A stretch of DNA of 58,285 nucleotides from Modestobacter caceresii (GTDB taxonomy: Bacteria > Actinomycetota > Actinomycetes > Mycobacteriales > Geodermatophilaceae): assembly GCF_000761485.1 (NCBI RefSeq), contig NZ_JPMX01000030.1, forward strand, positions 1 to 58,285, given 5' to 3'. The notes under the pieces were generated by a model. It had not been told where the DNA came from and searched no databases. It was given only the letters and a program-made list of their open reading frames with translations. A program made the translations under genes and the position numbers. Below are positions 1-58,285 of this stretch, one piece after another. How positions within the stretch are numbered: the stretch's first letter is position 1; each line of letters starts with the position of its first letter.

Positions 1-424
1 GGCCGGGCGGGCGGGGGAGCCACAGCAGCCGGCCGACCGTGCCGGCCGAGCCGAGGCCGGCGCCGGTGCGCTCGGCCAGCGCCGCGGTGAGCGCGCGGCC
101 GCGGTCGTCGGAGTAGAGCAGCGCCGGCCCGACCGGCCGTCCGGCGGCGTCGGCGGCCACCACCGTGCCGGAGGTGCCGGTGACCGACAGTGCGCACACG
201 GCGGCGGCCCTGCGGCCCAGCGCGGACACCACGTCGGCCGTCGACCGCAGCGCGGCGGCGGCGTGCTCGGGACGCTGTTCCACCCAGCCGGGCCGGGGGG
301 TGACCGGCGCGGGCAGCGCGGTGTCGGCGGTGGCCAGCACGTGGCCGGTGCCGGCGTCCACGGCGACCACCCGCACCGCGGCGGTGGCCAGGTCGATGCC
401 GAGGACGACCGGGTCGGTGCCCAC
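1..424 (-). CDS. FGGY-family carbohydrate kinase, N-terminal part (cut by window edge)
   Basis: About 141 N-terminal residues of a sugar kinase that phosphorylates a ketose or polyol with ATP. The read begins with a GTG at 424, two bases after the HAD stop, and shows VVLGIDLATAAVRVVAVD, the first phosphate-binding motif of FGGY kinases, then PGWVEQRPEHAAAALR and VCALSVTGTSGTVVAAD, typical of xylulokinase-like members. The C-terminal part lies beyond the left edge, so substrate cannot be judged. It is the second sugar kinase of this operon, the other being the rhamnulokinase at 6825-8333, which suggests two phosphorylation steps or two substrates. Confidence 0.8.
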   Translation of the reverse strand, partial: MGTDPVVLGIDLATAAVRVVAVDAGTGHVLATADTALPAPVTPRPGWVEQRPEHAAAALRSTADVVSALGRRAAAVCALSVTGTSGTVVAADAAGRPVGPALLYSDDRGRALTAALAERTGAGLGSAGTVGRLLWLPRPPG

Positions 425-426
425 GA

Positions 427-1122
427 TCAGACCGCCGTGCCCGCCAGCAGCCGGGCGGCCAGGCCGTCCAGACCGCGGACGGCGAGGTCCGGTTCGGCCA
501 GCTGCGCCGGGGTGGGCTCGTCGGGGGCCTCGCCGCGCAGCACCCACACGGTGCCCAGGCCCAGCGCCGCGGCGGGCCGGACGTCGGTGTCCAGCCGGTT
601 GCCGATGTGCACGGCCTGCTCCGGGCGCGCCCCGGCCTGCGCCAGGCACCAGGTGAACAGCTCGGGGCTGGGCTTCTCGTGCCCGACGATGGCCGAGACG
701 CCCCAGACGTCGACGGAGTCGGCCACCCCGTCCCGGGTGAGCGCGTCGACGACGGCCCGCTCCTGGTTGGCGAGCACGCCGACGGTCACGCGGCCGCGCA
801 GCTGGGCGAGGAAGGGCAGCACGTCGGGGTAGAGCGTGCCCGCGGGGTGGTGCCAGTGCGCCCGGGTGCGCTCGTGCAGGGCGTCGCGCAGCTGCGGGTC
901 GCCCAGCAGCTCGGCGGCCAGCGCCCGGCGCAGGGAGCCGCCCTGCTGGGCCCGGATCCGGTCGTAGACGGCGCGGAAGTCGCTGCGCTCCACCGGTCCA
1001 CGGCCCTGGTCGGCGCGCAGCTCGTCGAGCGCCTGCAGCACGGCGGCGACGAAGTTCTCGTCGTCGTAGACCGGTCCACCGACGTCGAGGAAGACCGCGC
1101 GCAGGTCCTGCGGCAGTGTCAT
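427..1122 (-). CDS. HAD-superfamily hydrolase
   Basis: A 231-aa haloacid-dehalogenase-type phosphatase, cytoplasmic. Motif I is VFLDVGGPVYD with the nucleophile at Asp13; the usual second Asp is Gly, a variation also seen in YihX-like HADs. A late GHEKPSPELF gives the Lys of motif III and VHIGNRLDTDVRPAAALG gives motif IV. It overlaps the aldolase stop by four bases (ATGA type) and is followed two bases later by the FGGY kinase, so the three are one transcription unit. It probably dephosphorylates a sugar phosphate in the same pathway; the exact substrate is not visible. Confidence 0.85.
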   Translation of the reverse strand: MTLPQDLRAVFLDVGGPVYDDENFVAAVLQALDELRADQGRGPVERSDFRAVYDRIRAQQGGSLRRALAAELLGDPQLRDALHERTRAHWHHPAGTLYPDVLPFLAQLRGRVTVGVLANQERAVVDALTRDGVADSVDVWGVSAIVGHEKPSPELFTWCLAQAGARPEQAVHIGNRLDTDVRPAAALGLGTVWVLRGEAPDEPTPAQLAEPDLAVRGLDGLAARLLAGTAV

Positions 1123-1895
1123 CGGGAGCCGCCGGCCAGGATCCGGCGCCGCTCCTCGATGTCGTCGCGGGCGAAGAACGTCTCCACCGACGTGGCCGGC
1201 AGCGGCACCACCCCGCCCATGGCGTAGGCCGCCGAACGGACCTGGGCGCCCTTGACGGCCATCTGGGAGACACCCTCCACGCCGGCGGTGCTGGGGGCGT
1301 TCACCACGATCCCGTGGTTGCCCAGCAGCACCAGCTGCGGCAGCTCGCCGTGGGTCTCCCAGTGCCGGGTGAGGCCCTCCAGGTAGACCCGGCCGAGCTC
1401 GACCCCCGGCTGGGCGTAGGGCACGAACAGCGGCCGGCCGATCACGACGGCCTCGTCGGAGTAGACGTAGGTGTCGTAGGCGGTGGCCGCGTGCACGCTG
1501 GCCAGCAGGGCCACCACCGCAGTCGGGTGGGTGTGGCCGACGAACGGCGTGGGGGTGAACGCCTGGGCGGCGACGTGCACCAGCGTCTCGATGGAGGCCC
1601 GCCGGCGCCGGCCCTCGTGCTCGCCGGCGTCCAGCGCCGCGGTGAGGTCGGCCTGGGTGCTCCGCGGGTCGCGGATCAGCTCGACCAGCGGGTCGACGTC
1701 GACGACGACGAAGTCCTGCGCATCGACGTCCCGCATGCCCGACCCCGAGGCCTTGACGACCACCCGGCCGTCGTCCAGCAGCTGCGAGGTGTTGCCCTCG
1801 GCGAGGATGGCCAGGTCCCGGCCCGGCTCCCCCAGGGCCCGGGTGAGCTGGACGAGTTCGGTGCTGGCCAGGGACGGGTCCCAGATGGCGGTCAT
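1119..1895 (-). CDS. class II aldolase/adducin family protein
   Basis: 258 aa, the length expected for a stand-alone class II (zinc) aldolase. The start ATG at 1895 has GGAGG eight bases upstream and overlaps the permease stop. Family features are AEGNTSQLLDDGRVVVKASG near the N-terminus (phosphate-binding region), GHTHPTA with the paired zinc histidines, and LLGNHGIVV with the third zinc His. In this context it likely cleaves a ketose 1-phosphate, for example rhamnulose 1-phosphate made by the downstream-named RhaB, to DHAP and an aldehyde. Fuculose- or ribulose-phosphate aldolase and 3-oxo-tetronate-4-phosphate decarboxylase belong to the same fold and cannot be excluded. Confidence 0.8.
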   Translation of the reverse strand: MTAIWDPSLASTELVQLTRALGEPGRDLAILAEGNTSQLLDDGRVVVKASGSGMRDVDAQDFVVVDVDPLVELIRDPRSTQADLTAALDAGEHEGRRRRASIETLVHVAAQAFTPTPFVGHTHPTAVVALLASVHAATAYDTYVYSDEAVVIGRPLFVPYAQPGVELGRVYLEGLTRHWETHGELPQLVLLGNHGIVVNAPSTAGVEGVSQMAVKGAQVRSAAYAMGGVVPLPATSVETFFARDDIEERRRILAGGSR

Positions 1896-3007
1896 GAGGT
1901 TCCTCCGTAGCGTCGGTTCGAGAAGCCGTTCAGCAGGGCGGCGAAGATCAGCACGACGCCGAGGGCGAAGAGCTGGAACTGGCTGCCGGCGTTGCCCGGG
2001 ACGGCCAGCAGGATCCCGGCGTTGAGCCAGACGATCAGCAGCGCGGCCAGCACCACCCCGGCGACCCGGCCGATGCCGCCGGTGATGGCCACCCCGCCGA
2101 GGACGGCGATGGTGATGGCCGGCAGCGCCATGCCGTTGCCGGACACCCCGGAGTCGGGGCGGGCGGAGGCGAACTGGGCGACGGTGACCACCGCGACCAG
2201 ACCCGAGATGGCGCCGGCGGCCACGTAGGCGGTGAAGCGGGTACGGGCGACGTTGATGCCGGTCCACTCGGCGGCGACGTCGTTGGTGCCGATCGCGTAC
2301 AGCCGCCGGCCGTAGGTGGTGCGGGCCAGGACCAGCCACACCACGAGGGCGGTCGGGATGAGGAACGTGAAGACGCCCAGCGGGATGCGGGGGAACGCCT
2401 CGGGCAGGAAGGGCAGGGAGACCGCCGAGGCGGTCGAGTACAGGTCCTGGACCGGCTGGCTGTTGATCGGCCGCTGGTCGTTGACCACCAGGGCCAGCGA
2501 GCTGAAGCCGTAGTACGTGGCCAGCGTGGTGATCAGCGCCGGGAAGCCCAGGTAGGCGATCAGCGCGCCGTTGACCGCCCCGCACAGGCCGCCGAAGACC
2601 ACCGCGAGCACGATCGCGGTCGACAGCGACCAGCCCCACTCGCCGTAGGCGAAGCCGAAGACCATGCCGGTCAGCGAGACGATCGCCCCGACCGAGAGGT
2701 CGATCCCGCCGCGGCCGGAGGTGATCACCAGCAGCTCGGCCAGCCCGAGCATCACCAGCGGGACGGCGTTGATCAGCGTGGCCGCCAGGTAGGAGGTGCT
2801 GTACGGCGCGCTCAGGTAGTTGTTCGCGCTGAGCTGCGACATGGTGATCAGCACCGTGGCCAGCAGCAGGACCAGCAGGGCGATCCGCTGGGTGAGCAGG
2901 ATCCGCAGCACCTTGGCCGGGAGGCTCTCGGTGCCGCCGGCGGTCGGTTCGACGGTGCTGCCGGAGGCCGCGCTGGGCTCCGTTCCGGGGGTGGTCTGGG
3001 TGCTCAC
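1892..3007 (-). CDS. sugar ABC transporter permease (second subunit)
   Basis: 371-aa inner-membrane permease of the RbsC/RhaP-RhaQ type with about ten hydrophobic segments starting near residue 35. The signature GGIDLSVGAIVSLTGMVFG and the cytoplasmic loop AIGTNDVAAEWTGINVARTR (EAA-like coupling region) are visible. The GTG start at 3007 overlaps the stop of the upstream permease, and the N-terminal 30 residues are Thr/Ser/Gly rich and soluble. With the gene at 3004-4041 it forms a heterodimeric channel, as in rhamnose importers, which carry two different permeases, rather than ribose importers, which usually have one. Confidence 0.9.
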   Translation of the reverse strand: MSTQTTPGTEPSAASGSTVEPTAGGTESLPAKVLRILLTQRIALLVLLLATVLITMSQLSANNYLSAPYSTSYLAATLINAVPLVMLGLAELLVITSGRGGIDLSVGAIVSLTGMVFGFAYGEWGWSLSTAIVLAVVFGGLCGAVNGALIAYLGFPALITTLATYYGFSSLALVVNDQRPINSQPVQDLYSTASAVSLPFLPEAFPRIPLGVFTFLIPTALVVWLVLARTTYGRRLYAIGTNDVAAEWTGINVARTRFTAYVAAGAISGLVAVVTVAQFASARPDSGVSGNGMALPAITIAVLGGVAITGGIGRVAGVVLAALLIVWLNAGILLAVPGNAGSQFQLFALGVVLIFAALLNGFSNRRYGGTS

Positions 3008-4041
3008 GAGGCCCTCCGGGTCCGCTGGCGGATGAGGTCGGCGCCGACGGCGATGAGGATGAAGAGGCCGACGAACAGGTCGGACAGCTGCGAGCGCCAG
3101 CCCAGCTGGGTGACCCCGGTCGCGACGGTCTGCACGAGCAGCGCGCCGAGCACGGTGCCGAGCACCGAGCCGCGGCCGCCGATGATCGACGTCCCGCCGA
3201 TCACCACGGCGGCGATGACGGCGAGCTCCAGGCCGGACCCGACGTTCGCCGCCAGGCTGGAGGTGCCCTGGGCGAGCACGAAGCAGGAGGCGAGCCCGGC
3301 GAGCAGCCCGGTGACGACGTAGGCCATCAGCACCCGGGTGCGCACGGAGATCCCGGCCAGCCGCGCGGCCTGCTGGTCGTTCCCGATCGCGTAGAAGTGC
3401 CGCCCCCCGGCGGTGTGCCGCAGGTACCACCAGACAAGCGCGGCGAGCACCAGCATGATCACGAAGCTGTGCGGGATGCCCAGGGTGCGCCCGGCCTCGC
3501 CGCGCCCGAAGAAGTTGAGCGTGCGGGGGATGCCCTCGACGGTGGAGGAGTCGAAGACCTGCAGCCCGATGAACCGGAAGAGGTTCAGCGTGCCGAAGGT
3601 GATGATGATGGCGTGCACCCGCCCGTAGGCGATCAGCACGCCGTTGACCAGGCCGAGGACGCCGCCGATGGCGACGGCCAGCAGCACCGCCAGCGGCAGC
3701 GGGAGCCCGCTCCCGACCATCGTCTGGGCGACGATGACCGAGCAGACCATCACGATGCTGCCCACCGACACGTCGATGCCGCCGGTGATGATCACGATCG
3801 TCATGCCGATGCCGATGAGCGCGATCGGCGTCATCCCGACCAGCAGCGGGACGATCGAGCCGGACGTGAAGAACGCCGGGGTCGCCAGGCTCAGGGCCAG
3901 CCAGAGCAGGGCGATGACGACGATGAGCACCATCTCCTGCCCGGTGACCGGGGGCGGGAGGATGCGCTGCCTGCCCTTCGGGGCGGGGGCGGCCGGTTCC
4001 CCGTCCGGTCGTCCGGCGGGGGTGAGGGTCGCGGTGCTCAC
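3004..4041 (-). CDS. sugar ABC transporter permease (first subunit)
   Basis: 345 aa, RbsC-like family, with TM segments from about residue 30 and the motif GGIDVSVGSIVMVCSVIVAQ. The coupling loop reads AIGNDQQAARLAGISVRTRV. GTG start at 4041 overlaps the ATPase stop (GTGA), so it is translationally coupled. It partners the permease that follows it and the double ATPase that precedes it. Uptake of a deoxy-hexose or pentose is likely from the neighbouring rhamnulokinase and aldolase; sequence alone gives only the sugar-importer family. Confidence 0.9.
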   Translation of the reverse strand: MSTATLTPAGRPDGEPAAPAPKGRQRILPPPVTGQEMVLIVVIALLWLALSLATPAFFTSGSIVPLLVGMTPIALIGIGMTIVIITGGIDVSVGSIVMVCSVIVAQTMVGSGLPLPLAVLLAVAIGGVLGLVNGVLIAYGRVHAIIITFGTLNLFRFIGLQVFDSSTVEGIPRTLNFFGRGEAGRTLGIPHSFVIMLVLAALVWWYLRHTAGGRHFYAIGNDQQAARLAGISVRTRVLMAYVVTGLLAGLASCFVLAQGTSSLAANVGSGLELAVIAAVVIGGTSIIGGRGSVLGTVLGALLVQTVATGVTQLGWRSQLSDLFVGLFILIAVGADLIRQRTRRAS

Positions 4042-5576
4042 GCGGTCACCTCCTGCTGCTCCTCGGCGCCGGCCGCGGCGGCCAGCACGTCGACCTGGGT
4101 GGCGCCCGGCCCGAACTCGGCCGTGGTGGTACCGGCGCGGACGACCTGCAGGCGGTCGGCGATCCGGATCGCCTCGGCGAGGTCGGAGGTGACGATCAGC
4201 ACGGCGGTCCCCTCGTCGGCGAGCTGGGTGATGATGCGGTGGATCTCCTCCTTGGCCCCCACGTCGACGCCCTGGGTGGGCTCGGCGAGGACCAGGACCC
4301 GGGGTCGGTCGACCAGCTGGCGGGCCAGCACGACCTTCTGCGCGTTGCCGCCGGAGAGGGCGGAGACGGCCTGCCGCTCGTGGGGTGTCTTCACCGACAA
4401 CCGGCTGATCATCGAGCGGGCGACCTCGCGTTCGCGGCGCCGGTCGACCCAGACCCGCAACTTGGACAGCAGCGGCAGGTGGCCGGCAGAGATGTTGAAC
4501 GAGATCGGCTGGAAGCTGAACAGCCCCTGCTGCTTGCGGTCGGCCGGGAGCAGGGCGATGCCGAGGTCCTTGGCCTCTCGCGGTGAGCGGGGCCGCACCT
4601 CCTCCCCGTCCACGAGGACCGTGCCGGCGGTCGCTCGGGCCATCCCGTAGACCGTGGCGCCGATCTCGGCCACCCCCGAGCCGATCAGGCCGTAGAGGGC
4701 GACGATCTCGCCGGCGCGGATGTCGACGTCGACGTCGTGGAAGTGGCCGGTCAGCCCGAGACCCCGCAGCTCCAGCCGGGGGTCGCCCGGGGGCACGGTG
4801 CGGTCCGGGCGGGCGTCGTCCAGGATGCCGCCGACCATCAGCTCGACGATCTGCCGGACGCTGAGGTCGGCGATCGGGTGGGTGCCGATCGTCTGCCCGT
4901 CACGCATGACGGTGACCTCGTCGGCGATGACGAACAGCTCGTCGAGGCGGTGGGAGATGTAGATGATCGAGACGCCGGCGGCGGTCAGCCGGCGGACCAC
5001 GCCGAACAGGACCTCGACCTCGCGGTCGGTCAGGATGGCCGACGGCTCGTCGAGGATGAGCACCTTGGCGTCGCCGGCCAGCGCCTTGGCGATGGAGACC
5101 TGCTGCTGCTCGGCGATGGACAGCCCGCCCACGGTGGCCGTGGCGTACCGGGCGGGCAGGCCGAGCAGGTCGAGCAGCTCGACGACCTTGGCGTTCTGGG
5201 CCGCCCAGTCGACCCGGCCGCCGCGGGTGAGCTCGCGGCCGGTGAAGACGTTCTCGGCGACGGTCAGCTCGGAGAACAGCTGGGGTTCCTGGTAGACGGT
5301 CGCGATGCCCAGGGCCATCGCGTCGTGGGTCGAGGAGATGGTGACCGGCGCGCCGTCGAAGGTGATCGTCCCGGTGTCGGCGGTCTCGGCGCCCGCGAGG
5401 ATCTTGATCAGGGTGGACTTCCCCGCGCCGTTCTCCCCGACCAGGGCGTGCACCGTGCCGGGCTGGACCGCCATGTCGGCGTGCCGGATGGCCCGGACCG
5501 CGCCGAAGCGCTTCGAGACGCCGGACACCGAGAGGCGGGTGGGCGTGCTCGGGGTGTCGGGCTGGGGCGTGGTCAT
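4038..5576 (-). CDS. sugar ABC transporter ATP-binding protein, two nucleotide-binding domains
   Basis: 512 aa, RbsA/RhaT-type duplicated ATPase energising import by the two permeases. Domain 1: Walker A GENGAGKSTLIK at about residues 48-59, signature LSIAEQQQVSIAKAL, Walker B VLILDEPSA. Domain 2: Walker A is degenerate (ALYGLIGSGVAEIG), signature LSGGNAQKVVLARQL, Walker B reads VLVLAEPTQGVDVGAKEEI with Ala in place of the usual Asp before Glu. A degenerate second Walker A is normal in this family; the Ala substitution is less usual and further suggests that only domain 1 hydrolyses ATP. A strong hairpin lies between it and the binding-protein gene. Confidence 0.93.
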   Translation of the reverse strand: MTTPQPDTPSTPTRLSVSGVSKRFGAVRAIRHADMAVQPGTVHALVGENGAGKSTLIKILAGAETADTGTITFDGAPVTISSTHDAMALGIATVYQEPQLFSELTVAENVFTGRELTRGGRVDWAAQNAKVVELLDLLGLPARYATATVGGLSIAEQQQVSIAKALAGDAKVLILDEPSAILTDREVEVLFGVVRRLTAAGVSIIYISHRLDELFVIADEVTVMRDGQTIGTHPIADLSVRQIVELMVGGILDDARPDRTVPPGDPRLELRGLGLTGHFHDVDVDIRAGEIVALYGLIGSGVAEIGATVYGMARATAGTVLVDGEEVRPRSPREAKDLGIALLPADRKQQGLFSFQPISFNISAGHLPLLSKLRVWVDRRREREVARSMISRLSVKTPHERQAVSALSGGNAQKVVLARQLVDRPRVLVLAEPTQGVDVGAKEEIHRIITQLADEGTAVLIVTSDLAEAIRIADRLQVVRAGTTTAEFGPGATQVDVLAAAAGAEEQQEVTA

Positions 5577-5621
5577 GACCTCGCGGCCTCCACTCTCAGG
5601 GGGTGTGCGACGGGTGGGGTG

Positions 5622-5655
5622 CCGCGGGCGGGCCGGGAGGCCGGCCCACCCGCGG
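5622..5655 (-). terminator. intra-operon stem-loop downstream of the binding-protein gene
   Basis: Arms CCGCGGGCGGGCCGG (5622-5636) and CCGGCCCACCCGCGG (5641-5655) around a 4-base loop; the one mismatch becomes a G-U pair in the minus-strand RNA. It lies between the binding-protein stop and the ATPase start, the usual place for a partial terminator or 3'-end stabiliser that lets the binding protein be made in excess over the membrane complex. No U-tract follows, so full termination is unlikely. Confidence 0.6.
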
Positions 5656-5670
5656 CGGGGATCCGGTGGC

Positions 5671-6717
5671 TCAGTAGTCGAAGTCGCCGACGTTCTCGGT
5701 GGTCAGCACCAGCGGCGGGCCGAGGAGCAGGGTCTTGGTCTCCTCGTCGTACTCGACTGCGGACAGGTCGGAGTTGACGTCGTTGGTCGCCTCGAACTCG
5801 GCGCCCTCGGCCAGCTGCATGCCGGCCCAGACGGTCAGGTAGCCCAGCGCCTCGACGTCCCACAGCACGCTGGAGGAGGCCGAACCGTCCTCCAGGTACG
5901 GGGCGATCGAGTTGGGGGTGCCGAGGCCGACTGTGGAGACCTGGCCGATCCGGCCGGCGTCCCGCACGGCCTGGGCGACGCCCGGTGCCGAGGAGGTGCA
6001 CTCGCCGACCAGCCCGGTCAGCGTCGGGTCGGAGTTCATCAGGTCGGTGGCCATCTGGGTCGCCACCGCCTGGTCCTCACCGGCGTAGACGACCTCGGTG
6101 ATCTCCACCTCGGGGTACTCGGAGGCGGTGTACTCCCGCTGGACCTCGATCCAGCTGTTCAGGTTCTCCGCCGTCTCACCGCAGGAGACGATGGCGTAGC
6201 GGCCCGCGCCGCCCATCGCCTCCACCATCTGGTCGGTCAGCGTCTGGCCGATGCCCTCGGTGGAGGCCTGGCTGACGAACACCTCGCGGACCGAGTTCGG
6301 GGCGTCGGTGTCGGTGGTGCCCACGGCGATGCCTGCGTCGGCGGCCTCCTGCAGCAGGGGGGCCATCGAGTCGGGGTCGTTGGGGGCGACGAACAGCACG
6401 TCGACGCCCTGCTGGATGAAGGACCGGACGATGTCCGCCTGGGCGGCGGCGTCGGCCTCGACCGGGCCCTGGTAGAGCCACTCGCAGCCCAGTTCCTCGC
6501 AGGCGGCCTCGCCGCCGGCGTTCATCGCCTCGAAGTAGGGGATGCCCTGCAGCTTCGGGACGAAGGCGATGCTGGGCGTGTCGCCGCCGCCGCCGCCGCC
6601 ATCGGACCCGCCGCTGCTCCCGGCGGAACCGCCGCTGCCCTGGCCACACCCGGCAAGGGTGAGGGCCATCCCGACACCGACCACGGCGACCGTGGCCCTG
6701 TGACGCCTTGCGCTCAT
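5671..6717 (-). CDS. sugar ABC transporter substrate-binding lipoprotein
   Basis: 348-aa periplasmic-binding-protein-like lipoprotein. Signal peptide with lipobox LAGC (lipidated Cys near residue 24), a Gly/Ser-rich linker, then a type I fold: FVPKLQGIPYFEAMNAGG, GVDVLFVAPNDPDSMAPLL and VGTTDTDAPNSVR. These match rhamnose/AI-2-type binding proteins. ATG at 6717 is chosen because GGAG sits five bases upstream; a GTG at 6723 overlaps that ribosome site. It captures the sugar outside the membrane and delivers it to the permeases at 1892-4041. Confidence 0.88.
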   Translation of the reverse strand: MSARRHRATVAVVGVGMALTLAGCGQGSGGSAGSSGGSDGGGGGGDTPSIAFVPKLQGIPYFEAMNAGGEAACEELGCEWLYQGPVEADAAAQADIVRSFIQQGVDVLFVAPNDPDSMAPLLQEAADAGIAVGTTDTDAPNSVREVFVSQASTEGIGQTLTDQMVEAMGGAGRYAIVSCGETAENLNSWIEVQREYTASEYPEVEITEVVYAGEDQAVATQMATDLMNSDPTLTGLVGECTSSAPGVAQAVRDAGRIGQVSTVGLGTPNSIAPYLEDGSASSSVLWDVEALGYLTVWAGMQLAEGAEFEATNDVNSDLSAVEYDEETKTLLLGPPLVLTTENVGDFDY

Positions 6718-6756
6718 CTTCACTCCATCGTGATGCGGGGTGTTCCCCGCGGTGAG

Positions 6757-6798
6757 CCCGCCGCTCGGGAGAGCGGCGGGGACCGGGCACCTGCCCGG
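6757..6798 (-). terminator. double stem-loop between rhamnulokinase and binding-protein genes
   Basis: Two adjacent hairpins: CCCGCCGCTC/GAGCGGCGGG with a GGGA loop (6757-6780), and CCGGGCA/TGCCCGG with a 2-base loop (6783-6798). They sit in the 107-base gap after rhaB and before the binding protein. There is no U-tract. They may attenuate read-through or protect the 5' end of a processed transporter mRNA. Confidence 0.45.
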
Positions 6799-6824
6799 AA
6801 GTCCGTGTTCCTTCGTGCGGTGAC

Positions 6825-8333
6825 TCAGCCGTCGCGCAGGCCGCGCGCCTGGTCGTCGGCGGTCATCAGCTGCCGCAGTCGCGCCGCGGCGGCGTCCCAC
6901 GCGGGGGACGCCCGTGGCTGGTGGGTGCGCAGCCGGCCCGAGGCGGCCACGACCCGGCGGAGGTCGGCCAGGTCGGCGAGCTCGCCCAGCGCGATCAGCT
7001 GGACGCCGGCGTTGCCCAGCGCGGTGGCCTCCACGGGACCGCAGTGCACCGGCAGGCCGGTCGCGTCGGCCGTCGCCTGGGCCAGCAGGGCGTTCTGCGA
7101 GCCGCCCCCGGTGACGCTGATCGAGGTGGCCGGCTCCCCGGTCACCGCCGCCAGGTCCTCCGCCGTGGCGCGGTAGGTCAGGGCCAGGCTGTCGATCACG
7201 CAGCGGACGACCGCCCCGACCGTCTCCGGCACCGGGTCGCCGTGCCGGGCGCAGTAGGCGCGCAGCCGGCTGGGCATGTCGCCGGGGGCGAGGAAGTCGG
7301 TGGCGTTGGGGTTCACCACGCTGCGCAGCGGCGGCTCGGCGGTGGCCAGCTCGACCAGGTCGGTGTAGCTGAGGTCGGTCCCCTCGCGCGCCCACTGCCG
7401 CCGGCACTCCTGCAGGATCCACAGCCCCATCACGTTGCGCAGCAGCCGGACGGTGCCCGCGTAGCCGCCCTCGTTGGTGAGGTTGGCGGCCGCCGTCGCC
7501 GGGGTCGCCAGGGCCTCGTCCCGCTCGACCCCCATCAGCGACCAGGTGCCCGAGGAGATGAAGAGCCCGCCCGGGCCGCCGAAGGGGGTGCCCACCACGG
7601 CGGCCGCGGTGTCGTGACCGGTCGGGACGACGACCCGGGTGCCGGCCAGCGGCCCCTCGCCGAGCGCGCCGACCACGGGGCCGACGTCGGTCCCCGGCGC
7701 GACGACCTCGGGCAGCAGGTGGGTGGGGACCTGCAGGGCGTCCAGCAGTCCGGTGGCCCACGTCCCGCTGGCGGTGTCGTACATGCCGGAGGTGGAGGCG
7801 GCGGTGTGCTCGGTGGCGCGGAGGCCGGAGAGCCGGTGGTGGAAGAGGTCCGGGACCATCAGCAGCGTCGCCGCGTCGGCCAGCCGGTCGGTGTGGTGGG
7901 CGTCGTCCAGCAGCGCGAAGACCCCGTTGATCTCCATGGTCTGGCAGCCGGTGGCGGCGTAGAGGGCTTCCCGGCCGACCAGGCTGATGGCCTCGGCCAT
8001 CGCCCGGACCTGCCGGGGGTCGCGGTAGCAGGTCGGCTCGTCCAGCAGCGAGCCGTCGGCGCGCAGCAGGCCGTAGTCCACGCCCCAGGTGTCGACGCCG
8101 ACGGAGGCGACGGACCGGTCCCGCCCGAGCGTGCCCAGCTGCTCCTCGACGTGCCCCCACAGTCGTTCGAACTCCCAGCGCAGCACCCCGTCCACCGGGC
8201 GGGCGCCGTTGGGGAAGCGGCCGACGACGTCGAGGTCCAGCCGGTGCCCGTCGAAGGTGGCAGCGACCACCCGGCCGCTCTCGGCGCCCAGGTCGACGGC
8301 GGCGACGGTGCGGGCGGCCGGTCGGGGGCTCAC
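6825..8333 (-). CDS. rhaB: rhamnulokinase
   Basis: 502 aa, FGGY family. It phosphorylates L-rhamnulose at C1 with ATP. RhaB-type features: AAVDLGAESGRVVAATFDG at the N-terminus, SVGVDTWGVDYGLLRADG, CYRDPRQVRAM, GHDTAAAVVGTPF, SSGTWSLMGVERDEAL and the C-terminal ATP-site SVTGGGSQNALLAQ. The GTG start at 8333 overlaps the DeoR stop (GTGA), so expression is coupled to the repressor. No rhamnose isomerase is in the window; it may lie left of position 1. Lyxose or another 6-deoxyketose remains possible as substrate. Confidence 0.85.
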   Translation of the reverse strand: MSPRPAARTVAAVDLGAESGRVVAATFDGHRLDLDVVGRFPNGARPVDGVLRWEFERLWGHVEEQLGTLGRDRSVASVGVDTWGVDYGLLRADGSLLDEPTCYRDPRQVRAMAEAISLVGREALYAATGCQTMEINGVFALLDDAHHTDRLADAATLLMVPDLFHHRLSGLRATEHTAASTSGMYDTASGTWATGLLDALQVPTHLLPEVVAPGTDVGPVVGALGEGPLAGTRVVVPTGHDTAAAVVGTPFGGPGGLFISSGTWSLMGVERDEALATPATAAANLTNEGGYAGTVRLLRNVMGLWILQECRRQWAREGTDLSYTDLVELATAEPPLRSVVNPNATDFLAPGDMPSRLRAYCARHGDPVPETVGAVVRCVIDSLALTYRATAEDLAAVTGEPATSISVTGGGSQNALLAQATADATGLPVHCGPVEATALGNAGVQLIALGELADLADLRRVVAASGRLRTHQPRASPAWDAAAARLRQLMTADDQARGLRDG

Positions 8334-9115
8334 GGGCGACGCTCCATCGCGACGGCGTGCACGGGGACGCCGGCGGCCGTGATCGCGGCGGCCTGGGCCG
8401 GGTCGACGCCGTCGTCGGTGTACACGGCGGCCAGCCGGTCGATCGGCACGCACGGGTGGATGGAGAAGCCGCCGAACTTCGCTGAGTCGACGAGCCCGTA
8501 CACCTCGGTGCAGGCGTCGGCCAGGTAGCGCTTGGCCTGGGCCTCCTCGTTCGCCAGGTCGAGCAGCCCGTGCTCGACGGAGATGCCGTGGCCGCCGAGG
8601 AAGCCGCGGGCGATCCGGCCGCGGCCGGCGAGGACGTCGCCGACCAGCCCGACCAGCGAGCGGGCGGAGCGGCGGACGACCCCGCCGGGGAGCAGCACGT
8701 TCGCGTCGGTGCGCTCGGACAGCAGGGTGGCCGTGGGCAGGCTGTTGGTGACCACGACCAGCCCGCGCCGGTCCAGCAGCTGCTGGGCCAGGTAGTGGCA
8801 GGTGCTGGAGGAGTCGAGGGCGATCACGTCGCCGTCCCGGACCAGCGGGGCGACCGCGTCGGCGATCGCCTCCTTCTCGGCCCGCCGGTGCCGGAGCCGG
8901 CTCTCGAACGAGCCCTCGTCCGAGACGGCCGCCGGGACCGCGCCACCGCGGACCCGGCGCAGCACCGATCGCTGCTCGAGCGCCTCGAGGTCCTTGCGGA
9001 TCGTGACCGTGGAGACGCCCAGCTGGTCGGCCAGGCTGGCGACCAGCACCCGGCCGTGGCTGTCCAGCTGCTCGAGGATCACCCGGGAACGGGCGAACTC
9101 GTCGAGTGCGGTCAC
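8330..9115 (-). CDS. DeoR-family transcriptional repressor
   Basis: 261 aa. N-terminal winged helix (residues about 5-58: ILEQLDSHGRVLVASLADQL, VSTVTIRKDLEALEQRSVL) followed by a DeoRC sugar-phosphate sensor domain with VIALDSSSTCHYLAQQL and VVVTNSLPTATLLSE, the phosphate-binding segments. First gene of the sugar operon, GTG start with GAGGAG upstream. A sugar-phosphate intermediate from the kinases and aldolase is the expected inducer. CGAAA repeats upstream are its probable operators. Confidence 0.88.
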   Translation of the reverse strand: MTALDEFARSRVILEQLDSHGRVLVASLADQLGVSTVTIRKDLEALEQRSVLRRVRGGAVPAAVSDEGSFESRLRHRRAEKEAIADAVAPLVRDGDVIALDSSSTCHYLAQQLLDRRGLVVVTNSLPTATLLSERTDANVLLPGGVVRRSARSLVGLVGDVLAGRGRIARGFLGGHGISVEHGLLDLANEEAQAKRYLADACTEVYGLVDSAKFGGFSIHPCVPIDRLAAVYTDDGVDPAQAAAITAAGVPVHAVAMERRP

Positions 9116-9185
9116 GGGTGGGTCTCCTCGGCGTCAGCGGCGAGTGTCTGCATCGGCTGTGATGCAGGCCGCAAAGCTAAGGAGA

Positions 9186-9245
9186 TCGAAATCGAACGTC
9201 AAGAAGTGAAGGTCGTCCGAAACCCGTTCCCTGTCGTACGAAACC
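9186..9245 (-). promoter_or_regulatory. promoter/operator region of the DeoR-sugar operon (CGAAA repeats)
   Basis: The 198-base gap between the tctC-type gene and deoR is locally AT-richer than its surroundings and carries CGAAA at 9187, CGAAACC at 9218 and CGAAACC at 9239, plus TCGAAC at 9192. Spacings of 31 and 21 bases put the copies on one face of the helix. DeoR-family regulators commonly bind multiple direct TTCG/CGAA-containing half-sites, so these are candidate operators for the gene at 8330-9115. Confidence 0.5.
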
Positions 9246-9313
9246 GTGAGCTGTCGATGGTGCGCGATCGGGCCGTGCCCGGCCGTCCGCTCCCGGGCGG
9301 GTGGGCGGCCCCG

Positions 9314-10342
9314 TCAGCCCTGCAGGATCGGCTCGTAGACCTCCTGGGTGCGGTCGAGGAGCTGCTGGAACTCCTCGGCGCCCTGGAACTCCTCCGGCAC
9401 GTACTCCGCGCCGATCTGCTCGGCGATCGCCGGGTCCTCGGACGCCGTCCGGAGGGCGTCCTCCAGCTCGGTGACGATCTCCTCGGGCAGGTCACCGGGG
9501 CCGATCAGCCCGAACGTCGACCCGGACAGCGTCAGCTCCGGGAAGCCGGACTCGGCCAGGGTGGGGGTGTCCGGCAGCCAGGGCAGTGGCTCCGCGGAGG
9601 AGACCGCCAGCGGGCGGAACTGGCCGGCGTCGATGTTCGCGGTGACGTCGGAGGAGGCGTTGATCAGCACCGCGTCGACGTTGCCGCCCAGCAGGGCGGT
9701 GGTCATCTCGGCGTTGCCGTTGAACGGCACGGCGGTGACCTCGACGTCGTACTCCTCGGCCAGCCGCTGCAGCTCGATCGCCTGCGGGGTGGAGGCGCCG
9801 GGCGTGCCGACGTTCAGCGAGCCGGGCTGCTGCCGGGCGGCGGCGAAGAACTCCTCGGCGGTGGCGTACGGCGAGTCCGCGCCGACGGCGAGCACCGACG
9901 GCACCTCGCTCATCACCCCGATCGGCGTCACGTCGTCCTTCGTGTAGCCGACCTCGTTGGCCAGCGGCGTGAGCACCAGCGTGCCGGGGGTGGCGAGGGA
10001 GAGGGTGTGCCCGTCGGGGTCGGCGCCGATCAGCTCCTGGGTCGCGAGCGCGCCCGAGCCGCCGGGCAGGTTCTCCACCACCACGGTCTGGCCCAGCTGC
10101 TCCTCGAGGGAGGCGCCGTAGGCGCGGGCGGTCAGGTCCGTGGGACCGCCGGCCCCGTAGGGCACCAGCAGCCGGATCTCCTCGGTCGGGTACTCCGCGG
10201 CCTGCTCGGCGGAGCCGGACGTCGTCTCCTCCGTCCCGCCGCAGGCGGTGAGCAGGCCGAGGGCGGTGCAGGCGGCGAGGGCGCGGGCGGTGCGGGCGCG
10301 GGCGGTGCGGGCGCGGGCGCGGGCGGTGCGGGACAGGGGCAT
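9314..10342 (-). CDS. tripartite tricarboxylate transporter (TTT) solute-binding lipoprotein
   Basis: 342 aa, TctC/Bug family extracytoplasmic receptor for carboxylates. Signal peptide with lipobox LLTAC, then RLLVPYGAGGPTDLTARAYG, the beta-hairpin that holds the ligand carboxylate, and VVVENLPGGSGALA. The Arg/Ala-rich N-terminus (residues 3-20) is encoded by a 15-base tandem repeat. It is the last gene of the operon that begins with tctB, following the CoA-transferase genes. It is closely similar in sequence to the receptor at 17573-18580, more than to the one at 13362-14342. Confidence 0.9.
   Translation of the reverse strand: MPLSRTARARARTARARTARALAACTALGLLTACGGTEETTSGSAEQAAEYPTEEIRLLVPYGAGGPTDLTARAYGASLEEQLGQTVVVENLPGGSGALATQELIGADPDGHTLSLATPGTLVLTPLANEVGYTKDDVTPIGVMSEVPSVLAVGADSPYATAEEFFAAARQQPGSLNVGTPGASTPQAIELQRLAEEYDVEVTAVPFNGNAEMTTALLGGNVDAVLINASSDVTANIDAGQFRPLAVSSAEPLPWLPDTPTLAESGFPELTLSGSTFGLIGPGDLPEEIVTELEDALRTASEDPAIAEQIGAEYVPEEFQGAEEFQQLLDRTQEVYEPILQG
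10281..10331. repeat. 15-bp GC-rich tandem repeat inside a signal-peptide coding region
   Basis: Unit GCGCGGGCGGTGCGG occurs at 10281-10295, 10296-10310 and 10317-10331, with a 6-base partial unit between the second and third. The unit length keeps the reading frame, so copy changes would only alter the number of ARTAR repeats in the basic N-region of the TctC-type lipoprotein. Confidence 0.8.
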
Positions 10343-10371
10343 CGTTGCCTCCGGGAGTGGGGTGGGGCCGG

Positions 10372-11040
10372 TCAGTGCGGGTCGAGCTCGACGACGTCGT
10401 CGGCGAAGGTGAGCCGGGCGGCGGTGACCGACTGCAGCTCCGCGCGGGTCAGCCCCGGGGCCATCTCCCGGACGACGAACCCGCCGGGGCCGACGTCGAG
10501 GACCGCCAGGTCGGTGTAGACCCGGTCCACCACCCCGGCGGCGGTGAGCGGGTAGGTGCACCGGGGCAGCAGCTTGGGGCGGCCGTCCCGGGTGGTGTGC
10601 GTGGTCATCACCAGCACCCGCCGGGCGCCCACGGCCAGGTCCATCGCCCCGCCGACCGCGGGCGGCATGGTGGCGACGTCGGTGATCCAGTTGGCCAGGT
10701 CGCCGCCCTCGGAGACCTGGAAGGCGCCGAGCACGGAGATGTCGATGTGCCCGCCGCGCATCATCACGAAGGCGTCGGTGTGGTGGAAGTAGGAGCCGCC
10801 GGGCAGCAGGGTGACCGGCTGCTTGCCCGCGTTGATCAGCTCCCGGTCCTCCTCGCCGGGCGCCGGGGCCGGTCCCATCCCGAGGATCCCGTTCTCGCTG
10901 TGGTAGACGATCTCCTTGTCCGGGCCGACCACGTCGCCGACCAGGATCGGCATGCCGATCCCCAGGTTCACGTACGCGCCGTCCGGGATGTCCCGGGCCA
11001 CCCGGCGGGCCACCGCGACGTCGCTCAGCGGGTCGATCAC
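10372..11040 (-). CDS. CoA-transferase subunit B (3-oxoacid type)
   Basis: 222 aa, class I CoA-transferase beta subunit. YVNLGIGMPILVGD and the active-site segment YHSENGILGMGP are present; Glu49 in SENG is the residue that forms the glutamyl-CoA thioester in SCOT/PcaJ/AtoA enzymes. The GTG start overlaps the stop of subunit A (GTGA). It moves CoA from a donor acyl-CoA such as succinyl-CoA to a carboxylic acid. The acid is unknown; the adjacent TTT transporter and thiamine enzyme suggest the imported acid or its product. Confidence 0.9.
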   Translation of the reverse strand: MIDPLSDVAVARRVARDIPDGAYVNLGIGMPILVGDVVGPDKEIVYHSENGILGMGPAPAPGEEDRELINAGKQPVTLLPGGSYFHHTDAFVMMRGGHIDISVLGAFQVSEGGDLANWITDVATMPPAVGGAMDLAVGARRVLVMTTHTTRDGRPKLLPRCTYPLTAAGVVDRVYTDLAVLDVGPGGFVVREMAPGLTRAELQSVTAARLTFADDVVELDPH

Positions 11041-11702
11041 GCCGCCACCTGCACGACCCGGTCCACGAAGATCCCGGGGGTGACCACCGTCTCCGGGTCC
11101 AGGTCGCCGAGCTCGACGAACTCCTCGACCTGCACCACCGTCAGCGTCGCGGCGGTGGCCATGGTGGGGCCGTAGTTGCGGGCCGCCTTGCGGTAGACCA
11201 GGTTGCCCCACCGGTCGGCCCGGTGTGCCTTGACCAGTGCGACGTCGCCGGGCAGCGGGTGCTCGAACACGTGCGGGCGCCCACCGATGGTGCGGACCTC
11301 CTTGCCCTCGGCCAGCAGGGTGTCCGCGCCGGTGGGGGTGAAGAAGCCGCCCAGCCCGGCGCCGGCGGCCCGCATCCGCTCGCTGAGCGTCCCCTGGGGC
11401 ACCAGCTCCAGCCCGATCTCGCCGGCCCGCCACAGCTCCTCGAACCAGATCGAGCCCATCGACCGGGGGTAGGAGCACACGATCCGGCGGACCCGGCGCT
11501 CCCGGATCAGCGCCGCGACGTCGCTCTCCCCCGCCCCGGCGTTGTTGGTGACCACGGTCAGGTCCCGGGCGCCCTGGTCGAGCAGGGCGTGCACCAGCTC
11601 CACCGGGACGCCGGAGTCCCCGAAGCCCCCGACCAGCACCGTGGCGCCGTCGGAGATCCCGGCGACGGCGTCGGCGAGGCTCCCCACCCGCTTGTCGATC
11701 AC
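11037..11702 (-). CDS. CoA-transferase subunit A (3-oxoacid type)
   Basis: 221 aa, alpha subunit partner of the gene that follows. Family features: DGATVLVGGFGDSGVPVELV with the GxGGF-type CoA-binding motif, VTNNAGAGESDVAALIRERR, PQGTLSERMRAAGAGLGGFF and ADRWGNLVYRKAARNYGP. GTG start at 11702 overlaps the stop of the thiamine-diphosphate enzyme. Both subunits keep the residues expected in active 3-oxoacid/3-oxoadipate CoA-transferases. Confidence 0.9.
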   Translation of the reverse strand: MIDKRVGSLADAVAGISDGATVLVGGFGDSGVPVELVHALLDQGARDLTVVTNNAGAGESDVAALIRERRVRRIVCSYPRSMGSIWFEELWRAGEIGLELVPQGTLSERMRAAGAGLGGFFTPTGADTLLAEGKEVRTIGGRPHVFEHPLPGDVALVKAHRADRWGNLVYRKAARNYGPTMATAATLTVVQVEEFVELGDLDPETVVTPGIFVDRVVQVAA

Positions 11703-13378
11703 CGTGGCCCCTGCCGCCGGTACCAGCGCGGGGACGTCGACGGCGGCGGGGTGAGGGCGGCCCGGACCACCAGCACGTTCGGGCCCGTCGCCGCCAGCGC
11801 CGCGGTCAGCTGCTGCTCGAACTCCGGCCCGAAGCCGTCGACGGACTCGGCGGGGACGCCGAAGGAGCGGGCCAGGGCGACGAAGTCCGGGGTGACCAGG
11901 TCGACGCCGCGGGTCGGCGTCCCGCTGTGCACCTGGTCGAAGCGGAGCATCCCGTAGCCGCCGTCGTCGACGATCACCACGGTCAGCTCTGGCTGCTCCT
12001 GGGCGACCGTCGCCAGCTCGCCGCAGGCGAAGAGGAAGCCACCGTCGCCCACCAGGGCCAGGGTGCGGCCCTGCCCGGCCAGCGCGGCGCCGAGTGCGGC
12101 CGGGAAGGCGTAGCCGAGCGTGCCCCAGCCCATCGGGAAGGCCAGCGCCCGCGGACCGGGGATCCGGCCGAAGGCCGCGACCCAGTAGCCGGCGATGCAC
12201 ATGTCGGCCACCAGCACCCCGTCCGGCACGGCGACCCGATCCAGGACGTCGAGCAGCTGGGCGGCCTGCGGCTCGTCGGCCGCCACGAGTTCGCGCACCC
12301 GGCTGCCCAGGCGGGCCAGCCGTTCCCGCAGCTCGGGCAGGCCCGCACGGTGGGGGGCGCCGGCGAGGAGCTGGCCGACCACGGCGGTGGCGTCCCCGAC
12401 CACGGTCAGGTCGGCCGGGTAGTTCTTGTTCGCGTCGGCGGCGTCGACGTTCACCGCCAGCAGGGTGGGCGGCTGGGGCATCGCCCAGTTCTGGGTGGAC
12501 AGGCCGTCGAGGTCGCTGCCGACGGCGACCACCAGGTCGGCGTCGTCCCACAGCGCCCCGATCGCGGGCACGTGGGCCAGGCCCGGTGCCAGGCACGGGT
12601 GGTCGGGCGGCAGCACGCCGCGGGCGTTGTAGGTGGTGACCACCGGTGCGGCGAGCTGCTCGGCGAGCCGGCCGAGCACCTCACCGGCACCGCTGCGGAG
12701 CGCACCGCCACCCACCCAGAGCAGCGGACGCCGGGCCGTGGCCAGCAGCTCCAGCGCGCGGGCGACGTCCGCCTCGGGGGTGGGAGCCGGTGGCGGGACG
12801 GCCGGGGCGGCCGGCCGGTCGCCGTCCACGGGGGCGCTGAGCAGGTCGGTCGGCACCCCCAGGTACACCGGCCCGGTGGCGGGGGTCAGCGCGACCGCGC
12901 CGGCCCGCACCGTCTCCGCGCCCAGCTGATCGGCCGCATCGCAGGTGACGGTCGTCTTGGTGACCGGGGCGAACATCGCACCCTGGTCCCGGGTCTCGTG
13001 CAGCACGCCGCGGTGGACGCCGGGGCGGCGCAGCGTGCTGGGGATGTCGGTGGCGACCACCAGCACCGGCACGCCCGACGCCATCGCCTCGCCGGTGGCG
13101 CCAAGGGTGTTGGCCGCCCCGGGGCCGGTCGTGACCACGGCGACGCCCAGCCGGCCGGTGGCGCGGGCGTACCCGTCGGCGGCGTAGACCGCGGTCTGCT
13201 CGTGCCGCACCCCGACCAGCCGCAGCCCCGCGGCGGCGGCCGCCTCCCAGATCGCCAGGTTGTGCACCCCGGGCAGGCCGAAGGCGATCTCCACGCCCAG
13301 CTCCTGCAGGGCGGCGACCAGGTCGTCGGCGCCGGTGCGCAGGCCGGTCGGGACCGCCGCCTCAGTCACCGAGGACAT
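11699..13378 (-). CDS. thiamine-diphosphate-dependent enzyme (acetolactate synthase/benzoylformate decarboxylase family)
   Basis: 559 aa with the three-domain layout of this family. N-terminal PYR domain: FGLPGVHNLAIWEAAA and GVRHEQTAVYAADGYARATG, whose Glu60 activates the cofactor; central domain about 190-340; C-terminal PP domain with the Mg-ThDP motif GDGGFLFACGE and VDDGGYGMLRFDQ. It decarboxylates a 2-oxo acid or joins two carbonyl compounds. It lacks a small regulatory subunit next door, so biosynthetic acetolactate synthase is unlikely. It overlaps the upstream receptor gene by 17 bases. Benzoylformate decarboxylase, a carboligase or an acyl-CoA lyase are all possible. Confidence 0.85.
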   Translation of the reverse strand: MSSVTEAAVPTGLRTGADDLVAALQELGVEIAFGLPGVHNLAIWEAAAAAGLRLVGVRHEQTAVYAADGYARATGRLGVAVVTTGPGAANTLGATGEAMASGVPVLVVATDIPSTLRRPGVHRGVLHETRDQGAMFAPVTKTTVTCDAADQLGAETVRAGAVALTPATGPVYLGVPTDLLSAPVDGDRPAAPAVPPPAPTPEADVARALELLATARRPLLWVGGGALRSGAGEVLGRLAEQLAAPVVTTYNARGVLPPDHPCLAPGLAHVPAIGALWDDADLVVAVGSDLDGLSTQNWAMPQPPTLLAVNVDAADANKNYPADLTVVGDATAVVGQLLAGAPHRAGLPELRERLARLGSRVRELVAADEPQAAQLLDVLDRVAVPDGVLVADMCIAGYWVAAFGRIPGPRALAFPMGWGTLGYAFPAALGAALAGQGRTLALVGDGGFLFACGELATVAQEQPELTVVIVDDGGYGMLRFDQVHSGTPTRGVDLVTPDFVALARSFGVPAESVDGFGPEFEQQLTAALAATGPNVLVVRAALTPPPSTSPRWYRRQGPR

Positions 13379-14342
13379 CGCGGAACGTCTCCTCCGTCTC
13401 GACGAACAGCTCGCCCAGGCCGTCGGCGCCGATGAACTCCTCCGGCACGTACCGCTCGTCCAGCGTCTCGACGACCTGGGGGTCCTCCGTGGCGCTGCGC
13501 AGCGTCTCCTCCAGCGTCTGCACCACCTCGTCCGGCGTGCCGGCCGGGGCGATCACCCCGAAGGTCGTGGTGCTCTGCACCAGCTCCGGGTAGCCGAGCT
13601 CGACGAAGGTGGGGGCGTCCACGTAGGGCAGCGGCTCCGGGCTGCCGACGGCCAGCACCCGGAGGTCGCCGGACTCGATCGCGGGCAGGATGTCCTGGGA
13701 CAGGTTGGCGAAGCCCGCGGTGACGTTCTCGCCCAGGAGCGCGGTCTGCACCTCCGCGTTGCCGTTGAACGGCACCACGGTGAGCGGGACGTCGTAGAGC
13801 TCGGTGATCCGCTGGGTCTCCGCGGCGTGGGTGTTGGTGGCCCCCGGCGTGCCGACGGTGACCGCCTGGGGGTCCTCCCGGGCGGCGTCGAACAGGTCTT
13901 CGAGCGACTGGTACGGCGAGTCGGCCGGGACGAGGATCCCCGAGGGCACCTGGGTGACCACCCCGACCGGCGCGAAGTCCTCCCGGGTGTAGCCGACCTC
14001 GTTGGAGAGGTAGTTGAGCACCGCCGTGGGCAGCGCCGTCATCGACAGCGTGTAGCCGTCGGCCTCGGCGTTGATGAGCTGCTGGTAGGCGGTCGCGCCG
14101 GAGGCCCCGGGCGCGTTCTCCACGACGACGGGCTGGTCGAGCTCGCTCTCCATGTGCGCCGCCAGCGCCCGGGCGGCGATGTCGGTCGGGCCGCCGGCGG
14201 TGTAGGGCACCAGCAACCGGATGTCCTCGGTCGGGTAGTCCGCCGCGGCCCCGCCGGCCTCGGTGGTCTCCTCCGCGCCGCCGCAGCCGGTCAGGGCGAC
14301 ACCGGTGGCGAGCAGGACGGCGAGGGTGCGGCGCGTGGTCAT
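13362..14342 (-). CDS. TTT solute-binding lipoprotein (TctC family)
   Basis: 326 aa, lipobox ALTGC near residue 20, then RLLVPYTAGGPTDIAARALA and VVVENAPGASGATAYQQLIN, the conserved ligand loops of Bug-type receptors. ATG at 14342 overlaps the tctA stop (ATGA), which makes it the dedicated receptor of the TctAB channel just upstream. Its substrate loop AFANLSQDILPAIESGD differs from the other two receptors here (VLINASSDVTANIDAGQ and VFINASEDVLANIDAGE), so it may recognise a different acid. Confidence 0.92.
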   Translation of the reverse strand: MTTRRTLAVLLATGVALTGCGGAEETTEAGGAAADYPTEDIRLLVPYTAGGPTDIAARALAAHMESELDQPVVVENAPGASGATAYQQLINAEADGYTLSMTALPTAVLNYLSNEVGYTREDFAPVGVVTQVPSGILVPADSPYQSLEDLFDAAREDPQAVTVGTPGATNTHAAETQRITELYDVPLTVVPFNGNAEVQTALLGENVTAGFANLSQDILPAIESGDLRVLAVGSPEPLPYVDAPTFVELGYPELVQSTTTFGVIAPAGTPDEVVQTLEETLRSATEDPQVVETLDERYVPEEFIGADGLGELFVETEETFRDVLGD

Positions 14343-15982
14343 CGTTCTCCTGGGGTGGTGGAGGTGGAGCCCGAGGGGCCGTCGGTGGGGGTGTCGGTGG
14401 TCGAGTCGGCGCCGGGGCTGCCCTCGGCGGCGACCTGCCGGTCGGCGTCCGGGTCGGTCTCGTCGGTCTCGTCGACGTCGGCGGGGTCGACCCGGCCGAA
14501 GACCGCCTTGCGCCGCCGGCTGGTGATCGCGCTGACGATGATGATCAACGCCATGAAGGCGAACATGCCGCCGGAGATCGGGCGGGTGACGAAGATGTCG
14601 AAGCTGCCGCCGGAGAGCAGCATCGACTGCCGGAAGGCCCGCTCGAGGATCGACCCGAGCACGAAGGCGAGCACCAGCGGGCCCGGCTCGAAGCCGGTCT
14701 TCTTCATCAGCCAGCCGATCACGCCGAAGCCCAGCACGACCCACATGTCGAACACGTTGTTGTTGACCGAGAAGACGCCGGCCATGGTGACCAGCAGGGC
14801 GAACGCGGCGAGGATGCCCGCCCGCACCCGGAGCATCTGCACGAAGAACCCGACCAGCGGGATGTTCAGCGCCAGCAGCATCAGGTTGCCGATGACCATC
14901 GAGGCGATGACGCCCCAGAAGATCTCCGGCTCCTGCTCGATCAGCTGCGGCCCCGGGGTGATGTCCTGCACCAGCAGGGCGCCGAAGATCAGCGCCAGCA
15001 CCACGTTGGGCGGGATGCCCAGGGTGAGCAGCGGGATGAACGCCGAGGTGGAGGAGGCGTTGTTCGCCGTCTCCGGGCCGGCGACCCCCTCGATGGCGCC
15101 CTTGCCGAAGCGGCTGGGGTCCTTGGCCCGGCGCTTCTCCATGGCGTAGGAGGCCAGCGAGGAGACGACCCCGCCGCCGCCGGGCAGCACCCCGATCGCG
15201 AAGCCGAGCAGCGAGCCGCGGCCGATCGCGCCGGAGGAGTCGCGGAAGTCCTTCCGGGTCGGCCAGATGCCCTTGATCTTCGAGGTGACCGCCTGGACCT
15301 TGTCGGTGCGCTCCAGGCTGTGCAGGATCTCCCCGACGCCGAACAGGCCCATCGCCACCGCGACGAAGTCCAGGCCGTTGAAGAGCGCGACCTCCCCGAA
15401 CGTGAAGCGCGCGGTGCCGGTGATCGGGTCCAGGCCGATCGTGGCCAGCAGCAGCCCCAGGGCGGCCATGGACAGGCTCTTCAGCACCGAGCCGGTGCCC
15501 AGGTAGGTGACCAGCAGGATGCCCAGCACGGTCAGCGCGACGTACTCCGGCGGCCCGAAGGAGACCGCCAGCTGGGCCAGCGGGGGCGCCAGCAGGATCA
15601 TCCCGATCACCGAGACCGTGCCGCCGATGTACGACCCGACCGCGGCGATGCCCAGCGCCGGTCCGGCCCGGCCCTGCTTGGCCATCTGGTAGCCGTCGAA
15701 GGTGGTCACCACCGACGCCGCCTCGCCGGGCAGCCGCAGCAGCACCGAGGTGATCGTGCCGCCGTACATCGAGCCGTAGTAGATGCCGGCCAGCAGGATC
15801 ACCGCGGTCACCGGCTCGACCGTGTAGGTGATCGGCAGCAGCAGGGCGATCGTCGCCGTCGGCCCGAGGCCCGGCAGCACCCCGATGACGGTGCCGATGA
15901 GCACGCCGAGGAAGACGTACAGCAGGTTGGTCGGGGTCAGGGCGACGGAGAAGCCCTGGACGATGCCGCTCCAGCTGTCCAC
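14339..15982 (-). CDS. tctA: TTT transporter large permease
   Basis: 547 aa, about 12 TM segments. Conserved TctA features: GVLIGTVIGVLPGLGPTATI near the N-terminus and the internal repeat GFAIGVLPGGGGVVSSLASY, the two Pro-Gly hairpins of the transport core, and GIYYGSMYGGTITSVLLRLP. About 45 C-terminal residues are Asp/Glu/Thr-rich and extend beyond the usual ~500-aa length. GTG start, one base after tctB. It works with TctB and the lipoprotein receptors, driven by an ion gradient. Confidence 0.93.
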   Translation of the reverse strand: MDSWSGIVQGFSVALTPTNLLYVFLGVLIGTVIGVLPGLGPTATIALLLPITYTVEPVTAVILLAGIYYGSMYGGTITSVLLRLPGEAASVVTTFDGYQMAKQGRAGPALGIAAVGSYIGGTVSVIGMILLAPPLAQLAVSFGPPEYVALTVLGILLVTYLGTGSVLKSLSMAALGLLLATIGLDPITGTARFTFGEVALFNGLDFVAVAMGLFGVGEILHSLERTDKVQAVTSKIKGIWPTRKDFRDSSGAIGRGSLLGFAIGVLPGGGGVVSSLASYAMEKRRAKDPSRFGKGAIEGVAGPETANNASSTSAFIPLLTLGIPPNVVLALIFGALLVQDITPGPQLIEQEPEIFWGVIASMVIGNLMLLALNIPLVGFFVQMLRVRAGILAAFALLVTMAGVFSVNNNVFDMWVVLGFGVIGWLMKKTGFEPGPLVLAFVLGSILERAFRQSMLLSGGSFDIFVTRPISGGMFAFMALIIIVSAITSRRRKAVFGRVDPADVDETDETDPDADRQVAAEGSPGADSTTDTPTDGPSGSTSTTPGER

Positions 15983-15983
15983 G

Positions 15984-16496
15984 TCAGCCCCCGATCACGG
16001 CGTCGACGAGGCCGTCGGGGAAGGGCACCCCGAGCAGCTCCACGAACAGCAGGTACATCACGGCCGTGCCGCCGGCGGCCAGCCCCAGCGTCCACCGCCA
16101 GGACTCACCCCCGAAGACCCGCAGCCACAGCACCAGCATCAGGAACGCCGAGACGACGAAGCCGAAGGTCTGGAACAGCAGGATGAAGACCCCGAGGCTG
16201 ACCAGCCCGGCGATGATCCGCACCGTGCCGCGGGTCCACGGCTCGTAGTCCTCGGCCGGGTCGAGGAGGACCAGCACGGCCGCGGTGCCGGTGAGCAGCA
16301 GCGAGACGATGAAGGGCCACAGCCCCGGCCCCGGTGCGGTCAGCTCGCCCAGGCCCAGCCGGCGGGAGCCGAAGACCGCGACGACCCCGAGGACGAGGAG
16401 CAGCAGCGGCGCGATCCGGTGCAGCTGCCGCCACCGGTGCCCCCGGTCCGTCGTCCCCTCGGCCGGGGTGCCGGACGCCGATGTCGAGCCGTGCAC
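15984..16496 (-). CDS. tctB: TTT transporter small permease
   Basis: 170 aa with a ~25-residue soluble N-terminus and four TM segments (LLLLVLGVVAVFG; GLWPFIVSLLLTGTAAVLVL; IIAGLVSLGVFILLFQTFGF; LGLAAGGTAVMYLLFVELLG). This is the length and topology of TctB. First gene of the operon, GTG start, divergent from the LysR gene across 125 bases. Confidence 0.85.
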   Translation of the reverse strand: MHGSTSASGTPAEGTTDRGHRWRQLHRIAPLLLLVLGVVAVFGSRRLGLGELTAPGPGLWPFIVSLLLTGTAAVLVLLDPAEDYEPWTRGTVRIIAGLVSLGVFILLFQTFGFVVSAFLMLVLWLRVFGGESWRWTLGLAAGGTAVMYLLFVELLGVPFPDGLVDAVIGG

Positions 16497-16526
16497 GTGC
16501 TCACCTCGTCCTCGTTGACGCCGCGT

Positions 16527-16540
16527 GTGAGCCAGGACAC
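16527..16540 (+). promoter_or_regulatory. candidate LysR operator, copy 1 (GTGAGCCAGGACAC)
   Basis: Located in the tctB/lysR divergent gap. It is extended to GTGT-N8-ACAC from 16525. Three close relatives lie in the receptor/aldehyde-dehydrogenase gap at 18622-18716. The shared motif implies one regulator for both promoter regions, most simply the adjacent LysR protein. Confidence 0.55.
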
Positions 16541-16559
16541 TAGGGCCGGCTTTGAGAGT

Positions 16560-16578
16560 GGTCCAATACGGAATGACC
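16560..16578. promoter_or_regulatory. interrupted palindrome GGTC-N11-GACC upstream of lysR
   Basis: Perfect 4-base inverted arms separated by 11 bases, 44 bases before the lysR start, in a patch that is less GC-rich than its surroundings. Size and position fit the interrupted palindromes bound by LysR proteins for autoregulation, but short arms make chance occurrence possible. Confidence 0.35.
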
Positions 16579-16621
16579 CGCTGATCCAGAGCGGCCGTGC
16601 ATCAATGGTCGGAGGAGTCCG

Positions 16622-17530
16622 ATGGAGCTGCGACACCTGCGCGCGTTCGCCGCCGTGGCCGAGGAACTGCACTTCGGGCGGGCGGCGCTCCGGCTGCACG
16701 CCGCCCAGCCCGCGCTCAGCCAGCAGATCAAGCACCTCGAGCAGGACGTCGGCACGCTGCTGCTGGAGCGGACCACCCGGCAGGTGCGGCTGACCGCGGC
16801 GGGCGTGGTCTTCCTGGAGCACGTGCACCGGGTGCTGGCCGAGGTCGACCGGGCGCGGGAGTCGGTGCTGGCCACGGAGCGGGGCGCCCGCGGTGAGATC
16901 CGGGTCGGGGTGACCGGTGCCATCACCTGGCGGCTGCTCCCCCGGATGGCCCGCGCCTACCGGCAGCGCTATCCCCTCGTCCGGCTGGACCTGCACCCGG
17001 CGGTGTTCAGTGGCACCCAGGTCAGCTCGTTGCTGGACGGGCGGATCGACGTCGGGTTCCTCCGGGCGCCGGTGCCCGACGGACCGCTGGCCAGCCGGGT
17101 CATCCTCAACGAGCCGCTGATGGCGGTGCTGCCGCTGGGCCACCCGCTCGCCGGCGCGGACGCCGTGGACCTGGCGGACCTGTCCGGCGAGCCCTTCGTC
17201 ACCTATCCCTCGCGGCACGGCTCGGCACTGCGCGACGCGGCGGTGCACGCGTGCTTCTCCGCCGGGTTCACCCCGCGGGTGGTCCAGGAGGCCCCGGACA
17301 CGCACACCGTGGTCGCCCTGGTCGGCGCCGCGGTCGGCGTCACGCTCATGCCCGCGTCGGCCGAGCGGCTGCAGCTGGAGGGGGTGGTCTTCCGCCCGAT
17401 CGCCGGAGGTGTCGACGTGCGGGTGCCGATAGCGCTGGCCTGGCGACGGGAGGACCCCTCCCCGGTGCTGGCCGGGTTTCTGGCCACCGCCGAGGAGGTA
17501 CTGCCCAGCCCGCCACGAGGTGACCGGTGA
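16622..17530 (+). CDS. LysR-family transcriptional regulator
   Basis: 302 aa. N-terminal HTH MELRHLRAFAAVAEELHFGRAALRL with AQPALSQQIKHLEQDVGTLLLER, the standard LysR DNA-binding region, then a two-subdomain effector domain starting near GEIRVGVTGAITWRLLPRM. Sequence style (EELHFGRAA, AQPALSQQI) resembles CatR/BenM-like regulators of aromatic and organic acid catabolism. Divergent from the tctB operon, which it probably activates in response to the imported acid or a product. GGAGG upstream of the ATG. Confidence 0.9.
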   Translation: MELRHLRAFAAVAEELHFGRAALRLHAAQPALSQQIKHLEQDVGTLLLERTTRQVRLTAAGVVFLEHVHRVLAEVDRARESVLATERGARGEIRVGVTGAITWRLLPRMARAYRQRYPLVRLDLHPAVFSGTQVSSLLDGRIDVGFLRAPVPDGPLASRVILNEPLMAVLPLGHPLAGADAVDLADLSGEPFVTYPSRHGSALRDAAVHACFSAGFTPRVVQEAPDTHTVVALVGAAVGVTLMPASAERLQLEGVVFRPIAGGVDVRVPIALAWRREDPSPVLAGFLATAEEVLPSPPRGDR

Positions 17531-17562
17531 CCGGCGCCGTCCCCAGCTGCGGACGGCGCCGG
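17531..17562. terminator. bidirectional stem-loop between convergent genes
   Basis: Perfect 12-base arms CCGGCGCCGTCC and GGACGGCGCCGG around an 8-base loop, placed immediately after the lysR stop and before the stop of the convergent receptor gene. No U-tract, as usual in high-GC actinobacteria. Confidence 0.75.
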
Positions 17563-17572
17563 CCACCAGGGC

Positions 17573-18580
17573 TCACTCCTGCAGGATCGGGCCGTACGTC
17601 TCGACGATCTCGTCGATCCGGTCGGCGAAGGCGTCCGTGCCGATGAACTCGTCGGGCACGTACTCCTCGCCGAGCTGGTCCATCACCTCGGGCTGCTCCA
17701 GGCAGCCGTTCACCGTCTCCTCCAGGGTGGAGACGACGTCGTCCGGCGTGCCGGCCGGGGCCGCGAGGCCGAACACCGACACGCTGTTGGTCAGCTCTGG
17801 GAAGCCCGACTCGGCGAGCGTGGGCACGCCCTCCAGGTAGTCGACCTGCTCGGCCGGGCTCACCGCCAGCGGCACGAACTCGCCGGCGTCGATGTTCGCC
17901 AGCACGTCCTCCGAGGCGTTGATGAAGACGGCGTCCACGTTGCCGCCGAGCAGGGCCGTGGTCATCTCGGCGTTCCCGGTGAACGGCACCGCGGTCACCT
18001 GGACGTCGTACTCCTCGGCCAGCCGCTGCAGCTCCATCGCCTGGGACGTTGTCGCCCCGGGGACGCCGACGTTCAGCTGGCCGGGGTTCTCCTCGGCGGC
18101 CTGGAAGAACGCCTCGGCGTCGGCGTACTCGGAGTCCGCCCCGACCGCGAGGACGGAGGGGATCTCGGTGACGGCGGCGATCGGGACGTAGTCCTCGTTG
18201 GTGTAGCCGACGTCCTGCTGGAGCGGGTTGGTCGCGGTGGCCGGGACGGCGATCAGCGACAGGCTGTAGCCGTCGTTGCCGCCGGCCAGCATCGCCTGCA
18301 TGCCGAGCGACCCGGAGGCGCCGGGACGGTTCTCCACGACGACGGTCTGCCCGAACTCCGTGGACAGGCAGTCGCCGATCGTCCGCGCGGCCAGGTCGGT
18401 CGGGCCGCCCGCGGCGTAGGGCACGTAGAGGGTGATGTCGTCGGTCGGGTAGTCCGCCGCGGCGGCGTCGTCCCCGCCGCCACCCCCGGTCGTGGGCTCG
18501 TCCTCGGTGCCGCCGCAGCCGGCCAGGGTCAGTGCGGATGCGGCGAGGAGTGCGGGAAGGGTGAGCCGGCGTCGTTGCAT
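17573..18580 (-). CDS. TTT solute-binding lipoprotein (TctC family), solitary
   Basis: 335 aa, lipobox LAGC near residue 21, Gly/Asp-rich linker, then LYVPYAAGGPTDLAARTIG and VVVENRPGASGSLG. Two cysteines, in IGDCLSTEFGQ and VNGCLEQP, are absent from the other two receptors and could form a disulfide. No tctA or tctB is adjacent, so it presumably feeds the permease at 14339-16496. Divergent from the aldehyde dehydrogenase gene and flanked by the shared operator motif. Confidence 0.9.
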   Translation of the reverse strand: MQRRRLTLPALLAASALTLAGCGGTEDEPTTGGGGGDDAAAADYPTDDITLYVPYAAGGPTDLAARTIGDCLSTEFGQTVVVENRPGASGSLGMQAMLAGGNDGYSLSLIAVPATATNPLQQDVGYTNEDYVPIAAVTEIPSVLAVGADSEYADAEAFFQAAEENPGQLNVGVPGATTSQAMELQRLAEEYDVQVTAVPFTGNAEMTTALLGGNVDAVFINASEDVLANIDAGEFVPLAVSPAEQVDYLEGVPTLAESGFPELTNSVSVFGLAAPAGTPDDVVSTLEETVNGCLEQPEVMDQLGEEYVPDEFIGTDAFADRIDEIVETYGPILQE

Positions 18581-18621
18581 CGGTTACCTCCGTCGTGTTC
18601 GAGGGCGCGTGTCCCAGGGCA

Positions 18622-18650
18622 GTGGCCTGGCTCACTGTGCCTTGACTCAC
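18622..18650 (-). promoter_or_regulatory. candidate LysR operators, copies 2 and 3
   Basis: On the minus strand, GTGAGCCAGGCCAC (18622-18635) and GTGAGTCAAGGCAC (18637-18650), 15 bases apart start to start, 42 bases upstream of the solitary receptor start. Near-identical to the motif in the tctB/lysR gap. Confidence 0.55.
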
Positions 18651-18702
18651 CGGGGGTCGCCCGGCCGCTGGATCACGGTCGGGCAACGATCCCGGGGCCC
18701 GT

Positions 18703-18716
18703 GTGAGCCAGTTCAC
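18703..18716 (+). promoter_or_regulatory. candidate LysR operator, copy 4 (GTGAGCCAGTTCAC)
   Basis: This copy is a clean inverted repeat GTGA-N6-TCAC. It lies 37 bases upstream of the aldehyde dehydrogenase ATG. See the copies at 16527, 18622 and 18637. Confidence 0.55.
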
Positions 18717-18752
18717 TCGCCAGACGTCCAAGACGACTGGCAGAGTGCCGCC

Positions 18753-20318
18753 ATGGCTGCCGCGTCGTCGCCCCCCGCCCTGCACGTCAAGCCCGGCACC
18801 GAGTGGGCCGCGGTCCTCGGCCGCGCCGCAGACCTCGTGCCCGAGGCGTTCGGCACCGACCGGCTGCACAACCTCGTGGACGGCGCCTGGCGACCGATCG
18901 GCAGCCCCGAGCCGCTGGTCACCCCGGTCGACGGCACCAAGCTGATCGGCCTCCCCCGCCTGTCGGCCGGCGAGGCGCAGCACGCCGTCCTGGCCGCTGC
19001 CGCCGCCCACCGCGAGTGGGCGCAGACCCCGCTCGCCGAGCGCAAGGCCCGGGTCACCGCCGCCGTCGAGGCGATGGTCGCCGCCCGCGACGAGCTCGCG
19101 CTGCTGCTGGCCTGGGAGATCGGCAAGCCGTGGAAGCTGGCCTGCGCCGACGTCGACCGGGCGCTGGACGGCGTCCGCTGGTACGTCGAGGAGATCGACA
19201 CCATGCTCGGCGACCGGGCCCCGCTGGCCGGCCCGGTGTCCAACATCGCCAGCTGGAACTACCCGATGTCGGTGCTGGTGCACGCCGAGCTGGTGCAGCT
19301 GCTGGCCGGCAACGCGGTGCTGGCCAAGACGCCGTCGCAGGGCGGCGCGGCCTGCCTGACCCTGGCCCATGCGCTGATGGCCCGGGAGGGGCTGCCGGTC
19401 ACGCTGCTCTCCGGCGGCGGTGCGGAGCTGTCCAGCGTGCTGGTGCGCTCCCCTGAGATCGGCGCGCTGGCCTTCGTGGGCGGCCGTTCCAACGGCGGCA
19501 AGGTCGCCGCGGACCTGCTGGACACCGGCAAGCGGCACATGCTCGAGCAGGAGGGCCTCAACGCCTGGGGGATCTGGGAGTTCTCCGACTGGGCCGGGCT
19601 GGCCGCGCACCTGAAGAAGGGCTTCGAGTACGGCAAGCAGCGGTGCACCGCCTACCCGCGCTACGTCGTCCAGCGGGAGCTCGTCGACCAGTTCCTGGCC
19701 ACCTACCTGCCGGTCGTGCAGTCGCTGCGCTTCGGGCACCCGCTGGCCGTCGAGGCCGACGGCGACGACCTCCCGACGCTGGACTTCGGTCCGGTGATCA
19801 GCGCGGCCAAGGCCCAGGAGCTCGGCCGCCAGGTCTCCGACGCGATGCACCGGGGCGCGGTGCCGCTGTACCGGGGCAGCGTCTCCGACGGCCGGTTCAT
19901 CACCGGCCAGGACACCTCGGCCTACGTGGCACCCGCCGCGCTGCTGTCCCCCGCCGGCGCCAGCTCCCTCATGCACGCCGAGCCGTTCGGGCCGATCGAC
20001 ACGATCGTCGTCGTCGACTCCGAGGCGGAGCTGCTGGCCCAGATGAACGCCTCCAACGGCGCGCTGGTCGCCAGCCTCGCGTGCGACGACGAGGACAAGG
20101 CCCGCCGGCTGGCCCGGGAGGTGCAGGCGTTCAAGGTGGGGATCAACAAGCCCCGCTCCCGCGGCGACCGGGCCGAGCCGTTCGGTGGCCGCGGCGCGTC
20201 CTGGCTGGGCTGCTTCGTCGGCGGGGAGCTGCTGGTGCAGGCCGTCACCCAGGGCGCGGAGAACGAGCTGCTCCACGGCAACTTCCCCGAGCACTCCCGG
20301 TACCCCGCCGCCATCTGA
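18753..20318 (+). CDS. divergent aldehyde dehydrogenase-family protein
   Basis: 521 aa. The ALDH fold is recognisable: ASWNYPMSVLVHAELVQLLA (NAD site), LLAGNAVLAKTPSQGG, and KQRCTAYPRYV with the catalytic Cys298. Other signatures are unusual: the Glu motif reads MLEQEGLNAWG instead of LELGGK, the nucleotide-binding turn is FVGGRSNGG instead of FTGS, and the C-terminus is GGRGASWLGCFVGG. It is clearly different from the two classical ALDHs at 25905 and 37638. Shared operator motifs suggest it oxidises an aldehyde produced in the same pathway, for example by the thiamine-dependent decarboxylase. Substrate unknown. Confidence 0.8.
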   Translation: MAAASSPPALHVKPGTEWAAVLGRAADLVPEAFGTDRLHNLVDGAWRPIGSPEPLVTPVDGTKLIGLPRLSAGEAQHAVLAAAAAHREWAQTPLAERKARVTAAVEAMVAARDELALLLAWEIGKPWKLACADVDRALDGVRWYVEEIDTMLGDRAPLAGPVSNIASWNYPMSVLVHAELVQLLAGNAVLAKTPSQGGAACLTLAHALMAREGLPVTLLSGGGAELSSVLVRSPEIGALAFVGGRSNGGKVAADLLDTGKRHMLEQEGLNAWGIWEFSDWAGLAAHLKKGFEYGKQRCTAYPRYVVQRELVDQFLATYLPVVQSLRFGHPLAVEADGDDLPTLDFGPVISAAKAQELGRQVSDAMHRGAVPLYRGSVSDGRFITGQDTSAYVAPAALLSPAGASSLMHAEPFGPIDTIVVVDSEAELLAQMNASNGALVASLACDDEDKARRLAREVQAFKVGINKPRSRGDRAEPFGGRGASWLGCFVGGELLVQAVTQGAENELLHGNFPEHSRYPAAI

Positions 20319-20335
20319 GCGGCGGCCGAGCCGGG

Positions 20336-21328
20336 TCAGGCGCTCTGCCGGACCACCAGCTCGGAGGGGAACAGGGTGACCGGGGTGCGGTCCCGGTCGA
20401 GCAGGCTGCCCGCCGCCCGGGCGGCGATCTGCTCGACCGGGTGCGTCGCCGTGGTGAGCGTCGGCCCGCTGAAGGCCGCCAGTGGCAGGTCGTCGAAGCC
20501 GGTCACGGCGACGTCGTCCGGCACCCGGCGGCCCAGCGCCCGGACCGCCTGGATCGCGCCGAGGGCGGTCTCGTCGCAGATCGCGTACAGGGCGTCGGTG
20601 TCCGGCCAGCGGCGCAGCGCCTCGACGGCGCCCCGCCGACCGCTCTCGGTGGTGAAGTCCCCGGCCAGCACCCGTTCCGGCAGCCCCGCGGCGCGGACCG
20701 CGGCCCGGTGCGCGGCGATCGGGCGCTCGGCGCAGGGCAGCCACGGCGGCCCGGCCAGCATCGCGATCCGCCGGCGACCCGTGCTGAGCAGGTGTGCGGT
20801 GAGCGCCGCTGCCGCGGCGCCGGTGTCGACGTCGACCAGGGGCACGGTGGGGGAGCCGGCGCCGATGGAGGTCACCCGCCCGGCCAGTCGGGGCGGCACG
20901 GCGGCGAGCACCCGGCGGGTGGTGTTCACCAGCACCACCCCGGCGACCGAGCGGTCCCGGGCGAGCGCCTCGAGGGTGGGCTCCGGCGCGCCGAGGGGCA
21001 GCCACTGGAGCGCCACCCCGAGCCCCTCGCCGGCGCAGCGCTGCGCGGTGGAGCCGACCACCCGGGAGACGTAGGGGCAGTCGACCAGCTCGGTCGGGGA
21101 CGCGCTGGTCACCGCCACCACGAGGCGCGTGCCGCGGCCGTGGACCAGCGCGCGGGCCACCGGGTCGGCGGTGTAGCCCAGCCGCTCGGCTGCGGCACGC
21201 ACCCGCTGCCCGGCGTCGGCGGAGGACGGACCGGAGCCGGTGAGCACCCGGGAGACCGTGGCCCGGGAGACCCCGGCAGCACGGGCCACGTGCTCGATGG
21301 TCACCGCAGGCCGGTGGTCCTCACGCAT
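20336..21328 (-). CDS. LacI-family transcriptional regulator
   Basis: 330 aa. HTH and hinge at residues 9-60 (VTIEHVARAAGVSRATVSRV, GQRVRAAAERLGYTADPVAR), followed by a type I periplasmic-binding-like sensor domain ending with VAVTGFDDLPLAAFSGPTLT and HPVEQIAARAAGSLL. ATG 21328 is preferred over longer in-frame starts because homology begins there. No sugar genes are adjacent, so the regulon is unknown; a consensus LacI operator lies 49 bases upstream, indicating autoregulation. Convergent with the divergent-type aldehyde dehydrogenase. Confidence 0.88.
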   Translation of the reverse strand: MREDHRPAVTIEHVARAAGVSRATVSRVLTGSGPSSADAGQRVRAAAERLGYTADPVARALVHGRGTRLVVAVTSASPTELVDCPYVSRVVGSTAQRCAGEGLGVALQWLPLGAPEPTLEALARDRSVAGVVLVNTTRRVLAAVPPRLAGRVTSIGAGSPTVPLVDVDTGAAAAALTAHLLSTGRRRIAMLAGPPWLPCAERPIAAHRAAVRAAGLPERVLAGDFTTESGRRGAVEALRRWPDTDALYAICDETALGAIQAVRALGRRVPDDVAVTGFDDLPLAAFSGPTLTTATHPVEQIAARAAGSLLDRDRTPVTLFPSELVVRQSA

Positions 21329-21376
21329 GCCGCCCACCCTGTCACCGGCCGGCCGGCGCCGGGGGGACCAGCGCAC

Positions 21377-21390
21377 TGGAACCGTTCTCA
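21377..21390. promoter_or_regulatory. LacI-type operator TGGAACCGTTCTCA
   Basis: Matches the common LacI-family half-site pattern TGNNANCGNTNNCA at every fixed position, with the central CG. It sits between the LacI gene (start 21328, minus) and the small membrane protein (start 21415, plus), so it could control both. Confidence 0.6.
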
Positions 21391-21414
21391 GCCGGGTCTG
21401 AGAGGGTCGGCGGC

Positions 21415-21612
21415 ATGACGTCACCGGAGCCGCGCGCCCCCCGGCAGCGACTGGTCGGACTGCTCCTGCTGGGGATCGCCCTCGTCCTGCTGGTCTCGAG
21501 CGTCACCTGGTTCGGCAGCGACCGTGGCGCGATCGGCATCGCCCAGGTGGCGGTCGGCCTGGTGGTGGCGGCGGTGGGCGGCCTCCTGGTGCGTCGGGCG
21601 CAGCCGCGCTGA
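21415..21612 (+). CDS. small two-TM membrane protein
   Basis: 65 aa. A basic/proline N-terminus (MTSPEPRAPRQR), a first TM (LVGLLLLGIALVLLVSSVTWF), a short polar loop (GSDRGAIG) and a second TM (IAQVAVGLVVAAVGGLLV) ending RRAQPR. ATG start; only 25 bases separate it from the LacI-type operator. Function not recognised. Codon use matches its neighbours, which supports a real gene. Confidence 0.55.
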   Translation: MTSPEPRAPRQRLVGLLLLGIALVLLVSSVTWFGSDRGAIGIAQVAVGLVVAAVGGLLVRRAQPR

Positions 21613-21680
21613 CACCCGCCGTCGCCCTGCGGCCTCGGCGGCCAGCTGCCGCATCGCGATGACCGACGCCGGCTCCCCGG

Positions 21681-23027
21681 TCACTGGCCGAGCTCGCTGA
21701 CCGGGACCTCGGTGAGCAGGGTGCCGTCCGCGGCCAGGAGTCGAACCGTCAGCGGCCCGTCGCCGGCGCTGCCCACCCCGCTCCCGGCGGTGAGCGGCAG
21801 GGTGGCGAGCAGCGACGCCTCGCCGTCCCGCACCTCCGCGAGGGCGGCGTCCGCCGGTCCCTGGACCGCGACGTCCCCGTCCAGCCGCACGGCCAGCACC
21901 TGGTCGGTCAGCGGTGTCCCGGCTGGCTGCGGGTCGTCGGTCGAGATCGAGCTGGTCGTCGACCCGTCGGCCTGTCGCTGGGTGGTGCCCACCACCAGCA
22001 CCGTCGCGCCGGAGCGGAACGTGACGCCGGCCAGCACCATCTCTCCGCGGCCGTCCGCGGTCGGCCCCGCGGCGAGCAGCACCGTGCTCGCGCCCTCCAG
22101 GCCGGGACCGTAGGCACTGAGCGGGAGCTGCAGGGTGTTCTGCACGGTCTCCTCGGAGATCCGTGAGCCCACCTCCCGCGGGTCGGCGATCCCCTCGATC
22201 GGGGCCCGGGCCGCGGCCTCGGCGCGGTCGCTGAGCACGTAGCTCATCGCCTCGATCTCCTGACCGTCCCGCGAGACGACGACCTGCAGGCTGTGCGCCG
22301 ATGCGCGCGGGTCGTTGATCACCCCGGCGGCCACGCCGTCCACCCCGGGCAGCTGCCGCCGGTCCACCTGCTCCTCACCGGCCGCGGTCACGGTGGTGCC
22401 GGCCAGGTACTCGACGGTGTCGCCGGGGAGGCCCACCACGACGAGGACGCCGGCCGACCCGCCCTCCAGGAGGTCGACGAACGCCAGTGGCTGGTTGCGG
22501 ACCAGCCGCTGGACGCCGGTCGCCTGGGTCAGTTCGCCGGGCTCCGCGCCGGCCGGGCCGGTGAACCAGGTACCGCTGAGCCGGCCGTCCGCCTGGCCCA
22601 GCACGAAGGCGATCCGCAGCCCGGCCTCGTCGCCGGCCCAGGCCACCCGGTGGCTGGTCACGGCCGGCGGTGTGTCCGGGTCGAACTCGCCGGCCTCCCA
22701 CGGCAGCGCGGCCACCGCCTGCAGCCAGGCTTCCTCACCCGCGAGCGCACCGCGGGGAGGCAGGTCGTAGAGGCTCTGCGTGCTCACCCCGCGGGACGGC
22801 GCGGCGACGTCCTGCGTCGTCCCGGTGTCGGGCAGCAGGCCGCGCAGCACCGGCACCGAGCCGAAGACCAGCACCACGGCCAGCCCGATGCCGACCACCG
22901 CCGCCTGCTGGCGGCGCTGCCGCCGGTGCCGCACCCGGGTGCGTTCGGCCAGGTCGTCGGGGGCGCGGAGGGCCGGGCATGCGGCCAGGTGGGACCGGAG
23001 CTCGGTCTCGACGTCGATCAGGTCCAT
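21681..23027 (-). CDS. membrane-anchored protein paired with a SigE-type sigma factor (possible anti-sigma)
   Basis: 448 aa. About 40 cytoplasmic residues (MDLIDVETELRSHLAACPAL, basic RVRHRRQRRQQ), one TM (AAVVGIGLAVVLVFGSVPVL) and a ~385-residue extracytoplasmic part with no motif I recognise. ATG at 23027 begins one base after the sigma stop, so the two are cotranslated. The layout (short inner segment, one TM, large outer domain) is that of a membrane anti-sigma or stress sensor, but no zinc ZAS motif is present. Function is inferred only from context. Confidence 0.6.
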   Translation of the reverse strand: MDLIDVETELRSHLAACPALRAPDDLAERTRVRHRRQRRQQAAVVGIGLAVVLVFGSVPVLRGLLPDTGTTQDVAAPSRGVSTQSLYDLPPRGALAGEEAWLQAVAALPWEAGEFDPDTPPAVTSHRVAWAGDEAGLRIAFVLGQADGRLSGTWFTGPAGAEPGELTQATGVQRLVRNQPLAFVDLLEGGSAGVLVVVGLPGDTVEYLAGTTVTAAGEEQVDRRQLPGVDGVAAGVINDPRASAHSLQVVVSRDGQEIEAMSYVLSDRAEAAARAPIEGIADPREVGSRISEETVQNTLQLPLSAYGPGLEGASTVLLAAGPTADGRGEMVLAGVTFRSGATVLVVGTTQRQADGSTTSSISTDDPQPAGTPLTDQVLAVRLDGDVAVQGPADAALAEVRDGEASLLATLPLTAGSGVGSAGDGPLTVRLLAADGTLLTEVPVSELGQ

Positions 23028-23028
23028 C

Positions 23029-23529
23029 TCAGCGCTCCTCGAGGGCACGGGCGGGCAGGACGGCGCGCAAGCGGGCGAGGCCGCGGGTGGTCTGGCTCTT
23101 CACGGTGTTGACCGAACAGCCCAGCGCGGCCGCGGTGGCGGCCTCGCCGAGGTCCTCGCCGTAGCGGAGCACCAGGACCGCGCGCATCCGCGGCGGCAGG
23201 GCGGCCAGCGCCGTCGCCATGACGTCTCGCTCCGCGAACACGTCGGTCTGGTCGGGCTCGGGGGCGTCGTGTGCCGGGAGCGAGACGATCTCCTGGGTGG
23301 CGCGCCGGCGGCGCCAGCTCGCGGCGCTGGTCACCAGCACCTTGCGCACGTAGGGGTAGGCGTCCTCGCCGGAGATCCGGCCCCAGTGCCGGTAGGCCTT
23401 GAGCAGGGCCGTCTGCAGCAGGTCCTCGGCGTGGCCGCGGTCGGCGGTCAGCAGGAAGCCGACCCGCAGCAGGTCGTCGGAGCGCGCGGCGACGAACGCC
23501 TCGAACGCTGCCTCGTGCTGGGCTCTCAC
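23029..23529 (-). CDS. SigE-family RNA polymerase sigma factor (ECF)
   Basis: 166 aa from the GTG at 23529, which has GGGGGAG four bases upstream. Region 2: FEAFVAARSDDLLRVGFLL, EDLLQTALLKAYRHWGRI and YVRKVLVTSAASWRRRR. Region 4: ALAALPPRMRAVLVLRYGED, LGCSVNTVKSQTTRGLARLR with the HTH. These match the actinobacterial SigE-family group, many of which carry C-terminal or partner membrane domains. The downstream 448-aa membrane protein is the likely regulator. Confidence 0.9.
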   Translation of the reverse strand: MRAQHEAAFEAFVAARSDDLLRVGFLLTADRGHAEDLLQTALLKAYRHWGRISGEDAYPYVRKVLVTSAASWRRRRATQEIVSLPAHDAPEPDQTDVFAERDVMATALAALPPRMRAVLVLRYGEDLGEAATAAALGCSVNTVKSQTTRGLARLRAVLPARALEER

Positions 23530-23588
23530 CGGTCTCCCCCCGTCGTCACCCCCTAGGACGCGATGAGCCGTGCCGGAGGGGTGCCTCC

Positions 23589-23605
23589 GTGACCTGATCG
23601 TGACC
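23589..23605 (+). promoter_or_regulatory. direct repeat GTGACC-N5-GTGACC (MtrA-like box)
   Basis: Two perfect GTGACC hexamers with TGATC between, an 11-base period. This arrangement resembles the MtrA response-regulator sites described in actinobacteria. It lies in the divergent gap between the sigma gene and the 66-aa protein gene. The same 13-base core occurs inverted at 48343-48355. Confidence 0.4.
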
Positions 23606-23669
23606 ATCTGGCGTTCTCGGCGGCCAGACGGCACTGTGATCCACGACACGTCGAGCAGTGGAGGTGGCC

Positions 23670-23870
23670 GTGCAGATCAGCAGGGAACAGTTGGTCCAGG
23701 TGTTGCGCACCGAGGGGGACAACGACACCGCGGACAAGGTGGAGGGGGACCTGCCGGAGCAGATCGACACCGACCGGGACGGCGACGCGCTGGCCGCGGC
23801 GGGGCTCGACCGCACCCAGCTGATGGCGAAGTTGGCCGGCGGCGCGTTCGGCGGCACGCTGAGCCCGTAG
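23670..23870 (+). CDS. conserved-looking small protein, unknown function
   Basis: 66 aa from a GTG at 23670, chosen because GGAGG stands five bases upstream (an in-frame GTG at 23658 has none). Sequence begins MQISREQLVQVLRTEGDNDT and continues with an acidic, amphipathic helix-rich stretch (DLPEQIDTDRDGDALAAAGLDR). No signal peptide, TM or cysteine. Strong ribosome site, ordinary codon use and a well-defined end argue for a real gene. Function not recognised. Confidence 0.6.
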   Translation: MQISREQLVQVLRTEGDNDTADKVEGDLPEQIDTDRDGDALAAAGLDRTQLMAKLAGGAFGGTLSP

Positions 23871-24071
23871 CCCGCTCGGCGGTCGGAGCCCCGCCACCGC
23901 CGCAGCCAACGGACTTCGCCGGTCGACAAGTGCCCTCCTGTGACGGGTGATCGAGGTATCTCCGGCGACCTGGCCGGACACGCCCGTCCGACGAGCCCCA
24001 CGTGCGGAACGCCGACGATGCTTGCCCTCCGCGAGACCCGTCTGGTCCTCTCCCTAGGAGCCCGCACGTCC
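23871..24071. other. 201-base intergenic region upstream of the chemoreceptor
   Basis: Holds the promoter and leader of the methyl-accepting protein; AGGAG lies 15 bases before its ATG. I looked for a cyclic-di-GMP riboswitch, which sometimes precedes motility genes, and found no convincing match. No strong hairpin is evident. Confidence 0.4.
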
Positions 24072-25709
24072 ATGAACACCACCCAGCGCAGCCGGGGTCG
24101 CCTCCGGAACATGAGCATCCGGAGCAAGCTCGGTCTCGCCTTCGGTGGGGTGGGCGCCCTCGTGGTGGTCAGCGCCGCCGGTGGGGTGGCGGCGATGGGG
24201 CAGCAGCAGCACTACGCGCAGGAGATCGCCTCGACCGGCGAGGTGATCCGTGATGCCGAGACCATGCGCTTCCAGATCGCGGACGCCACCGGCTGGCAGG
24301 GCTTCGTGCTGGGCGACGTCGCTGCGTTCGGCCCGCAGGTCGCCCTGGCCGACGACTCCTACAACCGAGCCGGCTTCCTGACGAGCAAGACTGACATCTA
24401 CGCCTGGCTGGACCAGGTGGACACCGCCGGGATGTCCCCGGACGAGAAGGAGGCCTTCGCCGAGCTCCTCCCGGCGTGGGACAGCTACTACACGTGGGAC
24501 GACCAGGTGGTGGCCTGGGTGCGCGACGGGAGCCGGGAGGGCCTCGCCACGGCGATGGAGAGCATCAACGGCGGGGACGCCGGGGCCGCCTACGGCATCG
24601 TGCTGGGCATCGCGGACGAGATCGACGCGTCGGCCAACGCACGGCTCACGGACCTCCAGACGGAGCAGGAACGGGCGCAGGACCGGGCCACGCGCCTTCT
24701 CTGGCTGGCGGGCGCGCTCGCGGTCGTGCTGGCTGCTCTGCTGGCCTGGACGGTCACCCGATCGCTGGTGCGACCGCTCGGCCGGATCCGTGAGGTCGCC
24801 GACGCCCTGCGCCAGCGGGACCTGACGCGGACCACGGGGCTCACGTCCACCGATGAGGTGGGGCGTACCGGTGCGGCGCTGGACTCCGCGATCAGCGAGG
24901 TTCGGGTCCTCGTCCAGCACCTGGCCGGGTCGGCGGAGGCGGTGGCGGCCGCATCGACGGAGCTGTCGGCGTCCTCGGCGCAGATCTCGTCCTCTGCGGG
25001 GGAGACCTCGGCGCAGTCGGCCGTGGTGTCCGCGGCAGCGGAGGAGGTGTCGCGGAACGTGGCGACGGTGGCCGCGGGCGCTGAGGAGATGGGATCGGCG
25101 ATCCGGGAGATCTCCCAGAGCGTGAACGAGGCCACCCGGGTGGCGGCGCAGGCGGTGGGGGAGGCGCAGGCGACCACGGAGACGATCGAGAAGCTGGGCA
25201 CCTCGTCGCGGGAGATCGGTGCGGTGGTGAAGGCGATCACGAGCATCGCGGAGCAGACGAACCTGCTGGCGCTGAACGCCACGATCGAGGCGGCGCGGGC
25301 TGGTGAGGCGGGCAAGGGGTTCGCGGTGGTGGCGAACGAGGTGAAGGAGCTGGCGCAGGAGACGGCGCGGGCGACGGAGGACATCGCGCGGCGGGTGGAG
25401 GCGATCCAGGCCGACACGACGCGGGCGATCGATGCGATCGGCGGGATCAGCGGGGTGATCGGGAGCATCAACGACTTCCAGCTGACGATCGCCAGCGCGG
25501 TGGAGGAGCAGACGGCGACCACGCAGGAGATGTCGCGGTCGGTGCAGGAGGCGGCCGGCGGATCGACGGAGATCGCGACGAACATCGTGGGTGTGTCGGC
25601 GGCGGCGTCCTCGACCAACGAGGCCCTGGGGCAGACCCGGCAGGCGGTGGACGAGCTGTCGCAGATGGCCGGCGACCTGCGCAGCACGGTGGCCCGCTTC
25701 ACCTACTGA
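24072..25709 (+). CDS. methyl-accepting chemotaxis protein
   Basis: 545 aa. TM1 about residues 17-40 ([23 protein letters not shown]), an extracytoplasmic four-helix-bundle-like sensor to about 210, TM2 ([20 protein letters not shown]), a HAMP domain starting at [16 protein letters not shown], then a long coiled signalling domain. The hairpin tip is [20 protein letters not shown] followed by [16 protein letters not shown], which contacts CheA and CheW. No che or flagellar genes are nearby, so it is an orphan receptor. The signalling half is richer in GCG/GTG codons than the sensor half. Confidence 0.95.
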
Positions 25710-25904
25710 GCGGAACGCCCCGCCCATCGCTCCCGGCCTCGCGGTGGAACCCGGCAGTGGAGCCAGCACCGTGGCGACGCGGTGACCGCGGACGTGCCGG
25801 GGCGGTGCGCGCAGCGCGCCACGATGGACAGACCGGCTCTCGTCGGAGAGGCCCGGGTCCAGGACATTCGGCGGTGAGCCCTGCGCACATCCCGAGGAGG
25901 ACGC

Positions 25905-27350
25905 ATGTCCACACCGACCACCCCGTACTGGGTCGCCGGCCGGCCGATGACCGGCAACGAGATGCTGGAGGTCAGTTCGCCCTACGACGGTGCCGTCGCC
26001 GGACGGACGACGGTCGCGACCGCGAGTGACGTCGAGGCGGCGGTCGCGGCCGCAGACCGGGTCCGGCACGAGTTCGCCGCGACGCCCGCCCACGTGCGGG
26101 CTGCCGCGCTGGACCACGTCTCCCGGCGGCTGTCCGAGCGCAGCGAGGAGATCGCCGCGCTCATCACGGCGGAGTCCGGCAAGCCGCTGAAGTGGTCCCG
26201 GCTGGAGGTCGCCCGCGCGGTCTCGACGTTCCGCTGGGGCGCCGAGGAGGCCCGCCGCTGGTCGGGGACGCTGCAGCGGCTGGACACCGACCCGTCCGCC
26301 ACCGGCCGCATGGCGTTGGTCCGGCGTGCTCCCCGCGGGCCGGTCCTGGGCATCGCGCCGTTCAACTTCCCGCTGAACCTGGTCGCCCACAAGGTGGCCC
26401 CGGCGATCGCGGTGGGCACCCCGATCGTCCTCAAGCCGGCGCCGGCGACGCCGTTGACGGCGCTCCTGCTGGGCGAGGTGCTGGCCGAGACCGACCTGCC
26501 GGCCGGCTCCTGGTCGGTGCTGCCGGTGCCCAACGACGTCGCCGCCCAGCTGGTGCAGGACCCGCGCCTGCCGGTGGTCTCGTTCACCGGCTCCGTCCCG
26601 GTCGGCTGGTCGATCCGGGACTCGGTGCCGCGCAAGCACGTCACCCTGGAGCTCGGTGGCAACGCGGCCGTGGTGGTCGGCCCGGACCAGGACGACGAGA
26701 AGTCGCTGTCCTGGGCCGCGACGCGGATCGCCACGTTCGCCATGTACCAGGCCGGCCAGTCCTGCATCTCGGTCCAGCGGGTGCTGGCCCACCGGGACGT
26801 CGCCGAGGGCCTCACCGAACGGCTGGTCGACGCGGTGGGCCGGCTGGCGACGGGCGACCCCACGGACCCGGCCACCGACGTCGGTCCGCTGGTCGACGAG
26901 GCCGCGGCCCGGCGGGTGGAGACCTGGGTGGACGAGGCCGTGGCAGCAGGTGCCCGGCTGCTGACCGGCGGCACCCGTGACGGTGCGACCTACGCGCCCA
27001 CGGTGCTCACCGAGGTCCCCGCGGACGCCCGGGTGGCCTGCGAGGAGGTCTTCGGCCCCGTCGTGGTGGTGGACGCCGTCGACTCGCTGGACCAGGCCTT
27101 CGCGCGGGTGAACGACAGCCGTTTCGGCCTGCAGGCGGGGGTCTTCACCCGCGACCTCCAGGTCGCCTTCCACGCTGCCCGGGTGCTGGACGTGGGAGGC
27201 GTGGTCATCGGTGACGTGCCGAGCTTCCGTGCCGACCAGATGCCCTACGGCGGGGTCAAGGACTCCGGCACCGGCCGGGAGGGCGTCCACTCGGCGATGG
27301 AGGACCTGACCGAGGAGCGCGTGCTGGTGCTCACCGGCATCGAGCTCTGA
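25905..27350 (+). CDS. aldehyde dehydrogenase, candidate succinate-semialdehyde dehydrogenase
   Basis: 481 aa. Classical ALDH: GIAPFNFPLNLVAHKVAPAI, VVLKPAPATPLTA-type NAD site, VSFTGSVPVGW, LELGGNAAVVV with Glu249, and YQAGQSCISVQRV with catalytic Cys287. ATG preceded by GAGGAGG. It is convergent with the glutamate dehydrogenase/gabT operon, so succinate semialdehyde is a reasonable substrate and would complete GABA conversion to succinate. Sequence alone does not separate this from glyceraldehyde-3-phosphate or lactaldehyde dehydrogenases of the same family. Confidence 0.85.
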   Translation: MSTPTTPYWVAGRPMTGNEMLEVSSPYDGAVAGRTTVATASDVEAAVAAADRVRHEFAATPAHVRAAALDHVSRRLSERSEEIAALITAESGKPLKWSRLEVARAVSTFRWGAEEARRWSGTLQRLDTDPSATGRMALVRRAPRGPVLGIAPFNFPLNLVAHKVAPAIAVGTPIVLKPAPATPLTALLLGEVLAETDLPAGSWSVLPVPNDVAAQLVQDPRLPVVSFTGSVPVGWSIRDSVPRKHVTLELGGNAAVVVGPDQDDEKSLSWAATRIATFAMYQAGQSCISVQRVLAHRDVAEGLTERLVDAVGRLATGDPTDPATDVGPLVDEAAARRVETWVDEAVAAGARLLTGGTRDGATYAPTVLTEVPADARVACEEVFGPVVVVDAVDSLDQAFARVNDSRFGLQAGVFTRDLQVAFHAARVLDVGGVVIGDVPSFRADQMPYGGVKDSGTGREGVHSAMEDLTEERVLVLTGIEL

Positions 27351-27364
27351 CCCCTCCGGCAGGG

Positions 27365-27400
27365 CGCGGGGCCCCGGTCCGGGTGGACCGGGGCCCCGCG
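27365..27400. terminator. bidirectional stem-loop between convergent genes
   Basis: Perfect 16-base arms CGCGGGGCCCCGGTCC (27365-27380) and GGACCGGGGCCCCGCG (27385-27400) around GGGT. It separates the aldehyde dehydrogenase (plus) from the glutamate dehydrogenase (minus). Confidence 0.85.
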
Positions 27401-27416
27401 CGCACGGAGGACCGGA

Positions 27417-30400
27417 TCAGCCCCGGGCCACGGCCTGGGCCAGGCGGTGCAGCTCGGCGGTCAGCACGGCGAGCACCGCCACCACGTCGTCCCGGGCGGC
27501 GGAGGCCGCATCCCGGGCGCCGCTGAACCGGGCGGCGGCTGCGCCGTGGCGACGGAGCAGGCCGGCGACGTCCCCGGCCGCCGTCCGCATGAGCGCGCGG
27601 GTCAGCGTCAGCCGGTGGGTGTCGAGCTCGTCGCGGAGCGCCGCCTTCGCCGCCAGCACCCAGTGCGAGTCGGTCGGCGCATCGCCGGCGCCGGCGCGAG
27701 CGGCCGGGAGACCCAGCGCTTCACCGAACTCCACGTGGGCGTCGACGACCGCGGCGATCGGGATGCCCGTCTCCTCGGCCAGCTCGCCGAGCTCCAGCAC
27801 GTCGGTCAGGCAGCCCAGGGCGGCGATCCCTGCGGCCAGTTCCGCACCGGCGCCGGCAGCGAGCAGGTCGGCGTGCAGGCGCCGCGCCCGGTTGGCGTCC
27901 AGACCTGGGCGCGCCAGCCAGCCGTCGGTCCCCAGCTGCCCGACGAGCCCGGCCAGCCGCGGAGCGGCCGCGGTGAGCTGCGCCGGCTCCGGGAAGCGGC
28001 GCAGCAGCCGGTCCGCTGCGTGCTCGACGGCCCGTTGCAGCTCCGGCAGGGCGAGCCGCTCCACCGCCAGCGGCACGTCGTCGTCGACCAGGGCCCACAG
28101 CGGGTCGAGGCCGAGCACCTGGGCCGCTGCGGCGAACGCCCGGGCGCCGATCGGCGTGCCGACCCCGTGCCGCTCCTCCAGCCGGTGGAGGAACCCGGGG
28201 CCGACCCGGTTCACCAGGTCGTTGGCCAACTGCGTCGCGGTGATCTCCCGGGCCAGCGGGTGGGCGGCGATGCGGTCGGGCCAGCGCTCGCGCACCGCCT
28301 GCGGGAAGTACCCCAGCAGCACCGTGCCCAGTGCCGGGTCGTCGGGCAGCGAGCTGGCCAGCAGCTCCGCCCGCACCAGGTTCTTGGAGTAGGCCAGCAG
28401 CACGGCCGCCTCCGGGCGGGTCAGCCCGCCGCCGGCCTGCCGGAGCCGGTCGACCTCCGCCTCCGACGGCAGGTGCTCCAGCCGGCGGTCCAGGCTCGAC
28501 TGCCGCTCCAGGTCACGGATGAGCCCGGCGTGCCGGTCGAGGAGGAAGGGCGCCTGGTCGGCGCAGACGGACAGGGCGCGTGCCTGCAGCGCGCTGTCCG
28601 CCAGGACGGCCACGGCCACCTCGTCGGTCATCGCGCGCAGCAGCTCGTCGCGCTCCGCCACGGTCAGCTCGCCGTCGGCCACCGGCCCGCCGAGGAGCAC
28701 CTTGAGGTTCACCTCGCGGTCGGAGGTGTCCACGCCGGCGGAGTTGTCGATGAAGTCGGTGTTCACTCGCACCCCAGCCCGGGCCGCCGCGACCCGCGCC
28801 CGCTGGGTGAGGCCCAGGTTGCCCCCCTCGCCGACGATCCGGCAGCGCAGCTCGCCGGCGGTCACCCGCACCGGGTCGTTGGCCCGGTCGCCCACCTCCG
28901 CGTCGGTCTCGTCGTCGGCCCGGACGTAGGTGCCGATGCCGCCGTTCCACAGCAGGTCGACGGGCGCGCGGAGCACCGCCCGGATCAGCTCCGCCGGTGA
29001 CAGCTCGGTCGCGGACACCCCCAGTCGCCGCTGCACCTGCGCGGACAGCGGCACGCTCTTCGCGTCCCGCCGGTGCACGCCCCCACCTGTGGAGATCGCG
29101 GCCGGGTCGTAGTCCGCCCAGGACGACGTGGGCAGGTCGGCGAGCCGCCGGCGCTCGGCGAGGGCCGCATCCGGATCCGGGTCGGGGTCCAGGAAGACGT
29201 GCCGGTGGTCGAAGGCGGCCACCAGGCGGAGCTGCGGGGACAGCAGCATGCCGTTGCCGAAGACGTCCCCGGACATGTCGCCGATGCCGACCACCGTCAC
29301 CGGGTCGGTGTCCACGTCGGTGCCCAGCTCGCGCAGGTGCCGGCGCACGGGGACCCACGCGCCGCGCGCGGTGATGCCCATGGCCTTGTGGTCGTAGCCG
29401 GTCGACCCCCCGGAGGCGAATGCGTCGCCGAGCCAGTGCCCGCGCTCGACCGCCGCGGCGTTGGCCAGGTCGGAGAAGGTGGCCGTCCCCTTGTCCGCGG
29501 CGACCACCAGGTAGGAATCCGGGCCGTCGTGCACCACGGTGCGGTCCGGGTGCACGACGGCGCCGTCGACGAGGTCGTCGGTGACGTCCAGCAGCCCCTC
29601 GACGAAGGTGCGGTAGGCCGCGGACACCTTCTCGCGCAGCGCCTCCCGATCGAGGTCGCGGACGTCCTCGCGCAGCACGAAGGCGCCCTTGGCCCCGGCC
29701 GGGACGATGACCGCGTTCTTCACCTGCTGGGCCTTGAACAGGCCGAGCACCTCGGTGCGGAAGTCGTCGGGACGCTCGGACCAGCGGATCCCGCCGCGGG
29801 CCACCGGTGCTCCCCGCAGGTGCAGCCCCTCCATGGTGGGGGAGCAGACGAACGTCTCCACCCAGGGCCGTGGCGCGGGCAGGAACGGCAGTTGCTGCGA
29901 GTCGATCTTGAGGGTGAGCTGCCGCCACGGCCGGCCCGTGGCGTCGGTCCGGAAGGCGTTGGTGCGCAGGACGGCGGACAGGACGAGGTGGAGCCCGCGG
30001 AGGATCCGGTCCTCGTCGAGGGTCGTCGTCCGGGCCAGCAGGTCCTCGATCTCGCCGGCCACCCGTTCGGCGACCACCGGATCGACGCGGTCGGGGTCGT
30101 GGCGGGCGGTGAAGTGGTGCACCAGCGCGCGGGCGAGGTCAGGGGCGGCGAGGACGGTCCGCTCGACGTAGCCGCGGGACAGCCCGAGGCCGGTCTGGGC
30201 GAGGAACCGGCAGGCGGCGCGGAGCACCGTCACGTCCGCCACGGAGAGGCCGGCGGTCACGGTCAGCCGGGAGAGCCCGTCGAGCTCGGTCTCGCCGGCC
30301 CACGCTGCGGCCAGGACCGCATCGAGCGCCGGCAGCGCCGTGGTGGCGTCGACCCCCGGGGGGAGCAGCAGCTCCAGGCGGTACGGCGCCGTCCCGTCGT

Positions 30401-30629
30401 CGTCCGGGGGGGCCGGGAGTGCCACCCCCGGAAGTGCCACCTCCGGCAGTGCCACGGCGTCGGCCACCCGCACGCCGAGCCGCTCGAAGACCGGGACGAC
30501 GTCGGCGAGCAGCGGACGGCCCGCCGGCCAGGTCGCGACCACGCTGAGCCGCCCGTGGTCGGCCGCGCCGTCCGGGGCCGGGCGGAGCGTCACCCGACCG
30601 TCGGGCCGGACGGCGGTCGGGGCGCCCAT
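27417..30629 (-). CDS. NAD-specific glutamate dehydrogenase, short form
   Basis: 1070 aa. Oxidises glutamate to 2-oxoglutarate and ammonium with NAD. Core motifs of the large bacterial NAD-GDH family: LKIDSQQLPFLPAPRPWVET, GAPVARGGIRWSERPDDF, TEVLGLFKAQQVKNAVIVPA followed by GAKGAF (substrate lysines), VVGIGDMSGDVFGNGML (nucleotide fold), LWNGGIGTYVRADDE, CRIVGEGGNLGLTQ and NTDFIDNSAGVDTSDREVN. The usual 180-kDa bacterial enzyme is about 1600 aa; the ~500-residue N-terminal regulatory region is missing. ATG at 30629 overlaps the gabT stop, so the short form is not a frameshift artefact at the start. Recycles glutamate formed by GabT. Confidence 0.9.
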   Translation of the reverse strand: MGAPTAVRPDGRVTLRPAPDGAADHGRLSVVATWPAGRPLLADVVPVFERLGVRVADAVALPEVALPGVALPAPPDDDGTAPYRLELLLPPGVDATTALPALDAVLAAAWAGETELDGLSRLTVTAGLSVADVTVLRAACRFLAQTGLGLSRGYVERTVLAAPDLARALVHHFTARHDPDRVDPVVAERVAGEIEDLLARTTTLDEDRILRGLHLVLSAVLRTNAFRTDATGRPWRQLTLKIDSQQLPFLPAPRPWVETFVCSPTMEGLHLRGAPVARGGIRWSERPDDFRTEVLGLFKAQQVKNAVIVPAGAKGAFVLREDVRDLDREALREKVSAAYRTFVEGLLDVTDDLVDGAVVHPDRTVVHDGPDSYLVVAADKGTATFSDLANAAAVERGHWLGDAFASGGSTGYDHKAMGITARGAWVPVRRHLRELGTDVDTDPVTVVGIGDMSGDVFGNGMLLSPQLRLVAAFDHRHVFLDPDPDPDAALAERRRLADLPTSSWADYDPAAISTGGGVHRRDAKSVPLSAQVQRRLGVSATELSPAELIRAVLRAPVDLLWNGGIGTYVRADDETDAEVGDRANDPVRVTAGELRCRIVGEGGNLGLTQRARVAAARAGVRVNTDFIDNSAGVDTSDREVNLKVLLGGPVADGELTVAERDELLRAMTDEVAVAVLADSALQARALSVCADQAPFLLDRHAGLIRDLERQSSLDRRLEHLPSEAEVDRLRQAGGGLTRPEAAVLLAYSKNLVRAELLASSLPDDPALGTVLLGYFPQAVRERWPDRIAAHPLAREITATQLANDLVNRVGPGFLHRLEERHGVGTPIGARAFAAAAQVLGLDPLWALVDDDVPLAVERLALPELQRAVEHAADRLLRRFPEPAQLTAAAPRLAGLVGQLGTDGWLARPGLDANRARRLHADLLAAGAGAELAAGIAALGCLTDVLELGELAEETGIPIAAVVDAHVEFGEALGLPAARAGAGDAPTDSHWVLAAKAALRDELDTHRLTLTRALMRTAAGDVAGLLRRHGAAAARFSGARDAASAARDDVVAVLAVLTAELHRLAQAVARG

Positions 30630-31984
30630 CAGGCCGGGGCGGCGGCCGCGAACGCGGCGGCCAGGACGTCGAGCGCCTCGGTGAGCAGGTCCTGCCCGAT
30701 GACCAGCGGCGGCAGGAAGCGCAGGACGTTGCCGTACGTGCCGGCGGTGAGGACGACGACGCCCTGCGCGTGGCAGGCGCGGGCGATGCTGGCCGCGAGC
30801 CCGGGGTCGGGCTCGGTGGTGCCCGGCCGGACGATCTCCACCGCGATCATCGCGCCCCGGCCGCGGACGTCCCCGATGGCCGGCGTCTCCTGCTGGAGCG
30901 CACGCAGCCGCGGCAGCATGGTCGCCCCGATGGCGCGGGCGGCTGCGGCGAGGTCCAGGTCGCGCATCGTGCCGATCGAGGCCAGCGCCGCCGCGCAGGC
31001 GACCGGGTTGCCGCCGTAGGTCCCGCCGAGCCCACCGGGGTGCACGGCGTCCATCAGGTCGGCACGTCCGGTCACCGCCGCCAGCGGCAGGCCACCCGCC
31101 ATGCCCTTGGCCAGCGTGATCAGACCGGGGACGACGCCCTCGTCCGCGCAGGCGAACCAGTCGCCGGTCCGGCAGAAACCGGTCTGCACCTCGTCGGCGA
31201 TGAACACCGCGCCGGCCGCCCGGCACCACTCGGCGATCGCCGGCAGGAAGCCCGGCGCGGGTACGACGAAGCCGCCCTCGCCCTGCACCGGCTCGATCAG
31301 CACGGCGGCGACGTTGCCGGCGCCGACCTGGGCCTCGATCTGGGCCAGCGCGCGGGCCGCGGCCTCGGCGCCGGTCATGCCCGCGGGGTCGCGGAACGGG
31401 TAGGACATCGGCACCCGGTAGACCTCGGGCGCGAACGGGCCGAAGCCCTGCTTGTAGGGCATCGACTTGGCGGTCATCGCCATCGTCAGGTTGGTGCGCC
31501 CGTGGTAGGCGTGGTCGAAGACGACGACGGCCTGCCGGCCGGTGGCGGACCGGGCGATCTTGACGGCGTTCTCCACGGCCTCCGAGCCGGTGTTGAACAG
31601 CGCCGACCGCTTCTCGTGGTCGCCGGGGGTGATCGCCGCCAGCTCTTCGCAGACGGCGACGTAGCCCTCGTAGGGCGTGACCATGAAGCATGTGTGGGTG
31701 AACTCCGCGACCTGCTGCTGCACCGCGGCGACCACCCGGGGGGCGGCGTTGCCGACGTTCACCACGGCGATGCCCGAGCCGAGGTCGATGAGCGAGTTGC
31801 CGTCCACGTCGACCAGCACGCCGCCGCCGGCACGCGCGACGAAGACCGGCAGCGTGGTGCCCACGCCGGCGGAGACGGTCGCTGCCCGGCGCGCCAGCAG
31901 CTCGCGGGAACGCGGCCCGGGGATCTCGGTGACCTGCCGCCGCTCCTGAGGCAGGGCGACGGGAGGGGTGAGCAGATCGGTCAC
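30629..31984 (-). CDS. gabT: 4-aminobutyrate aminotransferase
   Basis: 451 aa, class III PLP aminotransferase. Transfers the amino group of GABA to 2-oxoglutarate, giving succinate semialdehyde and glutamate. Seen: ALFNTGSEAVENAVKIAR, VVVFDHAYHGRTNLTMAMTA, EPVQGEGGFVVP, FIADEVQTGFCRTG with Asp264, and TLAKGMAGGLPLAAVTGR with the PLP Lys293. GTG start at 31984 with GGAGG six bases upstream. First gene of a two-gene operon with the glutamate dehydrogenase, divergent from the PucR regulator. Confidence 0.93.
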   Translation of the reverse strand: MTDLLTPPVALPQERRQVTEIPGPRSRELLARRAATVSAGVGTTLPVFVARAGGGVLVDVDGNSLIDLGSGIAVVNVGNAAPRVVAAVQQQVAEFTHTCFMVTPYEGYVAVCEELAAITPGDHEKRSALFNTGSEAVENAVKIARSATGRQAVVVFDHAYHGRTNLTMAMTAKSMPYKQGFGPFAPEVYRVPMSYPFRDPAGMTGAEAAARALAQIEAQVGAGNVAAVLIEPVQGEGGFVVPAPGFLPAIAEWCRAAGAVFIADEVQTGFCRTGDWFACADEGVVPGLITLAKGMAGGLPLAAVTGRADLMDAVHPGGLGGTYGGNPVACAAALASIGTMRDLDLAAAARAIGATMLPRLRALQQETPAIGDVRGRGAMIAVEIVRPGTTEPDPGLAASIARACHAQGVVVLTAGTYGNVLRFLPPLVIGQDLLTEALDVLAAAFAAAAPA

Positions 31985-32168
31985 GGTGTTCCTCCGGGGA
32001 TCGGGGTCCCGCGGTTCCCACCTCTCGGGGGCGGCGACCCGTGCACGAGTCTCGGCGCGGGCGCGCCCCGCAGGTAGTGTCCGGACCGGTGCGCGGAGGC
32101 GCGCCGACTGTCCAATCCGGCGTCGCGGAGGCATCCGCCGCCCGTCCCGCTCAGCCCGTGGAGGCCTC

Positions 32169-33677
32169 GTGCCGGTGACCGTTGCCACCCTCGTCGGCAA
32201 CCTGGCTCTGGACCTGCGCCTGCTGACCGCCGGGGCAGCCGTCGACCGTCCGGTCTCCTGGGTGCACGTCAGCGAGCTGGCCGACCCGACGCCGTTCCTC
32301 GAGGGCGGGGAGCTCCTGCTCATCACCGGGGTCGCGCTCCGGAACGGCGCGCAGGCCGAGGACTACGTCGCCCGCCTGGTCGCCGCCGGTGTCGTCGGTC
32401 TCGGGTTCGGCACGGGGGTCGGCCGGGACGACGTGCCGCCGGAGCTGGTCGCGGCGGCCGAGGGAAGCGGCCTGGCCCTGCTGGAGGTGCCCCGGCCGAC
32501 GCCGTTCATCGCGATCTCCCGCACCGTGTCGGCGGCGCTGGCGGCCGACGAGTACGCGGCCGTGACCCGGGCGGCCTCGGCGCAGCAGGAGCTGACCCGG
32601 GCCGCGCTGGCGCCGGGTGCGCCGGCGACCGTGCTGGAGCGGCTGGCCCGGCAGGTCGGTGGCTGGGTGCTGCTGGCGGACGCGGCCGGGGCACCCCTCG
32701 AGGCGGTGCCGGCCACGGCGGCCCGGCGGGCGGTGGAGCTGCGGCCGGAGCTGGACCGGCTGCGCGGGCTGCGGGCGCCGGCCAGCGCGGCGCTGTCCTC
32801 CCCGGACGAGACCGTGCTCGTGCAGTCGCTGGGCAGCGGCGCACGGATCCGGGGCTTCCTGGCCGTGGGCAGCCCGGGGGTGCTGCCGGCGTCGGAGCGC
32901 CACGTCGTCAACGCTGCGGTGCTGCTGCTCACGCTCCGGCTCGAGCAGTCCCGGGCCCTGGACAGCGCGATGGCCTCGCTGCGGGCGGCGCTGCTGCGTC
33001 TGCTGCTGGCCGGGGAGGACGCCGCGGTCGCCGAGGTGGTCGCCGAGCTCGGCGGGCAGCTGCCGGGGCAGCCGTTGACCGTCGTCGTCGTCCTCGGGTC
33101 GTCCGCCCAGCGGGCCGCGGTGGTGGACGTCGCCGCTGATGCGTCGGCCCGGGAGCGCGCTCCGTTCTTCTCCGCGGAGCTGGACGGCGCGCTGGTGCTC
33201 CTCGTCGCCTCGGACGGCGCGGTGTCCGGCCGGCTGGCGGCGCTGGCCGACCGGGTCCCCGGCGCGTCGTGGGGCAGCTCGGTGCCCGGGACGTGGTCCC
33301 GGCTGGCCGAGGCCGTCCGGCAGGCGCGGCAGGCCGCGGAGCACGGCCGGGTCCGGGGAGCCCGGGTCACCGCGTTCGCCGACCTGGCGATCCCCGGGCT
33401 CGCCGGGCTGCTCGACCCGGCCACGACGCAGGCGTTCGCCGAGGCACTGCTCGCCCCGCTGACCGCGGCGGACCGGACCAGCGCCGGTGACCTGGTGGAG
33501 TCCGTGCGGGTCTGGCTGGCCCACCACGGCCAGTGGGAGCCGGCGGCGACCCAGCTCGGCGTCCACCGGCACACCCTGCGCAAGCGGGTGCGACGGGCAG
33601 CGGACCTGCTCGGCCGCGACCTGGACCAGCCGGGCACCCGAGCCGAGCTGTGGCTCGCGCTGCATCCGCCTGTCTGA
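32169..33677 (+). CDS. PucR-family transcriptional regulator (candidate GABA-pathway activator)
   Basis: 502 aa. N-terminal PucR domain (about 1-125: VSWVHVSELADPTPFLEGGE, LLLITGVALRNGAQAEDYVA), a middle GGDEF-like/CdaR region, and a C-terminal HTH_30 domain with WEPAATQLGVHRHTLRKRVR. GTG at 32169 follows GGAGG; a second GTG at 32175 is possible. Divergent from gabT, the arrangement of known PucR-type GABA activators such as GabR of Corynebacterium glutamicum. Effector is probably GABA or succinate semialdehyde. Confidence 0.88.
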   Translation: MPVTVATLVGNLALDLRLLTAGAAVDRPVSWVHVSELADPTPFLEGGELLLITGVALRNGAQAEDYVARLVAAGVVGLGFGTGVGRDDVPPELVAAAEGSGLALLEVPRPTPFIAISRTVSAALAADEYAAVTRAASAQQELTRAALAPGAPATVLERLARQVGGWVLLADAAGAPLEAVPATAARRAVELRPELDRLRGLRAPASAALSSPDETVLVQSLGSGARIRGFLAVGSPGVLPASERHVVNAAVLLLTLRLEQSRALDSAMASLRAALLRLLLAGEDAAVAEVVAELGGQLPGQPLTVVVVLGSSAQRAAVVDVAADASARERAPFFSAELDGALVLLVASDGAVSGRLAALADRVPGASWGSSVPGTWSRLAEAVRQARQAAEHGRVRGARVTAFADLAIPGLAGLLDPATTQAFAEALLAPLTAADRTSAGDLVESVRVWLAHHGQWEPAATQLGVHRHTLRKRVRRAADLLGRDLDQPGTRAELWLALHPPV

Positions 33678-33686
33678 GCCCGGCCC

Positions 33687-33703
33687 ACCCCGGGAACCGG
33701 GGT
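33687..33703 (+). terminator. short stem-loop after the PucR gene
   Basis: ACCCCGG / CCGGGGT with a GAA loop, ten bases after the stop codon. Plausible terminator; stem is only seven base pairs. Confidence 0.45.
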
Positions 33704-33751
33704 TCACCCTCCGACTACCGATATTCTCCGCTGTCGAGCAAGGTTGAGACG

Positions 33752-33762
33752 ACGGAATCCGT
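33752..33762. promoter_or_regulatory. palindrome ACGGA-A-TCCGT upstream of the Lrp gene
   Basis: Perfect 5-base inverted arms 19 bases before the Lrp ATG, the position expected for an autoregulatory operator. The same half-site recurs as ACGGATA...TATCCGT in the dehydrogenase/permease gap at 39186-39227. Confidence 0.45.
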
Positions 33763-33780
33763 ATCCACGAGGTGGGTGAC

Positions 33781-34281
33781 ATGGCGGTTCGAACAGGTCA
33801 CGTCCTGCTGGACGACGTCTCGCGAGCGATCATCGAGCAACTCCAGGAGGACGGGCGGCGGCCCTACGCGCGCATCGCGGTGGCGGTCGGGCTCTCCGAG
33901 GCCGCCGTCCGCCAGCGGGTGCAGCGGCTGCTCGACGCCGGGGTCATGCAGATCGTGGCCGTCACCGACCCGTTGCAGGTGGGCTTCGCCCGGCAGGCGA
34001 TGGTCGGGATCCGCACCCGTGGGGACGCCCGTGCGGTGGCCGACGTCGTGGCCACCTTCCCCGAGGTCGACTACGTGGTCATCACCGCCGGCTCGGCCGA
34101 CGTCCTGGTCGAGGTGGTCTGCGAGGACGACGACCAGCTGCTGGACGTCGTCGGCCGCATCCGCGCCGTGGACGGTGTCGCCTCCACCGAGACCCACCTC
34201 TACCTGGGGCTGCGCAAGCAGACCTACGCCTGGGGCACCCGGCGCACCGACCCGATGCCGGGTGGTCCTCCCGCGCTCTGA
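33781..34281 (+). CDS. Lrp/AsnC-family transcriptional regulator
   Basis: 166 aa. HTH_AsnC at about 9-58 (LLDDVSRAIIEQLQEDGRRP, YARIAVAVGLSEAAVRQRVQ) and an AsnC ligand-binding RAM domain (VGFARQAMVGIRTRGDARAV, VDYVVITAGSADVLVEVVCE). ATG at 33781 is preferred, with GAGG eight bases upstream; a GTG at 33772 is in frame. It sits beside the polyamine catabolic operon and overlaps the end of the small membrane protein gene by about 58 bases on the opposite strand. It probably senses an amino acid or polyamine. Confidence 0.88.
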   Translation: MAVRTGHVLLDDVSRAIIEQLQEDGRRPYARIAVAVGLSEAAVRQRVQRLLDAGVMQIVAVTDPLQVGFARQAMVGIRTRGDARAVADVVATFPEVDYVVITAGSADVLVEVVCEDDDQLLDVVGRIRAVDGVASTETHLYLGLRKQTYAWGTRRTDPMPGGPPAL

Positions 34282-34706
34282 CGCCCCAGCTGGGGCGGGG
34301 GCGGTCCGGGCAACCAGCACGCGTGCACCGCCGCCAGGACCAGCGCGAGCAGGGCGAGCGCACCGCCGACCGGACCGGCCCACGCGGCCGGCCCGGTGAC
34401 GGCGTCCGCGCCGTGGTGGTGGCCCCCCGGTCCGGCCGTCGAGTGCAGCAGCATCACCGACGTCAGCACGACGTGCAGCAGCCAGGCGGCGGTGCTGCCG
34501 CGGCGCCAGAGGTGCACCGCGCAGAGCAGACAGGCCACGGCCACCGCCGTCAGGCCGGCGCCGGCGGCACCGGGCGCGGCGAGGAGGTGCACCAGGGCGC
34601 ACGCGGCCGCGGCGGTGGCCGCGGCCCGGGCGAGCAGCCCACTCGCTGGCCCCGTCCCGAGGCTCGTGCCGAGCCGGCGAGGCATGAGGAGGGCGGGGTC
34701 CTCCAT
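34224..34706 (-). CDS. small multi-pass membrane protein coupled to the amine oxidase
   Basis: 160 aa with about four TM segments (LLARAAATAAAACALVHLLA; GLTAVAVACLLCAVHLW; AAWLLHVVLTSVMLLHS; GGALALLALVLAAVHACWL). A His cluster GPGGHHHGAD lies in a loop, and further His residues (VHLW, LLHV, VHAC) line the helices. ATG at 34706 overlaps the copper amine oxidase stop (ATGA), so the products are made together. Metal handling for the oxidase is an attractive guess because of the histidines, but I recognise no family with certainty. The 3' end overlaps the Lrp gene. Confidence 0.65.
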   Translation of the reverse strand: MEDPALLMPRRLGTSLGTGPASGLLARAAATAAAACALVHLLAAPGAAGAGLTAVAVACLLCAVHLWRRGSTAAWLLHVVLTSVMLLHSTAGPGGHHHGADAVTGPAAWAGPVGGALALLALVLAAVHACWLPGPPPPQLGRQSAGGPPGIGSVRRVPQA

Positions 34707-36598
34707 CAGTGGCACCGCGACGGGTTCGGCGGTACGTCCAGGGCCGGGTTGCGGTCGAAGAAGCCCCAGGGCTTGAGGGAGAACGAGACGATGTCCACCG
34801 GCATGACCGGCCAGTCCTCCGGGCGCGGGATGTGGTGGATGCCGAAGACGTGCCACAGCACGATGTCGGTGTCGGCGATCGACCGGTCCGCCTTCGTCCA
34901 CTCCGGCAGGCCGGCCGTGCCGCGGCTCTGGTTGCAGAACTCCCCGGCCGGCCACCGCTCCTCCTCCTCGTACGGCGTGACCCACAGCGTGTGGTCGATG
35001 ACCTCGGCCCGCTGCATGATCGGCGAGTTCCGGTCGACCAGTGCCGGGAAGGACGCGGAGGCGACCAGCTTGTAGCCGGTGGGCGTGCCCAGCCGGTTGA
35101 GGTGGCCGCGGTTGACCACCTTCCAGCCGCGCTGGCTGGCCCAGTCGAGGTCCTGCTTGCCCTCGGACTCGGTGAGCAGTGGGCGGCTGCGCTGGGCCAG
35201 GGCCAGCCCGTGCGGGTTGGTCGGCGAGACCGGGACGGCCTCGCTCTCCGAGACCACGACGGTGTTCTCCGGCCCGTCGATCTCCATGTCCATCCGGGCC
35301 ACGATGAAGTGCTGGTGGAACGGCGCGTAGGTCTGGTCGTCGACGACCGTGCCGGTCGGCGGGGTCGAGCCGTCGAACGCGCTGGTGACCATGATCCCGG
35401 TGGCGCGGACCTCACACTCGATCGTGCCGTCCTGGTAGAAGCGCCAGTAGGTGAGGTACTCGTAGTTGGCGACGGTGGCGTGGAAGGAGACGACCATCCG
35501 GCGGGACCGGCGCACCTCGGCGCCGGCCTTCTCGTCGACGTGCTTCCACAGCACGCCGTCGTCCTCCTCGTGCAGGCAGATGGCGTTCTCGATGGTGTAA
35601 GGCTCGCCCTTGCTGTCGTGCAGGACCGCGTCGACGTAGGTGATCTCGCCCAGGCAGTCGCAGCCCAGCTTCAGCGACGTGGTCATGAAGCCCAGGCCCC
35701 ACTCGCCGATGTCGAAGGCGGTGCGCCGGTGGTGGTCCTCGGCCGGGTCCCGGTAGGGGACGACCATCTCGGCGAAGGAGAGCCGGTGCGCGATGGGTCG
35801 GGTGCCGGTCCCGTCGTCGTACCCGACCCGGTGGATCACCAGGCCCTCGCGGTAGTTGAAGCCCAGCCGCATCGACCAGTTCTGCCAGCGCAGCTCGTTG
35901 CCGTCCAGGGTGAAGGACGGGCCCTCCGGCTGGGTGATCTCCAGCGCCTTGACGTCGGTGCGCTGGACCAGGCCCGGCACGAGGTCCGCCCGGTACTCGC
36001 CCATCGGCGACCCGCCGGCCGGCGGGGCGTTGTCCTCGATGCGCAGCAGCTCCATCGTGTTCAGGTCCACGATGAGGTGCAGCCCGTTGACCGGGTTGGC
36101 GTAGGGGTTCCCGTTCGGCGTCGACCGACGCCAGATGTCGGTCCAGCCGACCCGCCGGTCGGAGAACTCCGCCGGGATCAGGGAGTGCCCGTAGGCCCAG
36201 GTGTCGATGAGCACCAGGTCGAGGTCGGTGATCCCGCGCCTGCCCAGCGCGGCGATGACGTCGGGGTGCGCGATGAGCACCTCGTGCGCCTCGTGCCACT
36301 CGTCCAGCGTCATGTTCGCCTGCTCGCCGGGCACCGCCTCCCAGGACAGGAGCGCGTCGTCGGTCAGCGAGACCAGTGCCTTGCAGGTGGTGCCCTCGTC
36401 GCGGCTCCAGCAGGTCACCCGCGCCTCGCGGCGGATCGGGTCGCCGGGCCGGAAGGCACGCACGACGTCCTTGGCCGGCTCGCGCAGCTCGATGGCCGCG
36501 AAGCGCCAGCGTTCGTCGACGCCCCGGTCGCGACGCAGCACGGCGGCAGCGGCGCGGAACTCATCGGCGGTCAGCGGGTCGAGGGGGTGGGCGGTCAT
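34706..36598 (-). CDS. copper-containing primary amine oxidase
   Basis: 630 aa, the usual size for this family. Oxidises a primary amine to the aldehyde, ammonia and H2O2 with copper and a topaquinone made from its own tyrosine. Seen: catalytic base Asp296 in TAFDIGEWGLG, topaquinone precursor Tyr379 in TVANYEYLTYW, copper histidines in PFHQHFIVARMD (428, 430) and the third near WHVFGIHHIPRPEDWPVMP. No signal peptide, so probably cytoplasmic. It follows an agmatinase-type ureohydrolase and precedes the coupled membrane protein; putrescine is a likely substrate. Confidence 0.93.
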   Translation of the reverse strand: MTAHPLDPLTADEFRAAAAVLRRDRGVDERWRFAAIELREPAKDVVRAFRPGDPIRREARVTCWSRDEGTTCKALVSLTDDALLSWEAVPGEQANMTLDEWHEAHEVLIAHPDVIAALGRRGITDLDLVLIDTWAYGHSLIPAEFSDRRVGWTDIWRRSTPNGNPYANPVNGLHLIVDLNTMELLRIEDNAPPAGGSPMGEYRADLVPGLVQRTDVKALEITQPEGPSFTLDGNELRWQNWSMRLGFNYREGLVIHRVGYDDGTGTRPIAHRLSFAEMVVPYRDPAEDHHRRTAFDIGEWGLGFMTTSLKLGCDCLGEITYVDAVLHDSKGEPYTIENAICLHEEDDGVLWKHVDEKAGAEVRRSRRMVVSFHATVANYEYLTYWRFYQDGTIECEVRATGIMVTSAFDGSTPPTGTVVDDQTYAPFHQHFIVARMDMEIDGPENTVVVSESEAVPVSPTNPHGLALAQRSRPLLTESEGKQDLDWASQRGWKVVNRGHLNRLGTPTGYKLVASASFPALVDRNSPIMQRAEVIDHTLWVTPYEEEERWPAGEFCNQSRGTAGLPEWTKADRSIADTDIVLWHVFGIHHIPRPEDWPVMPVDIVSFSLKPWGFFDRNPALDVPPNPSRCH

Positions 36599-37641
36599 GG
36601 TGCGTCCTTCGGTTGGGCGGGAGCTTCGGGCCGGTTGGCGAGGAGCGGGAGGGAGGGGTCCCAGCGGGTGCCGTCCCGGGCGTCGCGCCGGCGGCGGGCG
36701 ATCGCCGAGAGGGACTCCAGGACGACCCGGTTGGCCAGCGCCGCGGTGATGTCGGCGTGGTCGTAGGGCGGGCTGACCTCGACGACGTCGACGCCGACCA
36801 CCGGCAGCTCCAGGCAGAGCCGGCGGACGGCGTCCAGCAGCTGGCGGGCGGTCAGCCCGCCCGGCTCCGGGGTGCCGGTGCCGGGTGCGTGCCCGGGGTC
36901 GCAGACGTCGATGTCGACGGAGAGGAAGACGCCCTCGCACTCGTCGGTGGCGATGGCGGAGGCCTCGGTGAGGCAGGCGTCCAGCCCGCGGTGCCCGATC
37001 TCGGTCATCTCGTAGGAGCGCATCCGCTGCGCCGCCATCCAGTCCAGGGTCTCCGGTGGTGGCCAGTAGCCGCGCAGGCCGATCTGCAGGAACCGGTCAC
37101 CCCGCAGCGCCCCGGACTCGATGAGCCGGCGCATCGGCTGGCCGTGGCCCCACAGCGAACCGAACTCGATGTCCCCGGTGTCGGCGTGGGCGTCGAAGTG
37201 GATCATCGACACCCGTCCGTGGCCGAGCACGTTGGCCACGCCCTTGGCATCGGCGAAGGCGATCGAGTGGTCGCCGCCCAGGACGACCGGGATGGCCCCG
37301 GCCCGGGTGACCTTCTCGACCGCCGCCTCCAGCGCCGGCAGCGCCGTCTCGATGTCACCGGAGAACATCTCGACGTCCCCGGCGTCCAGGACGCGCAGGT
37401 CGCGCAGGCCGTCGGTGCGCAGCGCCAGGCTGGGCCGGGAGCCGTCGTGCGGCAGGTAGTCGGTCATCCGGATCGCCTGCGGGCCGAACCGGGTGCCCGG
37501 GCGGTGCGAGGTCCCGCCGTCGAAGGGGGCGCCGACGATGACGACGTCCGCGCCGGCGAAGGACGCCGGGTCGTCGAGGTCGCAGCGGTCGACGCCGAGG
37601 TAGGTGATGTCCGGCCCGTACTGGGCCCCGTAGCGCGTCAT
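36595..37641 (-). CDS. speB: agmatinase/ureohydrolase
   Basis: 348 aa, arginase family. Hydrolyses a guanidino compound to urea and an amine at a di-manganese centre. All metal ligands are present: GGDHS (His125), HFDAHADTGD (Asp150, His152, Asp154) and SVDIDVCDP (Asp243, Asp245). The substrate loop SHRPGTRFGPQAIR is agmatinase-like. ATG at 37641 overlaps the dehydrogenase stop and its own stop overlaps the amine oxidase start. Agmatine to putrescine is the likely reaction; guanidinobutyrase, giving GABA directly, is the main alternative in this context. Confidence 0.88.
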   Translation of the reverse strand: MTRYGAQYGPDITYLGVDRCDLDDPASFAGADVVIVGAPFDGGTSHRPGTRFGPQAIRMTDYLPHDGSRPSLALRTDGLRDLRVLDAGDVEMFSGDIETALPALEAAVEKVTRAGAIPVVLGGDHSIAFADAKGVANVLGHGRVSMIHFDAHADTGDIEFGSLWGHGQPMRRLIESGALRGDRFLQIGLRGYWPPPETLDWMAAQRMRSYEMTEIGHRGLDACLTEASAIATDECEGVFLSVDIDVCDPGHAPGTGTPEPGGLTARQLLDAVRRLCLELPVVGVDVVEVSPPYDHADITAALANRVVLESLSAIARRRRDARDGTRWDPSLPLLANRPEAPAQPKDAP

Positions 37642-39083
37642 GACTCGATGTTGGCCATGACGTGCTTGATCCGGGTGTAGTCCTCGAACCCGTACATCGA
37701 GAGGTCCTTGCCGTAGCCGGAGTGCTTGAAGCCGCCGTGCGGCATCTCGGCGACCAGCGGGATGTGGGTGTTGATCCAGACGCAGCCGAAGTCCAGCCGC
37801 TTGCTCATCCGCATCGCGCGGCCGAAGTCCTTGGTCCACACGCTGGACGCGAGCCCCAGCGGAACGCCGTTGGCCCAGCGCACCGCCTCGTCCTCGTCGG
37901 TGAACCGCTGCACGCTGATGACGGGACCGAAGACCTCCCGCTGGACCAGTTCGTCGTCCTGCCGCAGGCCGGCGATCACCGTGGGCTCCACGAAGAAGCC
38001 CCGGTCGCCCTGTCGGCCGCCTCCGGCGGTCACCTCCGCGTGGTCGGGGACCCGGTCCAGGAAGCCGGTCACCCGGGCCAACTGGGCGGCGCTGTTGACC
38101 GGCGGGACGAGCGCGTCGGGGTCGCCGGCGCCGTTCGCGTAGGTGGTCGCCGTCCGCCGGGCCTGCTCGCTGAGCGCGGCCACGAAGTCGTCGTGCAGCC
38201 GGGGCGCCACCAGCACCCGGGTCGCGGCGGTGCAGTCCTGCCCGGCGTTGAAGTAGCCGGCGGTGGCGATGCCCTCGGCCGCTGCGGCCAGGTCCGCGTC
38301 GTCGAAGACGATGACCGGGGCCTTGCCGCCCAGCTCCAGGTGCACCCGCTTGACGTCCCGCGCGGCCGACTCGGCGATCTGCATCCCGGCCTGCACCGAC
38401 CCGGTGATCGCGACCATCTGGGGCGTGCGGTGCTCGACCAGGGCCCGCCCGGTGTCCCGGTCCCCGCAGACGACGTTGAGCACGCCCGGCGGGAGGAACT
38501 CCGCCGCCAGCTCGGCCAGGCGCAGGGTGGTCACCGGGGTGGTGTCGCTGGGCTTGAGGACGACCGTGTTGCCGGCCGCGATCGCGGGGGTGAACTTCCA
38601 GACCGCCATCATCATCGGGTAGTTCCAGGGCGTCACCTGGGCGACGACGCCGATCGGCTCGCGCCGGACGAACGAGGTGTGCCCGGGCAGGTACTCGGCC
38701 GCGGCCTTCCCCTCCAGGTTGCGCGCCGCGCCGGCGAAGAACCGGATCTGGTCGACCATCGGCGGCACCTCCTCCGTCGCCGTGAGGGCCAGCGGCTTGC
38801 CGGTGTTCTGGCTCTCCAGGGCCACCAGCTCCTCGGCGGAGGCCTCGACGGCGTCGGCGAACCGGAGGAGCGCCCGCTGCCGTTCGGCGGGGGTGGTGTC
38901 CCGCCAGCTCTCGAAGGCGGTGGCGGCGACCGCGCAGGCCCGGTCGACGTCCTCGGCGCCGGAGACGGGGGCGGAGCCGAAGACCTCACCCGTCGTCGGG
39001 TCGACGAGATCGGCGCGACGGCCCTCCGACGCGTCGACGTACGACCCGTCGATGAAGTTGCGCAGGTTCCGGTGCTCGCTCAC
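37638..39083 (-). CDS. aldehyde dehydrogenase, candidate 4-aminobutyraldehyde dehydrogenase
   Basis: 481 aa. Oxidises an amino-aldehyde with NAD. Motifs: VTPWNYPMMMAVWKFTPAIA, VAITGSVQAGM, HLELGGKAPVIVFDDAD with Glu250, and GYFNAGQDCTAATRV with catalytic Cys284. The FNAGQDCTA signature is typical of the PatD/YdcW aminobutyraldehyde dehydrogenases. GTG start with GAGGAGG five bases upstream. First gene of the four-gene polyamine operon, divergent from the permease. It would convert 4-aminobutanal from the amine oxidase to GABA. Confidence 0.88.
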   Translation of the reverse strand: MSEHRNLRNFIDGSYVDASEGRRADLVDPTTGEVFGSAPVSGAEDVDRACAVAATAFESWRDTTPAERQRALLRFADAVEASAEELVALESQNTGKPLALTATEEVPPMVDQIRFFAGAARNLEGKAAAEYLPGHTSFVRREPIGVVAQVTPWNYPMMMAVWKFTPAIAAGNTVVLKPSDTTPVTTLRLAELAAEFLPPGVLNVVCGDRDTGRALVEHRTPQMVAITGSVQAGMQIAESAARDVKRVHLELGGKAPVIVFDDADLAAAAEGIATAGYFNAGQDCTAATRVLVAPRLHDDFVAALSEQARRTATTYANGAGDPDALVPPVNSAAQLARVTGFLDRVPDHAEVTAGGGRQGDRGFFVEPTVIAGLRQDDELVQREVFGPVISVQRFTDEDEAVRWANGVPLGLASSVWTKDFGRAMRMSKRLDFGCVWINTHIPLVAEMPHGGFKHSGYGKDLSMYGFEDYTRIKHVMANIES

Positions 39084-39420
39084 GTGGTCCTCCTCGGGCC
39101 GGGGCGGGGGCGGACGCCGGGATGGGAGGAGAAGCCTCCACGGTGACGTCGGCAACAGCGTCAGTTGCGAGAGACCTTTTTGTCAACGGATACCGTCGAC
39201 GTACCGGCTTCCAGCCGTGATATCCGTCGTCACCTATGCTGCCTAGGCGCTCACATGCCTCGGGCGGGGCTGCCAGAGTGTCCGGCTTCGAGCCCGGTGG
39301 TGTACGGACCGGCACCTTCCTTGTCCCGGCGGCGCGTGGCTGGCTTCGACGTGACACGTGGCACACCGCCACGCTGCGACCACCCGCGTGCCCCCGGGCG
39401 CGTCCGAGGGAGGACACCGC
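39084..39420. promoter_or_regulatory. 337-base divergent regulatory region of the polyamine genes
   Basis: Lies between the aminobutyraldehyde dehydrogenase (minus) and the permease (plus), with no coding sequence I trust. It is markedly less GC-rich near 39165-39240. Inverted repeat ACGGATA (39186-39192) / TATCCGT (39221-39227). On the minus strand a TTGACA (39186-39181) is a good -35 for the dehydrogenase operon and touches the first repeat arm. On the plus strand TATGCT (39235-39240) could be a -10 for the permease. Confidence 0.5.
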
Positions 39421-40950
39421 ATGGCACTCGACTCGCCGGCACCCGCTGCGACGGGCGATCTCCGCACGAAGGGCCTGTCGAAGAACTCGGTCGGCCTGCT
39501 GGCCAGCATCGTGCTCGGGGTCTCCAGCATCGCGCCGGTGTACGCCCTGACCGTGACGCTCGGCCCGACGGTGACCGAGGTCGGCCTGCAGATGCCGGCG
39601 ATCTTCCTCGCCGGCTTCCTCCCGATGCTGCTGGTCGCCTACGGGTACCGGGAGCTGAACCGGGTCGCGCCGGACTGCGGCACCTCGTTCACCTGGGCCA
39701 CCAAGGCCTTCAACCCCTACGTGGGCTGGCTGGCCGGCTGGGGGGCGCTGCTGGCGACGATCATCGTGCTGTCCAGTCTCGCCGGGGTCGCCGTCTCGTT
39801 CTTCTACCTGCTGCTGGGCGAGCTCACCGGGTCGGAGTGGCTGGGCGAGCTCGGCGGCAACACGGTGGTCAACGTCCTCACCTGCGTGGCGTTCGTCGCC
39901 CTGGCCACCTGGGTGGCCTACCGCGGCGTGCAGACGACCACGCGCGTGCAGTACGTCCTGGTCGGGTTCCAGCTGGCAGTGCTCGCCCTCTTCGTGGTGC
40001 TAGCGCTGGCCAAGGCGGGCTCGGCTCCGGCCAGCATCCCCTTCGAGCTGTCCTGGCTGGACCCGACCGCGATCGAATCGTTCAGCGCGTTCACCGCAGG
40101 GCTCTCCCTCTCGCTGTTCATCTACTGGGGCTGGGACACCTGCCTGACGGTCAACGAGGAGACCGCCGGCAGCGCCCGCACGCCGGGCCGGGCGGCGCTG
40201 CTGTGCATGGCCGTCATCGTCGTGACCTACCTGGTGGTGGCGGTCGCCGTGCAGATGTACGCCGGCATCGGCGACGACGGAACCGGCCTCGGCAACGAGG
40301 ACACGGGCGCCAACGTCTTCGCCGCGCTCGCGGACCCGGTGATGGGCACCGGCCTGGCCTTCCTGCTCTTCCTCGCCGTCGTGGCCAGCTCGGCGTCCTC
40401 GCTGCAGACGACGTTCCTGCCGCCGGCCCGCACCATGCTGGCGATGGGCACCTACGGGGCGATCCCGAAGCGGTTCGGCGACGTGCACCCTCGCTTCCTG
40501 ACGCCGTCCACCGCGACCCTGGCGGCCGGGGTGGCCACCGCGGTGTTCTACGTGGGCATGACGCTGATCAGCGAGAACGTCCTCATCGACACCGTCTACG
40601 CGCTGGGCCTGATGATCTGCTTCTACTACGGCCTGACCGCCTACGCCTGCGTCTGGTACTTCCGCCGCGACCTGCGCCGCAGCCTCCGTGACCTGGTGTT
40701 CAAGGGGATCTTCCCGCTGGTGGGGGCGCTGATGCTCACTGCGGTGTTCGTGCAGACCGCCGTCGACACGCTCGACCCGGCGTACGGCAGCGGCTCGTCG
40801 GTGTTCGGCATCGGCAGCGTCTTCGTCATCGGGATCGGGTTGCTCCTCGCCGGCGCGGTGCTCATGTTCGTCTGGCGGGCCCGGCACCCGGAGTTCTTCC
40901 GGGGGCAGACGCTGCGGCAGGACACCCCGTCCCTCGTCTTCGACGAATGA
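39421..40950 (+). CDS. APC-family amino acid/polyamine permease
   Basis: 509 aa, about 12 TM segments. Motifs of the APC superfamily: KNSVGLLASIVLGVSSIAPV in TM1, YRELNRVAPDCGTSFTWATK, PYVGWLAGWGALLATIIVLS, and WGWDTCLTVNEETAGSARTP in the TM6-7 region. ATG with GGGAGGA ten bases upstream. Divergent from the polyamine catabolic operon, so it is probably the putrescine, agmatine or GABA importer. Confidence 0.9.
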   Translation: MALDSPAPAATGDLRTKGLSKNSVGLLASIVLGVSSIAPVYALTVTLGPTVTEVGLQMPAIFLAGFLPMLLVAYGYRELNRVAPDCGTSFTWATKAFNPYVGWLAGWGALLATIIVLSSLAGVAVSFFYLLLGELTGSEWLGELGGNTVVNVLTCVAFVALATWVAYRGVQTTTRVQYVLVGFQLAVLALFVVLALAKAGSAPASIPFELSWLDPTAIESFSAFTAGLSLSLFIYWGWDTCLTVNEETAGSARTPGRAALLCMAVIVVTYLVVAVAVQMYAGIGDDGTGLGNEDTGANVFAALADPVMGTGLAFLLFLAVVASSASSLQTTFLPPARTMLAMGTYGAIPKRFGDVHPRFLTPSTATLAAGVATAVFYVGMTLISENVLIDTVYALGLMICFYYGLTAYACVWYFRRDLRRSLRDLVFKGIFPLVGALMLTAVFVQTAVDTLDPAYGSGSSVFGIGSVFVIGIGLLLAGAVLMFVWRARHPEFFRGQTLRQDTPSLVFDE

Positions 40951-40954
40951 GGTC

Positions 40955-40988
40955 CGATGGGCCCACCGGCACGCCGGTGGGCCCATCG
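40955..40988. terminator. bidirectional stem-loop between convergent genes
   Basis: Perfect 15-base arms CGATGGGCCCACCGG and CCGGTGGGCCCATCG around a CACG loop, between the permease stop and the acyl-CoA dehydrogenase stop. Confidence 0.85.
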
Positions 40989-40989
40989 C

Positions 40990-42201
<1,212 letters not shown>

Positions 42202-42266
42202 GGACGGACGTTAGCGCCGGACGTGACGCAGGACGCATCGGGGTCGGCACTCGGTGCCACACGCGC

Positions 42267-42300
42267 GACCGCCCGGACACCAGGTGGTGTCCGGGCGGTC
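42267..42300 (-). terminator. stem-loop downstream of the DUF4383-type gene
   Basis: Perfect 15-base arms GACCGCCCGGACACC and GGTGTCCGGGCGGTC around AGGT, 43 bases beyond the stop of the gene at 42343-42804. Confidence 0.75.
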
Positions 42301-42342
42301 GTGGTGCAGCCGGTGTGCCGAGTCGGTCCTCGGCCGCTGGGG

Positions 42343-42804
42343 TCAGCGGCGCAGGGAGTGGTCCGACCCGTGCGCGGTGTCCACGGTCTTCACCGGGCCG
42401 AGCGCGATGGCCAGGCCGGCGAGGACGCTGGCCAGGTGCAGCCAGTTGTCGGCCCAGTTGATGCTCAGGAAGTTCAGCGAGTCGTCCTCGCCTGCGGCGA
42501 ACAGGCCGTAGACGAAGGCCGCCCCGTAGCCGACGACCAGCAGCCAGCCGTAGGTGCGGGCGGTGCTCAGCTTCCGGGCCAGCGCGATGCCGGCCAGGCC
42601 GATCACGAGGTGCACGATGTTGTGCAGCGGGTTGATGCCGAACCCGAGGATGGTCTCGTCTGTGTGTTCGGCGAAGTCGTCGAAGCCGGTGATGAAGAAG
42701 CCGACGATGCCGACGAGGGTGTAGACGACACCGATCGCCATGGCGAGCATCTGCGGCCAGGTCATGCCTCGGTTGGCGGCGCCGGGCAGGTCTGCGTTGG
42801 ACAT
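42343..42804 (-). CDS. DUF4383-type membrane protein
   Basis: 153 aa with four TM segments (MLAMAIGVVYTLVGIVGFFI; INPLHNIVHLVIGLAGIALA; GWLLVVGYGAAFVYGLFA; WLHLASVLAGLAIALG). GINPLHNIVHLVIG and the final NWLHLASV are hallmarks of DUF4383 proteins, common in actinobacteria and of unknown function. ATG start; monocistronic, between two hairpins. Confidence 0.82.
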   Translation of the reverse strand: MSNADLPGAANRGMTWPQMLAMAIGVVYTLVGIVGFFITGFDDFAEHTDETILGFGINPLHNIVHLVIGLAGIALARKLSTARTYGWLLVVGYGAAFVYGLFAAGEDDSLNFLSINWADNWLHLASVLAGLAIALGPVKTVDTAHGSDHSLRR

Positions 42805-42880
42805 GGGGGCCTCCGTTTCGTGTGCGCCCGCCAGGTGCCCAGCGGGCCTGCACAGGGAGTTCCCAGGGAGTCCACACGAA

Positions 42881-42912
42881 AACGGCCGCCACCCGAAGGG
42901 GTGACGGCCGTT
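42881..42912 (-). terminator. stem-loop downstream of the carbamoyltransferase
   Basis: Arms AACGGCCGCCACCC and GGGTGACGGCCGTT with one mismatch and a GAAG loop, 15 bases beyond the stop of the gene at 42927. Confidence 0.7.
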
Positions 42913-42926
42913 GCCGAAACGTCACC

Positions 42927-44576
42927 TCAGGCCGGGCGGGGTGTCGCCTTCGGTCGCCGGACGACGAACGGGCCGATCGCCAGCAGGTCGACCGGCGCCG
43001 AGCCGAAGCACTCCAGCGCGTCCCGCGGGTCGTCCACCATCGGCCGGCCGGCGGTGTTCAGGCTGGTGTTGACCACGACCGGAAGCCCGGTGCGCCGCTC
43101 GAACGCCGAGATCATCCGGTGCACCAGCGGGGACGTCTCCGGGTCGATGGTCTGGATCCGGGCCGTCCCGTCGACGTGGGTGACCGTGGGGATGCGCTCG
43201 CGCCACTCGGGGGCCACGTCGTGCACGAAGAGCATGTACGGCGAGGGGATCGGCCCGCGGCTGAAGATCTCCGGCGCCTTCTCCAGCAGCACCATCGGGG
43301 CCACCGGGCGGAACTGCTCCCGTCCCTTGACGTCGTTCATTCGCTCCAAGTTGGCCTCGAAGCCGGGGTGGGCGATGAGCGAGCGGTGCCCCAGCGCGCG
43401 CGGGCCGTACTCGCTGCGACCCTGGAACCAGGCGACGATGCCGTTGTCGGCCAGCACCTCGGCCACGGCCTCGGCCACGTCGTCCGGGCGCTCGTAGTCG
43501 ATGGCCGCGGTGATGAGCACCTGCTCGATCTCGTCGTCGGACCAGCCCCGGCCGAGTGCGGCGCCGGGCATCGGCTGGGTGTCCTCGCCGAGTTCGCGGG
43601 CCACGTGCAGGGCGGCACCCAGCGCCGTCCCGGAGTCCCCGGCGGCCGGCTGCACCCAGACCTGCTCGAACGGGCTCTCGGCCAGGATCCGGGTGTTGGC
43701 CACGCAGTTGAGTGCGGTGCCGCCGGCCAGGGTGAGGGTCTTCTCCCCGGTCTGCTCGTGCACCCAGCGGGCCAGGTCGATCAGCACCTCCTCCAGCCGC
43801 CGCTGGACGCTGGCGGCCAGGTCGGCGTGGTCGGAGGTCCACTGGTCGCCCTTGCCCAGGCGGGGGGCGAACTCGGTGTAGTCGATCGCCTCGGTGCGGA
43901 ACCCGCCGTCGTCGGTGGCCCGGATCAGCTCGGCCAGTTCGCCGACGAAGCGCGGCTTGCCGTAGCTGGCCATTGCCATGACCTTGAACTCGTCGGAGCT
44001 GCGCAGGAAGCCCAGGTGGTCGGTGAGGTCCTCGTACATCAGGCCCAGGGAGTGCGGGAGCGCCTGGCCGGCGAGCACCTCCAGCTGCCCGTCGACGTAG
44101 CGGCCGGCCAAGTGGCTGTGCGCCTCACCACGACCGTCGAGCACCAGCACCGCGTTGTCCCGCTGCGGGGCGGCCAGCCCGGCCGACGCCGCGTGCGCGA
44201 CGTGGTGCTTGACGAAGCGGACCTTCGCCGGGTCGAGGCCGGGCAGGGCGTGGGCCAGGAAGTCCGGGGCCATCTCGGCGTACTTCTTGCGCATGACGTC
44301 GCCGTCGTCGAACAACCCCGACTCCTCCGGGGTGCCCATCAGCGCCGGGTCGAAGGAGTAGGCGACCGCGTCCAGCTCCTCGGGACGGATGCCGGCCTCC
44401 CGCAGGCACCAGGCCGCGGACAGCTCGGGCAGTTCCCAGGCGCTCCAGGGCAGCGGGCGCTTGCCGTGCTTGCGCCGGCTGAACCGCTCCTCCTCCGCTG
44501 CGGCGACGACCTCCCCGTCGACGACCAGCGCCGCCGACGGGTCGTGGTAGATCGCGTTGATGCCCAGGACCTTCAC
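42927..44576 (-). CDS. NodU/CmcH-family carbamoyltransferase
   Basis: 549 aa. Transfers a carbamoyl group from carbamoyl phosphate via carbamoyl-AMP to a hydroxyl. N-terminal Kae1-like domain: VKVLGINAIYHDPSAALVVD, AAAEEERFSRRKHGKRPLP, KHHVAHAASAGL (metal histidines). C-terminal domain: GGTALNCVANTRI, GRSEYGPRALGHRSLIAHP, REQFRPVAPMVLLE, VVNTSLNTAGRPMVDDP. GTG 44576 chosen with GGAGGA six bases upstream. No antibiotic, Nod-factor or sugar-decoration genes are adjacent, so the acceptor is unknown. Single-gene unit. Confidence 0.92.
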   Translation of the reverse strand: MKVLGINAIYHDPSAALVVDGEVVAAAEEERFSRRKHGKRPLPWSAWELPELSAAWCLREAGIRPEELDAVAYSFDPALMGTPEESGLFDDGDVMRKKYAEMAPDFLAHALPGLDPAKVRFVKHHVAHAASAGLAAPQRDNAVLVLDGRGEAHSHLAGRYVDGQLEVLAGQALPHSLGLMYEDLTDHLGFLRSSDEFKVMAMASYGKPRFVGELAELIRATDDGGFRTEAIDYTEFAPRLGKGDQWTSDHADLAASVQRRLEEVLIDLARWVHEQTGEKTLTLAGGTALNCVANTRILAESPFEQVWVQPAAGDSGTALGAALHVARELGEDTQPMPGAALGRGWSDDEIEQVLITAAIDYERPDDVAEAVAEVLADNGIVAWFQGRSEYGPRALGHRSLIAHPGFEANLERMNDVKGREQFRPVAPMVLLEKAPEIFSRGPIPSPYMLFVHDVAPEWRERIPTVTHVDGTARIQTIDPETSPLVHRMISAFERRTGLPVVVNTSLNTAGRPMVDDPRDALECFGSAPVDLLAIGPFVVRRPKATPRPA

Positions 44577-44724
44577 GTGCACTCCTCCCGGCCGGGCTCC
44601 AGCGGCCCGGTCCCCGTTCATGATCACGCCGGAGGTCGGGCGCCGCACGGTGAGCGGCACGGATCACCCACCCGTGCGTCCTCGCCGAGCAGCGCGGTTG
44701 CGGCCTCGTCCGAGCCCGGGCCGG

Positions 44725-46443
44725 TCAGCCGCTGGCGCGCTGGTGCAGCAGGCCGTGGTCGACCACCGCCTGCAGGGCGAGGGTCTTGTAGCCGACCTCC
44801 TCGAACAGGACGACGATGCGGTCGTCCTCGTGCCGCATGACGACGCCGGGGCCCCACTCGGTGTGCTCGACGGGCACGTCGACCGGGAACGGGTGGTCCG
44901 CGTCGGAGGCGTGCTCCTGGGAGAGCCCGGCGCTGCAGTTGTCGCAGTTCCCGCACGGGTGGACCAGCTGCTCGCCGAAGTAGCCGAGCAGGAACTGCCG
45001 CCGGCAACCGGTGGTCTCGGCGTAGCCGCGCATCATCTCGATCCGGCTCTCGTCGACTCTGACCTGGTGCTCGGCGAGCTCTCGCGCGGCAGCGGCGGCC
45101 TGGCCGGGACGCGGTGCGTCGGGGGCCGGTGACGCCGTCCCCTCCTCGTCCAGGACGATGGCGCCCGCCTGTTCCAGCAGGTTGAGGTCGCGGACCAGCG
45201 GGGTCGCGGGGCGGCCGGTCTCCTCGCGCAGGTCGCGGACGTCCACGCCGTCCATCCCGGCAGCCGCCCCGGCCTGCACCAGCCCGGCGACCTGCTGCAG
45301 CTCCTCCTCGGCCGGGGCGCCGGCCGCGAAGAACCTGCGCAGCCCGAGGTCCTCCTGGCGGTACATGAGCACCGCCACCGCCGGCTCGCCGTCGCGGCCG
45401 GCCCGGCCGATCTCCTGGTAGTAGCTGTCGACCGAGTCGGCCGGTTCGGCGTGCACGACGAACCGGGTCTCCGGCTTGTCGATGCCCATGCCGAAGGCGG
45501 TGGTGGCGACGACGACGTCGAGCTCGTCGGCCATGAACTGCCGCTGCACCTCCGCACGGTCGCTCTTCCGCAGCCCGGCGTGGTACGCCCGGGAGCGCAG
45601 CCCACGGTCGGCGAGCGCCTCGGCGAGCTCCTCGGTGCTGCGGCGGGTGGCGCTGTAGAGGATCCCGCTGCCCCGCTCGGTCAGCGCGGTGACCCGGTCC
45701 AGGACGGCGGTGTGCTTGGCGTGCGCATCGGCGTGCTGCTCGACCTCCAGCCGGATCTCCGGACGGTCGAACCCGGCCACGACGACCTCCGGGTCGGTCA
45801 TCTCCAGCCGTGCCACGATCTCGGCCCGGACCGGGGGCGCGGCGGTCGCGGTCAGCGCCAGCACCGTCGGGTGGCCCAGCTGCTGGACGACCCCGCCCAA
45901 GCGCAGGTAGTCGGGGCGGAAGTCGTGCCCCCAGGCGGAGACGCAGTGCGCCTCGTCGACGACGAACAGCGCCGGCGACGCCGCCCGCAGCGCCTGGACC
46001 ACCTCCGGCTTGGCCAGCTGCTCGGGCGCGAGGAAGCAGTAGCGGACCGTTCCGTCACCCACGCCGTCCAGCACGTCCCGGTGCTCCTGCGCGGACAGCC
46101 CCGAGTTGAGCACCGCCGCCCGGCCGACCCGCTCCTCACCCAGCTCCGCCAGGCGCTGGACCTGGTCGCGCTGCAGGGCGATGAGCGGGGAGACGATGAC
46201 GACCGGGCCGTCCAGCAGCAACCCCGTGACGGTGTAGACGGCGGACTTGCCCGCCCCGGAGGGCAGCACGGCGAGGGTGTCGCGGCCGGCCGCGACCGCC
46301 TTCATGGCGTCCTCCTGGCCGGGGCGGAACTCGTCGAACCCGAGCACCTCCCGGGCGGTCTCCCGGATCCGCCGGGTGCGTACCGAGGCCGACCCCCCGG
46401 CGGCGGTCGTGGCGGGGGCGGAGCGCTGGGCGGTCTGGGTCAC
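44725..46443 (-). CDS. RecQ-family ATP-dependent DNA helicase
   Basis: 572 aa. Helicase motifs: [12 protein letters not shown], Walker [12 protein letters not shown] (61-70), DEAH box [20 protein letters not shown] (from about 161), [30 protein letters not shown] and [15 protein letters not shown]. The zinc-binding cluster is [13 protein letters not shown] followed by HPCGNCDNC. No HRDC domain; instead the last ~60 residues read [20 protein letters not shown] followed by [14 protein letters not shown], a small beta-rich module. GTG start is by homology; the frame is open further upstream. Confidence 0.9.
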
Positions 46444-46516
46444 CGAGCGCGACTTCCCGACCCCCGAGATCGACAAACGACCCGCAGGCCGCACGGCGCC
46501 GTCCGTGGCGGTGCCG

Positions 46517-47968
46517 TCAGTTCCAGGAGTCCAGCCAGAACCGCAGGTCCAGCGCGTCGGACTCCAGCGGGAGCCCCAGCCAGACCGGGGCGAAGAAGGC
46601 GAACCCGGCCGCGGACAGGGCGAGCGCCACCGCACCGAGCAGCCGCGGCCGGCGGGTCGCCTGCACCGCGCGGGCCAGGCCCAGGGCGATGAACGGCACC
46701 ACCGGCACCATGTAGAAGAAGTAGCCGGGCTTGTTCGCGGCCAGCCAGGGAACCCACAGCAGTGCCAGCGGGACCAGGATGGTGGCCGCGACGCCGTCCC
46801 GGCGGGCGACCGCCCGCCAGAGCAGCACCGGGTAGGCCAGCAGGGCCGGCCACCACAGGCCGGGGTTGCCGAGCATGACGATGCGCGCCCGGGTGTCCGG
46901 CGGCACCTCGCACTCCCCGGCCTCCTGCTGTGCGGTGGTGCAGCTCTCGGCGTAGACCAGCACCGGCCGCTCCAGCCAGGGCCAGCCGAGCGGGCTCGAG
47001 CGATAGGGATGGCTCGCCTCCAGGCCCACGTGGTAGTCGACCAGGTCGACCTGGCTCTGCGCCCAGGTCCCCAGCCGGTCGCCCACCGAGGTGCCGCAGT
47101 CCCCGGCCTCGCAGGCCTGCTGTGCGGCGTAGCTCTCCGAGTAGTTGGCGAACCAGCCCGTGAAGGTGGCCAGGTAGACGACCGCGGGGACCATCAGCAG
47201 GCTCAGCACGGCGCCGCCGGTGACCGCCACGGCGCGGCGGGTGGCCTGGCGGAACGGCTCACCCCGGCCGCTGAGCTCGGTGCCCAGCACCAGCAACCCG
47301 GCCAGGCCGACGGCGAGCAGGCCGGACCACTTGGTGGCCACCGCGAACCCCAGGGTGACCCCGGCCAGCCAGCGGTAGCGGGAGCCGACGAGGGACCGGC
47401 GCAGCCCCTCCCCGGCCTCGCGGGTGCGGAGGCGGGCGTCCCGGTCGAGCAGCACGAGCGAGAACGCGGCGACGACGAACAGGGCGAGGACCGCGTCGAG
47501 CATCGCGATCCGGCTGGCCGTCACCGCGAGGCCGTCCAGGGCGACGAGCACGGCGGCCAGTGCGGCCGGCGCGGTGCGGCGGAACAGGCGGAGCCCGCTC
47601 AGGTAGGTCAGCAGCACGGTGATCGAGCCGGCGACGGCCACGCCGACCCGCCAGCCGAACGGGGTGGAACCGAACAGCTCCAGCCCGGCGGCGATCACCC
47701 ACTTGCCCATGGGCGGGTGCGCCGGGCGACCCTCCTCGACACCTCGGGCCAGGTAGTCGGAGGCGTCGACGGCGTAGTACTTCTCGTCGAAGTAGAGGCG
47801 GTCCGGGTCGCCGAGGTCCCACAGCCGGATGGCGGCGGCGAGGCCCAGCAGCGCCAGTGGCACGCCCCACTGCACGACCCCCGGTGACAGACGCCGAACC
47901 GACGACGGGCGGCGCCCGGAGGCGCCGCCCGTCTCTCGCTGCGCGACCGTGGATGCGGTTGCGCTCAC
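46517..47968 (-). CDS. protein O-mannosyltransferase (PMT family, GT39)
   Basis: 483 aa, about ten TM segments. Transfers mannose from polyprenol-phosphate-mannose to Ser/Thr of exported proteins. The catalytic acidic pair is in [18 protein letters not shown] (Asp61, Glu62), followed by [17 protein letters not shown], both family signatures; the C-terminal membrane part has [23 protein letters not shown] at 47968 is chosen because the longer reading frame would run through the lipoprotein gene as an Arg/Pro/Ser repeat. Its sugar donor would be made by the synthase at 48472-49251. Confidence 0.9.
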
Positions 47969-47999
47969 TGGTCGCGTGCCCCAGCGGTCACCCGGGGAC

Positions 48000-48263
48000 T
48001 CAGCCCTCGGTCTCGGTGCTGAACTCGGTCTCGGTCTCGGTGTCGACCTCGGTCTCGGTCTCGACGACCTCTTCCTCGACCTCGGTCTCGGTCTCGGTCG
48101 GCTCGAGGGTCTCGGTGACCTCGGTCTCGAGCTCCTCGGTCTCGGTGATCTCCTCGGTCTCGGTGACCTCGACCTCGCCGGCCTCGTCACCGCAGGCGGC
48201 GACACCGAAGATCATGAGGCTGGAGAAGGTGGCGGCAGAGACGCCGCGGACGAGCTTGTTCAT
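48000..48263 (-). CDS. very acidic small lipoprotein
   Basis: 87 aa. Lipoprotein signal MNKLVRGVSAATFSSLMIFG with lipobox VAAC (Cys about 24), then ~63 residues of almost pure Glu, Thr and Val in repeats such as ETEVTETLEPTETETEVEEE. The mature part has no basic residue. The DNA is correspondingly repetitive (GAGGTCGAGACCGAG-like units). Thr-rich and located between a protein mannosyltransferase and a mannosyl-donor synthase, it is an obvious candidate for O-mannosylation. No named family recognised. Confidence 0.75.
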   Translation of the reverse strand: MNKLVRGVSAATFSSLMIFGVAACGDEAGEVEVTETEEITETEELETEVTETLEPTETETEVEEEVVETETEVDTETETEFSTETEG

Positions 48264-48338
48264 GGGGTGCTCCTGAGTTCGGGTGAACGGTCACGGAAAG
48301 GCATGACCGCATATCCCCGCCCTCACACACCAAGCGGG

Positions 48339-48403
48339 CATAACGATCAGGTCACAGAGATGAATTGTCTCTCGGCAAGTGAATCGCACAACGATCCGGT
48401 AAC
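48339..48403 (-). promoter_or_regulatory. two MtrA-like boxes between the acidic lipoprotein and the Ppm gene
   Basis: Minus-strand reads GTGACC-TGATC-GTTATG (48355-48339) and GTTACC-GGATC-GTTGTG (48403-48387), 48 bases apart, each a GTNACC hexamer five bases from a degenerate second one. The first shares 13 bases with the box at 23589. They lie within 140 bases upstream of the lipoprotein ATG and just upstream of the Ppm start. Confidence 0.4.
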
Positions 48404-48471
48404 GGCGAGTGTCGCCAAACAATGTTGAAGAACGGGGTGTCCGAGAGGTCGGGGCCGGTAATGGCGGGACG

Positions 48472-49251
48472 GTGAATCCTCGGTCCACGTGCGTCTGCAT
48501 CCCCACCTACCAGGAGCGGGAGAGCCTGCCGCGCACGCTCGCCGGGGTGCTGCGCGCCGTCCCGGATGCCCTCGTGCTGGTGATCGACGACAACAGCCCC
48601 GACGGCACGGGCGAGCTGGCCGACCGGCTGGCCGCCGACGACCCGCGGGTGCACGTGCTTCACCGCCCGGGCAAGGAGGGGCTGGGGCCGGCCTACATCG
48701 CCGGCTTCCGCTGGGCGCTGGCCGAGGGCTTCGACGTGGTGGCGCAGATGGACGCCGACGGGTCGCACCGCCCCGAGGACCTGCCCCGGCTGCTGGCCGC
48801 CCTGGCCGGAGCCGACGCCGTGCTGGGCTCGCGCTGGGTGCCGGGCGGTGCCGTCGCCGACTGGCCGCGCAGTCGGGAACTGCTCAGCCGCACCGCCAAC
48901 CGGTACGTGCGGGCTGCGCTGAGACTGCCGGTGGGTGATGCCACCGGGGGTTTCCGGGCCTTCCGCCGGCACACGCTGGAGCGGCTGGAGCTCGACGCCG
49001 TCCAGAGCGAGGGCTACTGCTTCCAGATCGACATGACCCGGCAGGTGTGGGCACGGGGCCTGCGGCTGGTGGAGGTGCCGATCCTCTTCGTCAACCGGGA
49101 GTTCGGCGAGAGCAAGATGAGCTCGCGGATCATCCGGGAGGCGATGGTCCGGGTCACCGCCTGGGCGCTGACCACGCGGCGCCCCACGCCTGCGGCGGTG
49201 CGGCCGGCGGCCACGGGCGGCGAGCGGCTGGTTCACCGGGTCGCCGCCTGA
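48472..49251 (+). CDS. polyprenol monophosphomannose synthase (GT2)
   Basis: 259 aa. Makes polyprenyl-phosphate-mannose from GDP-mannose. GT2 features: CVCIPTYQERESLPRTLAGV, LVIDDNSPDGTGELADRL, VVAQMDADGSHRPEDLPRLL with the metal DxD at 94-96, GSRWVPGGAVADWPRSREL and GGFRAFRRHTLERL with the GYCFQIDMT and NREFGESKMS motifs of Ppm/Dpm1. GTG 48472 by alignment to the family start; no hydrophobic C-terminal anchor and no fused Lnt domain. Divergent from the lipoprotein/PMT genes. Confidence 0.9.
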   Translation: MNPRSTCVCIPTYQERESLPRTLAGVLRAVPDALVLVIDDNSPDGTGELADRLAADDPRVHVLHRPGKEGLGPAYIAGFRWALAEGFDVVAQMDADGSHRPEDLPRLLAALAGADAVLGSRWVPGGAVADWPRSRELLSRTANRYVRAALRLPVGDATGGFRAFRRHTLERLELDAVQSEGYCFQIDMTRQVWARGLRLVEVPILFVNREFGESKMSSRIIREAMVRVTAWALTTRRPTPAAVRPAATGGERLVHRVAA

Positions 49252-49262
49252 TCACCTCTTGG

Positions 49263-49322
49263 TCCGCGACTGCGGGTCATCGGCGGGTTGTCCGTCCGCA
49301 GCTGCGGAACTAGGGTGCCGGC
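49263..49322 (+). promoter_or_regulatory. leaderless promoter with palindromic operator for the HTH-TOBE regulator
   Basis: TTGTCC (49288-49293), 17-base spacer, TAGGGT (49311-49316), and the GTG start six bases later, consistent with a leaderless mRNA. The spacer contains the perfect 14-base palindrome TCCGCAGCTGCGGA (49295-49308). A related copy TCCGCGACTGCGGG begins 32 bases upstream at 49263. Bound protein would block RNA polymerase. Confidence 0.5.
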
Positions 49323-49715
49323 GTGTCCACCTCCTACCGGATCGCCGAGGCAGCTGCGCTGCTCGGCGTCAGTGACGACACGGTTCGCCGCTGGATCGAC
49401 GGCGATCGGCTGTCCGCCACCCGCGACGGGGGCCCGGCGCAGGTCGACGGCGCGGAGCTGGCCCGGGTCGCCACCGAGCTGCACGAGACGCCCCCGCCCG
49501 GCACCACCCGCTCGTCCTCGGCCCGCAACCGGCTCGCCGGGATCGTCACCCGGGTGGTGCGGGACACCGTGATGGCGCAGGTGGAGATCCAGGCCGGGCC
49601 GTTCCGGCTGGTCTCGTTGATGTCCCGCGAGGCCGCCGACGAGCTGGGGCTGGAGCCCGGCGTCCGGGCGGTGGCCACGGTCAAGGCCACCCAGGTCAGC
49701 GTGGACGTGCCGTGA
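49323..49715 (+). CDS. HTH-TOBE molybdate-responsive regulator
   Basis: 130 aa. N-terminal MerR/excisionase-like HTH (YRIAEAAALLGVSDDTVRRW followed by IDGDRLSATRDGG) and a C-terminal single TOBE (mop) domain (SARNRLAGIVTRVVRDTVMA, QVEIQAGPFRLVSLMSREAA) that binds molybdate. It ends four bases into modA's longer reading frame, and leads the mod operon. It probably represses mod genes when molybdate is bound, and its own promoter carries a palindrome. Confidence 0.85.
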   Translation: MSTSYRIAEAAALLGVSDDTVRRWIDGDRLSATRDGGPAQVDGAELARVATELHETPPPGTTRSSSARNRLAGIVTRVVRDTVMAQVEIQAGPFRLVSLMSREAADELGLEPGVRAVATVKATQVSVDVP

Positions 49716-49783
49716 GTGAGCATCGCAGCGAGCGCCAGCGAGCGAGGAGCGGAGCGAGCGCGCATCGCCAGAGGCCTCGTGCC

Positions 49784-50545
49784 GTGAGGCAGCTGGTCGC
49801 CGGCGCCCTGCTGCTGGCCTTGGCTGGTTGCGGGGTCGACGACGGCGGGCGGGCGACCGAGACGGACGGCGAGGTCTCCGGCACGCTCACCGTCTTCGCG
49901 GCGGCCTCGCTGACCGACGTCTTCACCGACCTGGGCGACCAGCTCACGGCCGAGCACCCGGGACTGGACGTGCAGTTCAACTTCGCCGGCAGCTCCGCGC
50001 TGGCGACGCAGGTGGTGCAGGGGGCGCCGGCCGACGTCCTCGCCTCCGCCGACGAGGAGCAGCTGGACGCCGTCGCCGACCTGGTCGCCGGCGACCCCGC
50101 CGTCTTCGCGGAGAACACGCTGCTCATCGCCGTCCCGGCGGGCAACCCGGCCGACGTGCGCGGGCTGGCCGACCTCGCCGACCCGGGGAAGAGCATCGCC
50201 CTGTGCGCCGCCGAGGTGCCGTGCGGGGCGGCGGCCGCGCGGGTGTTCGACGCCGCCGGCCTGACCCCCGCGCCGGACACCCTGGAGCAGGACGTGCGGG
50301 CGGCGCTGACCAAGGTGCAGCTCGGCGAGGTCGACGCCGCGCTGGTCTACGCGACCGACGTCGCGGCGGCCGGCTCTGCGGTGGAGGCGATCGAGGTCCC
50401 GGAGGCCGCCGACGTGGTGAACCGCTACCCGCTGGCGGTGCTGGCGGCGGCTCGCAACCCGGCGGCGGCAGAGCTCTTCGTCGACCTGGTGCGCTCGGAC
50501 ACCGGCCGCCAGGCCCTCGCCGACGCCGGCTTCCGCCTCCCGTGA
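49784..50545 (+). CDS. modA: molybdate ABC transporter substrate-binding lipoprotein
   Basis: 253 aa. Binds molybdate outside the membrane. Lipobox LALAGC, then LTVFAAASLTDVFTDLGDQL, FNFAGSSALATQVVQGAPAD (oxyanion-binding Ser residues), and ALVYATDVAAAG. GTG 49784 is preferred: a longer frame from 49712 would put 24 Arg/Ser/Ala residues, encoded by an AGCGAGCG-type repeat, before the signal peptide. Its stop overlaps the first possible modB start. Confidence 0.9.
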   Translation: MRQLVAGALLLALAGCGVDDGGRATETDGEVSGTLTVFAAASLTDVFTDLGDQLTAEHPGLDVQFNFAGSSALATQVVQGAPADVLASADEEQLDAVADLVAGDPAVFAENTLLIAVPAGNPADVRGLADLADPGKSIALCAAEVPCGAAAARVFDAAGLTPAPDTLEQDVRAALTKVQLGEVDAALVYATDVAAAGSAVEAIEVPEAADVVNRYPLAVLAAARNPAAAELFVDLVRSDTGRQALADAGFRLP

Positions 50546-51390
50546 CCCACCCAGCGCCACCGAGATGGCCATCTTGGTGGCGGAGAGGGGGGCGAGGGCG
50601 GGGCGGTGGGGTGCCGGCGCCGCTGCTGGTGCCGGCGCTGCTCGGGGTGGCGTTCCTGGTGCTGCCGCTGCTCGGGCTGCTGGTGCGCGCGCCCTGGTCC
50701 GACCTCGGCCCGCAGCTGGCCCGGCCGGGCGTCGGTGAGGCGCTGCGGCTGTCGCTCGTCTCGGCCACCCTGGCCACCGTCGTCTCGCTGCTGCTCGGCG
50801 TCCCACTGGCCTGGGTGCTGGCCCGGTCGCAGCTGCGTGGCCGGTCGGTGCTGCGCGCGCTGGTGACCGTGCCGCTGGTGCTGCCGCCGGTCGTCGGCGG
50901 GGTCGCGCTGTTCCTGGTGCTGGGCCGGCAGGGGATCATCGGTCGCTGGTTGTTCGAGGCCACCGGTCTCTCGCTGCCGTTCACCACCGCCGCGGTGGTC
51001 GTCGCCGAGACGTTCGTGGCGATGCCGTTCCTGGTGATCAGCGTGGAGGGCGCCCTGCGCGCCGCCGACGCCCGCTTCGAGGACGCCGCCGCCACCCTCG
51101 GCGCCGACCGGTGGACGACGTTCCGCCGGGTCACCCTGCCCCTGGTCGCACCCGGGATCGCCGCCGGCGCGGTGCTGTGCTGGGCGCGCGCCCTGGGGGA
51201 GTTCGGCGCCACGATCACCTTCGCCGGCAACTTCCCGGGGACGACGCAGACCATGCCGCTGGCGGTCTACCTGACCCTGCAGCGCGACCCGGAGGCGGCG
51301 ATCGTGCTGAGCCTGGTGCTGCTCGGTGTCTCCCTGGCCACCCTGCTGCTGCTGCGCGACCGCTGGCTGGGGCGGGGGGCGGTCACGTGA
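50542..51390 (+). CDS. modB: molybdate ABC transporter permease
   Basis: 282 aa, about six TM segments. The EAA-like loop is EDAAATLGADRWTTFRRVTL, with LPLVAPGIAAGAVLCWARAL and GEFGATITFAGNFPGTTQTM, all ModB hallmarks. GTG 50542 overlaps the modA stop (GTGA). A GTG at 50611 would start closer to TM1 and would leave the 28-base palindrome at 50555-50582 outside the gene; both starts are reasonable. Partner of ModA and ModC. Confidence 0.9.
   Translation: MTHPAPPRWPSWWRRGGRGRGGGVPAPLLVPALLGVAFLVLPLLGLLVRAPWSDLGPQLARPGVGEALRLSLVSATLATVVSLLLGVPLAWVLARSQLRGRSVLRALVTVPLVLPPVVGGVALFLVLGRQGIIGRWLFEATGLSLPFTTAAVVVAETFVAMPFLVISVEGALRAADARFEDAAATLGADRWTTFRRVTLPLVAPGIAAGAVLCWARALGEFGATITFAGNFPGTTQTMPLAVYLTLQRDPEAAIVLSLVLLGVSLATLLLLRDRWLGRGAVT
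50555..50582. repeat. 28-bp imperfect palindrome at the modA/modB junction
   Basis: Inner arms CCACCGAGATGG (50557-50568) and CCATCTTGGTGG (50569-50580) differ at one pair; flanking CG/CG extends the symmetry by two on each side. It begins ten bases after the modA stop. It may be a repetitive extragenic palindrome, an mRNA hairpin, or an operator. Confidence 0.6.
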
Positions 51391-52433
51391 GCCTGGTCGC
51401 GCACGTCGTCGTCCGGCGCGGGACGCTGGCGCTGGATGTGGAGCTGGCCGTGGCCGACGGCGAGGTGCTCACCGTCCTCGGGCCGAACGGCGCCGGCAAG
51501 TCCACCGTCTTGCGGGTGCTGGCCGGCCTGCTGCGCCCGGACGGCGGCCGCGTGGAGGTCGACGACGAGGTCTGGAACTCCCCCGACGCGCACCTGCCCG
51601 CACACGAGCGGTCGCTGGGCATGGTGTTCCAGGACCACCTGCTGTTCCCGCACCTCTCGGTCACCGAGAACGTGGCCTTCGGGCCCCGCACCCGCGGCAC
51701 CTCCCGGCCGGCGGCCCGGGCCGCGGCGGAGGACTGGCTGGCACGGGTCGGGCTGGCCGGGCTCGGCGACCGGCGTCCCGGACAGCTCTCGGGTGGGCAG
51801 GCGCAGCGCGCCGCGCTCGCCCGGGCCCTGGTCGGCCGGCCGCAGCTGCTGCTGCTCGACGAGCCGCTGTCCGCGCTCGACGCCCGCACCCGGCTCACCG
51901 TGCGCGCCGAGCTGCACCGGCACCTCGGCGACTACCCCGGCAGCGCGGTGCTGGTCACCCACGACCCGGTCGACGCGATGGCGCTGGCCGACCGGGTCGT
52001 CGTCATCGAGGAGGGACGGGTCGTGCAGGCCGGCACCCCGGCCGAGGTCGCCCGCCGGCCGCGCACCGACTACGTGGCCCGGCTGGTCGGGCTCGTGCTG
52101 CTGGCCGGGCAGGGCGCCGGGACCCAGGTCGCGCTGGACGGCGGAGGGACGGTCGCGGTCGCCGAGGACGTCGGCGGGCCGGTGTTCGTCGCCGTCCGGC
52201 CCGAGTCGGTGGCGCTCTACCTGCAGCGGCCGGTCGGCAGTCCACGCAACGTCTGGCCGCTGCGGCTGGCGGCGGCCACCCCGCACGGCTCGGTCGTGCG
52301 CTGCGACCTGGCCGGGGAGGTGCCGCTGACCGCCGACGTCACGGCGACGTCCTTCGCCGAGCTGGGGCTGGCCCCCGGCGCCGAGGTGTGGGCGTCGGTC
52401 AAGGCCAGCGAGCTCACCGTCTACCCGCGCTGA
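51387..52433 (+). CDS. modC: molybdate ABC transporter ATP-binding protein
   Basis: 348 aa. ATPase domain: Walker A LGPNGAGKSTVLRV (31-44), Q-loop MVFQDHLLFPHLSVTENVAF, signature LSGGQAQRAALARAL, Walker B LLLLDEPLSALDARTR, and H-loop VLVTHDPVDAM. C-terminal TOBE-like region from about 250 (VRPESVALYLQRPVGSPRNV). GTG overlaps the modB stop. Completes the ModABC importer. Confidence 0.93.
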   Translation: MSLVAHVVVRRGTLALDVELAVADGEVLTVLGPNGAGKSTVLRVLAGLLRPDGGRVEVDDEVWNSPDAHLPAHERSLGMVFQDHLLFPHLSVTENVAFGPRTRGTSRPAARAAAEDWLARVGLAGLGDRRPGQLSGGQAQRAALARALVGRPQLLLLDEPLSALDARTRLTVRAELHRHLGDYPGSAVLVTHDPVDAMALADRVVVIEEGRVVQAGTPAEVARRPRTDYVARLVGLVLLAGQGAGTQVALDGGGTVAVAEDVGGPVFVAVRPESVALYLQRPVGSPRNVWPLRLAAATPHGSVVRCDLAGEVPLTADVTATSFAELGLAPGAEVWASVKASELTVYPR

Positions 52434-52445
52434 GAGAGTGGGGGA

Positions 52446-53021
52446 GTGACGTCGGATGCGCCCGTTGCCGGGCTCGTGCTCGCCGCCGGTGGTGGCCGCC
52501 GGTACGGCATGCCGAAGGCCCTGGTCGAGTACGAGGGCACCCTGCTGGTCGAACGGGCGGTGCGGACGGCGGCCGCGGTCTGCGACCCGGTGCTCGTCGT
52601 CCTCGGCGCGCAGGCGGTCGACGTCTGGCGCACCGCCGACCTGACCGGTGCGACCGTGCTGGCCAACCGCGACTGGGAGACCGGGATGGCCTCGAGCCTG
52701 CGCACCGGGCTCGACGGGTTGCGCGGCTGGCCCGGTCGGGTCGACGCCGTGCTGGTGCAGTTGGTCGACATGCCGGGGATGACGCCGGCGGCGCTGGCCC
52801 GGCTGGCCGAGCTCGCGGCCCCCGACGCCCTGGCCGTCGCCAGCTACGACGGCGTCCGCGGCCACCCGGTGCTGCTCGGCCGCGAGCACTGGGCGGGGGT
52901 GGCCGGGACGGCGTCCGGCGACGAGGGCGCCCGCGCCTACCTGGCCGCCCACGACGTCACCGAGGTCGACTGCACCGGGCTGGCCGACCCCACCGACCTG
53001 GACGTCCCGCCGACGGCGTGA
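52446..53021 (+). CDS. MobA-like NTP transferase (MocA type)
   Basis: 191 aa. N-terminal nucleotide site GLVLAAGGGRRYGMPKALVE: LAAG rather than the LAGG of MobA favours cytidylyltransferase (MocA) or a xanthine-dehydrogenase maturation role. Also MASSLRTGLDGL, VQLVDMPGMTPAALARL (metal Asp) and GHPVLLGREHWAG. GTG start 13 bases after modC. It would attach CMP to molybdopterin for a xanthine oxidase-family enzyme not in this window. Confidence 0.85.
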   Translation: MTSDAPVAGLVLAAGGGRRYGMPKALVEYEGTLLVERAVRTAAAVCDPVLVVLGAQAVDVWRTADLTGATVLANRDWETGMASSLRTGLDGLRGWPGRVDAVLVQLVDMPGMTPAALARLAELAAPDALAVASYDGVRGHPVLLGREHWAGVAGTASGDEGARAYLAAHDVTEVDCTGLADPTDLDVPPTA

Positions 53022-53060
53022 CCGCCCGCCCGGGCCCGGCCGACGAGTACCTTCGCGGCC

Positions 53061-53480
53061 GTGGAGACGATCCTGGCCCGGGTGACCGAGGAGCCACTGT
53101 CGGTCGCCGAGCACGAGGCGGCCGTTGCTGACAAGGCGGCCGGTGCGGTGGTCTCCTTCGCCGGAGTGGTCCGCGACCACGACGGTGGCCGCTCGGTCAC
53201 CGAGCTGGAGTACACCGGGCACCCGACCGCGCCGGAGCTGATCGCCGAGATCGCCGCCGAGTTCGCCGCCCGGCCGGAGGTGCAGGCGGTCGCCGTCTCC
53301 CACCGGATCGGCCTGCTGGGCATCGGCGACGTCGCGCTGGCCTGCGCGGTCAGCGCCGCACACCGCGGCCAGGCGTTCACCGCCTGCGCGGAGCTCGTCG
53401 ACGAGGTGAAGGCGCGGCTGCCGATCTGGAAGCGGCAGGTCTTCTCCGACGGCGAGGAAGAGTGGGTCGCCTGCCCGTGA
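53061..53480 (+). CDS. moaE: molybdopterin synthase catalytic subunit
   Basis: 139 aa, normal MoaE length. Inserts sulfur into precursor Z (cPMP) with MoaD. Seen: GAVVSFAGVVRDHDGGRSVT, LEYTGHPTAPELIAEI, VSHRIGLLGIGDVALACAVS, AAHRGQAFTACAELVDEVKA and RLPIWKRQVFSDGEEEW, which includes the active-site lysines. GTG start 40 bases after the MocA-like gene. Its MoaD partner lies at 55442 on the other strand. Confidence 0.93.
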   Translation: METILARVTEEPLSVAEHEAAVADKAAGAVVSFAGVVRDHDGGRSVTELEYTGHPTAPELIAEIAAEFAARPEVQAVAVSHRIGLLGIGDVALACAVSAAHRGQAFTACAELVDEVKARLPIWKRQVFSDGEEEWVACP

Positions 53481-53613
53481 CGGGTGGGTCGGCTGTGACG
53501 TCGCTCCTTGCCCGCCGGCCACCGGCATGGCATAACTGACCGACTCGACTCCAAGCACGGGGCGAGTGCTCCTCCGGTGTGCCGCGGGTGGCGGAATGAC
53601 CGGGAGGTCCCAC

Positions 53614-55203
53614 ATGCCCTGGCGGGCTGGTGAACGTGTCGTCGAGGCGATGCCCTCCGGCTTCCTGTCCATGGACGCCGACTGGCGGATCACCTACGTG
53701 AACCAGGCCGGGGTGGCGATCCTCGGCCTCTCCCGCGAAGAGCTGATCGGCCGGGACTTCTGGGAGGTCTTCCCGGCCAACCTGGACAACGAGTTCGGCC
53801 GGGCCTACCGGCGCGCGGTCGCCACCGGCGAGCCGGTCAGCGTGGAGGGCTTCTACCCGGCGCCGCTGAACCGCTGGTTCGAGGTGCAGGCGATCCCGGC
53901 CGAGGGTGGTCTGCTCTGCTACTTCTCCGACGTCACCGACCGCCGCACCGGCCGGGAGCGGCTGGCGATGATGGCCCGGGTCAGCGCCGAGCTGGCCGGC
54001 ACCCTGGACGTCGACTCCGCGGCCGCCCGCATCCCACGGCTGATCGTCCCGGTGCTGGGCGACTGGTGCGTGCTGACCGTGCTGGACGACGACGGCCGCC
54101 CCCGGGACGTCGGCTGGTGGCACGTCGACCCGTCCCGCCGTGCCCTGGTGGAGCGCTACGCCGCCGTGCGGCTGACCTCGATGCCGGTCACCTCCCCCGT
54201 GGTGCGGGCGCTGCTCGGCGAGACCGTCGTCGCCGCCGCCGGTGACGTGGCTGCGCTGATGCCCGAGGGTGAGGCCCGGGACCTGCTGGGGCTGCTCGGG
54301 CCGCACTCCGGGGTGACGCTCCCGCTGCGCGGGCGGGGGCGGACGCTCGGTGCGCTGACGCTGTACTTCGACGGCGACCGCGTCATGGAGGAGGCCGACC
54401 TGGCCACCGCCCAGGAGGTGGCCGACCGGGCGGGCCTGGCGCTGGACAACGTGCGGCTGTTCTCCCAGCAGCGGCAGCTGGCCGAGGAACTGCAGCGCAG
54501 CCTGCTCACCGGGGCCTTCACCCACGACCAGGCCGAGGTCGTCGTCCGCTACACCCCGGCCGCCGAGGCGGCCCGGGTGGGCGGCGACTGGTACGACGCC
54601 TTCCTGCAGCCGTGCGGGGCGACGATGCTGGTCATCGGCGACGTCGTCGGCCACGACACCGCGGCGGCCGCGGCGATGGGCCAGCTGCGTTCGCTGCTGC
54701 GCGGCATCGCGACCTACAGCGACGCGGGGCCGGGTGAGGTGCTGCGCGGCCTGGACGCGTCGATGGCCCAGCTGGACGTCGGCACCTACGCCACCGCGGC
54801 GGTGGCGCGGTTCGAGCAGACCCCCGACGAGCTGACTCGCGGGGTCACCCGGATGCGCTGGAGCAACGCCGGGCACCTGCCGCCGCTGGTGATCAACCCC
54901 GACGGCACCCTGGCCGCGCTGGCCGACTGGCGGGGCGAGCTGCTGCTCGGCGTCGACGCCGAGACCTCCCGCGGGGAGTCGGTGGTGACGCTGGACGGCG
55001 GGACGACGGTGCTGCTGTTCACCGACGGGCTCATCGAGAGCCGCGGCGGCGACCTGGACCAGGGCATGGCCCGGCTGCGGACGGCCGCGGCGGAGCTGGC
55101 CGACAGATCACTGGACGAGCTCTGCGACGAGCTGCTCGACCGGCTCGTGCACGGCCAGCCCGAGGACGACGTCGCCCTGGTCGCCATCCGCCTGCGCGGA
55201 TAG
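53614..55203 (+). CDS. PAS-GAF-SpoIIE (PP2C) serine phosphatase
   Basis: 529 aa. PAS domain about 8-115 (MPSGFLSMDADWRITYVNQA, GVAILGLSREELIGRDFWEV), GAF domain about 140-290 (VPVLGDWCVLTVLDDDGRPR, LPLRGRGRTLGALTLYFDGD), SpoIIE/PP2C domain about 310-529 (GGDWYDAFLQPCGATMLVIG, DVVGHDTAAAAAMGQLRSLL, RWSNAGHLPPLVI, LLLFTDGLIESRGGDLDQGM, EDDVALVAIRL) with the metal aspartates. ATG 53614 has GGGAGG six bases upstream. It likely dephosphorylates an anti-sigma-factor antagonist in a stress-response cascade; no partner is adjacent. It splits the molybdenum cofactor genes. Confidence 0.9.
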   Translation: MPWRAGERVVEAMPSGFLSMDADWRITYVNQAGVAILGLSREELIGRDFWEVFPANLDNEFGRAYRRAVATGEPVSVEGFYPAPLNRWFEVQAIPAEGGLLCYFSDVTDRRTGRERLAMMARVSAELAGTLDVDSAAARIPRLIVPVLGDWCVLTVLDDDGRPRDVGWWHVDPSRRALVERYAAVRLTSMPVTSPVVRALLGETVVAAAGDVAALMPEGEARDLLGLLGPHSGVTLPLRGRGRTLGALTLYFDGDRVMEEADLATAQEVADRAGLALDNVRLFSQQRQLAEELQRSLLTGAFTHDQAEVVVRYTPAAEAARVGGDWYDAFLQPCGATMLVIGDVVGHDTAAAAAMGQLRSLLRGIATYSDAGPGEVLRGLDASMAQLDVGTYATAAVARFEQTPDELTRGVTRMRWSNAGHLPPLVINPDGTLAALADWRGELLLGVDAETSRGESVVTLDGGTTVLLFTDGLIESRGGDLDQGMARLRTAAAELADRSLDELCDELLDRLVHGQPEDDVALVAIRLRG

Positions 55204-55226
55204 CGACCGGCTGGCCGGCCGGTCGC
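55203..55226. terminator. bidirectional stem-loop between convergent genes
   Basis: Arms GCGACCGGC and GCCGGTCGC around a 6-base loop, touching the phosphatase stop codon and ending just before the stop of the 67-aa gene. Confidence 0.65.
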
Positions 55227-55227
55227 G

Positions 55228-55431
55228 TCAGTGCGCGCCGGCGCCGGCCAGTCCGTCGTCGTCCCGGCCACGGCGCTCGCGCTCGGCACGCTCCTCCTCG
55301 GCCTCGGCCTCCAGCTGGCGGGCCTCGCCGTCGATGGTGGCCGCGGCATCGCCGTGCGACTCGCCGTAGACCTGTTCGGCGCGGCCGAACAGCTCCTCGG
55401 CCTTCGCCTTGGCCTTGTCGAACACGCTCAT
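55228..55431 (-). CDS. small helical stress-protein-like protein (CsbD-like)
   Basis: 67 aa: MSVFDKAKAKAEELFGRAEQ, VYGESHGDAAATIDGEARQL, then a Glu/Arg coiled region and DDDGLAGAGAH. No cysteine, signal or TM; strongly amphipathic. The AKAEELFGRAEQVYG and DGEARQLEAEAEE repeats resemble CsbD-type stress proteins, but similarity is weak. ATG with GGAGG upstream; ten bases after the moaD coding region on the same strand. Confidence 0.6.
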   Translation of the reverse strand: MSVFDKAKAKAEELFGRAEQVYGESHGDAAATIDGEARQLEAEAEEERAERERRGRDDDGLAGAGAH

Positions 55432-55441
55432 CGGAGCCTCC

Positions 55442-55684
55442 TCATCCGCCGGCGAACGGGGGCAGGACGTCCACCACCGAGCCGGGCGCCAGCACCAACG
55501 CGCGATCCCGGGTGGAGGTTCCGTCGATCAGGAAGGAGCAGGCGGGCAGCACCCGTTCCAGCCGTTCGCCGTGGGCGTCGGCGAGCTGGCCGACGAGCTC
55601 GGCCAGGGTGCCGGCCTCCCGGGTCTCGGTGTCCACGCCGACCGCGGCGCGAGCGCCGGCGAAGTACCGCACGGTGACCGGCAC
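55442..55684 (-). CDS. moaD: molybdopterin synthase sulfur-carrier subunit (MoaD/ThiS)
   Basis: 80 aa. Ubiquitin-like fold: VTVRYFAGARAAVGVDTETR, LVQLLADAHGE-type helix (LAELVGQLADAHGERLERVL), and VLAPGSVVDVLPPFAGG ending in the Gly-Gly that becomes the thiocarboxylate. ATG start two bases after the moaA stop, so both are co-transcribed. Partner of MoaE at 53061. Confidence 0.92.
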   Translation of the reverse strand: MPVTVRYFAGARAAVGVDTETREAGTLAELVGQLADAHGERLERVLPACSFLIDGTSTRDRALVLAPGSVVDVLPPFAGG

Positions 55685-55686
55685 GA

Positions 55687-56736
55687 TCAGCCCCCGATCG
55701 CGGACATCGGGCGGGCGGGCTGCAGGAAGCTCGGGTCGTCGATGCCGTGTCCGGGCAGCTTGGACAGCGTCGCGATCCGCCAGCGGTCGGCGATCTCCGC
55801 GTCGTCGGCCCCGCCGCGCAGGGCGCTGCGCAGGTCGGACTCCTCGCGGGCGAACAGGCAGTTGCGGATCTGCCCGTCGGCGGTGAGCCGGGTCCGGTCG
55901 CAGGCGCCGCAGAACGACCGGGTCACCGAGGCGATGACGCCGACGGTCAGCCCGGTGTCGTCGACCAGCCAGCGCTCGGCCGGGGCGGCGCCCCGCTCCT
56001 CGACGTCCGGCGTCAGCGCGTGCGTGGCGGTGAGCCGGGCCAGGATGTCCTCGGCGGTCACCATCTCCCCGCGCGTCCAGGCGTGGTGGGCGTCCAGCGG
56101 CATCTGCTCGATGAAGCGCAGCTCGTAGCCGTGCTCCAGGCAGTACTCCAGCAGCGGGACGGCGTCGTCCTCGTTGATCCCGCGCATCAGGACGGCGTTG
56201 ACCTTGACCGGCGTCAGGCCGGCGTCCCGGGCCGCCTGCATGCCGGCCAGCACGTCCGGCAGCCGGTCGCGGTGGGTGATCTGCTTGAACCGCTCCCGGT
56301 CCAGGGTGTCCAGGCTGACGTTGATCCGGTCGAGGCCGGCGGCCGCGAGCGCCGGTGCCATCCGGGACAGCCCGATGGCGTTCGTGGTCAGGCTGACCTC
56401 CGGGCGGGGGCGCAGCGCCGTGGTCGCCGCGACGATGCCGGGCAGCCCGGGCCGCAGCAGCGGCTCACCGCCGGTGAACCGGACCTCCTGGATGCCGAGG
56501 TGCTCCACGCCGATCCGGACCAGCCGGACGACCTCGTCGTCGGTCAGCTGCTCGACCTTGGGCAGCCACTGGAGCCCCTCGGGGGGCATGCAGTAGGTGC
56601 AGCGCAGGTTGCACCGGTCGGTCAGCGAGACCCGCAGGTCGGTGGCGGTGCGCCCGTGCCGGTCGACGAGCCCGCCGCTGCCCGGGGTCACCTGCGGGGG
56701 CACCCGCGGGTCGGGGAGGGGGCTGGGAGTCGTCAC
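55687..56736 (-). CDS. moaA: GTP 3',8-cyclase (MoaA), radical SAM
   Basis: 349 aa. First step of molybdenum cofactor synthesis. N-terminal radical SAM cluster LTDRCNLRCTYCMPPEGLQW (Cys42, 46, 49), then RFTGGEPLLRPGL and NVSLDTLDRERFKQITHRD. C-terminal second cluster FCGACDRTRLTADGQIRNCL. The protein ends in Gly-Gly (MSAIGG), a tail known to be needed for activity. GTG start. Leads a moaA-moaD operon. Confidence 0.95.
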   Translation of the reverse strand: MTTPSPLPDPRVPPQVTPGSGGLVDRHGRTATDLRVSLTDRCNLRCTYCMPPEGLQWLPKVEQLTDDEVVRLVRIGVEHLGIQEVRFTGGEPLLRPGLPGIVAATTALRPRPEVSLTTNAIGLSRMAPALAAAGLDRINVSLDTLDRERFKQITHRDRLPDVLAGMQAARDAGLTPVKVNAVLMRGINEDDAVPLLEYCLEHGYELRFIEQMPLDAHHAWTRGEMVTAEDILARLTATHALTPDVEERGAAPAERWLVDDTGLTVGVIASVTRSFCGACDRTRLTADGQIRNCLFAREESDLRSALRGGADDAEIADRWRIATLSKLPGHGIDDPSFLQPARPMSAIGG

Positions 56737-56882
56737 GGCCCGAATGTAGTGCCGGAAGGGCAGCTGGGCGCGGTCGTGGCGGACGCCGTCTCGACCGGAC
56801 GGCGGCTGCTACGTTCGCGGGGCCACCCGAGGGTCCGGCGGGCACCCCCGCACTCGCCTGTGGCCAGGAAGCGCGAGCAGCC

Positions 56883-58124
56883 GTGTCACCCCACGCCGTC
56901 TTCACCCCCTACGCCCGGCTCTTCACCGTCCCCGGGGCCCGGGCCTTCTCCCTCGCCGGCTGGTTCGCCCGGGTGCCGATGGCCACCGTGGGCCTCGGCT
57001 CGGTGCTGCTCGTCCAGGCGGAGTCGGGCAGCTACGCCCTCGCCGGGGCCATCGCCGGCACCCTGTCGCTCGCCTTCGCCGTCGCCAGCCCGCAGTGGGC
57101 CCGGGTGATGGACCGGTACGGCCAGAGCCAGGTGCTGCGCTGGACGGCGCTGGCCTACCTCCTGCTGGGGCTGTCGTTCGTCGGGGTGGTGGTGTCCGGC
57201 GCCCCGGTCTGGACGTGGTTCGCGCTGGCCGTGCTGGCCGGGGCGAGCGGCACCAGCATCGGCTCGGTGGTCCGCAGCCGCTGGGCGCACGCGCTGGACG
57301 ACCCGGCCCAGCGGCAGACGGCCTTCGCCTTCGAGTCGGTCGCCGACGAGGTCGTCTTCGTCACCGCACCGCCGCTGGTCACCTTCCTGGCCGCGCTGGT
57401 CTCCCCGCCCGCCGGCTTCCTGACCGGGCTGCTGGTCGGGGTCATCGGCGGCCTGGTCATGTCCCGGCTGGAGGCGACCGCGCCGCCGGTCACCCCCCGG
57501 GTGGCCGGGCAGCCGCACGTGCGGATCCGGGTGCTCACCGCGGGGCTGATCGCCGTCGCGGTCACCTACCTGGCCATGGGCGCGGTGTTCGGGGCGATGG
57601 ACGTCGTCGTGGTGGGCTTCGCCGACGCGGAGGGCCGGCCGGCCGTCGCCGGGCTGGCGCTGTCGGCCTACGCCGCGGGCAGCCTGGTCGCCGGCCTGGT
57701 CTACGGCGTGGTCCGGTTGCCCGGCACGCTGGTGACCCGGTTCCTCGGCTGCGCGCTGCTGTTCGCCGTGGCCGCCCAGACGCTGTACCTGGTCAGCTCC
57801 CTGACGATGCTGATCGCGCTGGCGTTCCTGGCCGGCCTGACGATCGCGCCGGTGCTGGTCGCCGGGATGTCGCTGGTGGAGTCCCGGGTGCCGCGCGCGT
57901 CGCTGACCGAGAGCCTGACCTGGACGTCGACCGGCCTCACCGTCGGGGTCACCGCCGGATCGGCACTGGCCGGCACGGCGGTGGACCGGTGGGGTGCGGA
58001 GGGGGCGTTCGCCGTCCCGGCCCTGGGGGCGGCGCTCACCGGGGTGCTCGGGGTGGCCGCATGGGCGGTGCTCCGCCGGCCGACCGGGCTGGCCGCCGAG
58101 GTGGCCCCCGCGACCTCGCACTGA
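56883..58124 (+). CDS. MFS transporter
   Basis: 413 aa, about 12 TM segments. Starts SPHAVFTPYARLFTVPGARA; the TM2-3 loop SPQWARVMDRYGQSQVLR is the MFS motif-A region, and a second half-repeat follows (VYGVVRLPGTLVTRFLG). Exporter-like (drug or metabolite efflux), substrate unknown. GTG start. Gene stands alone between moaA (divergent, 146 bases) and prfC. Confidence 0.88.
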   Translation: MSPHAVFTPYARLFTVPGARAFSLAGWFARVPMATVGLGSVLLVQAESGSYALAGAIAGTLSLAFAVASPQWARVMDRYGQSQVLRWTALAYLLLGLSFVGVVVSGAPVWTWFALAVLAGASGTSIGSVVRSRWAHALDDPAQRQTAFAFESVADEVVFVTAPPLVTFLAALVSPPAGFLTGLLVGVIGGLVMSRLEATAPPVTPRVAGQPHVRIRVLTAGLIAVAVTYLAMGAVFGAMDVVVVGFADAEGRPAVAGLALSAYAAGSLVAGLVYGVVRLPGTLVTRFLGCALLFAVAAQTLYLVSSLTMLIALAFLAGLTIAPVLVAGMSLVESRVPRASLTESLTWTSTGLTVGVTAGSALAGTAVDRWGAEGAFAVPALGAALTGVLGVAAWAVLRRPTGLAAEVAPATSH

Positions 58125-58196
58125 CCGGCCCGCCCGGGGCCGCCGCCGTACCATCGGACAGACCGTCCGCGCCACCTGAGGAGACCCGGCACCACG

Positions 58197-58285
58197 ATGA
58201 GCACCGTCCCGAGCACGGAGCTCCGTCCCGACGCCGCCACCGGTGAGGTGCTGGCGCAGGCCGCCCGGCGGCGGACGTTCGCGGT
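58197..58285 (+). CDS. prfC: peptide chain release factor 3, N-terminal start (cut by window edge)
   Basis: 29 residues: MSTVPSTELRPDAATGEVLA followed by QAARRRTFAV. In RF3 the segment xEAARRRTFAIISHPDAGKTT leads into the GTPase P-loop, and the match here is good up to the edge. GAGGAG lies 13-18 bases upstream of the ATG. The rest lies beyond the window, so the call rests on this short stretch. Confidence 0.7.
   Translation, partial: MSTVPSTELRPDAATGEVLAQAARRRTFA

Follow-up and report, generated by a model that had tools for sequence, protein, structure and literature searches.

In the window – the whole 58,285-bp stretch of Modestobacter caceresii DNA analysed here – four copies of a 14-bp motif, GTGAGYCARNNCAC, lie in two divergent intergenic gaps. 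The reading that we favour, at a probability of roughly 0.68, is that three of them (copies 1, 2 and 4 below) are sites for a Crp-family regulator, likeliest the canonical cAMP-Crp encoded on contig C28 of this genome (G000), which would activate an aldehyde dehydrogenase gene (aldh) and repress tctB and probably tctC, with the local LysR-type protein acting on a separate box. The sequence itself shows the sites, how well they are conserved, that they do not depend on LysR and that Crp is encoded; binding, cAMP dependence, transcription starts and the direction of control we infer. The observation behind the original prediction was correct and useful, its regulator wrong: what is present looks like an ordinary set of Crp-type operators plus a separate candidate LysR box.

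A local LysR regulon is replaced by the prediction that cAMP-Crp, and with it carbon status, controls an uncharacterised tripartite tricarboxylate transporter (tct) cluster, together with an aldehyde dehydrogenase, in an actinobacterial family whose members live on stone and in deserts. The motif probably links these genes to a broad network, not to one small regulon, and separate candidate sites can now be given for Crp and for LysR. The case also bears on readings made from a single genome, in which a global regulator's sites in two adjoining gaps can mimic a private regulon.

The locus and its four motif copies

The tct cluster occupies the minus strand and ends at tctB; it encodes three TctC receptors, TctA, TctB, a thiamine-diphosphate enzyme and CoA-transferase subunits A and B. 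The first gene of the transporter operon, tctB (15984–16496, minus strand; PF07331), is divergent from the gene for the LysR-type regulator (16622–17530, plus strand; PF00126 and PF03466), which converges on a solitary tctC receptor gene (17573–18580, minus strand; PF03401), itself divergent from aldh (18753–20318, plus strand; PF00171). This gene order is retained in seven Modestobacter genomes, and eight Geodermatophilus-type genomes have the cluster and its LysR gene without aldh. An orthologue of the LysR protein was found in 15 of 112 genomes of the family Geodermatophilaceae (E ≤ 1e-75); farther off, among the best five candidates per genome in 394 genomes of the class, none but the window's own appeared (E ≤ 1e-95).

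All four 14-mers are present at the positions and on the strands originally claimed: copy 1 (GTGAGCCAGGACAC, 16527–16540, plus strand) in the tctB/lysR gap, with a GTG-N8-CAC core; copy 2 (GTGAGCCAGGCCAC, 18622–18635, minus strand) upstream of the solitary tctC; copy 3 (GTGAGTCAAGGCAC, 18637–18650, minus strand); and copy 4 (GTGAGCCAGTTCAC, 18703–18716, plus strand), which is indeed the perfect GTGA-N6-TCAC inverted repeat described as the best copy and has its centre 43.5 bp ahead of the aldh start codon (ATG). The restriction to the two gaps also holds, GTGAGYCARNNCAC having no other exact match in the window. Across the whole genome (4.95 Mb) there are five exact matches – the four window copies and a fifth, taken up below – against one for the reversed pattern, a rarity that is partly post hoc because the pattern was derived from these same copies. 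At up to two mismatches, the window count (21) is that of shuffled sequence (mean 21.55), so only the exact class is exceptional; at up to one mismatch, the genome holds 106 matches as against 61 in the reversed control, which points to related sites elsewhere. Whether the motif is common at unrelated sites, as would have told against the original prediction, has a divided answer: exact matches are rare, and the core is enriched genome-wide.

Comparison of the seven syntenic Modestobacter genomes bore out the conservation of three copies in orthologous gaps, and mostly not that of the remaining one. Copy 1 retains GTGA...GACAC in all seven; copy 2 keeps its arms, GTGA...CCAC, in all seven, with the interior altered in two; and copy 4 retains GTGA...TCAC in five (one with a different interior) and is lost or degraded in two. 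Copy 3, possibly a chance occurrence, has GTGA in just two genomes and GTG-N8-CAC in three, and is unsupported as a functional site. Judged from these alignments, the conserved feature is GTG-N8-CAC, in its best form GTGA-N6-TCAC, with a variable interior, and the comparison supports the motif as a real, conserved element of regulatory type in both divergent gaps.

The tctB/lysR gap contains GTG-N8-CAC in all 15 genomes of two genera, with an interior that differs between them (GTGAGCCAGGACAC versus GTGACGCCCGACAC and others). Among tctC gaps, it is found in 7/7 from Modestobacter and in 5/8 of Geodermatophilus type, where it may act on the divergently transcribed neighbour; 12 of 16 promoters without LysR and 16 of 25 aldh upstream regions have it too. 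In each of the five promoter sets, spacing 8 stands out from the others compared (4–12), except that GTG-N10-CAC is present in 14/15 tctB/lysR gaps, which we put down to GTGTGA overlapping the GTG-N8-CAC site.

A probable regulator of the Crp family

GTG-N8-CAC is the published motif of GlxR, and that of S. coelicolor Crp is GTG(N)6GNCAC (PMC10033298). Published sites for GlxR, for the Crp of Streptomyces and for M. tuberculosis CRP have the forms GTG-N8-CAC and TGTGA-N6-TCACA (PMC4254451, PMC10033298, PMC4117774, PMC5327559). Copies 1–3 fit GTG(N)6GNCAC, and copy 4 fits TGTGA-N6-TCACA at nine of ten positions, with one mismatch; the Crp/GlxR dyad, in one form or the other, is present at copies 1, 2 and 4, and at copy 3 in three of seven genomes. 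Gao 2012 and Kohl 2008 are cited in those papers.

Many further sites of this kind exist. With at most one mismatch, TGTGAN6TCACA occurs at 37 places in the genome as against 7 in the reversed control, and its exact form 109 times in 56 family genomes as against 5. In 6 of the 31 loci taken at TGTGA-N6-TCACA sites, nuoB – a respiratory target, fitting Crp – lies within the 3-kb stretch. In the present genome, two sites of this type (G000:C7:54659 and 54591; L179) are separated by 68 bp and precede nuoB by about 0.5 kb, and nuoB is near such sites in five other genomes too.

The genome encodes a canonical Crp orthologue, which matches M. tuberculosis CRP with a phmmer E value of 2.8e-100 and has the same recognition-helix stretch, ASRETVNKALADF. 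A Crp orthologue is encoded where the sites occur: in 106 of the 112 family genomes, and in 95 of the 96 good ones, compared with 15 of the 112 for the LysR orthologue. Three of the six genomes without a Crp match are 67–81% complete or of draft quality, including G095 and G097, both of which have sites. The canonical Crp is, on this evidence, the likely regulator, but since the genome encodes two more Crp/Fnr-family proteins, the case is stronger for the family than for this one protein.

That the sites belong to one of these two paralogues, encoded on contigs C79 and C52, and not to the canonical Crp seems unlikely. All three Crp-family proteins have, by eye, an RE-xxx-K/R recognition stretch; TGTGATCCAGGGCACA is centred 98.5 bp upstream of the C79 start; and the copies show additional conserved bases beyond the plain Crp consensus, namely an interior GCCAG common to three of them, to which may be added an invariant GTGAG arm at the dehydrogenase described below. 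Against this, sites of GTG-N8-CAC type occur in all genera examined, in which canonical Crp is near-universal. The C79 site lies at L185:834–849, ahead of a non-canonical Crp/Fnr-family gene (ORF 940–1704). Against the assignment to Crp itself stands a finding from S. tsukubaensis, in which a Crp protein failed to bind predicted sites in gel shifts and GlxR bound (PMC10033298). Among titles and the beginnings of abstracts, none described a tct cluster of Geodermatophilaceae as being under Crp.

The motif in genomes without the LysR gene

The original prediction made the motif the operator of the LysR protein encoded at 16622, through which the transporter, the thiamine enzyme, the CoA-transferase, the solitary receptor and the aldehyde dehydrogenase would be governed as one regulon. 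Four of the five exact genomic matches do lie within 2.2 kb around lysR, and one stands in lysR's own divergent gap, which is conserved with lysR in 15 genomes. We nonetheless consider this assignment very improbable, since the same core is found at aldh, tct and dehydrogenase promoters of genomes that do not have this LysR gene; the motif does not, in other words, occur with, and only with, that gene. Its dyad, moreover, is even: on inspection by eye, neither the four copies nor their flanks showed the T-N11-A arrangement there, with T and A twelve positions from each other, and it is another dyad, one that has T-N11-A, which follows LysR. Nor is a private regulon supported, for the exact motif recurs outside the cluster and its core is enriched across the genome. 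What survives is the idea that all these promoters could answer to one regulator.

Among the tct operons, family genomes with a close TctC1 number 32, and promoters were read in 31, G017 (a partial match) being left out. In 15 genomes, the operon is headed by another tctC and there is no LysR orthologue; 12 of these 15 promoters have an exact GTG-N8-CAC directly after a conserved CTGTGyT element, as against the 0.7% expected by chance per shuffled promoter – the genomes being kin and not 15 independent events – and the remaining three match it at five of six bases. One of the LysR-less genomes (G006) has a perfect TGTGACCTCGGTCACA, and a sixteenth LysR-less promoter (G027) has GGTGATCTGGACCACA upstream. 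No regulators were found beside the LysR-less operons among the few neighbouring ORFs scanned.

At aldh, for which upstream sequences were read for 21 of 80 loci, a perfect GTGA-N6-TCAC is centred 41.5–44.5 bp before the ATG in 14 of 25 family loci, the other 11 having no perfect site at that place; the ATG from which the distance is taken belongs to a conserved CTGGCA...ATG box, which 19 of the 25 loci have. In nine of the 14 loci with a perfect site, the flanking sequence covered includes no tctC and no lysR, and no LysR orthologue was found in those nine genomes, three of which are 70–80% complete. One genome (G105) has two aldh copies, on C20 (L015) and C3 (L033), whose products are 97% and 96% identical to the window's enzyme; the box and the site are found only at the C3 copy.

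The fifth exact copy of the motif (G000:C22:15904; L005:9905) lies upstream of an unrelated short-chain dehydrogenase gene (PF13561), whose orthologues, searched from the protein side, were found in 18 of 23 genomes of the genus. All 18 Modestobacter orthologues have GTG-N8-CAC 83–98 bp upstream, with the GTGAG arm invariant (18/18), and 13 have the exact motif; in the 11 genomes without a LysR orthologue, the core is present in every case and the exact motif in six.

That the motif is no operator at all, its similarity being due to conserved core promoters or to coincidence at high GC content, draws on the overlap of copy 1 with the putative −10 hexamer TAGTGT, on the frequency of GTG-N8-CAC in coding DNA (46 in the window, with 42 for the N5 spacing) and on the chance-level counts at two mismatches, yet it has scarcely any likelihood given that both arms are retained while the interior changes, that spacing 8 stands out, that the distance to the aldh ATG is constant across several genera and that the motif so exceeds its expected frequency in the (albeit related) LysR-less promoters.

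Predicted control and comparison with known operators

A generic sigma-70 promoter scan found none between 16400 and 18800. Conservation nonetheless suggests a putative promoter for the tctB operon on the minus strand, with −35 TTGGAC at 16561–16566 and −10 TAGTGT at 16537–16542 (TTGGAC-N18/19-TAGTGT in 15/15), and, on the plus strand, a putative −10 CAGAGT (18741–18746) of a leaderless aldh promoter, within the conserved CTGGCAGAGTG..ATG box (19/25 aldh loci). In one genome (L165, about 9509–9560), the tctB promoter has two copies of its ACACTA unit, and this separates the putative −10 from GTG-N8-CAC by 16 bp.

Relative to such predicted, unmapped starts, the putative Crp sites lie at −41.5 to −44.5 from the aldh ATG and over the start of tctB. 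At aldh, the site at −43.5 of an apparently leaderless promoter would occupy a class II activator position. At tctB, copy 1 covers TAGTGT, its centre near −3.5; since the site lies over the predicted start, Crp would be a repressor there. Repression of tctC is a guess from an invariant CACAGT adjoining copy 2. M. tuberculosis CRP is described as repressing from sites near the start and activating from upstream ones (PMC4117774). We give little weight to a more elaborate scheme for Geodermatophilaceae, in which one Crp signal would have opposite effects within a short intergenic region that is shared, activating leaderless aldh from a class II site (about −43) and, from sites over their starts, blocking transcription of the tct receptor and transporter genes, the three Modestobacter sites having converged on one extended sequence, GTGAGCCAG, read by a dedicated Crp-family paralogue.

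For LysR itself, the probable site is another element of the tctB/lysR gap, a TTG-N9-CAA box; this candidate operator, TTGGACCACTCTCAA (16552–16566, minus strand), has the T-N11-A motif of LysR-type operators (PMC5002191). The sequence TTGGACCA is present in 15/15 LysR-bearing tctB/lysR gaps, 0/15 tctC gaps and 0/16 LysR-less promoters, and TTG-N9-CAA in 14/15, 0/15 and 1/16, respectively; a T-N11-A dyad thus stands beside the divergent lysR and, in the form TTGGACCA, is absent without it. The box overlaps the putative tctB −35, and its conservation may therefore be owed in part to the promoter, but it appears the likelier LysR site than the repeated motif. With candidate LysR and Crp sites side by side, the tctB operon would respond both to cAMP-Crp and to the inducer of LysR.

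The tctC/aldh gap holds a second conserved footprint, GGATCACGGTCGGGCAACGATCC (18670–18692), of which GATCGTTGC is found in 7/7 Modestobacter tctC gaps, 0/8 Geodermatophilus-type ones and 9/16 LysR-less promoters. The GATCGTTGCC footprint is present both in the tctC gaps of Modestobacter and in the tct promoters without LysR; five of the LysR-less loci (L147, L152, L156, L157 and L158) have two occurrences of TCGTTGC or TCGTTAC at an interval of 11 bp, an arrangement like that of response-regulator sites. Another cluster without LysR (L177, about 5375–5425) has a large inverted repeat, CACTACGG...CCGTAGTG, before tctB, perhaps another operator.

Set against known LysR-type operators, the repeated motif resembles them in that one copy lies between the divergent tctB and lysR, where operators of this type are usually found; it differs in lacking T-N11-A and in not tracking the LysR gene, as the adjacent TTG-N9-CAA box does. 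With actinobacterial Crp/GlxR sites – C. glutamicum GlxR (TGTGANNTANNTCACA), S. coelicolor Crp, M. tuberculosis CRP and R. jostii (GTGANNTGNGTCAC) – it shares an even dyad (GTGA-N6-TCAC or GTG-N8-CAC) with a free interior, occurrence genome-wide and near promoters, and an encoded Crp orthologue. It differs from those sites in that binding is here a prediction, in the additional GCCAG carried by three of the copies, and in the predicted targets, which are aldh and a cluster for a tripartite tricarboxylate transporter.
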